From a virus: a stretch of 43,164 nucleotides of DNA. Positions 1 to 43,164 of the stretch are shown in pieces. Numbering within the stretch: the stretch's first letter is position 1; every line of letters starts with the position of its first letter. Under the pieces are notes generated by a model. That model ran no database searches. It saw only the letters and a list, made by a program, of their open reading frames with translations, and was not told where the DNA came from. The translations under genes were made by a program, and so were the position numbers. The stretch lies in the IMG/VR virus record IMGVR_UViG_3300019360_000006, positions 1 to 43,164 of that record. One strand, written 5' to 3'.

Positions 1-123
1 GTTCCTGGAGCAGGAGCAACTACTTTAACGAGAGATCAAGTTATAATGTATCAGAAGTTAGCTAGCTTCGGTCAGGCTACAGAGAGATATATGAATCCTA
101 CTGGTCATCCGAGTAGACAAGTA
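1..123. repeat. Terminal direct repeat, left copy
   Basis: These 123 bases are identical to 43042-43164. The repeat lies inside one open reading frame and the frame continues exactly across the join, so the simplest reading is an assembly overlap from a circular or circularly permuted genome of 43,041 bp. A real short terminal repeat of the virion cannot be excluded from sequence alone. Confidence 0.95.
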
Positions 124-879
124 GAAATGGTTAAGTCAGCTCTTACAAGCGCTCTTACTAATAAGGAGAGAGCCTTAGGAGTTATAGAGAGTGTGTTAGA
201 AACAGGATACTATAAGACTTTAGGGCTCTTAGGTACTGTAGAGGGTGCAGTAGAGCAGAGAGAGTCAGAAGGAGCTCGCTCTAGGAGAGAGTCTATACAG
301 TACAGAGATAATCCTCCTTCTAGAACACCTAATACTCCTCCTAGTCCTAGCTCTGAAGCTATAACCCCTAACCTAAGAGATCAATTTACTACAAGTACAC
401 CTGCTGGAACTCCTCTTAGTAGAGGTATAAGTAGTCTTGTAGAGTTTTTAGGTATCTCTGGAGCAGAACCTAATACTAAGACATCTAATAAGCCTACTAT
501 ACCTGAAGGCCCTCCTCCTAGGTTTAAGAATATAGACCCTAATTTAATAGACCAGCTTCAAGCACAAGGAATTGATATTGACGCTAAGTTAGTAGATAAA
601 AGTCTTAAAGCCTTAGATACCTTTATTTCTAGAGTGCAGACTAATATTAAGAAAGCTCAAGAAGAAGCAGCTAAGTCTAAGTTTGAGACTAATGAGATAT
701 TTCTTGGAGAGAATCTTATAAGAGGAGCTTTAGAAGCTGCTACCCTTCCTAATGCTCGTATGGCTTTAGAGAAGCTCAATGCAGCTATAAATAAGCTTAC
801 AGGAGTGAAAGGGCCAATTAATAGGGCAACTACTAAGAAGCTTTCTGGCATGAATGATGAGCCTAATACTGAGCAGTAG
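1..879 (+). CDS. 3' part of 876-aa virion protein spanning the contig junction
   Basis: This is the C-terminal 292 residues of the gene that starts at 41290. The frame is open from base 1, so the ATG at 46 is internal and not the start. The segment has a helical start, a Pro/Ser/Thr-rich low-complexity stretch (about 85-160 of this part) and an Ala/Lys-rich helical C-terminus. It sits between the S74-chaperone protein gene and a small membrane coiled-coil gene, in the place where podoviruses keep internal (ejection) or tail-associated proteins. I recognise no enzymatic motif. Virion protein is inferred from position only. Confidence 0.85.
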   Translation, partial: VPGAGATTLTRDQVIMYQKLASFGQATERYMNPTGHPSRQVEMVKSALTSALTNKERALGVIESVLETGYYKTLGLLGTVEGAVEQRESEGARSRRESIQYRDNPPSRTPNTPPSPSSEAITPNLRDQFTTSTPAGTPLSRGISSLVEFLGISGAEPNTKTSNKPTIPEGPPPRFKNIDPNLIDQLQAQGIDIDAKLVDKSLKALDTFISRVQTNIKKAQEEAAKSKFETNEIFLGENLIRGALEAATLPNARMALEKLNAAINKLTGVKGPINRATTKKLSGMNDEPNTEQ

Positions 880-911
880 TAATAATCTTACAGGAGTATA
901 ATTAGAAGTGT

Positions 912-1280
912 ATGCTAGAACAAGTTCCTATAATATCTACCCTTCCTATAATAGGAGCTGTGATAAGCTCTTTAGGGCTCTTCTTAGGAGCACTTATTAT
1001 GTGGTGGGTATACGCTCTAGATAAGAGACTTGACTCGTTTGAGAAGAATATAGATAAAGTAGAAGCTATGGTACAGCTAGAGACAGGTAAGCTCAGAGAT
1101 ATTATAGACTCTAAGTTAGATAGACTAGAGGCTACTCTTACCCCTTATCTTCATCTTATAGGTAAGTTTGAGGCCTATCATGAAGGTAACTCTCAGAGAC
1201 TTGCTAATATAGATAGAAGACTAGATAATGCACTTATGCAGAGACGTAATAGAGGTGGGAGCGAAGAAGGTGTACCATGA
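912..1280 (+). CDS. Small membrane-anchored coiled-coil protein
   Basis: A 122-aa protein. Residues about 7-34 are strongly hydrophobic with a WW pair, giving one long or two short membrane segments. The rest is a charged amphipathic helix with heptad-like Leu/Ile spacing (about 36-112), ending in a basic RRNRGG patch. It overlaps the next gene by four bases (ATGA), so the two are probably translationally coupled. The shape fits a phage membrane accessory protein such as a spanin-, holin- or DNA-ejection-associated factor, but no family is recognisable. The nearest AGGAG lies about 15 bases upstream, rather far for the ATG used. Confidence 0.7.
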   Translation: MLEQVPIISTLPIIGAVISSLGLFLGALIMWWVYALDKRLDSFEKNIDKVEAMVQLETGKLRDIIDSKLDRLEATLTPYLHLIGKFEAYHEGNSQRLANIDRRLDNALMQRRNRGGSEEGVP

Positions 1281-1456
1281 AACTTAGACAAATATATACT
1301 ACACAGCAAAAGTGTACTTCTAAACTTCTTTATGTAAAGAAATGGCTAAATACAGAAGAGAAGAGTGTAGAAAAGGACTACTGTCTTAGTGTAGTGAATA
1401 CAGCTCTACATTGGATAGGCTTTACACCTAAGTCTACAGACACTAAGCATACTTAG
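1277..1456 (+). CDS. Hypothetical basic 59-aa protein
   Basis: The ATG at 1277 overlaps the stop of the preceding membrane protein gene. The product is basic, with a K/R/T-rich N-terminus, two Cys (13 and 36) and two Trp (23 and 46). It lies ten bases ahead of the nozzle-protein gene. No family recognised. It is supported by the coupled start, codon use like its neighbours (AGA, ATA, CTT) and the lack of any other explanation for this gap. Confidence 0.6.
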   Translation: MKLRQIYTTQQKCTSKLLYVKKWLNTEEKSVEKDYCLSVVNTALHWIGFTPKSTDTKHT

Positions 1457-1466
1457 AGAGTCTATA

Positions 1467-3026
1467 ATGAGTATAAGCATCCAGAATGATCCTAATGCAG
1501 ATCATCTTAAGACGTACTTACCTCCATTTAAGGGTACATGGAAGACTCTACCTGAGCATCTTATACCTGATGATGCTGTACAAGAGAGTATGAATGTAAG
1601 CCTACTAGGGGGTAAGTTGCGTAGTAGATGTGGATTAGAGATGTATAATTCTGCTACATTTGATGCTCCTATATCAGGTAGCTTTATGTTTGTAGGTGTA
1701 TCTAATATTAAGTATCCTGTAGCTTCTAGTAAGTCTAAGGTCTATAAGTATCTAGGTAGTTGGCAAGAGATACCTGTATTTGGTACTACTTTAGTAGGCT
1801 TAGATACTAGTCAAGTTCGTATGACTTCTATACAGCAGGGTAGTATTGTATATCTTATTTATACTAACGGAGTACAACCTCTTTTAGTATCTGAAGAGCT
1901 TGTTTCTCTTGTAACTATACCTCCTTATATAACTACACCTATAAGTATAATCCCTATACTTAAGGACTTATGTACTTCTTTTGATAGAATAGTAGGTATC
2001 CAGCCTCCTTATACAGTAACATGGTGTGATGTTGTAAACTCTAATTACCTAGGCTTTACTAACTGGCCTTCTCTTAATCAAGCTATACTCTCTCAGACTG
2101 AAGACTCTTTAGTGGCTATTAGAAACCTGGGTACCTTAGGTATAGCTGTGTATAAGGAAGGTAATATTTTCTTAGGTATAGCTCAACAAGGGCCTAATTC
2201 TCAAGCCTTTAGATTTGAGCATAGGGGAGAATATGAAGGTCCAGCAGGAGTACAAAGTATAGTCAATGTAAATGGTGTTCATGTTTATATGACTTCTACA
2301 GGTAGAGTAGGATACTTTGATGGTACTCAACATGACTGGATATGTGATGGTATATGGCCTTTCTTACAGGATGATCTAGATACAGTGTATGCTTCTAAGA
2401 TACATGGCTCTTATAACTATAGAACTTCAGAGCTCTACTTCTGGTATCCTAAGCTAGGGGATAATGGTATACTGAGAGGTATGCTTATCATTAACTGGCC
2501 TTATAAGTTAGCAGGTATACAAAGTTATTCATACTTCTTAGGGTATAGTAGCTTTGAGATAACTAACTCTCTTACAGTAAGACTTTTTAATGCTACTACC
2601 TCTCCTTTAGCGTTTTCTAAAGAGAGTGATATATATAGAACTTATGCGCTTAAACATACTCATTACTTTGATAATGCTGTACCTTTCCAATGTAGCTTTA
2701 AGACAGGTGTATTTAAGCCTATAGTACAAGAGTCTACTCAACAGAGAACAAGAGATACCTCAGATATCTATAGACCTATCCTAGAACTTTATAGTACAAG
2801 AGATAGTACCCGTAAGACTGTACAGCTTAGTGCTGTTCTTTCTCAGTCTTTAGAAGATACAGGAACTTCTACTTCACCTGAGATTATAGACCTTACCTCT
2901 GTACAGCCTAATGAGTATATAGGGTTTAATGAGACAGGCTCTTTTATAGGGATAGAAGCTTCATGGTCTAGTGATAGTAAGTTCGAGTATAAAGGCTGTG
3001 ATATATATGGAAGGCGTACAGCGTGA
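1467..3026 (+). CDS. Tail hub/nozzle protein, P22 gp10-like beta-propeller
   Basis: A 519-aa protein, close to the length of the P22 gp10 type of tail accessory protein (about 470 aa). It starts with a short polar segment about replacing a parental set of values (residues 20-60, LRSRCGLEMYN), then shows repeated beta-rich blades with aromatic and GxxV motifs. One stretch has a 'DRIVGIQPP...TVTWCDVVNS..GFTNWPS' pattern typical of phage propeller proteins that plug the short tail. Such proteins form the distal channel below the portal and adaptor. The family call rests on pattern recognition and gene context; structural comparison would settle it. T7 gp12-like proteins are the alternative but are much longer. 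Confidence 0.6.
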   Translation: MSISIQNDPNADHLKTYLPPFKGTWKTLPEHLIPDDAVQESMNVSLLGGKLRSRCGLEMYNSATFDAPISGSFMFVGVSNIKYPVASSKSKVYKYLGSWQEIPVFGTTLVGLDTSQVRMTSIQQGSIVYLIYTNGVQPLLVSEELVSLVTIPPYITTPISIIPILKDLCTSFDRIVGIQPPYTVTWCDVVNSNYLGFTNWPSLNQAILSQTEDSLVAIRNLGTLGIAVYKEGNIFLGIAQQGPNSQAFRFEHRGEYEGPAGVQSIVNVNGVHVYMTSTGRVGYFDGTQHDWICDGIWPFLQDDLDTVYASKIHGSYNYRTSELYFWYPKLGDNGILRGMLIINWPYKLAGIQSYSYFLGYSSFEITNSLTVRLFNATTSPLAFSKESDIYRTYALKHTHYFDNAVPFQCSFKTGVFKPIVQESTQQRTRDTSDIYRPILELYSTRDSTRKTVQLSAVLSQSLEDTGTSTSPEIIDLTSVQPNEYIGFNETGSFIGIEASWSSDSKFEYKGCDIYGRRTA

Positions 3027-3030
3027 AGTT

Positions 3031-3111
3031 ATGTATAACATGAGTGAATTATTGTTACTATTTATAGTTATATGTATAGCTGTAGGTATACTTTATTTTA
3101 CTCTGTATTAG
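3031..3111 (+). CDS. 26-aa single-span membrane peptide
   Basis: A short ORF filling the gap between two well-supported genes. After a MYNMSEL start nearly everything is hydrophobic (residues about 7-26), so it would be a single transmembrane helix with almost no soluble part. The true start could be the second ATG (3040). There is no clear Shine-Dalgarno. It could be a small holin-like or other membrane peptide; because the region is AT-rich a chance ORF is possible. Confidence 0.35.
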   Translation: MYNMSELLLLFIVICIAVGILYFTLY

Positions 3112-3120
3112 AGATATAAG

Positions 3121-3486
3121 ATGCCTTTTCCTCCTGTACCTAAAGAATATACTTTAGACTTCTTAGGTGATTATACTGCCTACTTACATAGAAGTATACA
3201 AGATAATTTCCGTAGTCTCTTTACTTACTTACGCAGACTTCAAGATTCTAGCTTTGATGAAGTAGCTACGGTAGTAGCATCTGACCCTAACTTAGTTGGT
3301 CCTCCTGGTCCTGAAGGCTTACCTGGTCCTCAAGGTATACCCGGTACACCAGGGAATACAGGTATAGACAGAGTAATAGAAGAAGATAGAATAGTGCTAC
3401 ATCAGTATAGTGTAGTAGCTGTTACATATACAGAGATATTAGGAAGTCTTACTCTATTAGGTGATGCATCGTGGTTAGTGCTCTAG
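3121..3486 (+). CDS. Virion protein with collagen-like triplets
   Basis: A 121-aa protein. The N-terminal 50 residues are helical and aromatic (an attachment-type segment), residues 60-81 are seven G-X-Y collagen-like triplets (GPPGPEGLPGPQGIPG and on), and the C-terminal 35 residues are beta-rich. In phages such triplets form short trimeric stalks in fibres and head or tail decorations. It sits between the nozzle-like gene and a fibre gene, so a trimeric tail-fibre adaptor or stalk is the best inference. Confidence 0.7.
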   Translation: MPFPPVPKEYTLDFLGDYTAYLHRSIQDNFRSLFTYLRRLQDSSFDEVATVVASDPNLVGPPGPEGLPGPQGIPGTPGNTGIDRVIEEDRIVLHQYSVVAVTYTEILGSLTLLGDASWLVL

Positions 3487-3532
3487 TATAGAGTGCTCAA
3501 GCTATAAAATTTAATATATAGTTAAGGTATAT

Positions 3533-4015
3533 ATGGCTGAACTTATATTAGCTGAAGGCTTAGCCCCTGATACTCCTGGTACAAATAGAGTATCTTTATA
3601 CGCTAAGACTGATGGGAGACTATATAGTAAGGATGATGCTGGTACTGAATACTTACTTAGTAATCCTACATCTAATAGCTATACACCTACTCTTACTAAT
3701 GTAGCGAATATAGCAGCTAGTACAGCATACTTATGTTACTATACTAGAATAGGTAATGTAGTCACTGTATCAGGTAGAGTAGATATAGACCCTACAGTAG
3801 CTACTATTTCTACTCAATTAGGTATTAGTCTTCCTATACCTACTAGCTTTAGCGGTGAGGACTTATTCGGAATAGCAACTAGTCCTAGTGTACAAGGTTA
3901 TAGTGCTGCTATCTTTGCTGATGCTACAAATGATAGAGCACAGTTACAGTTTGTAGTAGGTACAGACGTAGCAAATAGAGGGTGGTACTTTACTTTTACT
4001 TATATAATACTGTAG
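3533..4015 (+). CDS. Short tail fibre / tip protein
   Basis: A 160-aa protein beginning MAELILAEGLAPDTPGTN, followed by 'GRLYSKDDAGTEYLL', a phrase commonly seen at the N-terminus of phage fibre and appendage proteins. The rest is Thr/Ala/Val-rich beta structure ending in 'RGWYFTFTYIIL', like a knob. It is followed after eleven bases by the large fibre-like gene. Host-receptor contact or fibre assembly is inferred from this context. Confidence 0.6.
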   Translation: MAELILAEGLAPDTPGTNRVSLYAKTDGRLYSKDDAGTEYLLSNPTSNSYTPTLTNVANIAASTAYLCYYTRIGNVVTVSGRVDIDPTVATISTQLGISLPIPTSFSGEDLFGIATSPSVQGYSAAIFADATNDRAQLQFVVGTDVANRGWYFTFTYIIL

Positions 4016-4026
4016 AGGGTAGTCTA

Positions 4027-6507
4027 ATGCCTAAGCTTATCTCTAATCTCTTTAAGAAGCGTGTGTCTCTTGTTCTCTTTATACTAGCTCTTTCTCTTAT
4101 ATTTCCCTTAGCGTATGTTCATTCTCAGCTAGAGACTGTAAAAGCTATCTTAAATAATGTATGGGATAAAGCTAATAGTAGACTTATGACTACTCCCTGG
4201 GTAGGTGCTCAACAACCATCTGAGACTGAGACAACTATCTTAAATAATGTATGGGATAAAGCTAACAATATGTTACGTACTAGCGGAGGAGGTAGTGGCT
4301 CTGGTACTGTAACATCTATAGCCTGTGGCACTGGACTAGCATGTACTCCCGCTCCTATTACGAGTACAGGAACTATAGCACTAAGTGGGAGTGCAGGTGC
4401 TCCTACTGATGCTCAGTATTGGGTAGGTGCTGCTGATGCTACTCTAAGCGCAGAGAAGAATTTAGGTGCTCTCTCTACAGGCTTAGTCCTTAATACAGCA
4501 GGTACTCCTAGTGCTTATGAAGGCTTTACGTGTACAAATCAATTCACTACAGCTCTTAATGCTTCAGGCACAGGTACGTGTACTACTGCTACTCTTACCA
4601 GCGCTCAATTCTCTAATCAGGGTACTACTACTACAGTCCTTCATGGGAATGGAAGTGGGAATCCTAGCTTTAGTGCTGTGTCTCTTACAGCTGATGTGAC
4701 AGGTACTCTTCCAGTAGCGAATGGAGGTTCTGGGCTTACAAGCGGTACTTCAGGAGGTATTTTAGGCTACACAGCTTCAGGTACTCTTGCTTCATCTTCA
4801 GCTCTTACTGCGAATGCACCTCTTATAGGAGGAGGTGCTGGTGCTACTCCTACAGTAGGTACTCGTTCAGGTAACACTACTGCATTTGTTACTAAAGATG
4901 GTAGTAGCCCTGCTACTAATGACTGTGCGAAGTGGGATGTAAACGGTAATTTAACTACTGCTGGTGCTGCTTGTGGGAGTGGTTCAGGAGGAGGTACTGC
5001 AGGTGCTCCTCTGTATGTACAGACAACAAGTACAAGTGCTATTACAAATACAACTGAAACGACTCTTATAGGAAGTGGTACAGGTAGCTTAACTCTTCCT
5101 GCTGCTTGGTTTACTGCTGCTGGTACTGTATTAGATGTACGGTTTAGTGGTAAGTATTCTACAGGAGCAGTACCAGGTACTCTACAGCTTAAACTCAAGT
5201 TTGGTAGCACTGTAGTAGCTCAGACAGCAGCATTTACTCCTATAGTAAGTGTGACTGATGGTATATATACAGGCTTTATACGACTCGTAGCACGTACTAT
5301 AGGAGCTTCAGGCACTATCTTCGTAGCAGATGGTCTCTTTACAACTGGTGCTACTATTACTCCTGGAGAAGTCATCTTTAGTAATCCTACCTTAGGTACT
5401 GCTGTTACAGTAGATACTACTGCTACGAATGTAGTAGACTTAACTGCACAATGGGGTACTGGAGCTACGAATAGTATTACAGGATACACATTTGAGCTCG
5501 TAGGGCCAGGAAGTGCAGTAAGTAGTGTATTTGGTCGTACAGGAGCAGTAGTAGCTACTAATGGAGATTATACTGCAGCTCAAGTGACTAATGCAGCTAG
5601 CATAGCAGCATCTAATTCATGGGCTGATGGGGTAAAGCAGACCTTTAATCCTGATGCTACGAATGCTGGAATAAATGTAGGAGCTGTAGCAGGTGATCCT
5701 TCAAGTCCTGTTGATGGGGACTTATGGTATGATTCTACTGCCAATGAACTTACTGCTCGTATTAATGGAGTGAATGTAGCATTAGGTGCAGGAGGAGGGG
5801 GAGCACCTACAGATGCTACTTATATTACTCAGACAGCTAACGGGAGTCTTAGTGCTGAGCAAGCTTTAAGTTCTCTCTCTACAGGTATCATGCGAGTAGC
5901 TACAACTACCGGTGTGATTACAAGCCTTACTAATAGTGCAGGTATAGCTGCTAACATAAGTGATGAGACAGGTTCAGGGAGCTTAGTCTTTGGTACTTCT
6001 CCTACTCTTGTTACTCCTGCATTAGGTACTCCTTCAGCGCTTGTACTTACTAATGCTACTGGACTTCCTCTTACTACTGGAGTTACTGGGGTGCTCCCTG
6101 CTGCGAATGGCGGAGCGGCTTTTGGCGTATTTACAGCATATACGTCTTCTATTAGTGCTGATGCATATCTTTCAGTGGGTACAACCCAAAGTAGTTCTAG
6201 TTCAGAAGTGACGAGAGATATTACATCTAGTCCAGCAACGGTAACATGTAAGAACTTACAAGTTTTAATCAATACTGCTCCAGGTGCAGGTACTTCATGG
6301 ACAATTACACTTCGTACTGGAGCAGCAGGATCACTCTCGAATACAGCGCTTACCTGTACGATAGCAGATACGGCTACTTCGTGCTCTGATACAAGTAATA
6401 GTGGTACATGGACTGCTGGTCAAGTAGCAACAATCTTCTTTGATGCTACAGGATCAGTAGCAGGGACGGGTACTCCTGGTGCATTATCTATGAGCTGTAA
6501 CTACTAA
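4027..6507 (+). CDS. Large fibre-like repeat protein with an N-terminal signal peptide
   Basis: The start at 4027 is preferred over the in-frame 3982: it avoids a large overlap with the preceding gene and follows GAGGGTAG at 4016. The product is 826 aa. Residues 1-34 look like a secretory signal (KK...R, a hydrophobic core of about 17 residues, then AYVHSQ). A duplicated ILNNVWDKAN motif follows, then about 750 residues of Ala/Gly/Thr/Ser-rich beta repeats with standard fibre phrases: GAPTDAQYWVGAADATLS and GAPTDATYITQTANGSLS (related), SSVFGRTGAVVATNGDYTA, PVANGGSGL and DGDLWYDSTANELTARING. The body is that of a tail fibre or tailspike stalk. A signal peptide is unusual for a virion protein; it could instead be a hydrophobic anchor. 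Confidence 0.75.
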   Translation: MPKLISNLFKKRVSLVLFILALSLIFPLAYVHSQLETVKAILNNVWDKANSRLMTTPWVGAQQPSETETTILNNVWDKANNMLRTSGGGSGSGTVTSIACGTGLACTPAPITSTGTIALSGSAGAPTDAQYWVGAADATLSAEKNLGALSTGLVLNTAGTPSAYEGFTCTNQFTTALNASGTGTCTTATLTSAQFSNQGTTTTVLHGNGSGNPSFSAVSLTADVTGTLPVANGGSGLTSGTSGGILGYTASGTLASSSALTANAPLIGGGAGATPTVGTRSGNTTAFVTKDGSSPATNDCAKWDVNGNLTTAGAACGSGSGGGTAGAPLYVQTTSTSAITNTTETTLIGSGTGSLTLPAAWFTAAGTVLDVRFSGKYSTGAVPGTLQLKLKFGSTVVAQTAAFTPIVSVTDGIYTGFIRLVARTIGASGTIFVADGLFTTGATITPGEVIFSNPTLGTAVTVDTTATNVVDLTAQWGTGATNSITGYTFELVGPGSAVSSVFGRTGAVVATNGDYTAAQVTNAASIAASNSWADGVKQTFNPDATNAGINVGAVAGDPSSPVDGDLWYDSTANELTARINGVNVALGAGGGGAPTDATYITQTANGSLSAEQALSSLSTGIMRVATTTGVITSLTNSAGIAANISDETGSGSLVFGTSPTLVTPALGTPSALVLTNATGLPLTTGVTGVLPAANGGAAFGVFTAYTSSISADAYLSVGTTQSSSSSEVTRDITSSPATVTCKNLQVLINTAPGAGTSWTITLRTGAAGSLSNTALTCTIADTATSCSDTSNSGTWTAGQVATIFFDATGSVAGTGTPGALSMSCNY
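4145..4265 (+). repeat. 31-bp exact direct repeat inside the fibre gene
   Basis: Bases 4145-4175 and 4235-4265 are identical, 90 bp apart and in frame, encoding ILNNVWDKAN twice. Identity at every synonymous position points to a recent duplication or to recombination-maintained identity. Confidence 0.9.
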
Positions 6508-6522
6508 CATATGAGGTATTCA

Positions 6523-7068
6523 ATGACTAGGCTTATAGTTCTTCTTAGTGTATTAGCTATACCTACTTATTCTTGGGCTGCTTGTGTAGTTATAGATATA
6601 GGAAGTTTAACTATACAACAACGTGGCAAACTGAGTGCTGCTGCTCATAGGATTACTTCACCTGTTACTATGCGATGGTTAGTGAACAATAATCCTGCCA
6701 CAACACAAGCACAAGCCACTCATGTAGACTTGTGTGCTGCTGATGTGAGTAAACTAACGATAAATACTTTGAATACGCATTTGAGTGATATAACTAGTGA
6801 GCAGATAACAGAAGATACAGCTATAGCTCAGACTGAAGCTACTAAAGCTGAAGCTAGTACAGAGGTAAGCACTAATAATCTCTGTACTGCTACTCTAGCT
6901 CAAATAGTTAGTAGAATAGATGCAGCTAAAGCTACTATACAGACTGACATAGATTCTACTGTTACATTGTTAAATGCTAGAACCGCTCTGACTACTATGA
7001 ATAATCAGTATGCAGAAGCACTTAAGAAGATAGCTAAATGTATGTTCGCTAGAAGTTTAGCTAATTGA
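6523..7068 (+). CDS. Secreted protein of unknown function
   Basis: I prefer the ATG at 6523 because GAGG lies six bases before it; the ATG at 6511 (four residues longer) has no Shine-Dalgarno. The product is 181 aa with a clean signal peptide, MTRLIVLLSVLAIPTYSWA, followed by ACVV. The mature part is Ala/Thr-rich and helical, with Cys at about 20, 68, 123 and 172. It directly follows the fibre-like gene that also carries a signal sequence and precedes the lysozyme. A periplasmic role (lysis helper, superinfection exclusion, or partner of the fibre-like protein) is speculative. Confidence 0.65.
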   Translation: MTRLIVLLSVLAIPTYSWAACVVIDIGSLTIQQRGKLSAAAHRITSPVTMRWLVNNNPATTQAQATHVDLCAADVSKLTINTLNTHLSDITSEQITEDTAIAQTEATKAEASTEVSTNNLCTATLAQIVSRIDAAKATIQTDIDSTVTLLNARTALTTMNNQYAEALKKIAKCMFARSLAN

Positions 7069-7131
7069 AGAGAAGATAGTTTCTATAGGTTAGTCTTATA
7101 GAAGATATTACTCTAGATTAAGAAGATATAT

Positions 7132-7632
7132 ATGCTAATCCCATCTCTTAAGTTGAGCAGTAGAGGTAGGAAGTTGCTTATAACACTAGAAGGAAGCAAA
7201 TCAACTGTGTATAGAGATGTAGGAGGTATTCTAACTATTGGAGTAGGGCATGCATTAACACGTGAAGAAATTATGAGCGGTCGTTTGTTTGTCATGCAGA
7301 GTCGGTTAGATTATCGCCAAGGACTTTCTTCAGATGATATTGAGGGTTTGTTATCTAATGATCTATCTTCTATTGAGTATGTAGTTAATAAAGCTATAGC
7401 TTATTCTGTCCAGTTAGAACAATATCAGTTTGACTGTCTCTGTATCTTTGTCTTTAATGTAGGTAGAAATGCTTTTCTACATAGTACACTTCTTAAGAAA
7501 TTGAATACTAAAGACTATAATGCTGTACCAGTCAGACGTTGGGTTTATGCTGGTGGTAAAATAATTAAAGGGCTTGTACATCGTCGTGAGTGTGAAGTAC
7601 GCCTCTGGGAATTAGGCTCTTACATAGACTAG
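7132..7632 (+). CDS. T4-type lysozyme (GH24 endolysin)
   Basis: A 166-aa muramidase that would cleave the MurNAc-GlcNAc bond of peptidoglycan at lysis. The GH24 signature is present: E20 in LITLEG (catalytic acid), D29 in YRDVGG, and TIGVGH at 35-40, with the spacing of T4 lysozyme E11/D20/T26. A further conserved F.FNVG..AF motif lies near residue 105. There is no signal peptide or SAR-like anchor, so release through a holin is expected. It lies downstream of two exported proteins and nine bases before the adaptor gene. Confidence 0.93.
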   Translation: MLIPSLKLSSRGRKLLITLEGSKSTVYRDVGGILTIGVGHALTREEIMSGRLFVMQSRLDYRQGLSSDDIEGLLSNDLSSIEYVVNKAIAYSVQLEQYQFDCLCIFVFNVGRNAFLHSTLLKKLNTKDYNAVPVRRWVYAGGKIIKGLVHRRECEVRLWELGSYID

Positions 7633-7640
7633 GTATATTT

Positions 7641-8384
7641 ATGACATCACGCTATACACGAGATGAGATTATTAGTCAAGGGATAGAACTCTCTGCATCA
7701 GCTACTATTATACAGCATGATCTAGGGGGAGGATTAGTAAGCCCTAATGCTTATTCTATTAAATGGCTGCAGAATGCGTTAGATATGTTCCATAAACGTT
7801 ACCCCTTCAGCAGTGATGTTCAGTCAGTAGCGCTGACTATACCTATGAATAGTTATGATGCATATCTAACAAGTGATAGCAATAAGTATAGGCCTACTGA
7901 CTATATGATAGATGTCAGGGATGGGATAGTATGTAATATAAGGAATCAATCTTATAGGCTCAAGAGACTAAGCTTCCAGTATTGGCTAAATAATACAGTA
8001 AGAAATACACTACAGACTACTACTCAACCTACTATCTACTGTACAGTAAATAATAGGTTCAAGGTAGCTCCTCTTCTTACTCAAGCTCAAGCTGCTACTC
8101 TATGGTACTATGCTTTACCTACGCTTTTAGATGCTAATGATATCCCTAACTTTCCTGATGAGTGGGTACTGATAGAGTTTGTTAGACTTAAGGCTCTAGA
8201 ATGGACCAGAAGTATAGAGCCTGGTACTGCTCAAGTTTATATGACTAAGGAGTTAGCTAGACTCAGGAGTACAGGCTTACTTGATGATACTGAGTATGAA
8301 GTAATACCTTTAGAGAACAATCAAGTAATACCTGATGGAGCTTTAGTTAATAGGAATGCATGGATGGGAAATTATGCTATCTAA
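7641..8384 (+). CDS. Head-tail adaptor protein (P22 gp4-like candidate)
   Basis: A 247-aa protein of helix-rich start (residues 1-60, including 'NAYSIKWLQNALDMFHKRYPF') followed by a mixed beta segment with PTDYMIDVRDGI and RLKRLSFQYWLN, then PTIYCTVNNRFKVAP and AATLWYYALPTLL. This order (helical N-terminus, a description of a surface residue pattern, then a Y-rich helix) is seen in phage adaptor proteins that extend the portal below the head. The position away from the portal gene is unusual but known in permuted podovirus maps. No enzymatic motif. Confidence 0.55.
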   Translation: MTSRYTRDEIISQGIELSASATIIQHDLGGGLVSPNAYSIKWLQNALDMFHKRYPFSSDVQSVALTIPMNSYDAYLTSDSNKYRPTDYMIDVRDGIVCNIRNQSYRLKRLSFQYWLNNTVRNTLQTTTQPTIYCTVNNRFKVAPLLTQAQAATLWYYALPTLLDANDIPNFPDEWVLIEFVRLKALEWTRSIEPGTAQVYMTKELARLRSTGLLDDTEYEVIPLENNQVIPDGALVNRNAWMGNYAI

Positions 8385-8443
8385 GAAGACTATACTCGTT
8401 GGACTCTAACTGTAAGAGTGTATTATATTATGAGGATATTAAG

Positions 8444-8644
8444 ATGAAACCGAATACTACTACGGTAATGGGATACTTAGGGTTACTAGGACAGCTTATG
8501 GCTGCTCTAGCTGTGACATTTCCCAATAACTCATGGAGTCAACCTCTAGGTGCTGTAGGGCTTCTGTTAGCTGGGGCTAATGGAATAGGTAATATTAAGA
8601 GTGCTGAAGACTCAGAGGTAGTGAAGAAGCCTGGAGTAAGATAG
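8444..8644 (+). CDS. Holin candidate, two membrane segments
   Basis: The ATG at 8444 follows a TGAGGATATTAAG Shine-Dalgarno; the longer in-frame start at 8360 would overlap the adaptor gene. The 67-aa product has two hydrophobic stretches (about 10-27 and 36-52) joined by a polar turn (NNSWSQ) and a short charged tail ending KKPGVR. Size, topology and closeness to the endolysin fit a class II holin. The function is inferred from these features only. Confidence 0.55.
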   Translation: MKPNTTTVMGYLGLLGQLMAALAVTFPNNSWSQPLGAVGLLLAGANGIGNIKSAEDSEVVKKPGVR

Positions 8645-8669
8645 TATGCTTTGTAATGGAGGAATCTAG

Positions 8670-8795
8670 ATGTCTATTCATAAAGAGTCTACAGCTAGAG
8701 CTGTAAAGTCTAAGTCTAATACAGCTAGGGGTACTAAGGACTCTAAGAAGAGCTATAAGAAAGATACTAAGCTCCATCCTAATAAGAAGTTTTAG
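8670..8795 (+). CDS. 41-aa Lys/Ser-rich basic protein
   Basis: The ATG at 8670 follows GGAGG (8658-8662). The product is almost entirely K, S, T, A and R, with no hydrophobic core, and ends HPNKKF. It resembles in composition the 58-aa basic protein at 34548. Such peptides may bind DNA or be packaged in the head, but no family is recognised. Confidence 0.6.
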   Translation: MSIHKESTARAVKSKSNTARGTKDSKKSYKKDTKLHPNKKF

Positions 8796-8829
8796 TTTTA
8801 TAATACTTGAGTTACTTAAAGGATACATT

Positions 8830-9279
8830 ATGCCTATAGCCTTCCAGCCTGATGCATTTGGCGGTACATATCCTGATAATGAGCAGTTTCAAGACTTTGA
8901 TAGATTTGTAGGTATAGGGCCAGACCAAGGACTAGAAACATATCAGTATCTCTTGATAGACTTCGGAGATATAGGAATGAACGGTATACAGTCGTATGAG
9001 CAAGGAGGGCTAGTAGCTCTTAAGGTTACTATTAAAGACCCTTCTCAAGTACCTCCTCTTCTCTTTGATCCTACTACAGTACAGATTAGTATACTAGACC
9101 CTTCAGGTACTACTGTTATTAACTTAGGTACTATGAATAAGATAAGTACAGGTGTCTATTCGTACTTGTACCAGACTACAGCTGCTAGTCCTATAGGATC
9201 GTGGACTATATTCAGTAAGGTAACAAGTGGTAGTAATATGCATCAGACTATACCTCAGGTAGGCTTTGTATTAGTGTAG
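8830..9279 (+). CDS. Small beta-sandwich virion protein
   Basis: A 149-aa protein. After a 50-residue polar start, residues 55-149 read as an Ig-like or carboxypeptidase-regulatory-like beta sandwich: 'GGLVALKVTIKDPSQVP', 'PTTVQISILDPSGTTV', then 'STGVYSYLYQTTAASPIG'. This type of domain is common in phage head decorations and tail appendages. It lies just upstream of the tailspike candidate. No enzyme motif. Confidence 0.6.
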   Translation: MPIAFQPDAFGGTYPDNEQFQDFDRFVGIGPDQGLETYQYLLIDFGDIGMNGIQSYEQGGLVALKVTIKDPSQVPPLLFDPTTVQISILDPSGTTVINLGTMNKISTGVYSYLYQTTAASPIGSWTIFSKVTSGSNMHQTIPQVGFVLV

Positions 9280-9304
9280 AGCTTAGTAGTTATACTAAGC
9301 TCTA
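9277..9304 (+). terminator. Hairpin overlapping the stop of the beta-sandwich gene
   Basis: TAGAGCTTAGTA and TACTAAGCTCTA pair perfectly over 12 bp with a GTTA loop; the stem begins with the stop codon. Only ATATTA follows, not a U-tract, so it may act as an RNA processing or stability element rather than a classic terminator. Confidence 0.55.
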
Positions 9305-9350
9305 TATTAGGTATCTTAGATTCATCTCTAAGCATATAGAGGTTCTATAT

Positions 9351-11567
9351 ATGGCTGATAATAATACGCTTACACATGTCTTTGTAAGCGCTAAGGCTGA
9401 TGATCCTAACTCCAGCTTAATTCGACCGAGTAGTTGGAACAAAGAACATCTATTTGCTGGAGGTAGTCCATTATACTATCTTATGTGGGATAGCACTAAG
9501 AGCGATAAGGTATCCTTTGATAATATATGGGCTAGATTTCCTTATATAGACTTAAGTAAACCTCCTTATAGTATAGATGCTACAGGTGGGAACGCTTCGA
9601 GTAATACAGCAGCTATACAGAGCGCTATAGACACGAGATTAGCTGCTGGTACTCCAGGTACTTTAGCACTACCACCAGGACTTATAGAGACAAATAATAC
9701 TCTAAATATACCTGGTGTTTACTCAGCCTCTAGCTTTCCTGAGGTAGAAGCACCTACTCTTAGACTTATAGGAAGTGGTAAGAGAAGTACCGTTATTGTG
9801 CCTCACTTTACTCAGGTACTTCAGACGACTAGGAAAGCTGCGTTTATACTAGGAGGAGGTATAGCTTTACAAGACTTTACTATCATGAATCCTCGTATCT
9901 ATAGTAGCATAGTACCTGCTTACGCTTCGTATAACACTCTATACTATGGCCTAGTATTTAGGGATGTAAGTTGGGGTATTAGTGTCATAAATATAGATAT
10001 ACGCTACTTTCATGTACCTGTGAGTATAGGATGTATAAAGAAAATAAATACTTCTACATATGAACTAGAGCCTACGAGCGGAGGTAGTGCTTTCCCTTCT
10101 ACAGATATAGCGCAAGGAAGCTTCTATAACTGTAGGATAAGCGCTTATACAAGAGAGTTTGAGGATAGTACACTAAATGCTGCTACTCAGAATAATGCAA
10201 ATGGTACGAATTTAAGTCAAGGAGTAGGGCATACTACTGACCTTACTAGTGCAGTTTTTAGCGATGGATCATATGGATTAGAAGTAGGAGCGCAGAGTAC
10301 AGTTAGCTTTGACTTCACCCGATGTACTATAGAGAATCTGAATGCTCGTACTAATGGTACTGTCAGAACTCATGCACCTGGAGACTTAGTATTTGATAAG
10401 TCTTTACTAAGTGCTCCTCCTCCTAATGGTGATAGCAGTTTTATACACTTTGAGAATAGTGTTGCTTCGGGAAGTATAGTAAATTATGATAAGTGCTATC
10501 TTATAGGAGGTATTTACTCTGGAAGAACAGCTTATGGTGTAGTAGGTATAAATCAATGTAGTGGGGAGAATCATATAGCTACAGAGTATCCGAGCGGAAC
10601 TGTGGTACTATTCAGGCCATTAGGAAGCGATGATGATTTGCAAGTAGAACTGAGAATTAGAGGGTTAGATATAGGCAGAGGCTCAGGTACGAAGATAATT
10701 AGATTAAGCAGTCTTGCGCAGTCTAGTGTAGTAGGGTGCCCTTATGGTACTCAAGCTGCATATGTCAATATCCGGAAATATAGACTGGAAGATATAACTG
10801 GATTAGGATTAGTACAATTTGGCCATGAGAATGTCTTGTATGGGCATAGGCTAGAGCAAGCGCAGAGTATTCTTCCAAGCGTTGCTGCTAGCCTGGCTGG
10901 CAAGGCTGTCGATCCATTATTTCTCTCGCAGAAGGTATACCTCAGGCCCAATGGAGAAGGGAATACAGGCTTCACTATAGGGCTGTATAAAGAGGGCACC
11001 TGGTTCCTTCAAGCTAACGCAGGAGCGAATAATATCTTAGCCCAAATAGCTCCAGTAGACTTAGGTACAGCTTATAATATCAGCTTTGATCTTTATGTAC
11101 AGATGGTACCTACTCACTTAGTATCTGAACTCAATAATGAACTCAGCTTTGTGGTCAGATTCTATAACTCTAGTAAGAACTTCGTAGCTGCAAATCCTAT
11201 CATGTTAGGGAGCGCTACAGCTACTTTTAACTATAGTCTTATAGTAGACCAGCAGGTAGTACGATTCACGCAGTATCATATCATACCTCCTACTGGTGCT
11301 GCTTATATAGGTGTAGTAGCTCAGGCTAATCAGAATGTAGCGAGGACTGCTATTATAGCGTATGGGAATATACGGATATGGCCTGCACCTACTGAGGAGG
11401 TAGTAGACCTAGTGCTAATACCTGAGTTTGAGGCTTCTAGTGTACCTACAACAGGGACGTGGAATACAAATGACTTTGTAAAGAAGTCCCCTAATGCTGC
11501 AGGTACACCTGTAGGATGGTATTGTACTACTGCTCCTAGTACCTTTACTGCAGGAGCTAATCTGTAG
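9351..11567 (+). CDS. Tailspike candidate with a parallel beta-helix
   Basis: A 738-aa protein. The N-terminal 85 residues form a particle-binding-like segment (HVFVSAKADDPNSS, SSWNKEHLF). Residues about 88-130 carry a pectate-lyase-type opening ('SNTAAIQSAIDTRLAAG' then 'LALPPGLI'), followed by a long stretch of short beta strands, Asn and Gly turns (about 140-480) typical of a right-handed beta-helix. The last 230 residues look like a beta-sandwich carbohydrate-binding domain. Such proteins recognise and often cleave host surface polysaccharide. Catalytic residues cannot be assigned by eye. Confidence 0.7.
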   Translation: MADNNTLTHVFVSAKADDPNSSLIRPSSWNKEHLFAGGSPLYYLMWDSTKSDKVSFDNIWARFPYIDLSKPPYSIDATGGNASSNTAAIQSAIDTRLAAGTPGTLALPPGLIETNNTLNIPGVYSASSFPEVEAPTLRLIGSGKRSTVIVPHFTQVLQTTRKAAFILGGGIALQDFTIMNPRIYSSIVPAYASYNTLYYGLVFRDVSWGISVINIDIRYFHVPVSIGCIKKINTSTYELEPTSGGSAFPSTDIAQGSFYNCRISAYTREFEDSTLNAATQNNANGTNLSQGVGHTTDLTSAVFSDGSYGLEVGAQSTVSFDFTRCTIENLNARTNGTVRTHAPGDLVFDKSLLSAPPPNGDSSFIHFENSVASGSIVNYDKCYLIGGIYSGRTAYGVVGINQCSGENHIATEYPSGTVVLFRPLGSDDDLQVELRIRGLDIGRGSGTKIIRLSSLAQSSVVGCPYGTQAAYVNIRKYRLEDITGLGLVQFGHENVLYGHRLEQAQSILPSVAASLAGKAVDPLFLSQKVYLRPNGEGNTGFTIGLYKEGTWFLQANAGANNILAQIAPVDLGTAYNISFDLYVQMVPTHLVSELNNELSFVVRFYNSSKNFVAANPIMLGSATATFNYSLIVDQQVVRFTQYHIIPPTGAAYIGVVAQANQNVARTAIIAYGNIRIWPAPTEEVVDLVLIPEFEASSVPTTGTWNTNDFVKKSPNAAGTPVGWYCTTAPSTFTAGANL

Positions 11568-11584
11568 TATAGCGCTCTATACTA
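11565..11584. terminator. Hairpin between convergent operons
   Basis: TAGTATAG and CTATACTA pair around a CGCT loop, starting at the tailspike stop codon. A second 7-bp stem (AGATACT 11585-11591 with AGTATCT 11603-11609) follows. Together they separate the rightward virion operon from the leftward replication operon. No strong U-tract on either strand, so bidirectional terminator is a tentative call. Confidence 0.5.
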
Positions 11585-11613
11585 AGATACTAGTCTCAAT
11601 AAAGTATCTAAGT

Positions 11614-11994
11614 TCATACCTGAGATGTCCTTTCTATACCTAAGCTAACTCTCTTACGAGTACGAGAAGCTAAAGACTCCATTGCTGATACTATAGAGTC
11701 TAAGGCTTCTTGATTCTCAGAGCATGCATAAATACCTGATTGGAAGCCTTCTAGTCTATCGCGTACTATGGCTAAGAGAGCTGTATTACTTAGGCCATTA
11801 ACACCTACTTCGTTAATAAGACCATTCTGGAATTCTATACTTGTCTTAAAAGTATAGCTATAAGGTTTGCTATCTTTTAGCCATGATACCATGTAGTGGT
11901 GACAAGCATTACCCTGTCCAGGTTTATCTAATACCTCAATTGTTAGAGCTTTATTTAGACCATTTACTTGATGTGTAGTAATGAGTCTTGACAT
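11614..11994 (-). CDS. Tad1-like cyclic-nucleotide sponge (anti-Thoeris / anti-CBASS candidate)
   Basis: A 126-aa protein. Its layout matches the Tad1 side of the Acb2/Tad1 hairpin family: HQVNGLN and IEVLDKPGQGNACHHY in the N-terminal beta part, 'IEFQNGLINEVGVNGLS' at about 53-69, then the helical hairpin 'LLAIVRDRLEGFQSG...CSENQEAL' and a basic 'RTRKRVSLGIE' tail. From memory, Clostridium Tad1 binds gcADPR with F82/N92 and cyclic di/trinucleotides with R109/R113; here F84/N94 and R111/R115 have the same spacing. Tad1 traps TIR- or CBASS-made signals and blocks abortive immunity. It is the last gene of the leftward operon, with AGGAG seven bases before the ATG. The family call is by pattern, not by a search. 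Confidence 0.7.
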   Translation of the reverse strand: MSRLITTHQVNGLNKALTIEVLDKPGQGNACHHYMVSWLKDSKPYSYTFKTSIEFQNGLINEVGVNGLSNTALLAIVRDRLEGFQSGIYACSENQEALDSIVSAMESLASRTRKRVSLGIERTSQV

Positions 11995-12064
11995 GTACTG
12001 TCTCCTGTTAGCGTGTAGGACTAAGTAAATACTCTTAAGATATCTCTGTTATACCTCCTTTGTA

Positions 12065-13111
12065 TTATATCTCCGCACCATTAGAGAAGTACATATCATA
12101 CCATCTAGGGAACTGCTCAGCTAAAGCTACAGCTATCTTAACAGCTACTTCTCTCGTCTCTTCTTGTACATCCTTAGCTAATCTAAGCTTAAGGAATTGT
12201 GCCCATCTATGTAGAGTACCTGTCATGTAAAACTCAGTGTACATAGATTGAGGGAGCATACTGCGTAACTGTTCAGGAGCTATATGACTCTCAACTAGCT
12301 GAATATACTGCTGTCTACAAGCGTTATGCTCTGTAAACTGTTCATTCTTGAGGACTGTCTGTAACTCATTACTAGCTAAACCTGTGCTTCCTTGCTTTAT
12401 ATACCTACCTTTTCGTACTCTCCATCTATCTATACTATAGAACTCAGGTAGTTCATTTACGTATCTTCTAGATACTTCATTATAGACGAAGCTCTCTCCT
12501 TCTACATATAAGTTAGAGTATGAAAAGCCCACTTGAGATGTACGTACCTGTCGAGCTATAAAGATAGGTATTTTAATGAGTAAGGTAGCGCAAGCTATAT
12601 TCCAGAACTCATGGTATATGAGATAATTTTCGTCTAACCGTGTCATCTCATGTCCATAAGTCATGGAAGGGTACTCACTCTTAGACTTATATATCGCATC
12701 GTATGATACAGGATATAGCTCTGTTATACAGTCATGTATAAAGTCTCTATGAGCTGTAGTAGGGAGTAGATGTAAGTTATTTATCCAACTATATAGACTA
12801 CCTTTGATGTAGTCTATGTCTATATCCTGTTCTATGTACTCAAATCCTCCTCTAGTTATGTGCTTATAGAATTGAAGTTCATTCTGTATGGTAGACCATT
12901 TAATACTAAAGTAGAGCCTAGAATGAGCAAAGGGAGTCCAGTGGTTATGCTTAGCTAAGTAGTACAGAAGCTTAGTATCTTCTTTACTTAGCTCATGTGT
13001 ACCTGTAGTATTAGGCACATAAGCAGATTTCTTATGTAGCGATACTCTAGCTGCATTAACTATGCCTAAGTCTGTATTAATCTCTTTACCAGGTATAAAT
13101 GTTACTTGCAT
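12065..13111 (-). CDS. thyX: FAD-dependent thymidylate synthase ThyX
   Basis: Makes dTMP from dUMP using methylene-THF and FAD. Recognisable parts are NAARVSLHKKS (18-29), 'KLLYYLAKHNHWTPFAHSRL' (47-66, the N-terminal ThyX helix and HxxPF-type motif), a 'NEVSRRYV' signature at 211-218 and 'RWAQFLKLRLAKDVQEETRE' near the C-terminus (dUMP and FAD contacts). At 348 aa it is about 100 longer than typical ThyX. The RHRxxS-type motif reads RQVRTSQVGFSYS and is separated from NEVSRRY by about 13 extra residues. It sits between the Tad1-like gene and the RecA-like ATPase gene in the leftward operon. Confidence 0.9.
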   Translation of the reverse strand: MQVTFIPGKEINTDLGIVNAARVSLHKKSAYVPNTTGTHELSKEDTKLLYYLAKHNHWTPFAHSRLYFSIKWSTIQNELQFYKHITRGGFEYIEQDIDIDYIKGSLYSWINNLHLLPTTAHRDFIHDCITELYPVSYDAIYKSKSEYPSMTYGHEMTRLDENYLIYHEFWNIACATLLIKIPIFIARQVRTSQVGFSYSNLYVEGESFVYNEVSRRYVNELPEFYSIDRWRVRKGRYIKQGSTGLASNELQTVLKNEQFTEHNACRQQYIQLVESHIAPEQLRSMLPQSMYTEFYMTGTLHRWAQFLKLRLAKDVQEETREVAVKIAVALAEQFPRWYDMYFSNGAEI

Positions 13112-13131
13112 TATATACTCCTACACTAAGC

Positions 13132-13980
13132 TTATAGTATCTTAGCTTTAGATATACCTAAAGCCTTCTCATAGTCAAATAAACTATCTGTACCTAAGCT
13201 ATCTCCTAACATACTACTTGGTGTAAGCCAAGCTCCTGTATTAGGATTTCTCTCTAGGTTAATCTCCTTCTTAGAAGTTATCTTATTCTTCTCTAGCACT
13301 AGTACATTACCTGCTAGAGTAAGCATATTCCCACAGAGTCCTGCAAATCCCTTGTACCCGCTACCTGCATTTACTCCTCTCGTTGTGGTAGCATTAGGAT
13401 GATGTATAAGTAGGAAGTGTACTCTACTGTAAGTAGACCTTTCTCCTTCTCTCTTTATTTCTAGACTACATATCTTCTCCATACCTCCTAGTATCCTAGA
13501 CATACAGGTCTTAGTATTTAAGTCACCGTCAGTAAGAGCATTAAGACAGTCAAAGACTACAAATGTAAAGGGTACATGCTTTAATACTCTGTGCAAGCTC
13601 CCTGGAGTATCATCCTCTGTGTAAGTACCCCATACTAGACTATGCATATACTCTAGCCACCATGATTCGTCTAAGCATCCTTTAGGTACTTCATGCATAG
13701 TCCATGCATAGGACTCGCCTGCTAAGAGTCTTACCTGCTCTCTCCATTCTACTAAGCCTGCATCTACTTGGATATAGAGACAATTATGCTTAGTAGTAGG
13801 AAAGCCTAAGAAGTCCTTACCCTGCTGTAAGCTATCTACGAGTTGTATAGCCATCATACTCTTACCTACTCCTGGAGGACCAACAAAGTACGTCCATTGA
13901 CCAGGACTAAGAAGTCCCTCTACTATCCATTCTATCTTAGACTCAGACCTAGCTAAGTTACGGAACTGTTCTATTCTCAT
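13132..13980 (-). CDS. RecA-like (AAA_25/RepA-type) ATPase, replication helicase candidate
   Basis: A 282-aa P-loop ATPase. Walker A is GPPGVGKS at 34-41, preceded by 'WIVEGLLSPGQWTYFV', and Walker B is FTFVVFDCLNAL with D144. An HFLLIHHPNA sensor-like strand and a GSGYKGFAG loop follow, the usual order in the RepA/AAA_25 branch of RecA-like proteins, which act as hexameric helicases or loaders. No separate primase or DnaB-type helicase is visible, so this is the best candidate for the replicative motor. It overlaps the upstream gene by four bases (ATGA). Confidence 0.8.
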   Translation of the reverse strand: MRIEQFRNLARSESKIEWIVEGLLSPGQWTYFVGPPGVGKSMMAIQLVDSLQQGKDFLGFPTTKHNCLYIQVDAGLVEWREQVRLLAGESYAWTMHEVPKGCLDESWWLEYMHSLVWGTYTEDDTPGSLHRVLKHVPFTFVVFDCLNALTDGDLNTKTCMSRILGGMEKICSLEIKREGERSTYSRVHFLLIHHPNATTTRGVNAGSGYKGFAGLCGNMLTLAGNVLVLEKNKITSKKEINLERNPNTGAWLTPSSMLGDSLGTDSLFDYEKALGISKAKIL

Positions 13981-14168
13981 GTTTGCTCTCTCAAGGTTAT
14001 AACAGTAGTTTGATTATTAGATAGATTAGTTAGATGTATATACTTATGGTCTATCTCTGCGGCTAAATCTACAATATATTCTACATCTTTTCTCAAGTCT
14101 CCTAATGAGTGAAAGGTGCCCTCTAAAACTGTTATATTATCTCTATCTAGTATCTCATACTTAATCAT
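13977..14168 (-). CDS. Hypothetical 63-aa acidic protein
   Basis: A small protein of alternating beta strands and one helix (MIKYEILDRDNITVLEGTFH, then LGDLRKDVEYIVDLAAEIDH). Its stop overlaps the start of the ATPase gene, which implies coupling and perhaps a functional link with that ATPase. No family recognised. Confidence 0.65.
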   Translation of the reverse strand: MIKYEILDRDNITVLEGTFHSLGDLRKDVEYIVDLAAEIDHKYIHLTNLSNNQTTVITLREQT

Positions 14169-14193
14169 TTGAGGTATCCTCTAGTAGTATATT

Positions 14194-14367
14194 CTAGTCT
14201 TCTTCTAACTCAAGTCTACTCATATACTCTGTAAGACTTGCGCAGTGCATAGCTTTTAAGAACTCTTCTTGATGTGCTTCTATAGCATGGTTAAATAAAG
14301 TTCTAGCATTGGACTTACGTTTCTTATTAAAGCGTACTGTAGTCCAAGTACAATACTTACACTTCAT
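14194..14367 (-). CDS. 57-aa C2H2 zinc-finger-like protein
   Basis: A small ORF in the gap between two other leftward genes. Cys3-x2-Cys6 and His27-x4-His32 give a plausible C2H2 zinc site, with a basic stretch (FNKKRKSNARTLFNH) between them and an acidic helical tail. The start is preceded by GAGGGAGC in the sense strand. It could bind DNA or a replication protein; no family is recognised. Confidence 0.6.
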   Translation of the reverse strand: MKCKYCTWTTVRFNKKRKSNARTLFNHAIEAHQEEFLKAMHCASLTEYMSRLELEED

Positions 14368-14382
14368 ATATCATAGCTCCCT

Positions 14383-14580
14383 CTAAATATCCTTACTCTT
14401 AAATACTACACCTAGAGTCTCTAGTGCACTTACATTCCCTTCATGTATATCTCTTGTAATACAGTAAGCTAAATCATATTCCTCTAGCTTAGTCATACCC
14501 TTCTCATTATCTAATTGGTGCTGAATATAGTGTATACATCTAGATAGTAAGTCTTTGTATCTCTCGTCTGATATACGCAT
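14383..14580 (-). CDS. Hypothetical 65-aa helical protein
   Basis: A short acidic, helix-rich protein (MRISDERYKDLLSRCIHYIQ, then KLEEYDLAYCITRDIHEGNV). It is the gene just downstream of the polymerase subunit, with an AGGAG six to seven bases before its ATG. No family recognised; the context suggests a replication accessory role. Confidence 0.6.
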   Translation of the reverse strand: MRISDERYKDLLSRCIHYIQHQLDNEKGMTKLEEYDLAYCITRDIHEGNVSALETLGVVFKSKDI

Positions 14581-14613
14581 ACAGTATCTCCTAATGTAAT
14601 GAACTTAGTATAG

Positions 14614-15795
14614 CTAGACCATACTAGTTGGCCTTCTAGTTATCTTATATGTAGCTGTTATCATAGCGCTATTATTTCTACATCTTAGCTCCCTCTGTGT
14701 GAGCTTCTTATACTCTTCTAGCACTTGGGCCTCTTCTTCTCTCCTACCTGAGTCTGTATTAGACTCATAAGGAAAGCACCACTTTAGTGAGTCATGCTGA
14801 TTGTGTATGATATATGAGTTAGGAAACTTTCTTTGTAGTAATATACATGACTCATTAATATAACTTGCTACAGTACCTTGTATGATATGATTGAACAATT
14901 CCTTAGCTGTCTCTTGATTACTAAAGTAGGCATGTCTCTTCCCTCCATAAAGAGTACGTGAGATTTTATCTCTCCTGCACTTCTCCATTACTACAGCTTT
15001 ACGCTTCTGTATCTCTATATTCGATTCTACAAAACTAACAGCTAGAGCTTCATAATCAGGAGGTACTAAAGTACCTGCACTATCTTCAATAAGATAGCTT
15101 TGTATATTAGGTATAGAATATACGAACATAGGATTGTACACGAGATTATCATACACTCTATTAGGAAGTCTAGGCTTATAAGTACCTTTAAGTATCTGTA
15201 CATAGAAGTATTGCCCTCCATAGGTGAAGTTCTTACTCATAGTTCTACGAGTATCATCTTTGCCTTGCCACTTAACTTTTAGTCTCCATTCTTCATCTTC
15301 CAGTCCTGTATGAGGATCATAAGGACTTGAGGGATAGGGTAGATTAAATAGATTACAAGTAACCCTAGTATGAATATCTCTACCATCTCGTAACTCCTCT
15401 AGTCTGTCTCTCCAAGCTAACACTAAGCAATAAATAATATGCTCTACTGTATTGAGGTCATGCTCTATCCAGTATGTATCTGGGTCAGGTACTATACACT
15501 CTCGTACTGACCAACACTCTACAGTCTTCTCATGGTGGTACTTAGGACATTCTGGGTTAATACACTTCTTAGGGAAGTTACTCAGTAGCGGGTTGATGTA
15601 AGACCATCTCCCGCTAGATTGAGTGGGAAGAATAGTAGGAGCTATTCTCTCTTTAGTACGTAGAGAAGCTATAAAGGTATTACGTATCATAGCTATTCTA
15701 CTATACTCTAACCTTAGCTCTGCTATCTGTCTCTGGATAGTAGAGTCTGACTTGGATATATACTTAGTTAGAGAGTCTCTGCTTATACTAGGCAT
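14614..15795 (-). CDS. Family A DNA polymerase, C-terminal polymerase subunit (split gene)
   Basis: A 393-aa protein holding the fingers and palm of a PolI-type enzyme. Residues 62-76 match the GR...NP...NFP stretch before motif A. Motif A is IEHDLNTVEH with D113. Motif B is R184-x3-K188-x3-Y192-x3-Y196 (RRTMSKNFTYGGQY). Motif C is HDS at 334-336. Y192 aligns with Klenow F762, as Tyr526 does in T7 polymerase. A Cys/His cluster (C78, C83, H87, H88, C94, C100) is inserted before motif A and may bind zinc. The N-terminal palm and exonuclease are encoded upstream at 15932-17542. AAGGA precedes the ATG, so this is a gene in its own right. Confidence 0.85.
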   Translation of the reverse strand: MPSISRDSLTKYISKSDSTIQRQIAELRLEYSRIAMIRNTFIASLRTKERIAPTILPTQSSGRWSYINPLLSNFPKKCINPECPKYHHEKTVECWSVRECIVPDPDTYWIEHDLNTVEHIIYCLVLAWRDRLEELRDGRDIHTRVTCNLFNLPYPSSPYDPHTGLEDEEWRLKVKWQGKDDTRRTMSKNFTYGGQYFYVQILKGTYKPRLPNRVYDNLVYNPMFVYSIPNIQSYLIEDSAGTLVPPDYEALAVSFVESNIEIQKRKAVVMEKCRRDKISRTLYGGKRHAYFSNQETAKELFNHIIQGTVASYINESCILLQRKFPNSYIIHNQHDSLKWCFPYESNTDSGRREEEAQVLEEYKKLTQRELRCRNNSAMITATYKITRRPTSMV

Positions 15796-15797
15796 AT

Positions 15798-15914
15798 CTA
15801 GTCCTTAGATAGTTCACAAGCTATGTAGTATGAATCACACACGATAGCACAGTCCTTTATTAGGGAAGTCTCTTCCTGCTCTGCTGTGGATAAAAGTACC
15901 TTTATATACGGCAC
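15798..15914 (-). CDS. Small ORF between the two polymerase genes
   Basis: A 38-aa frame from a GTG at 15914 to a TAG two bases before the next ATG, a spacing typical of coupled genes. The peptide looks protein-like (VPYIKVLLSTAEQEETSLIK, then a segment with three Cys). The frame stays open further upstream into the end of the UDG-exonuclease gene, in the -1 frame relative to it, but holds no ATG there. It may therefore be a short gene with a weak or unusual start, or the end of a frameshift extension. No obvious Shine-Dalgarno for the GTG. Confidence 0.4.
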   Translation of the reverse strand: MPYIKVLLSTAEQEETSLIKDCAIVCDSYYIACELSKD

Positions 15915-15931
15915 ATGAGCTCTGATGTAGT

Positions 15932-17542
15932 TTACTCCATTGCTAATAAGAGCTTAGTCTGTTCTATAAGAGCATCTACTTTAGCTTGACCTACTGCTCT
16001 CTTTTTAGTAGCCTTCTTGCTAGACGTTCTCTTAGCCTTCTCTATAGGCTTAGTAACTCTTCTTCTCTGCTTAATAGTTTTAGGGTCACTAAACATATCG
16101 TTGTCATATAAAGCATGACTAAGCTGAGTATGGCTGGCTATATTGAAGTGAGGATTATTAGTTACTAATTTAGCTCTCTCTATTATACTAGCCATCTCCT
16201 TATCTAATAGATCAGCTATACGCTGTACTCTCTCTTGCCATACTTGGACTCCTTTACTCTGGAATCTACTAATTATGTGTAAGAGAGGTTGTCTCCTTAG
16301 CTTATACTCATTCCAACTAAGGCTATCTTTCTTAAACTCACTCAACAAAGCTCTCCATACATGATTAAGTGTAGTATCAGCATCAAGTCCTGCATAGAGG
16401 TATTTAAGGTTACTATCTGTAGTAGTTCTCAGATGCTTATGTCTATTATATCTCCCATACTTAGAGAGCATATAGTCTAAACTATTAGGTTCTCCTGTCC
16501 ATAAGGTACTATGAGCTAACATACAGTCTTCCATAGTAATAGTAGATAAGTCAGTATCACGTACCATAGGTATGAAGTGAGGTAAGTCTACAAGACCATT
16601 CTGAGTTATGAGAGTAAGACTAGAAGGTATATTATAAAGCTCAGAGGTTATATGGCTATCTACTACATAAATATTCCCGGCTATATCAGCTAAAGACCAC
16701 ATTTCTAATCTGTTATTATCTGTAGGATCATATTCCGTGTCGAAGCCTATGTAATTAGGTATACTCGAAGGTACATAGTTTATCTTAATCTCAGGTAGTG
16801 TAGTGGGCCATTCTCCTCGTACTAGTCGACCAAAGCGTATGAAATCATATAGAGTAGCATGATAAAGCTTAGGTTGCTTAGGAAGAGAAGCTATATGTAG
16901 GGTAGGGAATATCTTAGTAGCTTTAGACTCTAGAGGATTATAGTAGTCTGTTATACCATAGAGAGTAGGCTTAATGCCTGTACTAGATTGAGCACTTGTA
17001 CTCTGTATAGACTCTCTTCCTATACACCATCCTCGCCAGTCTGTTATGCTCTCTTGTCCTGTTAAGGAGTAAAGACTAATGCCTCCCATAGCTAGAATAT
17101 ACTGAGTAGTAGAAGGTATCTTTAAATGAGTATGAGTACAATACTGTATAGCTTCTTTAAGCATCTTTACGCTAATACCATTCACAGGCTTATTACTACC
17201 TACACTAGGAAGCTCATTAGAGTTATAAGGTCTACACTTAATGACATTAGCTCTACTTACTTTAGTATAGTCTAGTTGAGTAAGAGGCCAGAACTCTCTC
17301 TGTAGCCATTGTCCTGATAAGCCTATAAGAGGCTGAGGTACTATAGAACTACACTCTTCTACCTTTCTACCTTGAGAGTAGTAAGACTTTTCTATCTTTC
17401 TGCCTGACTCTTCATACTCACCTGGATTCTGAGCTAAGATAAGTACGCTAGACTCAGGTACTATATAATCAGGAGTTATATAGTTAGAGAGTGTATAAAA
17501 GGGACAATTAGTACAGCTAGAAGGCTTGAGAATAGGAGGCAT
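15932..17542 (-). CDS. Uracil-DNA glycosylase domain fused to polymerase 3'-5' exonuclease (N-terminal polymerase half)
   Basis: A 536-aa protein. Residues 1-240 look like a family-4-type UDG: CTNC (C10, C13), ILAQNPGEYEE (35-45) in place of GEAPG, IKCRP with C103, and C135, the four Cys expected for a 4Fe-4S cluster; a TLHIASL motif stands where HPS is usual. Residues 262-400 form a DnaQ-like exonuclease: Exo I DTE (268-270), Exo II QNGLVDLPHF, Exo III Y383-x3-D387. Residues 405-490 match the start of the PolI palm ('KGVQVWQERVQRIADLL', 'FNIASHTQLSHALY'). The protein then ends in a Lys/Arg-rich tail, and the rest of the polymerase is a separate gene. AAGGA precedes the ATG. Confidence 0.82.
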   Translation of the reverse strand: MPPILKPSSCTNCPFYTLSNYITPDYIVPESSVLILAQNPGEYEESGRKIEKSYYSQGRKVEECSSIVPQPLIGLSGQWLQREFWPLTQLDYTKVSRANVIKCRPYNSNELPSVGSNKPVNGISVKMLKEAIQYCTHTHLKIPSTTQYILAMGGISLYSLTGQESITDWRGWCIGRESIQSTSAQSSTGIKPTLYGITDYYNPLESKATKIFPTLHIASLPKQPKLYHATLYDFIRFGRLVRGEWPTTLPEIKINYVPSSIPNYIGFDTEYDPTDNNRLEMWSLADIAGNIYVVDSHITSELYNIPSSLTLITQNGLVDLPHFIPMVRDTDLSTITMEDCMLAHSTLWTGEPNSLDYMLSKYGRYNRHKHLRTTTDSNLKYLYAGLDADTTLNHVWRALLSEFKKDSLSWNEYKLRRQPLLHIISRFQSKGVQVWQERVQRIADLLDKEMASIIERAKLVTNNPHFNIASHTQLSHALYDNDMFSDPKTIKQRRRVTKPIEKAKRTSSKKATKKRAVGQAKVDALIEQTKLLLAME

Positions 17543-17606
17543 ATATATTCCTTATGTCTAGAGTCTTATATCATTTACCTAGAGTCTTGTATATAGGCTA
17601 TAGAAT

Positions 17607-17678
17607 CACCCCTACTAGGACTTGAACCTAGATAGCTAGCTTAGAGGGCTAGAGCTTTATCCGTTAAGCTATAGGGGC
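17607..17678 (-). tRNA. tRNA-Arg (anticodon UCU)
   Basis: A full cloverleaf folds by hand: acceptor GCCCCUA/UAGGGGU, D stem GCUU/AAGC with a GG loop, anticodon stem CUAGC/GCUAG with loop CCUCUAA, a 4-nt variable loop, T stem CUAGG/CCUAG with loop UUCAAGU, discriminator G. No CCA is encoded. The anticodon UCU reads AGA and AGG; AGA is the dominant arginine codon in most genes here. Position 33 is C, where U is almost universal. Confidence 0.85.
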
Positions 17679-17689
17679 TTGTTATTTAA

Positions 17690-17872
17690 CTAAAGGCCTG
17701 TAATAAACTCGTTATAACACTTCCAGTAAGGGTCTGTAGCCTCCTTTATGCCATCTCTATTAAACCCAGTATCATGCTTTTTACACATAAAGAGAATTTC
17801 TAATCTAAACCATCTCTCTGTAGCTGCCTCTTCAAATTCGTCATAGTCGAATGCACCTTCTGCCTTCTCCAT
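17690..17872 (-). CDS. Hypothetical 60-aa acidic protein
   Basis: A small protein with an acidic N-terminus (EGAFDYDEFEEAATERWFRL) and aromatic residues throughout, with two Cys near the middle and end. It starts two bases after the stop of the upstream gene, with GCTTTATAG as a weak ribosome site, and ends just before the tRNA. No family recognised. Confidence 0.55.
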   Translation of the reverse strand: MEKAEGAFDYDEFEEAATERWFRLEILFMCKKHDTGFNRDGIKEATDPYWKCYNEFITGL

Positions 17873-17873
17873 A

Positions 17874-18497
17874 CTATAAAGCTTTCAGTTGATTCAAGAA
17901 GTTCCCTCTCTGCCCTCTTGTAACGTACATAGAGTACAGTCCTGACTCTAGGAATACTACTACCTCTAGCTCAGTGCTAGGCTTCCTCTCATACTTTTGG
18001 AAGAATAGATCAGTAACTAAAGCATAGTTCTTACTAACTAAGTCAGACTCCTCTTGCATCTTTCCTGTATTATCTCTCCTCTTACGAGTATCAGGAGAGC
18101 AGGAAAAGCTGAATCTACCCGTATGCTTTGTATCTTGAGATACTACTATACCAAAGACATTAAACATACATCTTCCCTTGTTATGAGAGTAAAGGACATC
18201 ACTAGGACTCTTATCTGAGTCATTACTGCTAATACGTACTGTACATTTCCCTTCTCTCCAGAGATAAGTAGATGTAGGTAGATAAAGTTCCTGCTCTTTC
18301 TTAGCTAGAGCTTCAGGGTCTATAGAAGCTTTAGCTAGAGCATCTAGATAGTTGAATTTATCTAAGTCAGGGCCTGACTCTGTAGGCTCAGGGAAGGGAT
18401 TATTCATACTAACTACTTCTTGCTCAGACTCAGGTAATAGACCGCTTAAAGGATCATTCAGATCAGCACCAAATAGCTCTTGCTCTGGTGTAGGCAT
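17874..18497 (-). CDS. Hypothetical replication-module protein, ssDNA-binding-like context
   Basis: A 207-aa protein with a very acidic, Pro-rich N-terminal third (MPTPEQELFGADLNDPLSGL to about residue 60) and a beta-rich remainder (KCTVRISSNDSD, GRCMFNVFGIVVSQDTKHTG, TELEVVVFLESGLYSMYV). The order ERF, helper, small gene, this gene, polymerase suggests a DNA-bound partner such as an SSB-like or annealing helper, but the sequence does not show an OB-fold signature I can name. Confidence 0.55.
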   Translation of the reverse strand: MPTPEQELFGADLNDPLSGLLPESEQEVVSMNNPFPEPTESGPDLDKFNYLDALAKASIDPEALAKKEQELYLPTSTYLWREGKCTVRISSNDSDKSPSDVLYSHNKGRCMFNVFGIVVSQDTKHTGRFSFSCSPDTRKRRDNTGKMQEESDLVSKNYALVTDLFFQKYERKPSTELEVVVFLESGLYSMYVTRGQRGNFLNQLKAL

Positions 18498-18515
18498 ATT
18501 ATAGCTCCTTAGTGT

Positions 18516-18668
18516 TTAGTTTAGCTTCTCTTCCATAACCTGTACACCGTCAAACTCATACTTAGCGCTCAAATCCTCCTCTATCACAGTACGTACTTCA
18601 TTTATTAAGGTGTAGATACTGTGCTCAGTCTTTATATCTACAAGTGTAACCTTTAGCACTATATCCAT
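18516..18668 (-). CDS. Hypothetical 50-aa protein
   Basis: A short ORF filling the gap between the coiled-coil gene and the acidic gene. It begins seven bases after the upstream stop, with AGGAGATATAATAGCCT upstream. The peptide MDIVLKVTLVDIKTEHSIYT continues with an acidic helix and ends VQVMEEKLN, a small beta-alpha-beta pattern. No family recognised. Confidence 0.55.
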   Translation of the reverse strand: MDIVLKVTLVDIKTEHSIYTLINEVRTVIEEDLSAKYEFDGVQVMEEKLN

Positions 18669-18674
18669 AGGCTA

Positions 18675-19181
18675 TTATATCTCCTTAGGTAATGTTATAG
18701 TAGGCTCTTTAACTACTTTTACGAAGGTGCTTAACCCAGGAATATTAGAAAGGGTTTTAAGAGACCTCAGATAGCTCTCAAACCCTTTCGTGTCGAGCTG
18801 TAAGCATATAGTATGGGTTATACACCATTCTAGCGCAGTAGTAGAGTTATATTCATACGTAATTTTATCTTTTTCCTTTACTCCTCTATAGATATCTTTA
18901 GTACCAGGATCACTCTCATAGAGTGCTAGACTTATACGCTTAATCTTACTTTCTATCTCATGTAGACTAGCTAAGGCTCCTTTCCCTAAGGTAAGGTATA
19001 TCTCATTATCCTTCTCGAATAGAGCTTTGTGCTCCTTATAAGTTAAGGAATACTCTTCTACTACCTTCCTTTGCTCACTCAGTTGAGCTAAGAGTATATC
19101 TAACTCACGATACATACTGTCCTTATGTAAGTGGCCTATAGCTTGGTCTAACTGTACTTCTTTAAGATCATCTAAGTTCAT
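18675..19181 (-). CDS. Conserved phage coiled-coil protein next to ERF
   Basis: A 168-aa protein. Residues 1-90 are a helical coiled coil (LDILLAQLSEQRKVVEEYSL and on); residues 95-168 follow a pattern that I have seen in phage proteins beside recombination genes: a 'GV..KDK..YEY' strand, 'ALEWCITHTICLQLDTKGFE' and a C-terminal FVKVVKEPTITLPKEI. Its start overlaps the ERF stop by four bases, so it probably works with ERF or guards DNA ends. No specific activity is known to me. Confidence 0.6.
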   Translation of the reverse strand: MNLDDLKEVQLDQAIGHLHKDSMYRELDILLAQLSEQRKVVEEYSLTYKEHKALFEKDNEIYLTLGKGALASLHEIESKIKRISLALYESDPGTKDIYRGVKEKDKITYEYNSTTALEWCITHTICLQLDTKGFESYLRSLKTLSNIPGLSTFVKVVKEPTITLPKEI

Positions 19182-19957
19182 ATCTGTCTCTCCCTAAGCC
19201 TTACTATTACTCTAGATGCATAGTCCTGAGTAAGCTTCTCAATAGAATCTACCTTAGCAGCTTTGAGTAACTGATCTTTAGACAGTCCTTGTTCTCCTAG
19301 TAATGTAAGTATCTCTTCCATTTGATTTTCTGTGATATATACTGTAGAATTATGTGTAACTCCTTCTACTCTAGAGTCAGTATCATCATCTCCTGTAAGT
19401 ATACCGAAGCCATTACAGAACGCATATCTCTTAGCAAAGGTAATAGCTGCTGCTACTACTTGAGTGTTTGACATAGCGTTAGTCTTTGTGCCGAGAGGTA
19501 CTTGCATAGTAGAGACTTCAGAATGTCCTGCTGTATGCTTAGTGGTACAGGTTACTCTTACACTATTGTCTAGAGTCTCAGTATTGATAGCATAACTTAG
19601 CCCATACTCTTTGAGTAGATGACGTACCTGAGATACTATAGAGTCTATAGGTGCATAGCTGTACAAGAGCTGCCCAGATGTAGACCAGACCTCTTTAGTC
19701 TTCTTAATGACAGGACATATAGATTGAAAGTGAGACATAGCTGTGTCGTATTGCTCTTTAGCATGTTCTGCTCGTAACTCTCTACGCATAGCAAGGAGTC
19801 TTTCTAAGGCTTCTACACTTACTTGCCTATCTATAGCCATAGCTATGAGAGTATCTACTTGACTCTCTGGGAGTGTAGGTAAGTTCTTAGTAGGTAAAGT
19901 ATCTTCTCTACTAGACTTAGTAGGTACTACTTCATTAGAGATTACATCTGGGAGCAT
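19178..19957 (-). CDS. ERF-family single-strand annealing recombinase
   Basis: A 259-aa protein. The ERF core is clear: AKEQYDTAMSHFQSICPVIK (about 79-98), LLYSYAPIDSIVSQVRHLLK (about 110-129), 'YGLSYAINTE', 'GTKTNAMSNTQVVAAAITFA' and 'KRYAFCNGFGILTGDDDTDS', the last typical of ERF proteins. Such proteins bind single-stranded DNA and anneal complementary strands, supporting recombination and, in circularly permuted phages, genome circularisation or concatemers. A short helical tail follows. It heads the leftward operon. Confidence 0.9.
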   Translation of the reverse strand: MLPDVISNEVVPTKSSREDTLPTKNLPTLPESQVDTLIAMAIDRQVSVEALERLLAMRRELRAEHAKEQYDTAMSHFQSICPVIKKTKEVWSTSGQLLYSYAPIDSIVSQVRHLLKEYGLSYAINTETLDNSVRVTCTTKHTAGHSEVSTMQVPLGTKTNAMSNTQVVAAAITFAKRYAFCNGFGILTGDDDTDSRVEGVTHNSTVYITENQMEEILTLLGEQGLSKDQLLKAAKVDSIEKLTQDYASRVIVRLRERQI

Positions 19958-20108
19958 CTTTAGTCCTCATAGTCATGTGTACATGCTGCTGAATAGCTTA
20001 CTTACATCTTCTGACAGTTTAGTCCACATAGTCTATTAGCCTTTCTCTCATATTTATATAACTTTCTAAGGTTTCTAACTTATACTAACTCTCTAACTTA
20101 TACTAAGA
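19958..20108 (-). promoter_or_regulatory. Likely promoter region of the leftward replication operon
   Basis: A 150-base gap between the terminator of the upstream gene and the ERF start. On the minus strand it holds several AT-rich -10-like boxes (TATAAG twice, TATAAA) but no clear -35. Assigned by position and composition only. Confidence 0.35.
20074..20106. repeat. Two 15-bp direct repeats, 18-bp period
   Basis: TCTAACTTATACTAA occurs at 20074-20088 and again at 20092-20106. The period is about two helical turns, so a protein bound to one copy would sit on nearly the same DNA face as one bound to the other. A candidate operator of the ERF operon. Confidence 0.7.
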
Positions 20109-20142
20109 TAAAAAGAGAGGAGGTAAGCTATGCCTACCTCCT
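20109..20142 (-). terminator. Rho-independent terminator of the 20605 gene
   Basis: On the minus strand, AGGAGGTA and TACCTCCT form an 8-bp stem around GGCATAGCT, followed by CTC and TTTTT. A second imperfect stem (GCTTGC/GCAAGC with GACAG/CTGTC inside, 20148-20174) overlaps the stop codon of the gene. The gene at 20165 is thus its own transcription unit. Confidence 0.75.
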
Positions 20143-20164
20143 TCTTAGCTTGCAGACAGGCTGT

Positions 20165-20605
20165 CTATGCAAGCATTTCATCAATAATAGCCTCTACGAG
20201 TCCTACCTTATCATTGGTACTCATAAAGCTATTGTATGATACGCTCTTTTCATTGCAGAGGAGCTGAAGCTTGTCCTCAGCAAGTGAGTTAATAAATGCT
20301 CTGAGACCATCACGAGGGGTGATAACATTTGGTCTACGAGTGCGTACCCCTGTACACAGTTCGACTAACCTACTCTTAAGATCATCTACGTGCTCTGACC
20401 ATTGCGCTATTTTGAGTATGAGCCTAGCTCTAGATTTCCATCCATAGAGCTTATTACTAAATGATCTAGTAAGACTTTCGGTGCACTCTACAGGGAAGTA
20501 TTTTACGTATTCTTCGTAGTTAAAATCATCTACATCGCTTCCCTGCTCTTCATCTGTACCATTCTGAGTAGGTTCATCCAATACCACAACGGCTTCGTCT
20601 ACCAT
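20165..20605 (-). CDS. Hypothetical 146-aa protein, separate early unit
   Basis: An acidic N-terminus (PTQNGTDEEQGSDVDDFNYE) followed by a helical body with a basic middle (SNKLYGWKSRARLILKIAQW) and a C-terminal helix. It has a strong AAGGAGGAAAT ribosome site and its own terminator, and faces the rightward gene at 20700 across a palindromic operator, as regulators often do. No helix-turn-helix is recognised. GTG/GAG-rich codons resemble the accessory block more than the operon downstream. Confidence 0.65.
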   Translation of the reverse strand: MVDEAVVVLDEPTQNGTDEEQGSDVDDFNYEEYVKYFPVECTESLTRSFSNKLYGWKSRARLILKIAQWSEHVDDLKSRLVELCTGVRTRRPNVITPRDGLRAFINSLAEDKLQLLCNEKSVSYNSFMSTNDKVGLVEAIIDEMLA

Positions 20606-20624
20606 ATTTCCTCCTTGAGTTTAT

Positions 20625-20642
20625 GTATACTAGAGAGTATAC
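20625..20642. promoter_or_regulatory. Palindromic operator candidate between divergent genes
   Basis: GTATACT-AGAG-AGTATAC is a perfect 7-bp inverted repeat in the 94-base space between the starts of the genes at 20605 (leftward) and 20700 (rightward). It is well placed to control both. Confidence 0.55.
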
Positions 20643-20699
20643 TTCTACTGCATTCCAGCTAATTGTAGAGACTTTTTATGCCCATGTCAAGGAGATTTT

Positions 20700-21023
20700 A
20701 TGTCTGAGATAGATGGTGGTTCTAATGATACTATAGATAGTTTTAGTAAATATAAGACTAAGAAAATACTCAGAATACCATCTCTTAAACCTAGTGACTG
20801 GTATCTCGTAGAACAAGAGATAGATTTCTTTAGCTTCCAGAGCCGAGATAAGCATATACGAGCTATACTAGTGTTAGGAGCCAGACTTATTTACTCAGGC
20901 TTCCATGATCCTAGAGTACGAGAGATGATCTTACACTTAGCTGAGGAAGTAAAGAAAGATAACTTAGACTTAGGGAAGCATGTGGTGTACAAGGAGTTTA
21001 AGAATATAGTGAAGGATATGTAG
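20700..21023 (+). CDS. Hypothetical 107-aa protein, divergent to the 20605 gene
   Basis: AAGGAG lies five bases before the ATG. The protein is polar at the start, then shows IPSLKPSDWYLVEQEIDFFS, a helix rich in RDKHIRAILVLGARLI and a Lys-rich C-terminal helix. The basic helices and the position at the control region suggest a DNA-binding or regulatory role, but no fold is recognised. Confidence 0.6.
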   Translation: MSEIDGGSNDTIDSFSKYKTKKILRIPSLKPSDWYLVEQEIDFFSFQSRDKHIRAILVLGARLIYSGFHDPRVREMILHLAEEVKKDNLDLGKHVVYKEFKNIVKDM

Positions 21024-21051
21024 GTACGTACCTAACTGAGTATCCACTGAG

Positions 21052-21078
21052 AGAGGAAAGCTTCTCTACCTTTCCTCT
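21052..21078 (+). terminator. Terminator-like hairpin after the 20700 gene
   Basis: AGAGGAAAG and CTTTCCTCT pair over 9 bp with a 9-base loop, 28 bases after the stop codon. AGAAAGTAAAAG follows rather than T residues, so termination efficiency is doubtful. Confidence 0.4.
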
Positions 21079-21244
21079 AGAAAGTAAAAGTAAATCTTTT
21101 TCAAATGAGCTGCAAATTTCAAAGCCTATATATTAAGTGTATTTTTTTTTAGACCTATAGTAGTACGTATAGGTGCTTAGCTAGGTGCTTTCTTAACGGT
21201 ATAAGATTACTTTAACCTTATAAAGTTAAGGTATAGGACTATAC

Positions 21245-21300
21245 TTGTTAGACCTAGTACAATAAGGTATAGTATGGATAGACCTAGTACAATTAGGTCT
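21245..21300 (+). promoter_or_regulatory. Sigma-70-like promoter with overlapping repeated operators
   Basis: TTGTTA (21245-21250), 17-bp spacer, TATAGT (21268-21273). A 14-base element TAGACCTAGTACAA occurs at 21249-21262 and 21279-21292, one copy in the spacer and one just past the -10. The second copy is part of a perfect inverted repeat AGACCTA-N7-TAGGTCT (21280-21300). This arrangement is typical of a repressed promoter. Confidence 0.5.
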
Positions 21301-21613
21301 TACGTATCTGGGGAGCTACGTAAATGAGTATTTATCCAGGTACGTATGTAAGCATTTACGTAAGTGAGGTACTTACGTATTTACTTAGATAAGCATTTAC
21401 GTAAGTGTGTGCTTACGTAAATGAGATATTACGTACATGCATATTTGAGTGCTTACGTAATTGAGGACATACACACTTGAGTATTTACGTAAATGAGTGC
21501 TTACTTAAGTGAGTGTTTACGTAAATGCATATTGACGTAGATACATATATGAGTATTTACCCAAGTGAGTGTTTAAGGCTTTACGTAAGTAAGGGTTTAC
21601 GTAAATAAGTTCT
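21301..21613. repeat. 17-unit TACGTA tandem array on a 16/24-bp grid
   Basis: Units begin at 21301, 21317, 21341, 21357, 21374, 21398, 21414, 21430, 21454, 21470, 21486, 21502, 21518, 21534, 21558, 21582 and 21598. The consensus is TACGTAAATGAGTGTT. Thirteen units start with exact palindromic TACGTA and four with variants (TACACA, TACTTA, GACGTA, TACCCA). Spacings are 16 or 24 bp with a single 17. No open reading frame crosses it. This is an iteron-like protein-binding array: a replication origin, an enhancer for the sigma-54-like site just downstream, or a partition-like site. Confidence 0.9.
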
Positions 21614-21619
21614 TAGTCC

Positions 21620-21635
21620 TGGCATACTTCTTGCA
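21620..21635 (+). promoter_or_regulatory. Sigma-54 (RpoN)-type promoter candidate
   Basis: TGGCATACTTCTTGCA fits the -24/-12 consensus TGGCAYR-N4-TTGCW in every specified position, with GG and GC twelve bases apart. It points toward the accessory block, about 155 bases upstream of the first full gene, and lies directly after the repeat array, where an activator would bind. Confidence 0.5.
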
Positions 21636-21680
21636 ATATATCACTATTATATAAGTGTGTATGAGATATTAGGAGAGCTT

Positions 21681-21728
21681 ATGTATGTATTAGAAAATAA
21701 AATATACATAGGTACTTGCTATTATTAG
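21681..21728 (+). CDS. 15-codon leader ORF upstream of the accessory block
   Basis: AGGAG at 21671-21675 is five bases before this ATG. The peptide is MYVLENKIYIGTCYY, and its last codons overlap the first arm of a 10-bp inverted repeat (TACTTGCTAT 21713-21722 with ATAGCAAGTA 21746-21755). The arrangement resembles a translational leader controlling downstream expression. Very short, so chance is possible. Confidence 0.35.
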   Translation: MYVLENKIYIGTCYY

Positions 21729-21755
21729 GATCGGGACGTAAATTGATAGCAAGTA
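21713..21755 (+). promoter_or_regulatory. 10-bp perfect inverted repeat in the accessory-block leader
   Basis: TACTTGCTAT and ATAGCAAGTA flank a 23-base loop, between the leader ORF and the first gene. Ribosomes on the leader would cover the first arm, so the stem could open or close with translation. Confidence 0.5.
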
Positions 21756-21789
21756 GTTAAGTCACCCAAACAGAGAGGATGCTAGAGAG

Positions 21790-22392
21790 ATGGCACGGAA
21801 ACCAGTACAGCACCTGAGCATGTCTGATGTGTGGATGAGTCCTGCTGAGGAGGCTTTAGCGATCGAGGAGGATGGGGTCGCTTGTAATCCTCAGAGCTAT
21901 GAGGCTGTCCTGAAGGTCTGCAAGGACTTGGCGTATCCTGACGGCTATATGGTCTTGTGGGGGGGGGATAATAACCAGGTGCATACTCAGTATACCTTTA
22001 CCTTAAGGTATGCCTTAGCGTGTGGTGAAGAGGCAATTAAGGGCTATGACTGGTGTGAGGTATGGCGCTATACGTCTACCTATGGTGAGACTATGGTGTG
22101 CCATGCTGTGTACCAGCGCTTGGACAAGGTAGTCTTCAATGCTAAGCAGTATGCAGCTCCTATTGGTCCAGAGGTCCAAGGCTCTATGAGTAAATATGTT
22201 GAGCGGTATATCGGGATGTCTGAGGCCTATACAGTAGCTCAAAAGCTTACGCAGGTGACTAGGAGAGCCCATGTTGTGTGGTTTATCCCAGCCCAGGGCC
22301 TGCTTGAGGTTGTTGACGAGAGTGGGCTCCAAGAGGAGAGAGACTACCAGGATTGGTTGGGTACGTGTGTGTGTGGCTCTCGTGCGGTGTAG
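21790..22392 (+). CDS. Hypothetical 200-aa protein, first gene of the accessory block
   Basis: A mixed alpha/beta protein with many Trp and Tyr residues ('YPDGYMVLWGGDNNQVHTQY', 'GYDWCEVWRYTSTYGETMVC'), four to six Cys, and a C-terminal 'DWLGTCVCGSRAV'. Composition and codon use (GTG, GAG, GGG, CGG) differ from the virion and replication genes. A long leader with a sigma-54-like promoter precedes it. No family recognised. Confidence 0.7.
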   Translation: MARKPVQHLSMSDVWMSPAEEALAIEEDGVACNPQSYEAVLKVCKDLAYPDGYMVLWGGDNNQVHTQYTFTLRYALACGEEAIKGYDWCEVWRYTSTYGETMVCHAVYQRLDKVVFNAKQYAAPIGPEVQGSMSKYVERYIGMSEAYTVAQKLTQVTRRAHVVWFIPAQGLLEVVDESGLQEERDYQDWLGTCVCGSRAV

Positions 22393-22420
22393 GCTAACTC
22401 TAGTGCAGAAGGAGGCTAGT

Positions 22421-22579
22421 ATGATGCTAGCTAAGTTAGTCGGTATGACTCTTCTCAGATGGACAGGCTACCGCTTCTCAAAGGACTTTAGGCGAGGGGC
22501 TACACTCTGGCATAAGATCGTGTACAGTTGTGTGGATACTGTGAGAGCTAACTATATTGCGGAAGGGATACGCGTATGA
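22421..22579 (+). CDS. Hypothetical 52-aa basic protein
   Basis: The start at 22421 is chosen because AAGGAGG lies eight bases upstream; the longer in-frame start at 22271 would overlap the previous gene by about 120 bases. The peptide MMLAKLVGMTLLRWTGYRFS continues with a basic, aromatic stretch. The N-terminal hydrophobic run could be a short membrane anchor. Its stop overlaps the next start (ATGA). Confidence 0.6.
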   Translation: MMLAKLVGMTLLRWTGYRFSKDFRRGATLWHKIVYSCVDTVRANYIAEGIRV

Positions 22580-23133
22580 TGCTCAAGAAGAGTTTTGAGG
22601 CCACAGTAAGTATGGATACTGAGATGTTTCCAGCACTTACGAAACTGCTAGGTGTCGGTACTGACTTGCAGAACTCCCAGACTATAGAGGGTCAACACAC
22701 CTATGTCCTGACGCTTGCACAGCTTAGTTTCTTTACCTCGCAAGAAGTACAAGAGATGAGGAAGCGTATTACTGAGTTTGAGCACGCTTCGGCTAACAGG
22801 ACTAACCTCAGAAATAATGGGAGTAAGCTCAAAGGCCATATTGAGAAGATCGAGTCTTATAAGGAGGGGCTCCTCATCCATATACAGGCTATCAAGGACA
22901 TCCTCACACCTAAAGAGGTAGTAAGGATGACCTTAAAGGATGCTGAGGCTCAGGCTCTCCAGGCGAGTGTACTGCGAGTAGCAGAGTCGTTCAAAAACGT
23001 GCCTGAGAAGCTCCTGAGAGGATTTGCTGCCTCCTTATTAGGTGTAGAGGAGCAAGAGTATACTTACGAGGAGTTACCGCTTGCTATAGCCACGAAGCAG
23101 ATCACAGGGCAGATGCTAGAGAAGGGAGTCTAG
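22576..23133 (+). CDS. Hypothetical 185-aa helical protein
   Basis: A largely helical protein with a central coiled-coil-like section (about 55-105, 'EVQEMRKRITEFEHASANR' then 'LKGHIEKIESYKEGLLIHIQ') and a Leu/Ala-rich C-terminal half. Coupled by ATGA overlap with the gene before it. No family recognised; a host-protein binder would fit the block but is a guess. Confidence 0.65.
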   Translation: MMLKKSFEATVSMDTEMFPALTKLLGVGTDLQNSQTIEGQHTYVLTLAQLSFFTSQEVQEMRKRITEFEHASANRTNLRNNGSKLKGHIEKIESYKEGLLIHIQAIKDILTPKEVVRMTLKDAEAQALQASVLRVAESFKNVPEKLLRGFAASLLGVEEQEYTYEELPLAIATKQITGQMLEKGV

Positions 23134-23134
23134 G

Positions 23135-23407
23135 ATGCCTCGTCATTACTGTGCCTCGTGTACTGTAGTCCAGGTGTCGAGTAAAGATGAATACTGCGAC
23201 TCGTGTATAGAGGAGATACTAGAGTATCTGCACAAGGAGTATACGCAACTTAAGGTAAGATACTACTGTATTTCATGCACTGTGGTCCAGGTACTAGAGC
23301 AAGATATGTACTGCGACTCGTGTATAGAGGAGGCAGTAAAGGAGATGATAGAAGGCCTATACAAGGACATGCATTATAGTGAGATGGCTAATAAGAGCCT
23401 GCTCTAA
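23135..23407 (+). CDS. Tandem zinc-ribbon protein
   Basis: A 90-aa protein made of two near-copies of one module: YCASCTVVQVSSKDEYCDSC (5-24) and YCISCTVVQVLEQDMYCDSC (44-63), each with CxxC-x11-CxxC and followed by an acidic helix. Each module should bind one zinc ion. Internal duplication is evident. Small zinc-ribbon phage proteins often bind host RNA polymerase or nucleic acid; that role is inference. Confidence 0.75.
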   Translation: MPRHYCASCTVVQVSSKDEYCDSCIEEILEYLHKEYTQLKVRYYCISCTVVQVLEQDMYCDSCIEEAVKEMIEGLYKDMHYSEMANKSLL

Positions 23408-23471
23408 TAAGAGCTTAGTGAGAGGAGAGCTTATAGACACTCTGGCACATAAGAGTCATACATAAGGCATA

Positions 23472-23496
23472 AGAGGAGAGTATCTTACTCTCCTCT
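23472..23496 (+). promoter_or_regulatory. 11-bp perfect hairpin upstream of a ribosome site
   Basis: AGAGGAGAGTA-TCT-TACTCTCCTCT, a stable stem with a 3-base loop, ends a few bases before the AAGGAG of the next gene. No U-tract follows, so an RNA processing or translation-control element is likelier than a terminator. Confidence 0.55.
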
Positions 23497-23509
23497 CTAA
23501 GGAGTAGAG

Positions 23510-23689
23510 ATGGGGATAAAGATTAGAGTGGCCTGGAGTAAGAACAGAGAAATATATTACCTCCAGCTCTGGGCACAAGTAGGTACAAAGAGATACTTCT
23601 CAACGACTCTTGACCTCAACGAAGAGGCATTGAGTATGCTGAAATATCAGATAGAAAGAGCAGAAGATGCTCGACACTCTAACACATAG
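23510..23689 (+). CDS. Hypothetical 59-aa protein
   Basis: AAGGAG lies six bases before the ATG. The peptide begins MGIKIRVAWSKNREIYYLQL and continues with a beta-hairpin (VGTKRYFSTTLDLN) and a helix, a compact fold. Its 3' end overlaps the next gene by 23 bases in another frame. No family recognised. Confidence 0.6.
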   Translation: MGIKIRVAWSKNREIYYLQLWAQVGTKRYFSTTLDLNEEALSMLKYQIERAEDARHSNT

Positions 23690-24011
23690 GCTATCAGTAT
23701 GGCATCTGAAAGCTGCTTATCATGAGGAGATGAAGCAGGTACTAGGACATATCACTATCATACAGCGATTAGATAGAGCTTACGATATGCTTACCAGAGA
23801 TGAAAGGTATAGCTTTAGCTGTGAGAGTGTGAGACCTCTGGTATTCAAGATCACAAGCCCTAATGATACCTACACTATAAGAGAAGGTGAAAGACTCTGT
23901 ACGTGTCCTGATGCTGAGGTATTATGCAAGCATAGGTTGGCTTGTAGGCTCATAGTCCGCTGCATTAAGGGTATGCAGCAGGATGGCTTGAGCGTAACAG
24001 TAAAGGAGTAG
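23667..24011 (+). CDS. SWIM-type zinc-finger protein
   Basis: A 114-aa protein ending in a SWIM signature: C78-T-C80-P-D...C87-K-H89 (CTCPDAEVLCKHRLACRL), preceded by a beta segment (VFKITSPNDTYTIREGER) and an N-terminal helix. SWIM fingers bind zinc and mediate DNA or protein contacts; in larger proteins they accompany transposases, helicases and DNA-repair partners, but here the finger stands almost alone. The start overlaps the upstream gene. Confidence 0.75.
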   Translation: MLDTLTHRLSVWHLKAAYHEEMKQVLGHITIIQRLDRAYDMLTRDERYSFSCESVRPLVFKITSPNDTYTIREGERLCTCPDAEVLCKHRLACRLIVRCIKGMQQDGLSVTVKE

Positions 24012-24013
24012 GT

Positions 24014-24289
24014 ATGTTGTACGAGATACATGAGAATGAACTGTTGATCACGTGCTCTATAAAGGAAATAGAGCATATGCTCTTGAGTGGTGACAAGCTG
24101 TATGCTGTTCCCAATCAAGACGGAGAAGTAATGCACATATATATGGGCAGTCGAGCTGAATGGAGGGAGGACTTCTACGTAGCTAATGCTTCTGCCTTTC
24201 TTGATGCGGTAGGAATGGACGGTACAGCAGGTATAGGTAATACAGAGCTTATTACTATCCGAAGAGGTACGAAGTGTGAACCTCGGTGA
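24014..24289 (+). CDS. Hypothetical 91-aa acidic protein
   Basis: It starts two bases after the SWIM gene with GGAG upstream. Mixed alpha/beta with an acidic N-terminal half (MLYEIHENELLITCSIKEIE) and a segment 'SRAEWREDFYVANASAFLDA'. No recognised motif. Its 3' end overlaps the next gene by 14 bases. Confidence 0.6.
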   Translation: MLYEIHENELLITCSIKEIEHMLLSGDKLYAVPNQDGEVMHIYMGSRAEWREDFYVANASAFLDAVGMDGTAGIGNTELITIRRGTKCEPR

Positions 24290-24503
24290 TATCCGTAGCA
24301 AAGAGTGGTTTATCTATCAGGGTAGAGTGCATTATTGTCTGACGAGAAATCTTACCACATTACAGTGCATCTACCATGCAGAGGATCAAAACTTGTATCA
24401 GTGTGAGTATTATGCAGAGGACTTCGCCGGTACAGTATTGCTAGTCCACGTGACTATTACTGTACGTATGCTTGCGGAGGTGGTAAATGCTAGTGAATGG
24501 TAG
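24276..24503 (+). CDS. Hypothetical 75-aa protein (GTG start)
   Basis: The frame opens with a GTG at 24276 after GAAGAGG. The peptide is beta-rich (EWFIYQGRVHYCLTRNLTTL, then TVLLVHVTITVRML), with Cys and aromatic residues. Overlaps both neighbours, the tight packing usual in this block. No family recognised. Confidence 0.55.
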   Translation: MNLGDIRSKEWFIYQGRVHYCLTRNLTTLQCIYHAEDQNLYQCEYYAEDFAGTVLLVHVTITVRMLAEVVNASEW

Positions 24504-24702
24504 AGTTGTTGGGTATTTAGTCGGTCGGAAGCTATTATGCAAAGCATGCGTAGCAGATGCACTGCATGCTCAAGAGCCGAGGCCAGTGTACAGGGAGAAT
24601 ATTCTCCCCTACTCTCAGGACTGTGAGGGGTGTCGGGTAGAGCTGGTACGAGGGTCAGTGTCTACTGTGCTCTTCGATAGTGGTGAGAATGCCCCTAGCT
24701 GA
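24487..24702 (+). CDS. 71-aa CxxC/CxxC zinc-ribbon-like protein
   Basis: Two CxxC knuckles (CKAC at 18-21 and CEGC at 46-49) with about 24 residues between them, in a basic N-terminal and polar C-terminal context. GCGGAGGTGG lies just before the ATG. Last gene before a strong terminator. A third zinc-binding small protein in this block. Confidence 0.6.
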   Translation: MLVNGRVVGYLVGRKLLCKACVADALHAQEPRPVYRENILPYSQDCEGCRVELVRGSVSTVLFDSGENAPS

Positions 24703-24758
24703 GTCGAGGCAGGGGTAAATTTCACATCAGATACTTAGGTAATAGGATTGTATGGGTT

Positions 24759-24798
24759 GCCCTCAGGATGCCTCACAATGCATCCTGAGGGCTTTTTT
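24759..24798 (+). terminator. Strong rho-independent terminator
   Basis: GCCCTCAGGATGC and GCATCCTGAGGGC pair perfectly over 13 bp with an 8-base loop and are followed by TTTTTT. It ends the first half of the accessory block. Confidence 0.95.
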
Positions 24799-24844
24799 AG
24801 AGGCTATAGTACAGTCTGTACTCATATGAGGTATACATAGAACT

Positions 24845-25201
24845 ATGCCAAGATATACGTATAGATACAGCAAAACACCCTCCTGTACGGTGTCTGCATA
24901 TTGTCCAGTGTGTTGTAAAAAGACGCTCTATACAGAGGTAGAGCTTGCACAGCCTGATGTACGGCTCACACCTAAGGGAGAGATGAAGTCGTATGCCCCC
25001 TCGAAGCTCTTGTGCTGTAGCGAGGAGTGCACTACAGCGTATAAAACGAGGATTGTGGCGCTAATGATGTGGGTATATGACCGCACCACACCGACTGGCT
25101 TCGATGCACAAATAGCGAGGAGAGGGCTTTTGCCCACCTACACCGCTCGGAAATTGGCAGAGGTATCAGAGTATCTGCCTGATGCTCTTAAGCGGTTCTA
25201 G
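24845..25201 (+). CDS. 118-aa zinc-finger-like basic protein
   Basis: A basic, Tyr- and Thr-rich N-terminus is followed by CPVCCKK at about 20-26 and LLCCSEEC at about 55-62, a likely zinc site, then helices with VALMMWVYDRTT and a final basic helix. The gene follows a terminator and a 46-base spacer with an AGTACA-GTC-TGTACT inverted repeat, so it probably has its own promoter. No family recognised. Confidence 0.6.
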   Translation: MPRYTYRYSKTPSCTVSAYCPVCCKKTLYTEVELAQPDVRLTPKGEMKSYAPSKLLCCSEECTTAYKTRIVALMMWVYDRTTPTGFDAQIARRGLLPTYTARKLAEVSEYLPDALKRF

Positions 25202-25212
25202 AGAAAGAGACT

Positions 25213-25437
25213 ATGAGTCTTCAGTTCAAAACCGAAAAGCAATGGCAAGAGTGGATTAGTAAGAATCCTCAGGTCCATAAGATATTGGAGAGTAAAGGAG
25301 GTACAACGCTAGTTAATAAAGAGTATAGAAGAGTACCTAGAGAGAGAGTCCAGAAGCAGTATAAGGAGCTGAATATAGAGTATCTGGTACTTGGGCTTGT
25401 AGTTGGAGGTCTTGTTATTCTGTGGATAGTAGTGTAG
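25213..25437 (+). CDS. 74-aa C-tail-anchored membrane protein
   Basis: A basic cytoplasmic part with FKTEKQWQEWISKNPQVHKI is followed by a C-terminal hydrophobic helix (YLVLGLVVGGLVILWIVV, 57-74). GAGAAAGAGACT precedes the ATG. The tail-anchored topology suggests a membrane-localised regulator of host functions; unknown family. Confidence 0.6.
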   Translation: MSLQFKTEKQWQEWISKNPQVHKILESKGGTTLVNKEYRRVPRERVQKQYKELNIEYLVLGLVVGGLVILWIVV

Positions 25438-25475
25438 CTCTTAGTGTGTAGGAGTGCTCTGCGAAAGGGAAGACT

Positions 25476-25742
25476 ATGCCTTACCATCAAGAAACCTGCA
25501 CTACCTGTGCTCACTGGCGAGCTCAGTTAGGCATTCAGCCTGATGCTCCGTATGGGCTGTATACGGTCCCTGAACAGGGAATTACCACTATTGCAGCAGT
25601 AACTAAGATGGATTGGCCCCGTGACACAGCCTGGGTAGATGTTGAGGGCTATATCTATATCTATTGGAGTGGCTACCGTCGCTCTGTATGTGGGCAAAAG
25701 CCATCATTAGGACCATTAGGTGGTCCTTGGTGCCATGAATAG
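25476..25742 (+). CDS. Hypothetical 88-aa protein with CxxC
   Basis: Starts MPYHQETCTTCAHWRAQLGI, with a CxxC at 8-11 and further Cys at about 72 and 86 that may complete a zinc site, and a beta-rich middle (AWVDVEGYIYIYWSGYRRSV). Preceded by GCGAAAGGGAAGACT. No family recognised. Confidence 0.6.
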   Translation: MPYHQETCTTCAHWRAQLGIQPDAPYGLYTVPEQGITTIAAVTKMDWPRDTAWVDVEGYIYIYWSGYRRSVCGQKPSLGPLGGPWCHE

Positions 25743-25754
25743 AAGGGAGTTGAT

Positions 25755-26030
25755 ATGGATATGAGATACGAAGAGTTAGTACGGTCAGCAGCTCCTTTTG
25801 ATCGATTGACTAAGGAGCAGGTGCAGAAAGCTAATAGTGTAGCTCGCACAGCTGGCTATGGCTCCGCTACAAGCATCATTCTTGGGAGCGAGGATAGAGT
25901 GGTGTATCACATTAGCGCAGGGTACAGAAAGCGCACGACTGGGGAGTATGTGCCTCATGCCTATAGGGCGCACTTCGGCTGGAAGAACACTTATTATCAG
26001 CAGGCAGTCACGATAGTAGAGATTGCGTAA
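25755..26030 (+). CDS. Hypothetical 91-aa protein
   Basis: AGAAGGGAGTTGAT is the ribosome site. A helical N-terminus (MDMRYEELVRSAAPFDRLTK) leads into a beta-rich, Tyr-rich C-terminus (SEDRVVYHISAGYRKRTTGE, HFGWKNTYYQQAVTIVEIA). No family recognised. Confidence 0.6.
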   Translation: MDMRYEELVRSAAPFDRLTKEQVQKANSVARTAGYGSATSIILGSEDRVVYHISAGYRKRTTGEYVPHAYRAHFGWKNTYYQQAVTIVEIA

Positions 26031-26081
26031 GTATGGCGATCTTCTAGGCGAGGTATCTCTCTCTCATACTCGGAGGTATGT

Positions 26082-26309
26082 GTGGTTGTGTATAGAGTGC
26101 ATCAGCATGTGCACGGACCACTGTGCACCTATAGTGGGATGTGGGCAGGATGCAGAGCGAAGGCTGGTACGTGGTATGCTGTGGCTATTCGTACTGATGA
26201 CCAGGGTAGGCAAATAGGATGGCCTGATTCAGAGAGGTATCCTACCTTGGACGCTGCTACAAGAGAAGCGCTGGAAGTACGCATTCCTCCCTCTGTTCCC
26301 ACACGTTAA
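26082..26309 (+). CDS. Hypothetical 75-aa protein (GTG start), last of the accessory block
   Basis: GGAGGT at 26072-26077 lies four bases before this GTG. The peptide (TWYAVAIRTDDQGRQIGWPD, then LDAATREALEVRIPP) reads like a small alpha/beta protein. The competing frame from a TTG at 26023 gives a less protein-like product. Start is uncertain. Confidence 0.5.
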   Translation: MVVYRVHQHVHGPLCTYSGMWAGCRAKAGTWYAVAIRTDDQGRQIGWPDSERYPTLDAATREALEVRIPPSVPTR

Positions 26310-26317
26310 GTATGCCT

Positions 26318-26345
26318 GAGGAGGTATCTGAGGGTACCTCCTCTT
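26318..26345 (+). terminator. Terminator-like hairpin ending the accessory block
   Basis: GAGGAGGTA and TACCTCCTC pair over 9 bp with an 8-base loop, followed by TTCC. The stem shares GGAGGTA/TACCTCC with the terminator at 20109-20142. Weak U-tract. Confidence 0.55.
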
Positions 26346-26426
26346 CCTGGAATCTCTCTACGCCCTTGCATCATCTTCGTCTCAGTCCTCTCCAGGCTCT
26401 TCGCATAGCCCTGCTCTCAGTATATA

Positions 26427-26435
26427 TGCTATAAT
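26427..26435 (+). promoter_or_regulatory. Extended -10 promoter candidate
   Basis: TGCTATAAT is a perfect extended -10 box in the non-coding region; no matching -35 is seen. A transcript from here would run rightward into the GTAC array without an open frame, giving at most a small non-coding RNA. Confidence 0.3.
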
Positions 26436-26520
26436 ATGTGTGAGTAGGACTAGAGCGGACTGACTCTTCGTCTTCGTGCGTCATCGCTGGACGTGGCTGC
26501 TCAAGGGAGTTGAGGGGTCT

Positions 26521-26876
26521 GTACCCTACCTCATCAAACTATATCTTACTGTACTATACTTAGCAGCACGTACCTTTCTGCACTACACCTAAGTATATCT
26601 GCCTCTCTGTACTGTATCTCAGAGTCTCTCGCTCAGTGCTTGTACCTTACTATACCTTCTTGTACTGTACTCTACTGTACCTGCCTGATCGTACTAAGCT
26701 TCATAAGCTCTACCTACCTATACTATAGCTCATACGCTCTACCTCCTCGCTCAGAGGCTCTAGCTAATTGTACTGCATCTACTAGCTTGTACCTACTCGT
26801 ACCTACCTAATAGCTCCTACCTAACTGTACTAGACCTAATTGTACCATCCTAATTGTACCATCCTAATTGTACTAA
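26521..26876. repeat. GTAC-enriched non-coding region
   Basis: I count about 16 GTAC tetramers in 356 bases, most as TGTACT or TGTACC, against one or two expected. The whole stretch 26346-27132 has no plausible gene longer than a few dozen codons. It is pyrimidine-rich on the plus strand, includes a CCCCCTTCCCCCCC tract (26921-26934) and carries two short tandem arrays listed separately. Possible binding array, origin, or long untranslated 3' region of the leftward genes. Confidence 0.75.
26835..26876. repeat. Three 14-bp tandem repeats
   Basis: CCTAATTGTACCAT, CCTAATTGTACCAT and CCTAATTGTACTAA follow one another with an exact 14-bp period. The first copy with its flank (AGACCTAATTGTAC, 26832-26845) is the reverse complement of 21287-21300 in the control region. 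Confidence 0.85.
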
Positions 26877-26947
26877 GCCTAATAGCCTTAGTGTCCAGGG
26901 AACCCTTAGGACCACTATATCCCCCTTCCCCCCCTAGTCCCACAGTC

Positions 26948-26992
26948 ACGCATACTCGTATCACGCATACTCACATAACGCATACTCACATC
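26948..26992. repeat. Three 15-bp tandem repeats
   Basis: ACGCATACTC begins at 26948, 26963 and 26978, each followed by a five-base variable tail (GTATC, ACATA, ACATC). The reverse strand reads GTGAGTATGCGT, sharing TGAGTAT with units of the 21301 array. Confidence 0.8.
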
Positions 26993-27132
26993 ATACAGAC
27001 TCTCACACGAATACTCTAGCAGGTACTTCGAATAATGTATTTCCCTACTACTCTAGTCCTCTTAGGACTATACTTCCTGAGTCTCGGCTGTACCTGGATT
27101 CTCAGCCCTCTTAGTCTGGGTAACTAATCTGT

Positions 27133-27292
27133 CTATAACCCTCCCTCAGCTCTTAATACTATTCCTTTATATACAAGGTAATGAAGTACCTTCCGTAGAG
27201 TAGCATCTTTACACTCTCCTACATCTAATAGTTATCTCTCTAAGAGTGAGGAGTATATTAGCTTCTAGAAGTGTATCTTCCCCTATAACTAT
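27133..27292 (-). pseudogene. Decayed copy of the winged-helix gene
   Basis: Two frames on the minus strand resemble the intact gene at 27403-27621. One gives LLTLREITIRC (compare LTTRQITIRC), and after a frame change the next gives KDATLRKVLHYLVYKGIVLR (compare KDSRVRTVLYKLLLKGYVIR). Six codons are shortened to about three and the frame shifts in between. AAGGAG precedes the fragment but no ATG follows. Best explained as a duplicated, broken copy. Confidence 0.6.
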
Positions 27293-27304
27293 GCGCTCCT
27301 TCTA

Positions 27305-27406
27305 CTACTCTCTTAGGTGCTCCTTACATATCCTGACTAGTAGGGGTCTAATACCCTCTAGTGCTAGTCTATCTAGCTCTCTCTGTATAGTCACTTGAAT
27401 ATTCAT
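27305..27406 (-). CDS. 33-aa helical peptide coupled to the winged-helix gene
   Basis: The ATG overlaps the stop of the winged-helix gene (ATGA). The peptide (MNIQVTIQRELDRLALEGIR, ending KEHLRE) is charged and amphipathic. It could be a small partner or merely the remains of a longer gene. Confidence 0.4.
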   Translation of the reverse strand: MNIQVTIQRELDRLALEGIRPLLVRICKEHLRE

Positions 27407-27621
27407 AACCCTTTACTTAACGTATACAAGTCTCTGTCAGCTCTAATAACATACCCTTTCAGTAATAGCTTATAGAGTACGGTTCTTACACGAGAGTCTT
27501 TATAGCTATAACATCTTCCACATCTGATAGTAATCTGCCTTGTAGTTAGAGGCTCCTGAGACTCTTTTAGAGTGTATAGTATTCTCTTCTGCCATTTACC
27601 TGTGACTGAGTATATAATCAT
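27403..27621 (-). CDS. Winged helix-turn-helix DNA-binding protein
   Basis: A 72-aa protein consisting of one winged-helix domain: KRILYTLKESQEPLTTRQI (helices 1 and 2), 'TIRCGRCYSYKDSRVRTVL' (recognition helix region), 'LYKLLLKGYVIRADRDLYTL' (helix and wing). A single small wHTH is the classic phage transcription regulator. It is the only clear DNA-binding regulator in the window, so it is a candidate for the operators described above. A broken paralogue lies downstream. Confidence 0.75.
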   Translation of the reverse strand: MIIYSVTGKWQKRILYTLKESQEPLTTRQITIRCGRCYSYKDSRVRTVLYKLLLKGYVIRADRDLYTLSKGL

Positions 27622-27714
27622 CTTAGCCTCTCTAATTTTATTCAGAGTACCTACCTACTCTGCAGGTTATACTCTCTTCTAACTTATCTAGTTCTCTTCA
27701 ATCTAAATAGTTTC

Positions 27715-27858
27715 TCATACCTTATGTACTCTCTCTTTAAGCTCTAAGTATTTCTCTATTCTCTTTAACTGCTCCTTCCTTTTCTGTCTTCTACTCTTTA
27801 GCTCTTTAATCCACTTATCAAGCATAAGTAATCCTAGACAGAATAATATAATCTCCAT
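27715..27858 (-). CDS. 47-aa membrane-anchored basic peptide
   Basis: AAGGA lies five bases before the ATG. Hydrophobic residues 2-13 (EIILFCLGLLML) form a short anchor, followed by a long Lys/Arg/Glu-rich helix (DKWIKELKSRRQKRKEQLKR and on). No family recognised; resembles small spanin- or assembly-type peptides only in outline. Confidence 0.55.
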   Translation of the reverse strand: MEIILFCLGLLMLDKWIKELKSRRQKRKEQLKRIEKYLELKERVHKV

Positions 27859-27893
27859 AGTAGTTCCTTAAGTTAAGTGAAAGTAAAGCTAAT

Positions 27894-28172
27894 CTATTCT
27901 TTAATCTTTTCAGAGTACCTACCTACTCTGATAGCTCTAAGCTCTGCATTCTTCAGTACAGCTGTTACACTAGCATGCCATTTACAGTATATCTCAGTAA
28001 AAGCAGGTTTTACATACTCTAGCTTCCCTATTCTATATCTACATAGACTCTTATATACCTTATGACTAGCATCTAAGTTACAGTCTTTATACATACACTT
28101 CAAGTAGCACTCCTTACAGATAGCTTTAGACTCTGTAGTCTCTCTAACTCTATCTGAGTAGCACAGAACCAC
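27894..28172 (-). CDS. Cys-rich hypothetical protein, start uncertain
   Basis: The longest frame opens with GTG at 28172 and overlaps the upstream gene by 73 bases. A start inside is likelier, for instance the TTG six bases after AAGGAG (about 28111). The conserved-looking part holds CKECYLKCMYKDC, two more Cys, and a helical C-terminus (YCKWHASVTAVLKNAELRAI). The Cys spacing suggests a metal site. No family recognised. Confidence 0.5.
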   Translation of the reverse strand: MVLCYSDRVRETTESKAICKECYLKCMYKDCNLDASHKVYKSLCRYRIGKLEYVKPAFTEIYCKWHASVTAVLKNAELRAIRVGRYSEKIKE

Positions 28173-28660
28173 ATAACCTTAGCTAGATCATCTTCCTTCT
28201 CTAAGACTTCTTCAATACACTCTCCTGTATCTGAGGTAGTATGAGAAATATTCTTAGTCTCTACTTTAGTAGAGAGCTTACCTACATACTCTCCAGTCTC
28301 TAACTCATGTATATATATGAGCAAGTGTTTAAGAGCATGATTAGCTCTCTCTAACTGATACTCTTTATTACCTATACCTTTATACCAATTACCTAAAATT
28401 ACCTTACTCTTATCATCACTATATACTCTATTACTATATTTCGTATCTCCTTCTTGAAATACCTTACCTAATCTAATAAGACTACTGTAAGGTATCTGTG
28501 TAAGGTCAAACTCTTCTACATTAGTCTTAGCTTGAGAAGACTTAGTATAAGTGCTTATAGTATCTTTCATCTTAGCCTCTGTATACTCATAGTCTGTAAT
28601 AGGTATTCTTTCCCTCTCAGGATCTAAACACCACCAAGCCGTACCATCATATTCCCACAA
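28100..28660 (-). CDS. dATP/dGTP diphosphohydrolase-like (DUF5664-type) candidate
   Basis: Core features are IPYSSLIRLGKVFQEGDTKY (56-75), GNWYKG (90-95), 'YQLERANHALKHLLIYIHEL' (101-120) then ETGEY, and a C-terminal 'EDDLAKVMWFCATQIELERL'. This order (locator of KY, NW.KG, R.LRHL, GE, then a D..H-like helix) is that of the phage DUF5664 family, annotated as nucleoside triphosphate hydrolases. The expected HlaHa is DLAKV here, so activity is uncertain. The track start is a TTG at 28660; the frame stays open and protein-like to about 28780, so the true start may lie upstream, perhaps a rare ATC at 28756 eight bases after GAGGAG. Confidence 0.55.
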   Translation of the reverse strand: MWEYDGTAWWCLDPERERIPITDYEYTEAKMKDTISTYTKSSQAKTNVEEFDLTQIPYSSLIRLGKVFQEGDTKYSNRVYSDDKSKVILGNWYKGIGNKEYQLERANHALKHLLIYIHELETGEYVGKLSTKVETKNISHTTSDTGECIEEVLEKEDDLAKVMWFCATQIELERLQSLKLSVRSAT

Positions 28661-28769
28661 TACCCCACTACTAATAGTCTTAGCCCCTTTCTTAGGATTA
28701 GTAGGAGGTATAGTAGCTTCAGGCCATTCAGTAAAGTGTTTATCTACTGTATCGATTCTCTTCTCTCCT

Positions 28770-29204
28770 CTAGTTAGTCATTCCTTGTATAATACTCTCT
28801 AACTCTATCAACATCTCTTTAGTATTTCCCCTATAGAGATACTTTCTACACCAACTATACATAGGAGTTTGAGTGTCTATACTTGTTATAATATCTAATG
28901 TATTAATTAGCTCTCCTTTCTCACTATACACCTTACTTACTTTAGCTTCCTTCGTAATAATACTCATAGCTATAGCTTCTGCTAACTTCTCCCCTAGTAT
29001 ATACTCTCTTAATACACCTCTAATCTGCTGTCTAAATCCTCTTCTATCTTCTTCTCTCAATCCTAAATAAGCCTGATACAATCTATCTCTTAAATACCCA
29101 CTATTCAATAGTAGTCCTTCTATCTCATATATAGCTCTATCCATTCCATATCTTCTATACTTGAACTTACTCGTTACATAATACTGATTATTTATCTTAG
29201 ACAT
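28770..29204 (-). CDS. Hypothetical 144-aa protein
   Basis: A mainly helical protein rich in Arg, Tyr and Leu (KFKYRRYGMDRAIYEIEGLL, then LREEDRRGFRQQIRGVLREY). Its stop lies just before the ribosome site of the DUF5664-like gene. No family recognised. Confidence 0.6.
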   Translation of the reverse strand: MSKINNQYYVTSKFKYRRYGMDRAIYEIEGLLLNSGYLRDRLYQAYLGLREEDRRGFRQQIRGVLREYILGEKLAEAIAMSIITKEAKVSKVYSEKGELINTLDIITSIDTQTPMYSWCRKYLYRGNTKEMLIELESIIQGMTN

Positions 29205-29255
29205 AATAAATCTTTCTATTGTATAAGTTTCTTTAAGAGTAACTCTAAATATATC

Positions 29256-29546
29256 TTACTTATATATGAATGTGGCTCTAAACGCTCGTATTTCATCATC
29301 AGACTTAAGTATATAACTTACTACCTTAAAGGTAATTGAATTTACACTTCCTATAGCTAAATCATTTTTAGCTTCCTCTTTACTAAACTCATATATCTCT
29401 TTCAAATGTAATATCTTTATATTCTTACTATATGCTTCTAAACTAGTTATACAGTCTTGTTTTATATCTCTTGAGTTATCTTTCTGTATTACATAAATTA
29501 TGTCTATATGCTCATTTTCACTGCAGTATATATTACAGATATGCAT
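29256..29546 (-). CDS. Hypothetical protein, paralogue A of a tandem pair
   Basis: A 96-aa protein sharing MHxCNxYC at the start, ILHLKEIYEFSKEEAK in the middle and DEIRAFRATFIYK at the end with the neighbouring gene at 29556. The hydrophobic/charged alternation and the Cys pair suggest a compact alpha/beta fold. Unknown function. Confidence 0.65.
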   Translation of the reverse strand: MHICNIYCSENEHIDIIYVIQKDNSRDIKQDCITSLEAYSKNIKILHLKEIYEFSKEEAKNDLAIGSVNSITFKVVSYILKSDDEIRAFRATFIYK

Positions 29547-29555
29547 ATTATACTC

Positions 29556-29864
29556 CTATGTATATATAAATGTATATCTAAATGCTCTTATTTTATCATC
29601 GGGTCTAACCTTATATCCTTTTAAGTTTAAGGTAATTAAGTCTATACTGTTACTATATAATCTTTCTTTAGCTTCCTCTCTACTAAACTCATATATCTCT
29701 TTCAAATGTAATACTTTTATAGGCTTATTATATACTTCTAGGTTAAAATTTTCTAAGGCGCTGACATACTGTTGTATCATACTCTCTAGCCTAGATTTTA
29801 TTTCTATACTATATGAAGTTTCTATATGCTCAGCCCCACTACAATAAAAATTACAGGTATGCAT
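29556..29864 (-). CDS. Hypothetical protein, paralogue B of a tandem pair
   Basis: A 102-aa protein with MHTCNFYCSG, VLHLKEIYEFSREEAKERL and DDKIRAFRYTFIYT. It is the promoter-proximal copy and is six residues longer than its partner because of an insertion around residue 40. Unknown function. Confidence 0.65.
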   Translation of the reverse strand: MHTCNFYCSGAEHIETSYSIEIKSRLESMIQQYVSALENFNLEVYNKPIKVLHLKEIYEFSREEAKERLYSNSIDLITLNLKGYKVRPDDKIRAFRYTFIYT

Positions 29865-30056
29865 CGTATATATCCTCTACTTATAGCTAGATAATATCTA
29901 CACCTACACTCTAACTTGTATGTATTTTATATATCCTCAGTGGTATAATTATACACTTTTTTTTTCTGGATACTAATTAAATCTTCTACTACTCTTCTTT
30001 AATCTATTAAATTTTCTAATACTTTATAGGCTCTTTACTCAGGTCTAAAAATACTC

Positions 30057-30086
30057 TTGACACTCTATAGTGTACTCCTGTATAAT
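30057..30086 (+). promoter_or_regulatory. Consensus sigma-70 promoter of the virion operon
   Basis: Perfect TTGACA (30057-30062) and perfect TATAAT (30081-30086) with an 18-bp spacer. It faces the terminase genes and is about 220 bases upstream of the first of them. The rest of 29865-30056 is AT-rich, with a T9 run at 29957-29965, and holds no gene. Confidence 0.85.
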
Positions 30087-30092
30087 GGTATC

Positions 30093-30250
30093 TATGCTTT
30101 TGTATGGCGAAAAGGGTACTAAGGCTTAAGGTACCCTGAGGCTCCGAAGAGTCTTATGGAGCGTCTAAACCGTACTCTTTAGTTCTAAAGAGTCTAATAT
30201 ATGTACTGAGTGGTATAGAATAGACGTATTAGACTCTTATAAGAGTATAT
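30093..30250 (+). ncRNA. Structured leader RNA with alternative hairpins
   Basis: Downstream of the strong promoter the leader can fold as AGGGTAC/GTACCCT (30113-30119 with 30131-30137), GCTCC/GGAGC, ACTCTTTA/TAAAGAGT (30174-30181 with 30186-30193), or AGAGTCTAATA/TATTAGACTCT (30189-30199 with 30227-30237). The last two compete for 30189-30193, and ACTCT/AGAGT (30233-30246) competes with the last stem. No ORF of note. It may be a switch or attenuator in front of the packaging genes, or an RNA in its own right. Confidence 0.5.
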
Positions 30251-30308
30251 AAGTATCCTACGTGACTTAGGCTTCTGTATAAGCATATTTTATATAAAGG
30301 AATGTATA

Positions 30309-30653
30309 ATGAATCTTCAAGAACTCTCTAAGAAGCTCTTAGAGGAAGCAGTAAGAGAAGGGTCTATAACATTAGAGAACGGAGAAGTACGTCTCCTTAG
30401 TAATGTACAACTTATTAGTATCATAAAATACGTACTAGGAGAGGGTATACAAGGAGAAGGTGATGTAGATACTCTTAAGATACATAAGAGTATAGTACCT
30501 AGTGAGATGTGTGCAGATAAAACTTTTAGTGAGCTAGATGAATGCTCCTCAAATGAGTCTTATAGGAGAGTTTTGGATGATGAGTGGATTCTTAGGGTAC
30601 CTAATAAGGATGATGAAGATGTCCTGCTTATAGACTTAGATGATAAAGAGTAG
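30309..30653 (+). CDS. Terminase small-subunit candidate
   Basis: A 114-aa protein directly before TerL. The N-terminus is helical and basic (MNLQELSKKLLEEAVREGSI), a helix around 33-48 follows, and the C-terminus is strongly acidic (ending LLIDLDDKE). Small terminases are short, DNA-binding and often precede TerL, but no helix-turn-helix is obvious here. AAAGGAATG provides the ribosome site. Confidence 0.4.
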   Translation: MNLQELSKKLLEEAVREGSITLENGEVRLLSNVQLISIIKYVLGEGIQGEGDVDTLKIHKSIVPSEMCADKTFSELDECSSNESYRRVLDDEWILRVPNKDDEDVLLIDLDDKE

Positions 30654-30669
30654 GTAAGGTATATACACT

Positions 30670-32397
30670 ATGGTATGGTCTCTTCATCAACTCGCTCCTA
30701 TATGTCCAGTACCTCATTGCTCTAAGTATGGTACTAGACATCTCCTTCCGCATCAAGAAAAGATAGCTATACAAATACTAACAGGAGAAGAGAACTACAT
30801 CTACTATCAGGGGGGAGTAGGTAGTGCTAAATCCCTTTTATGGGGTGTACTAGGTACTGCTTTAGCTATAATGATACCTCAGAGTAGAGGTATTCTCTTT
30901 CGTAAAGACCTAGCATTAAACTATGAGACCTTATGGGGATACTTCAAGAACTCTGTAAGAGCTGCATTTGAGGAACATATCTTAGTAGGTAACTATGATA
31001 AATGCTGGAGTGTAAAGAAAGCAGGAGAATATACATACTGTACTCTACCTAATGGGAGTGTAGTAAGATGTGGCCAAACTAAGAACTGGTCAGAGTATAT
31101 GGGTCCAACTTATGACTATATACTCGTAAGTGATGCTATGGAGAATCCTGACTTTGGTACTATATTTCATGGAGAAGGTGTAGTAGGTGGGCTACAATCT
31201 AGACTAAGAGGGCAAAAAGCTTCTTTTTATCAGCTTAATGATAACTCTACTAAAGATATGAGACGATTCCTTATAGAGACTAACCCTCCTCCTAATATCA
31301 ATGAACTTCATGCTATCTTTGGTAGAGAGCCAGGAGTACGTAACTTAACTCATGTACCTGATCCTCTTACAGGTAAGTACATAACCTATAGACATATACA
31401 ATCATCTACTATTCAGAACGACCATAACCCTAGTAGCTATGTAGCTGAAATATCTAGCCAGCATAATACTCAAGATGTAAAACGTATCTTAGGAGGTAAG
31501 ACTATACCTTACTATGGAGGTATAAGAGTTATTACCTCCTTTGTACCTGAGATACATGTTAATTCCTTTACAGTAGATACGGCTCTTCCTCTTTTTATAG
31601 GTATAGATAATGGAGGGCAGCACTCAGCAGTGACTTTCAGTCAGATAAGAAGATGTGGTTATGAAAGGGAACACTACATAACTCTTAGTGAGATATCTAA
31701 CCTTTATGATAAGACTATATGGGAATTAGTAACTAATGAAGAGTCAGACTTATTAGGTATACTTCCTCATTTAGCTCTTTTTTATCCTACTTACTTTGAC
31801 TATACTCTTTACAAACAAATCCGTAAGAATATGATGCGTAATAGTAGTAATTACTCTTATACTATACAAGGTATAGAACCTCTTAATGAGCCTATAGATT
31901 ACTCAATCCTAGAGAATCACTTCAATAAGATACGCTTCTGTATAGATAGATCAGCTAATAAGCGTAGTACACAGAATAAGGATAGAAAGACAGATAATCT
32001 CATACTTCTTCAAGAATACGGTATAAGATGTAAGTCTCGTACTAATATAGGTCTAGATAAGTCCTTAGAGAGAGTTATAGAGCTTCATAAAAGAATCTGC
32101 CTCTGTAATATACCTGAACGTATGATAGACAGAAAGTGTGGTCTTCTTATAGATGCTTATTCAGGGGGGTATAGATACAGTAAGAAGAAGGATGGTACTC
32201 ACTCAGATAAGCCTATAGAAGATCATGTATATGAAGATATATCAGATGCAGATAGATATAGTCTGGAGAACTTCTACTTCACTCCTTATATGGAGTATCA
32301 AGAAGAGAAGCCTAAGGTACAGTATGAAGAGACTCTTTATGCATGGATGTTAAGAGAAGATGAAAGACGTTGTATAGATAACTCTTATAGACCTTAG
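30670..32397 (+). CDS. terL: Terminase large subunit (TerL)
   Basis: A 575-aa packaging motor: ATPase plus nuclease that pumps DNA into the prohead through the portal. Walker A is QGGVGSAKS (47-55), preceded by 'LLPHQEKIAIQILTGEENY'. Walker B is DYILVSDAMENP (149-160). The C-terminal nuclease has IGIDNGGQHSA (about 311-321, first Asp) and a late DISDADRYSLENF acidic motif. An N-terminal Cys/His patch (C12, H16, C17) is unusual. Length is at the upper end for the family. Confidence 0.9.
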   Translation: MVWSLHQLAPICPVPHCSKYGTRHLLPHQEKIAIQILTGEENYIYYQGGVGSAKSLLWGVLGTALAIMIPQSRGILFRKDLALNYETLWGYFKNSVRAAFEEHILVGNYDKCWSVKKAGEYTYCTLPNGSVVRCGQTKNWSEYMGPTYDYILVSDAMENPDFGTIFHGEGVVGGLQSRLRGQKASFYQLNDNSTKDMRRFLIETNPPPNINELHAIFGREPGVRNLTHVPDPLTGKYITYRHIQSSTIQNDHNPSSYVAEISSQHNTQDVKRILGGKTIPYYGGIRVITSFVPEIHVNSFTVDTALPLFIGIDNGGQHSAVTFSQIRRCGYEREHYITLSEISNLYDKTIWELVTNEESDLLGILPHLALFYPTYFDYTLYKQIRKNMMRNSSNYSYTIQGIEPLNEPIDYSILENHFNKIRFCIDRSANKRSTQNKDRKTDNLILLQEYGIRCKSRTNIGLDKSLERVIELHKRICLCNIPERMIDRKCGLLIDAYSGGYRYSKKKDGTHSDKPIEDHVYEDISDADRYSLENFYFTPYMEYQEEKPKVQYEETLYAWMLREDERRCIDNSYRP

Positions 32398-32449
32398 TAG
32401 ACTATAGGTTTCTCTAAGCCCTTCTACTACCTCACTTAGTAAATTTACC

Positions 32450-32478
32450 TTGACAGATTTCTCTCTTAGATGTATCTC
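32450..32478 (+). promoter_or_regulatory. Possible promoter before the portal gene
   Basis: TTGACA at 32450-32455 is perfect, but the best -10 at the right distance is TATCTC (32473-32478). It lies in the 150-base gap between TerL and portal. Confidence 0.35.
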
Positions 32479-32508
32479 TTAAATAGTGTGTCGCGCTCCC
32501 TCCTTGGA

Positions 32509-32538
32509 TAGAGGTCTAGACTCCTTCCTAGACCTCTA
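32509..32538 (+). promoter_or_regulatory. 11-bp perfect hairpin next to the portal ribosome site
   Basis: TAGAGGTCTAG and CTAGACCTCTA pair with an 8-base loop. The second arm ends where the AGAGGA Shine-Dalgarno (32538-32543) begins, so folding could affect access to the portal start. Confidence 0.6.
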
Positions 32539-32548
32539 GAGGACTCAG

Positions 32549-34492
32549 GTGGACTCTATCCTAAATAGGCGTGATACTGAGACGACGAAATGGCTTATAG
32601 ACCTTCTCTATGAGCCCATGAATGGAGTTCGTCAACGTCGTAAATTCATAGAGAATGAATGGCTTCTCAACTATAGAGCGTGGCAAGGATGGCCTTCTCA
32701 AAACTATATGCTTCCTCTTCCTGATGGGGCTATACACTACTTTATTCCCCACGCTCGTAGAGCTGTAGAACGGAATGTAGCTCGTAAGGTTAAACTTTTG
32801 ATGCCTTCTACTGACTGGTTTGAGACGTATAGCTTTGATGACATGTCTCATACTCAAGCAGAGTCGGTACACTCTTTAATGCGTTATATCTATAAGATGA
32901 AGTATAAGACTAAGCATACTATATCCTCTCTTGCTAGAAGTATAGAGCTTTATAACTATGCAGTTCTTAGCACCTCTGTACGTATAGAGAAGACTCTAGT
33001 ATGGCCTTATCAGAAAGCAGCAGATACTTTTAGTTTCTATATTTTCCCAGATACAGCTTCTAATAGAGAAGAAGCTACTCTTATATTTGAAGATACTATA
33101 ATCCCGTATCAAATATACTCTAGTTATGTAGATAGAGATGATCCTGATAAGTCTATGTATCGTCATATACCTATAGAGGACTTACATGCTCCTGAATGGC
33201 CTTATCACTTAGTAGAACGTTTAGCTTATAGAGGCTTAAGTGCTCCTTCTGACTTTGTACAAGGTACAGGAACTACCCGTAGTATTACTGAAGAAGAACT
33301 AAGTGCAGAGAAGAGAAAGACTGGAGAACAACTTTCTAAACAGTCTAAAGCTTTTGTCTCTCTTACTAAGTGTTACTTCCGTATTAATACAGACTGGTAC
33401 TTTACTGTTATCTGCAATAATACTAAATCCCCTGCTATAGTAAGACTAGACGAAGAAGAACATACTCCTCTCTATCAATGGTGTAATACTCGTCCATTAC
33501 CAGGAGAGCTTTATACTAACTCTCAGATGGATGATATACGAGTCTTGCAAAACCTTTGTAATACAGCTATTAGTCAGGTAGAGTCTAACAGGACGCAGTT
33601 TGCTGAACCTCCTATAGCTATGGATATGAGTCAAGTACAACGTCTAGATCATATGACATACCAAAACAGAAAGATATGGAAGGTAGATGGTAATCCTAAT
33701 GATATCATAAAGTCTATAGATACTGAGGATACTTCTACTAATGGTATTAGAGCTTGGCAGATATACTTAAGTCTTATGGATAAAGGTAGCGGAGGTACCC
33801 TAGCAGAAGGACAACCTGGTAGAAATATGCCTAGAGCGGGATTTGCTATGAATGCTCTGATGAATCTTAACTTAGCAGATATAGAAGATTCTGCAGATAC
33901 TCAGGAGCAAGAGTTACTTACACCAGGACTTCAAGATACCTACTCAGTCTTAGCTAACTATGTTCCTTCCTCTCAACTATTTAAGCTTCCAGGTAAAGCT
34001 AAAGAAGCTATACAGACCTTTCGTATGAATCAGCTCTATGGAGAGTATAGCTTCTTATGGGTAGGTAGTATAGGATTCCAAGATGTACAAGCTAGAGCAG
34101 ATAAGTTCTTACGCTTCTTAGAGATAGTGTCTAATCCTGTTATCTTTCAAATACTCCAACAGCAAGGTAAGACTATAGACTTAGGAGAAATACTTAGCTT
34201 TATTTATTCGTTTGGTATGGGTGAGAGAGGAATGTCTAAGATTATTATACCTGCACAGCCTGATCCTTCTATACAACAGAAGATGCAGCAAGATATAGTA
34301 TTTAAGCAGCAAGATCAGCAGAGTAAGTTAGACTTAGAGAGAATGAAGCAGCAAGGACTACAAATCAAGAATCAAACTGATCTAACTAAAGCTCAACTAG
34401 ATATGCAGTCTAAGGAAATGGATAATGAAGGGAAGAGACTGCAGCTTGTGAGCAGTTTCGCATCTAGTAATGGTACTGGCTCTAACAAGTAG
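32549..34492 (+). CDS. Portal protein
   Basis: The GTG at 32549 follows AGAGGA by five bases. The 647-aa product has the features of podovirus-type portals: a helical N-terminus with WLLNYRAWQGW, IPHARRAVERNVARKVKLLM (about 70-89), PDTASNREEATLIFEDT and PLYQWCNTRPLPGELYTNS, then NSQMDDIRVLQNLCNTAISQ (the clip/stem-type segment). A Gln-rich coiled-coil tail (about 580-630) follows. The twelve-subunit portal is the gate for packaging and ejection. The gene follows TerL in the usual order. Confidence 0.85.
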   Translation: MDSILNRRDTETTKWLIDLLYEPMNGVRQRRKFIENEWLLNYRAWQGWPSQNYMLPLPDGAIHYFIPHARRAVERNVARKVKLLMPSTDWFETYSFDDMSHTQAESVHSLMRYIYKMKYKTKHTISSLARSIELYNYAVLSTSVRIEKTLVWPYQKAADTFSFYIFPDTASNREEATLIFEDTIIPYQIYSSYVDRDDPDKSMYRHIPIEDLHAPEWPYHLVERLAYRGLSAPSDFVQGTGTTRSITEEELSAEKRKTGEQLSKQSKAFVSLTKCYFRINTDWYFTVICNNTKSPAIVRLDEEEHTPLYQWCNTRPLPGELYTNSQMDDIRVLQNLCNTAISQVESNRTQFAEPPIAMDMSQVQRLDHMTYQNRKIWKVDGNPNDIIKSIDTEDTSTNGIRAWQIYLSLMDKGSGGTLAEGQPGRNMPRAGFAMNALMNLNLADIEDSADTQEQELLTPGLQDTYSVLANYVPSSQLFKLPGKAKEAIQTFRMNQLYGEYSFLWVGSIGFQDVQARADKFLRFLEIVSNPVIFQILQQQGKTIDLGEILSFIYSFGMGERGMSKIIIPAQPDPSIQQKMQQDIVFKQQDQQSKLDLERMKQQGLQIKNQTDLTKAQLDMQSKEMDNEGKRLQLVSSFASSNGTGSNK

Positions 34493-34547
34493 CATATACT
34501 ATCTATAGTATAGGTGCTATGTACTATAGGTAGTATAAGGAGATAGT

Positions 34548-34724
34548 ATGCCAAGAAGCTCTAATATGACAGGTGGTTCTGAAGCAGCTAAGAATACTAA
34601 GCTTACTAAAGCTGCTACATCCTCTAAAGGTAAAGGTAAACAACCTAAAGGCTCTTCTAAGCATAATACGAAGCCTAGATATGCTAAGATGGAGAAGAAT
34701 CCTTCTAAGGATATAGAGTTCTAA
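34548..34724 (+). CDS. 58-aa Lys/Ser-rich basic protein
   Basis: AAGGAG nine bases before the ATG. Almost entirely K, S, T, G, A and N ('KAATSSKGKGKQPKGSSKHN'), like the 41-aa protein at 8670. Low complexity and no hydrophobic core; possibly DNA-bound or packaged. No family recognised. Confidence 0.65.
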   Translation: MPRSSNMTGGSEAAKNTKLTKAATSSKGKGKQPKGSSKHNTKPRYAKMEKNPSKDIEF

Positions 34725-34753
34725 TACTTAGTCTAACTAGAGTAAGGAATAGT

Positions 34754-34984
34754 ATGAGTGAGAGACCTAGACAGGAAGATGAAGCTAAGCCTCCTAGAGC
34801 CTCTAAGCAATTTCTCTATGATTATGCAGTCCTTTATGATGAGATACCTACAGCACTAAGTGAGAGAGTAACTGCTTATCTCAACGAAGGATATACTCTA
34901 GTAGGAGGTATCGCAGTAGGTGTAACTAGAGATGGTATGTATACTACATACAGCTACGCTCAAGCTGTTATGAAGGTGAGTTAG
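34754..34984 (+). CDS. DUF1737-like small protein
   Basis: A 76-aa protein. After a polar start it has 'YDYAVLYDEIPTALSERVTA', then YLNEGYTLVGGIAVGVTRDG and YTTYSYAQAVMKV. This strand-helix-W/Y-GG-strand-QA pattern is that of DUF1737 domains, in which the V-x-x-hydrophobic helix is followed by GW/GY, GG and a YxQAMV ending. The function of DUF1737 is unknown; such small proteins often occur in phage head-gene regions. Confidence 0.6.
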   Translation: MSERPRQEDEAKPPRASKQFLYDYAVLYDEIPTALSERVTAYLNEGYTLVGGIAVGVTRDGMYTTYSYAQAVMKVS

Positions 34985-35045
34985 TATTGTGTATAAATCA
35001 AGTGGTACTTAGAGTATATTTGTCTAACTAGTAAGGAGTATAAGC

Positions 35046-35540
35046 ATGCAAGCTTCCTCTTATGTAGTGTTGTCTCCTCCTGGTAATAATACAGGACTAG
35101 GGCTTCAAACAGTTCTTCTTGACTCTGCTGGAGTTAAAGCTTTCAATCCTGCAAAAGTACGTCAGAACGAGAATATCATACACGATAAGATTCTTATAAA
35201 TCAGATACTTGTAGCAGCTACAGTTTCATCTATTCTTCATATTATAGCTGAAGGGAGATGGGAGGTAGATAGTGTCAAGACCTTTCAAGCTACAGGGAGT
35301 ACAAGTGGTACAGTTATGCCTACAGTAGATACTGCTGGTACTGCTCCTGGTGCTGGGACTGCACAACTTACTGCTGCACTTAGCTTAGCAGCAGCTACAG
35401 ATGACGTAGTCCAGTCTGGTATTCTTATTGCAGCACCTACTGTAGCAGGTCCAGGAGATCGAATTAGTATTCTTATAGGTGGTGCGATGGCTAATCTCGT
35501 GGGTGGCGCTATTAGTATTGCACTAAAGAGAGTAGGTTAA
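35046..35540 (+). CDS. Putative head decoration or structural protein
   Basis: A 164-aa Ala/Thr/Gly-rich beta protein with 'SSYVVLSPPGNNTG' at the start and 'GAMANLVGGAISIALKRVG' at the end. It is stacked between small head-region genes and the scaffold candidate; AAGGAG precedes it. Structural by position; no family recognised. Confidence 0.5.
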   Translation: MQASSYVVLSPPGNNTGLGLQTVLLDSAGVKAFNPAKVRQNENIIHDKILINQILVAATVSSILHIIAEGRWEVDSVKTFQATGSTSGTVMPTVDTAGTAPGAGTAQLTAALSLAAATDDVVQSGILIAAPTVAGPGDRISILIGGAMANLVGGAISIALKRVG

Positions 35541-35541
35541 T

Positions 35542-36210
35542 ATGGCAGAGGAAAATACTACTCAATCAGATAATAGTCAAGATTCTACTAACACACAACA
35601 ACCGATCTTTGATAAGGCTGAACTAGCTAAGCTAGTCAAGGAGAATGTAGGTACTTCCTTTAAGGAAGCTTTAGAGGAGCAGTCTAGACAGCAAGAGTTT
35701 AATAAAACTCAAGAAGCGAATACCCAGAAGGACTCTACTCAGCAAGGAGATTTCTGGGATGATATTATCAATCCTAGAGTAAGTGCTAAGACGAATGCTG
35801 CAAGTCTTGCTGCACAAGCTGCTGAAGACAAAGTGGACTTCTATACAGGAGGAGACTTTGATACAGTAGATGATTTTCTTATCTCTGATGATCCTGAGGA
35901 GAGGGGTAAGGAGAAATTAGAGATACGAAAGAAGGTAGAAGAGACTTTCTCTAATATGCTTAAGGCGGGTAAAGGTACCTATCGTAAGGATATTCTCTCT
36001 TATGTACTTGGAGAGAAACTTAAGAAAGATAGAGTCGCTTATCAAGAGAGTATTAATAAACGCTCTGCAAAGTCTAAGCAAGCTGAACTGGAGAAAGCTC
36101 GTAGAGGGGTAGATATTAGTACAGGTATACTTACTAACTTTACTCCTGAGGACATCCATAAGATGCCTTTTGAGAAGGTGGTAGAGCAATTTGGAGATAT
36201 ACACTTCTAA
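35542..36210 (+). CDS. Scaffolding protein candidate
   Basis: A 222-aa, very polar, Gln/Lys/Glu-rich helical protein with a disordered start (MAEENTTQSDNSQDSTNTQQ) and long charged helices. Its position between portal and major capsid, composition and lack of other motifs fit a capsid scaffold that guides prohead assembly and then leaves. The start is one base after the previous stop. Confidence 0.6.
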   Translation: MAEENTTQSDNSQDSTNTQQPIFDKAELAKLVKENVGTSFKEALEEQSRQQEFNKTQEANTQKDSTQQGDFWDDIINPRVSAKTNAASLAAQAAEDKVDFYTGGDFDTVDDFLISDDPEERGKEKLEIRKKVEETFSNMLKAGKGTYRKDILSYVLGEKLKKDRVAYQESINKRSAKSKQAELEKARRGVDISTGILTNFTPEDIHKMPFEKVVEQFGDIHF

Positions 36211-36214
36211 GTAG

Positions 36215-36249
36215 TCTAGTGTAAGTATATTTTATATACTTACACTAGA
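36215..36249 (+). terminator. 16-bp perfect hairpin after the scaffold gene
   Basis: TCTAGTGTAAGTATAT and ATATACTTACACTAGA pair perfectly with a TTT loop. Although the longest stem in the window, it is followed by TGTTAGAG, not U residues; it may set the ratio of scaffold to capsid mRNA by processing or partial termination. Confidence 0.6.
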
Positions 36250-36269
36250 TGTTAGAGAGGGCTATAGAT

Positions 36270-36437
36270 ATGGCTAATATACCGCAAGAGAAAGTTATAA
36301 ACGGTCTCTTTGATCTACGTAGGGTAGTAGAATACTTAGGTCAAGCTAAGCCCACAAGTAGTAATATTACTAGTGCTATCGCTAGTATCAATACTGCTAT
36401 TACATCTCTCGTAGCTCAACAGACTGCTGAGAGTTAG
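36270..36437 (+). CDS. Hypothetical 55-aa protein before the capsid gene
   Basis: The ATG at 36270 is preferred to 36249 because GAGAGGG lies seven bases upstream and the earlier ATG lies in the hairpin. The peptide is helical with a Thr/Ser/Ala-rich second half (NITSAIASINTAITSLVAQQ), suggesting a short coiled-coil. No family recognised. Confidence 0.55.
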   Translation: MANIPQEKVINGLFDLRRVVEYLGQAKPTSSNITSAIASINTAITSLVAQQTAES

Positions 36438-36489
36438 AGTGGTTGAGGGTATAATATACACAATGTCTACTAACTGTGTGATCTAAGAG

Positions 36490-36542
36490 GGAGTTAGCTC
36501 ACACACTAACTCCTTTCTAATTACTTAACTGTTGAGTTAAGT
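36490..36542 (+). promoter_or_regulatory. Two hairpins in the capsid leader
   Basis: GGAGTTAG/CTAACTCC (36490-36513, 8-base loop, then TTTCT) resembles a weak terminator; ACTTAACT/AGTTAAGT (36523-36542) follows. Both lie in the 138-base leader of the major capsid gene, so they may attenuate or protect its mRNA. Confidence 0.5.
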
Positions 36543-36575
36543 GTCTGACCAACTGTCTACTAACTGGAGTATGAA

Positions 36576-37898
36576 ATGGTTGACGTGATTAATAGCTTTT
36601 CTAGTCTTCAGAATGATGCTCCTAATGTCATGGTCACGAAGCGTATGTATGAGTTAAGTGAAAGGCATATGGCAGTAGGTCAATTCGCTACTGACTATGA
36701 ACTTGATACCTACATGTCCAAGACTATGCGTATCAATAGGTACCGTAGATTTGACCTCCCTGTAGCTCAACTTGTAGATGGGGTACCTCCTGATGCAGTA
36801 GGAGCTGCATTTGATTCTGTAAATGTTACTGTAGAGCAGTGGGGCATAGTGGCACTTCTTACTGATGTAGGTATGCTTACTATTACTCATCCTATTCTCC
36901 AGACAGCTATTGAGAGATGTAGTCTGGCTATCTCAGAGCTTATGGAAAGAGAGATGGCTAATGTGCTCTTAGCTACAGGTACTTCAGTTATCTATGGTAA
37001 CTTGGGTGTAACTACTAGAGCTTCTATAGTTAATACGGGTAATCCTAAGACGGATAGAATGACCACTGCTATGCTCATAGGAGCTACAGTACAGCTTAGA
37101 GCACAAGGAGCACCACCTTTTGATGGGAACTTATACGGAGTAGTTATTCAGCCTCAGCAAGAAGGTGATTTGCTGTCCTCTGATACTGTATTTCAGAACT
37201 CGTCTAACTTTGCTAGGGTACGTAAGCTAGAGAATGCTGAGATAGGTGTTTATATGGGAGGGCATTTTGTAAGAGGTAATTTCCTTCCTATCTATAAAGG
37301 AGTGCCTGCACCTGATACTGCTGCAGCTACAGCAGAGAAAGCACGAGCAGTGGTAAGTGACTCAGGTGGTACTCTAGTAACTGGTAACTATCAGATAGTA
37401 GTAGTAGCAAGAGATATGACCTCAGATTATGAGCGTAAAATCTCACAGAACTCTGCTAACTATGCTGTATCAGCATCTATCACGACGGGAAGTATAGCTG
37501 TAACTACTCCTACATCTCCTAACTATAGCTATGATATCTACATGACTCTTGTAGGTGGTGTTGTTCCTTACAAGCAATTTAGTAGAGTAGGAGCTAATAC
37601 TACAGTAACTATTACTACTGCTAGTGTAGCTACTTCACCTATTAGTCCCACTGCTCCTGCTAATCAGCTAGAAATCTTTATGGGATGGATGTTGGGGAAA
37701 GATGCCTTTGCTAGAGTAAAGCTGAATCAAATGAGTATGCAGTCTTATGTTACTCCTCCAGGTGCATCCTGGCCTAATCCTCTTGCTCAGGGTAGGAAAG
37801 TAGGTACAAAGATTATGTTTAAGACAGCTATTCAGGATCAGAACTTTCTAATACGTATGGAGACTGTTTCTTTCTTTCCTGCATATCTTCCTGCTTAG
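36576..37898 (+). CDS. Major capsid protein, N4-gp56-like, with an inserted beta domain
   Basis: A 440-aa protein. Hallmarks of the N4-gp56-like capsid family: 'SKTMRINRYRRFDLPVAQ' then VDGVPPDAVG (48-75), 'TVEQWGIVALLTDVGMLTI' (85-103), 'MEREMANVLLATGTSVIYG' (123-141), 'VQLRAQGAPPFDGNLYGVVI' (172-191). The residues 244-363 form a Thr/Val-rich beta-sandwich-like insertion before the final 'GWMLGKDAFARVKLNQMSMQ'. It forms the icosahedral shell. Strong SD-like TGGAG precedes the ATG. Confidence 0.85.
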   Translation: MVDVINSFSSLQNDAPNVMVTKRMYELSERHMAVGQFATDYELDTYMSKTMRINRYRRFDLPVAQLVDGVPPDAVGAAFDSVNVTVEQWGIVALLTDVGMLTITHPILQTAIERCSLAISELMEREMANVLLATGTSVIYGNLGVTTRASIVNTGNPKTDRMTTAMLIGATVQLRAQGAPPFDGNLYGVVIQPQQEGDLLSSDTVFQNSSNFARVRKLENAEIGVYMGGHFVRGNFLPIYKGVPAPDTAAATAEKARAVVSDSGGTLVTGNYQIVVVARDMTSDYERKISQNSANYAVSASITTGSIAVTTPTSPNYSYDIYMTLVGGVVPYKQFSRVGANTTVTITTASVATSPISPTAPANQLEIFMGWMLGKDAFARVKLNQMSMQSYVTPPGASWPNPLAQGRKVGTKIMFKTAIQDQNFLIRMETVSFFPAYLPA

Positions 37899-37917
37899 CA
37901 GATACTAAGGTATAGAT

Positions 37918-38511
37918 ATGATTAACTATGACGAGCCCCTAGAGCCTATAAAGCGTAAGCAGACTAAAACTCATAGTAAGCAGGCTAAAACTCCTCCTGT
38001 TACGCTTGAACAGGCTTTAGAGATAATCAAGAAGCTAGGTCTATCTATAACGATACCTACCTCTAATGAGGAGATAGAGAAACAGCAGCTTAGTCTCTCT
38101 AGACTAGGGTTTACTGAGCCTGGGGAAGCTAAACCTAAGAAAGGTAGACGTATTTCTGTAGAGCCTTTATGTACAGGAGTGCTCTATACTCAACATATTA
38201 TAGGGGGTATAAAGTATGGTCCTGGTAGTATCCAACTAGATGATCCTGTACTATTCCAGAGTCTTATGAAGCAAGATCAACTCTGCGTACAAGCTTATAT
38301 GGATACTGCTCAATATACTACACATAGTAGATGCTTTGTGTTAGCTCCTGGAAGTGGGAGAGACCCATTGCATAAATGGTCTAAGAGAGAGGTAAGTGAG
38401 TCTTTATTCAGTAATACTTCACTTGATGAATCTCAGCCTAGCTTATCTGTAGGTGCTATGGATATAGCTGGATATAACCCGTCTTTTAATCAAGGGCAGA
38501 GAAGGTTCTAA
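37918..38511 (+). CDS. Hypothetical head-region protein
   Basis: A 197-aa protein with a basic N-terminus (PIKRKQTKTHSKQAKTPP), a 'VTLEQALEIIKKLGLSIT' helix and a beta-rich central part (YTQHIIGGIKYGPGSIQLDD). No family recognised. It immediately follows the capsid gene and is likely a head or head-closure component. Confidence 0.55.
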   Translation: MINYDEPLEPIKRKQTKTHSKQAKTPPVTLEQALEIIKKLGLSITIPTSNEEIEKQQLSLSRLGFTEPGEAKPKKGRRISVEPLCTGVLYTQHIIGGIKYGPGSIQLDDPVLFQSLMKQDQLCVQAYMDTAQYTTHSRCFVLAPGSGRDPLHKWSKREVSESLFSNTSLDESQPSLSVGAMDIAGYNPSFNQGQRRF

Positions 38512-38571
38512 TATAGACAGTTAATGAGTATGTAGTCTAGATGCTCTGTATAGAATAAGGACTATGCATAT

Positions 38572-39201
38572 ATGAAATTCACAGCTCTAGTATCTCGTTC
38601 TCTTAATCATGCTGATGAGTCTATACGTATACAGATAGAGGATGAAGACTCCTTTACTAAGTTTAAGGATAAGGTCTTAGAAGCCTGCTTATACTGTGAC
38701 TATAGGAGTAATGTACAGATGCAGAGGTTATTTGAGGATACCTCTCTTACATCTACCTTTAGTAATAGTGAGCTTAAAGCAGCTACTTTAGCAGCTCAAC
38801 TTCTCTATCCTCTAGAGAAACTTCCTTCTAAGTCAAGCTTGAGAGAAGATGTAAAATTTGAGTTCTCTAAACTTAATGGTAGTGGGGAGCAACTTACTAT
38901 ACAACTTAAAGAACTGGATAGTTATGAAGAACTTAATACAGCGATAAGACATATATGGGACTTACTTGATGTAAGACTTCAGCGTACTAATAAGAGAGAA
39001 CTCGAGCATATGGCTTTTATTCAACAACTTGACTTTAACACTAAACTTAAAGTCTCTATGGTTATGGATGTACTCTATGGTAGAGCTACGTCAGAGTTTG
39101 TACAGGAGAGACTAAAGCAGAATGCAGAAGATGAACTCTCTAAAGTAATGAATGAGATACGAGAAGAGACTAGTGAGTCTAGCTTTAGAGAGGATAGCTA
39201 A
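38572..39201 (+). CDS. Hypothetical 209-aa acidic helical protein
   Basis: Acidic and strongly helical (DEDSFTKFKDKVLEACLYCD, then LEKLPSKSSLREDVKFEFSK). Its C-terminal part is a Glu-rich coiled-coil-like helix. The next gene starts one base after its stop, so the two are coupled. Structural or assembly role by position only. Confidence 0.55.
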   Translation: MKFTALVSRSLNHADESIRIQIEDEDSFTKFKDKVLEACLYCDYRSNVQMQRLFEDTSLTSTFSNSELKAATLAAQLLYPLEKLPSKSSLREDVKFEFSKLNGSGEQLTIQLKELDSYEELNTAIRHIWDLLDVRLQRTNKRELEHMAFIQQLDFNTKLKVSMVMDVLYGRATSEFVQERLKQNAEDELSKVMNEIREETSESSFREDS

Positions 39202-39690
39202 ATGCTCTATAGAGTAGACTTCTCTCAATCTCAATGGAGATGGCTCTATAAACCCCTCTATGATAAAGTGCTTAAGTTTGCTCTTTCTCAAGGTAACTCA
39301 GAACTTGAAGTACAGCAGAGATTTGCTAGACTTGTATTAGGTGACTCTCTGCTCTACTTATTTGTAGAGGTAGCTCCCACTGATCCTAGTCGTATTATAT
39401 CTCATTGTATGGTTAGTCTTGTAGGTAATTCTACTTCTCTTAGTACAGCTTTTGTAGAGCATCTGGAATCCGGTTCTAAAGATTTTGCTCAAGAGTGCCT
39501 TAACTTCATAGATCATAGGCTAAAGTCTATGTATCCTACTCTTACTAAGATAGCCTTCTCTACCTCTCGTAAGGACTTTAGAGCATTTGAGAAGAAGTAT
39601 AGCTTTAGTGTAGATAAAGTATTTATGTCTAGAGATATTAAAGAGCTTAGCATGGAGATAGGCAGTGTAGAAGATGTTAGAGGAGAGTAG
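39202..39690 (+). CDS. Hypothetical protein, GNAT-like fold possible
   Basis: A 162-aa protein with the rhythm of GNAT acetyltransferases: a helical start, LLYLFVEVAPTDPSRIISHC (central strand and turn), LSTAFVEHLESGSKDFAQEC, and KDFRAFEKKYSF as helix before the last strand. The Q/RxxGxG/A acetyl-CoA loop is not clear, so this is a weak proposal. Similar genes occur near capsid genes in other podoviruses. Confidence 0.4.
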   Translation: MLYRVDFSQSQWRWLYKPLYDKVLKFALSQGNSELEVQQRFARLVLGDSLLYLFVEVAPTDPSRIISHCMVSLVGNSTSLSTAFVEHLESGSKDFAQECLNFIDHRLKSMYPTLTKIAFSTSRKDFRAFEKKYSFSVDKVFMSRDIKELSMEIGSVEDVRGE

Positions 39691-39691
39691 T

Positions 39692-41287
39692 ATGGGCTTT
39701 TTTGGTGTTGATATATTAGGTGCAGAAGGTCTACAGCTTACTGGCGCTGAGAATAAGACTTCTAACAGAATTACTCTTGATCCTACGACTACTGCTCTTA
39801 ATAATCTTAGACTAGCAGAACTTAATAACGCTATAAGTCAGACAGCAGGACTTCAAGGACACTTAGAAGGTCTGCAGCGTAATGCTTACCTCAGTCCTGA
39901 GACTCAGCAATTACTTGCGTCTATACAAGGTCAAGGTCAGCAACAAGGACTCGATACCTCTAGTTACCTTAACTTAGCAGGACAAGGACTTGACAGAACT
40001 CCTTATGCTAGAGATATAGGGTCTTACTACTCTCCTACTGTAAGTGCTGCTCAGAATATTACTCCTTATCAGTCTAATATCTATGGTACTTACTCTAATA
40101 TCTTACCTGGACTAGACGCTAATCCATACATACAGAACTTAACAGGCCTGAATAATGCTGCGTATCTTCAAGCTAGAGGAGCATTAGACTCTTCTCCTTA
40201 TACGCAGAACTTGCAGCAGTATGGTACTGGACAATACCAACAAGCTTTTAATACTATAGACCCTTCTAGACAAGTAGAAGCAGCGAATGAGTATTTTCGT
40301 AGAATAGTCTCTCCTGAGTTACAGGGTCAGTATAGCTTACTAGGACTAGGAAGGAGTGGTGCTAATCAAGAAGCTCAAGCTAGAGCAGCAGCAGGGATAG
40401 CTTTACCTATACAGCAACAGATTAGTCAGCAACAAGCTCAGTTAGCAGGACAGCAAGCTAATCAGCTTACTAATAACCAGGCAGCCTTAATAGGGCAGAA
40501 TTATAATGCATTAACTGGGCTCTTAGGACAGCAAGCTAGTCAGCTCTATGGAAGTTCTGCTAACCTCTATGGGCAGCAACTAGGCCTTACAGGTAACTTA
40601 CTAGGACAGCAAGCTAATGCTCTTTCTAATCTAGCTAATCAAGGATATGGTAATACTTATCAGAGCAGCTTAGGTGCTGCTCAGGCTCTCTCAGGACTCA
40701 CAGGACAGCAGTATGGCGCTCAAGCTGGTATAGTTCAAGGCCTACCTGGTACTGATATAGCTCTACGTAATGCATATCTTAGCAGACTCCAAGGAGGCTT
40801 AGGCGCTTCTGACTATGGTAGACTAAGTAATATCTCTAATCTCCAGGGCAGTTTACAAGGTTATCTAAGCGCTCTTAACGCGACTCCTTATACTCCGGCA
40901 CCTACTGAGAGAGGTACAGGTACGAATAATGTAGGCCTACTCAATACGGCCTTAGCTCAAGGATTTGGTCAAGGCTTAGGTACAGCAGCAGGCGGTTCTG
41001 ATAGGCGTATTAAAGAGAATATATTAGACTTTGATGCTACTGAGTTCTTAGATAAGATTAAGCCATATTTGTATAACTATAAGAACTCTACAGTACCTAG
41101 AGCTGGTATTATGGCTCAGGATTTGGAGTCTACAGGGGAGTTAGGTAAGAACTTAGTCCATGAAGTACACGGTATCAAGTACATAGAATATGGCAATGCC
41201 TTTAATCTTATGATGGCATGTATAGCTAGTATGCATCAGAGGATTAAGGAGTTAGAGTCTATAACTACTAAAGGAGACGGTATCTAA
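39692..41287 (+). CDS. Gln-rich virion protein with C-terminal S74 intramolecular chaperone domain
   Basis: Start 39692 follows GAGGAGAGTAGT; a TTG at 39674 is less likely. The 531-aa product has a long Gln/Gly/Leu/Ala-rich repeat region (about 80-420, recurring LGQQA and LTGQQ motifs) and then a Peptidase_S74 domain (about 436-531) beginning SDRRIKENI and including AGIMAQDLE. S74 domains help trimeric beta-structured proteins fold and then cut themselves off before the Ser. Here the preceding body is a Q-rich rod rather than a beta-helix. Two bases separate it from the next gene. Confidence 0.8.
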   Translation: MGFFGVDILGAEGLQLTGAENKTSNRITLDPTTTALNNLRLAELNNAISQTAGLQGHLEGLQRNAYLSPETQQLLASIQGQGQQQGLDTSSYLNLAGQGLDRTPYARDIGSYYSPTVSAAQNITPYQSNIYGTYSNILPGLDANPYIQNLTGLNNAAYLQARGALDSSPYTQNLQQYGTGQYQQAFNTIDPSRQVEAANEYFRRIVSPELQGQYSLLGLGRSGANQEAQARAAAGIALPIQQQISQQQAQLAGQQANQLTNNQAALIGQNYNALTGLLGQQASQLYGSSANLYGQQLGLTGNLLGQQANALSNLANQGYGNTYQSSLGAAQALSGLTGQQYGAQAGIVQGLPGTDIALRNAYLSRLQGGLGASDYGRLSNISNLQGSLQGYLSALNATPYTPAPTERGTGTNNVGLLNTALAQGFGQGLGTAAGGSDRRIKENILDFDATEFLDKIKPYLYNYKNSTVPRAGIMAQDLESTGELGKNLVHEVHGIKYIEYGNAFNLMMACIASMHQRIKELESITTKGDGI

Positions 41288-41289
41288 CT

Positions 41290-43164
41290 ATGGGTACTTA
41301 TAGACCTAATCTTCTTAGTGGTATAGAATCCTCTGACCCTCTCTTAGCAAACCCTGAGTATGCACTTACAAGGAGTGAAGGCTTAGGAGGACTAACAGGC
41401 TTTAGTCCTTCTATACAGAGCCCTTCCCTACAGGATATATCTTTCGTACAGCGTATAGAGAGTCCTAGTGTAGTAGAACCTTTTACTAGACACCCTAAGC
41501 AATTAGCACCTCCTGCTCGCTCTCTTAGCCCTTCTCTTGGTAATATACTCTTAGCTTCTCTAGGTGGCGGAGGTCCAGTTAGAACTCTATTAGAGAGAAC
41601 ACGTAGAGAAGCCTTAGCACCTGTGATAGAAGATTTCCAGACAGGCCTAAATGAAGCTATTAAGACAGGCGACTTAGATACAGCTAAATCTTATCTTCAG
41701 CAGTTTAGTAAATATGCTCATCAGACAGAGCAAGCTAAAACATTTTACGAACAAGGTATCAAAGACTTTGTATTACTGAATAACGATATAGCACGTAAAG
41801 ACAAGAAAATAGACACGTACTTACAGACTGTCTCACCTAGTAGTGATACGTATAAGATACTCATGGCTGCTAGAGGGGCTAATCATCTTAAGGCTGATGA
41901 TATAGATAAGTTTGTAGAGCAGAGTAAGACTAAGATAGATGTGAGAGAAGGGAGTTACGCTAAGACAAGACCTCTTACAGAGCAAGTAGAATTAGGGCAA
42001 CTTCCATCTACACTTACTGTAGATAAGCTGCCTGAACCTCTACGTAAGGCTATAAATGCCTATAATACTAGTTCTAGCGTACAGAGAGGGCAACTTCCTA
42101 GTCTTACTGAGCAGCAGTATGTAGATAGAATAAATAAGATACAGTTAGGGAAAGCAGATGCCTTTGATATAGCAGGATTTGAGGCTGTAAATAGAGGATT
42201 AAGCCAAGTAGCTCAGAATATTAATATAGGTACAGCTCTCCCTGCTGGTACGAGATTAGAGAGAGGGAATATAACATTAGGTCAAGCAGGAGATATAACA
42301 GGATTGGAGTATCCTTCTGGTCAGGTGTCTCAAGGTGTAGGGCCTCAACTGCCTGGTGCTACTCAAGTACCTAGCCAAGGTCAAGTACCTAGTAGACCTT
42401 CTTCTAGACTCTCTCAGCCTAATTATACTGTTAATCCTCAATTAGATGAAGCAGGAAAGCAAGTAATTATGAAGGAGAGAGAGAGATTAGCTGCTTCTAA
42501 TGATCCTCAGAAGGATGCTAAGCTTGCCCAGATAGATGCTGTATTAGCTAGTCCTGCAGGAAGTGTAAGTACGCCTATATCTACTACGCCTATAGAGGTT
42601 AGACCTAGCCAAGTAAGTGGTACTCTTACAGGTACTCCTGAAGAAAGAGCTTTGCAAGAATCTACTGATAAGAGACTAACTATAGAAGCTGAGAGAGTAA
42701 AAAGAGATGAGCTAGCACGGAGAGAAGCTTTACGGGAGAGAGAAGTTATACCGGGTAATCCTACTTTTTATAGACTAGATGAGAGAGGTAATCTTATACG
42801 TAAGTCTAACCTCTCGCCTAATGAAGCTGAAAGACACTATCAGACTACGAATGCAGAAGATATACGAGAATTGAATGCCTATGCTAAGCTCAAGTCAGAG
42901 GGAGAAGCGCTTAAGGATAGCTTACGTAAGTCTCCTCCTGAAGTAACTAACGGATTCCTAAAAGCACTGGCTTATACTTATGGTACTGGTATCTCTCTTC
43001 CTATACGCATACCTGCTATAGGTGTACCAGTTACTGTACAAGTTCCTGGAGCAGGAGCAACTACTTTAACGAGAGATCAAGTTATAATGTATCAGAAGTT
43101 AGCTAGCTTCGGTCAGGCTACAGAGAGATATATGAATCCTACTGGTCATCCGAGTAGACAAGTA
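41290..43164 (+). CDS. 5' part of 876-aa virion protein spanning the contig junction
   Basis: The frame is open from the ATG at 41290 to the end of the window with no stop, and continues at base 1 to 879, giving 876 aa. This part has a Pro/Ser-rich start, a helical section with 'RTLLERTRREALAPVIEDFQ' and 'GDLDTAKSYLQQFSKYAHQT', a Gly/Pro/Gln-rich linker (about 330-385), a charged coiled-coil-like section (about 390-500), and a hydrophobic stretch near 'YTYGTGISLPIRIPAIGVPV'. Size, helix content and position suggest an internal ejection protein or tail-channel component. Confidence 0.8.
   Translation, partial: MGTYRPNLLSGIESSDPLLANPEYALTRSEGLGGLTGFSPSIQSPSLQDISFVQRIESPSVVEPFTRHPKQLAPPARSLSPSLGNILLASLGGGGPVRTLLERTRREALAPVIEDFQTGLNEAIKTGDLDTAKSYLQQFSKYAHQTEQAKTFYEQGIKDFVLLNNDIARKDKKIDTYLQTVSPSSDTYKILMAARGANHLKADDIDKFVEQSKTKIDVREGSYAKTRPLTEQVELGQLPSTLTVDKLPEPLRKAINAYNTSSSVQRGQLPSLTEQQYVDRINKIQLGKADAFDIAGFEAVNRGLSQVAQNINIGTALPAGTRLERGNITLGQAGDITGLEYPSGQVSQGVGPQLPGATQVPSQGQVPSRPSSRLSQPNYTVNPQLDEAGKQVIMKERERLAASNDPQKDAKLAQIDAVLASPAGSVSTPISTTPIEVRPSQVSGTLTGTPEERALQESTDKRLTIEAERVKRDELARREALREREVIPGNPTFYRLDERGNLIRKSNLSPNEAERHYQTTNAEDIRELNAYAKLKSEGEALKDSLRKSPPEVTNGFLKALAYTYGTGISLPIRIPAIGVPVTVQVPGAGATTLTRDQVIMYQKLASFGQATERYMNPTGHPSRQV
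43042..43164. repeat. Terminal direct repeat, right copy
   Basis: Identical to 1-123, over 123 bases. It closes the circular map; see the left copy. Confidence 0.95.

Follow-up and report, generated by a model that had tools for sequence, protein, structure and literature searches.

The IMG/VR record IMGVR_UViG_3300019360_000006 comes from an uncultured bacterial virus and its 43,164 bases, analysed at full length, are referred to here as the window. As a perfect, direct repeat of 123 bp is present at both ends (1–123 and 43042–43164), the record is probably a complete genome. A run of genes on the minus strand begins at position 20605 and proceeds leftward as a replication operon; it includes, in this order, ERF, the two parts of a family-A polymerase, an AAA ATPase, ThyX and, as the final gene, a Tad1 homologue (Table 1). 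The preliminary description, made from the sequence letters, had placed this gene at the end of a replication operon and this holds: ThyX, AAA_25, the two PolA pieces and ERF all lie upstream on the same strand. The neighbour that is convergent with the Tad1 homologue is a plus-strand, tail/spike-type ORF (9351–11567).

Table 1. Positions of the Tad1 homologue, its ligand-site codons and the surrounding features in the window; fractions are counts among 35 homologues.
Feature	Position	Strand	Remark
Tad1 homologue, β1–4 and α1–α2 hairpin	11614..11994	-	126 aa, ATG start
Codon F84	11743..11745	-	cbTad1 F82; F in 34/35, Y in phiKZ gp184
Codon N94	11713..11715	-	cbTad1 N92; N in 34/35
Codons R111–R115	11650..11664	-	R111 is cbTad1 R109 (34/35), R115 is cbTad1 R113 (35/35)
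Codon R122, C-terminal tail	11629..11631	-	G in 31/35
AGGAG ribosome-binding site	12002..12006	-	7 nt 5' of the Tad1-homologue ATG, read from sequence
Hairpin, 8 bp, TAGTATAG-CGCT-CTATACTA	11565..11584	.	between the convergent Tad1-homologue and tail/spike-type genes
ThyX thymidylate synthase	12065..13111	-	Pfam Thy1, 6.5e-30; adjoins the Tad1 homologue upstream
AAA_25 ATPase	13132-13980	-	upstream of ThyX
Family-A DNA polymerase, two ORFs	15932-17542 and 14614-15795	-	
ERF-type annealing protein	19178-19957	-	
Sigma-70-like site, TTGACA-17-TACAAT	20662..20690	-	best of the region; just 5' of the first gene of the operon

The stability of the hairpin that separates the two convergent genes is not significant (z −1.9 and −1.5) and it is not followed by a run of T; it is at most a weak, bidirectional terminator. 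The single terminator-like hairpin of the leftward operon is located at 20118–20142 (minus strand), directly 3' of the first gene, and is a possible attenuator. Promoter-like matches overall are no commoner than in shuffled DNA, so the sigma-70-like site is suggestive only. The N-terminal polymerase ORF (within 14614–17542, minus strand) has a weak, UDG-like match with an E of 0.0025. The polymerase is split in the same way in two relatives, L037 and L125, which makes the split a trait of the lineage and not the product of an assembly error.

Tad1 is a small phage protein that absorbs the bacterial alarm molecules made during infection, and it assembles as a hexamer comprising three dimers. 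The molecules that it sequesters are gcADPR, cyclic dinucleotides (CDNs) and cyclic trinucleotides (CTNs) (PMC12043709, PMC12657218). When the window protein was compared as a single sequence to all PDB chains using phmmer, the matches were solely to Tad1 entries and phiKZ gp184. The highest was to the Tad1 domain of gp184 (8y6v_I, 1.5e-13), followed by CmTad1 (8kbb, 3.3e-12) and cbTad1, a Clostridium botulinum prophage protein (7uav, 1.5e-10). When the window protein was combined with four IMG/VR relatives in a profile, cbTad1 was reached at 4.6e-20. In the reverse direction, a profile of cbTad1, CmTad1, phiKZ gp184 and the homologue from Bacillus phage Goe8 scored the window protein at 87 bits (E 9e-26), whereas the best of 1000 shuffles of that protein reached 6.4 bits, which excludes a chance resemblance to Tad1. 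The window protein also matches phrog_2428 at 1.6e-24; this and the two further PHROG matches, 22140 and 23843, are all without functional annotation, and a search of NCBIfam returned zero matches. Homologues are present in 119 records of cultured phages by tblastn and at 32 IMG/VR loci in the family searches. No prophage copies were found in genome contigs using exact peptide patterns, which distant relatives could escape.

The preliminary description had looked to the Acb2/Tad1 hairpin family for recognition of the protein, and here the outcome was negative. PF24729 (Acb2_Tad1_hairpin), a model of 58 positions with a curated cut-off of 27 bits, has zero match to the window protein at E ≤ 10. 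The positive controls scored 34.8 bits (cbTad1) and 28.3 bits (CmTad1), and two of the homologues were also above the cut-off (L033, 33.3 bits; L022, 27.8 bits). As other clear homologues are under-scored (L015, 22.0 bits) or missed altogether (L036), the negative result reflects the limited sensitivity of the model, and a PF24729 score is not a defining trait of Tad1. Annotation relying solely on Pfam would leave the window gene hypothetical, the current hairpin model being blind to some real members of the family.

The structure of the window protein was predicted as a monomer by AlphaFold, without templates and using the protein and 23 IMG/VR relatives as input, resulting in a model with a pLDDT of 85.5 and a pTM of 0.74. 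In the model, four strands (residues 3–5, 18–21, 33–39 and 48–55) are followed by two long helices (70–86 and 92–117). This is the arrangement described for Tad1, in which an N-terminal, antiparallel sheet of β1–β4 precedes two long, C-terminal helices (PMC12043709). The best match in the PDB by Foldseek is 7uaw, which is cbTad1 bound to 1''-2' gcADPR, with a TM of 0.81 and 2.8 Å over 122 columns. All 20 matches at E < 0.001 are to cbTad1 or CmTad1, and the next has an E of 0.27. Among predicted viral structures the same family was matched, and two of these entries are named 'Acb2/Tad1 hairpin domain-containing'. Sequence, profile and predicted fold therefore agree on the Tad1-like identity that had been suggested at the outset, with the overlay on 7uaw giving the Tad1 β–α fold, and the window protein is a divergent Tad1 of an already known family.

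The divergence is best seen in comparison to the proteins of known structure. The window protein shares with cbTad1 (PDB 7uav, 7uaw, 8smd and 8kbe) the fold, the length, the equivalents of F82, N92, R109 and R113, and the GxGxAxHxY and FQxG motifs. The two differ in sequence, with an identity of about 28% in the structural alignment, in the second loop, which is HG in cbTad1 and NG in the window protein, and in the C-terminal tail, where G120 of cbTad1 corresponds to R122. CmTad1 (PDB 8kbb, 8kbc and 8kbd) is similar in fold (TM 0.71–0.74), in the RTxxR pattern and in the GIExT tail, but the identity is about 30% and it has FQDSPY where the window protein has FQSGIY. The two N-terminal motifs that had been singled out from the sequence, IEVLDKPGQGNACHHY and FQNG, are both present in the window protein.

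The same description had matched F84/N94 and R111/R115 to Tad1, and all four residues align with their cbTad1 counterparts as listed in Table 1; in CmTad1 the equivalents are F90, N100, R117 and R121. We take F82 and N92 of cbTad1 to be contacts for gcADPR, with F82 also being a residue of the CDN pocket, and R109 and R113 to be contacts for cyclic trinucleotides. Conserved loops, the two helices and the C-terminal tail together build the pockets of Tad1 for gcADPR and CDNs, six in number, and CTNs bind at sites of their own (PMC12043709). In the tail, which has the pattern E-G-T, the window protein retains E121 and T123 and has R122 in place of the glycine. A second departure is T71, at a position that is E in 31/35 homologues.

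Since the glycine that R122 displaces in the C-terminal tail is close to invariant, the ligand range of the window protein could be different. The protein might have a true Tad1 fold but now bind the standard Thoeris signal poorly, acting mainly against CBASS or on another nucleotide signal, and this would be a variant of the sponge explanation and not an exclusive alternative to it. We regard such a shift as unlikely, since the counterparts of the presumed gcADPR pocket residues, F84 and N94, are intact, and the rest of the predicted fold matches that of gcADPR-bound cbTad1. In its favour, R122 in the pocket tail and T71 are off consensus whereas the trinucleotide site retains both R111 and R115, and the range of cyclic dinucleotides is known to differ among Tad1 homologues (PMC12043709). 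It is very improbable that the changed pocket tail enables the window Tad1 to capture a nucleotide signal from outside the known Thoeris/CBASS set.

The nearest homologue found, with 57% identity, is from an IMG/VR contig (3300037705_000022, L006/L002), where it resides in another gene neighbourhood with a DNA methylase nearby. In the tree, the window protein is sister to this homologue (97/82) within a five-member branch (96/92), with the deep order unresolved. The ThyX relatives found are mostly too distant for synteny, and the close-kin contigs 3300045740_000206 and 3300032770_000513, in which Tad1 had no match, end before or at the position of ThyX, short of the place of Tad1. Elsewhere, the Tad1 homologue of Agrobacterium phage OLIVR5 is among recombination genes and that of Bacillus phage Goe8 is between PolA and RecA. 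In uncultured phages it is also found after TerL (L004 and, directly, L003) or between head and tail genes (L005/L031), and these positions in structural modules would suit late expression or packaging into the virion. The mobility of the neighbourhood fits an accessory, counter-defence gene.

The highest single match of the window protein is phiKZ gp184 (46.5% identity over residues 53–123). At 230 aa, this virion protein is extended by a long region at the N-terminus, whereas the window protein stands alone and its gene lies amid those for replication. The phiKZ Tad1 is injected (PMC10449902, PMC13282480) and blocks both CBASS and Thoeris (PMC13282480). The window Tad1 could also be packaged and injected instead of being newly made early in infection, a course for which there is precedent in gp184, a chain of the virion structure (8y6v_I), in the relatives placed within structural modules, and in one relative that is fused to a fragment of a capsid protein. 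We nevertheless consider it quite improbable, as the window protein is without any N-terminal extension and its gene follows ThyX in a replication operon, with the tail genes on the other strand.

Fusions of Tad1 are found in jumbo phages and involve two types of partner. On a contig of 253,740 bp (IMGVR_UViG_3300047320_000285), a single ORF of 375 aa (L028:4260–5384, plus strand) comprises a capsid piece and a C-terminal Tad1 domain. The N-terminal part is a fragment of the phiKZ-type major capsid protein (PF25620, E 4e-25, profile positions 143–243), and the contig has a separate, full-length gene for this protein at 132148–134064. The fusion suggests a capsid-tethered sponge. In the second type, which comes from two separate phage records, an N-terminal, cyclophilin-type peptidyl-prolyl isomerase domain (PF00160, E about 1e-44) precedes the Tad1 domain (Burkholderia phage FLC9 gp131, L127:3374–4390; and L029:4404–5387).

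Taken together, we place at roughly 85% the probability that the window gene encodes a stand-alone protein with Tad1-type sponge function, and hold any particular ligand with much less confidence. Ligand binding, oligomeric state and counter-defence are read across from characterised Tad1 proteins, and homology to these suggests that the phage may evade Thoeris and/or CBASS. In the proposed mechanism, the window Tad1 would be made early in infection, together with the replication proteins, and three dimers of it would assemble into a hexamer. In the six pockets, gcADPR or a dinucleotide would be bound by F84 and N94; trinucleotides would be bound at the trimer interfaces, in two sites made up by R111 and R115. 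The protein would thereby sequester TIR-made gcADPR of Thoeris and, probably, the cyclic di- and trinucleotides of CBASS as well. With the signals sequestered, ThsA of Thoeris and the CBASS effectors would stay off in the host. A protein that has kept the fold, lost the sponge activity and taken on another role is scarcely credible: the substitutions that could be held to favour it are R122 and T71 only, and there is no sign of decay, as the ORF is intact, the ribosome-binding site is good and the core residues are all kept across a divergent family.

An uncultured lineage of phages with small genomes thus gains a divergent Tad1. Its R122 is a natural variant for probing the part that the C-terminal tail plays in the choice of ligand and, with this residue in the tail, the ligand range needs to be measured and not assumed. 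The fusions to cyclophilin and to a capsid fragment bear on how virions may carry Tad1. With Tad1 domains occurring in replication operons as well as within structural modules and fusions, sponges that are delivered by the virion and sponges that are newly made become a testable contrast.
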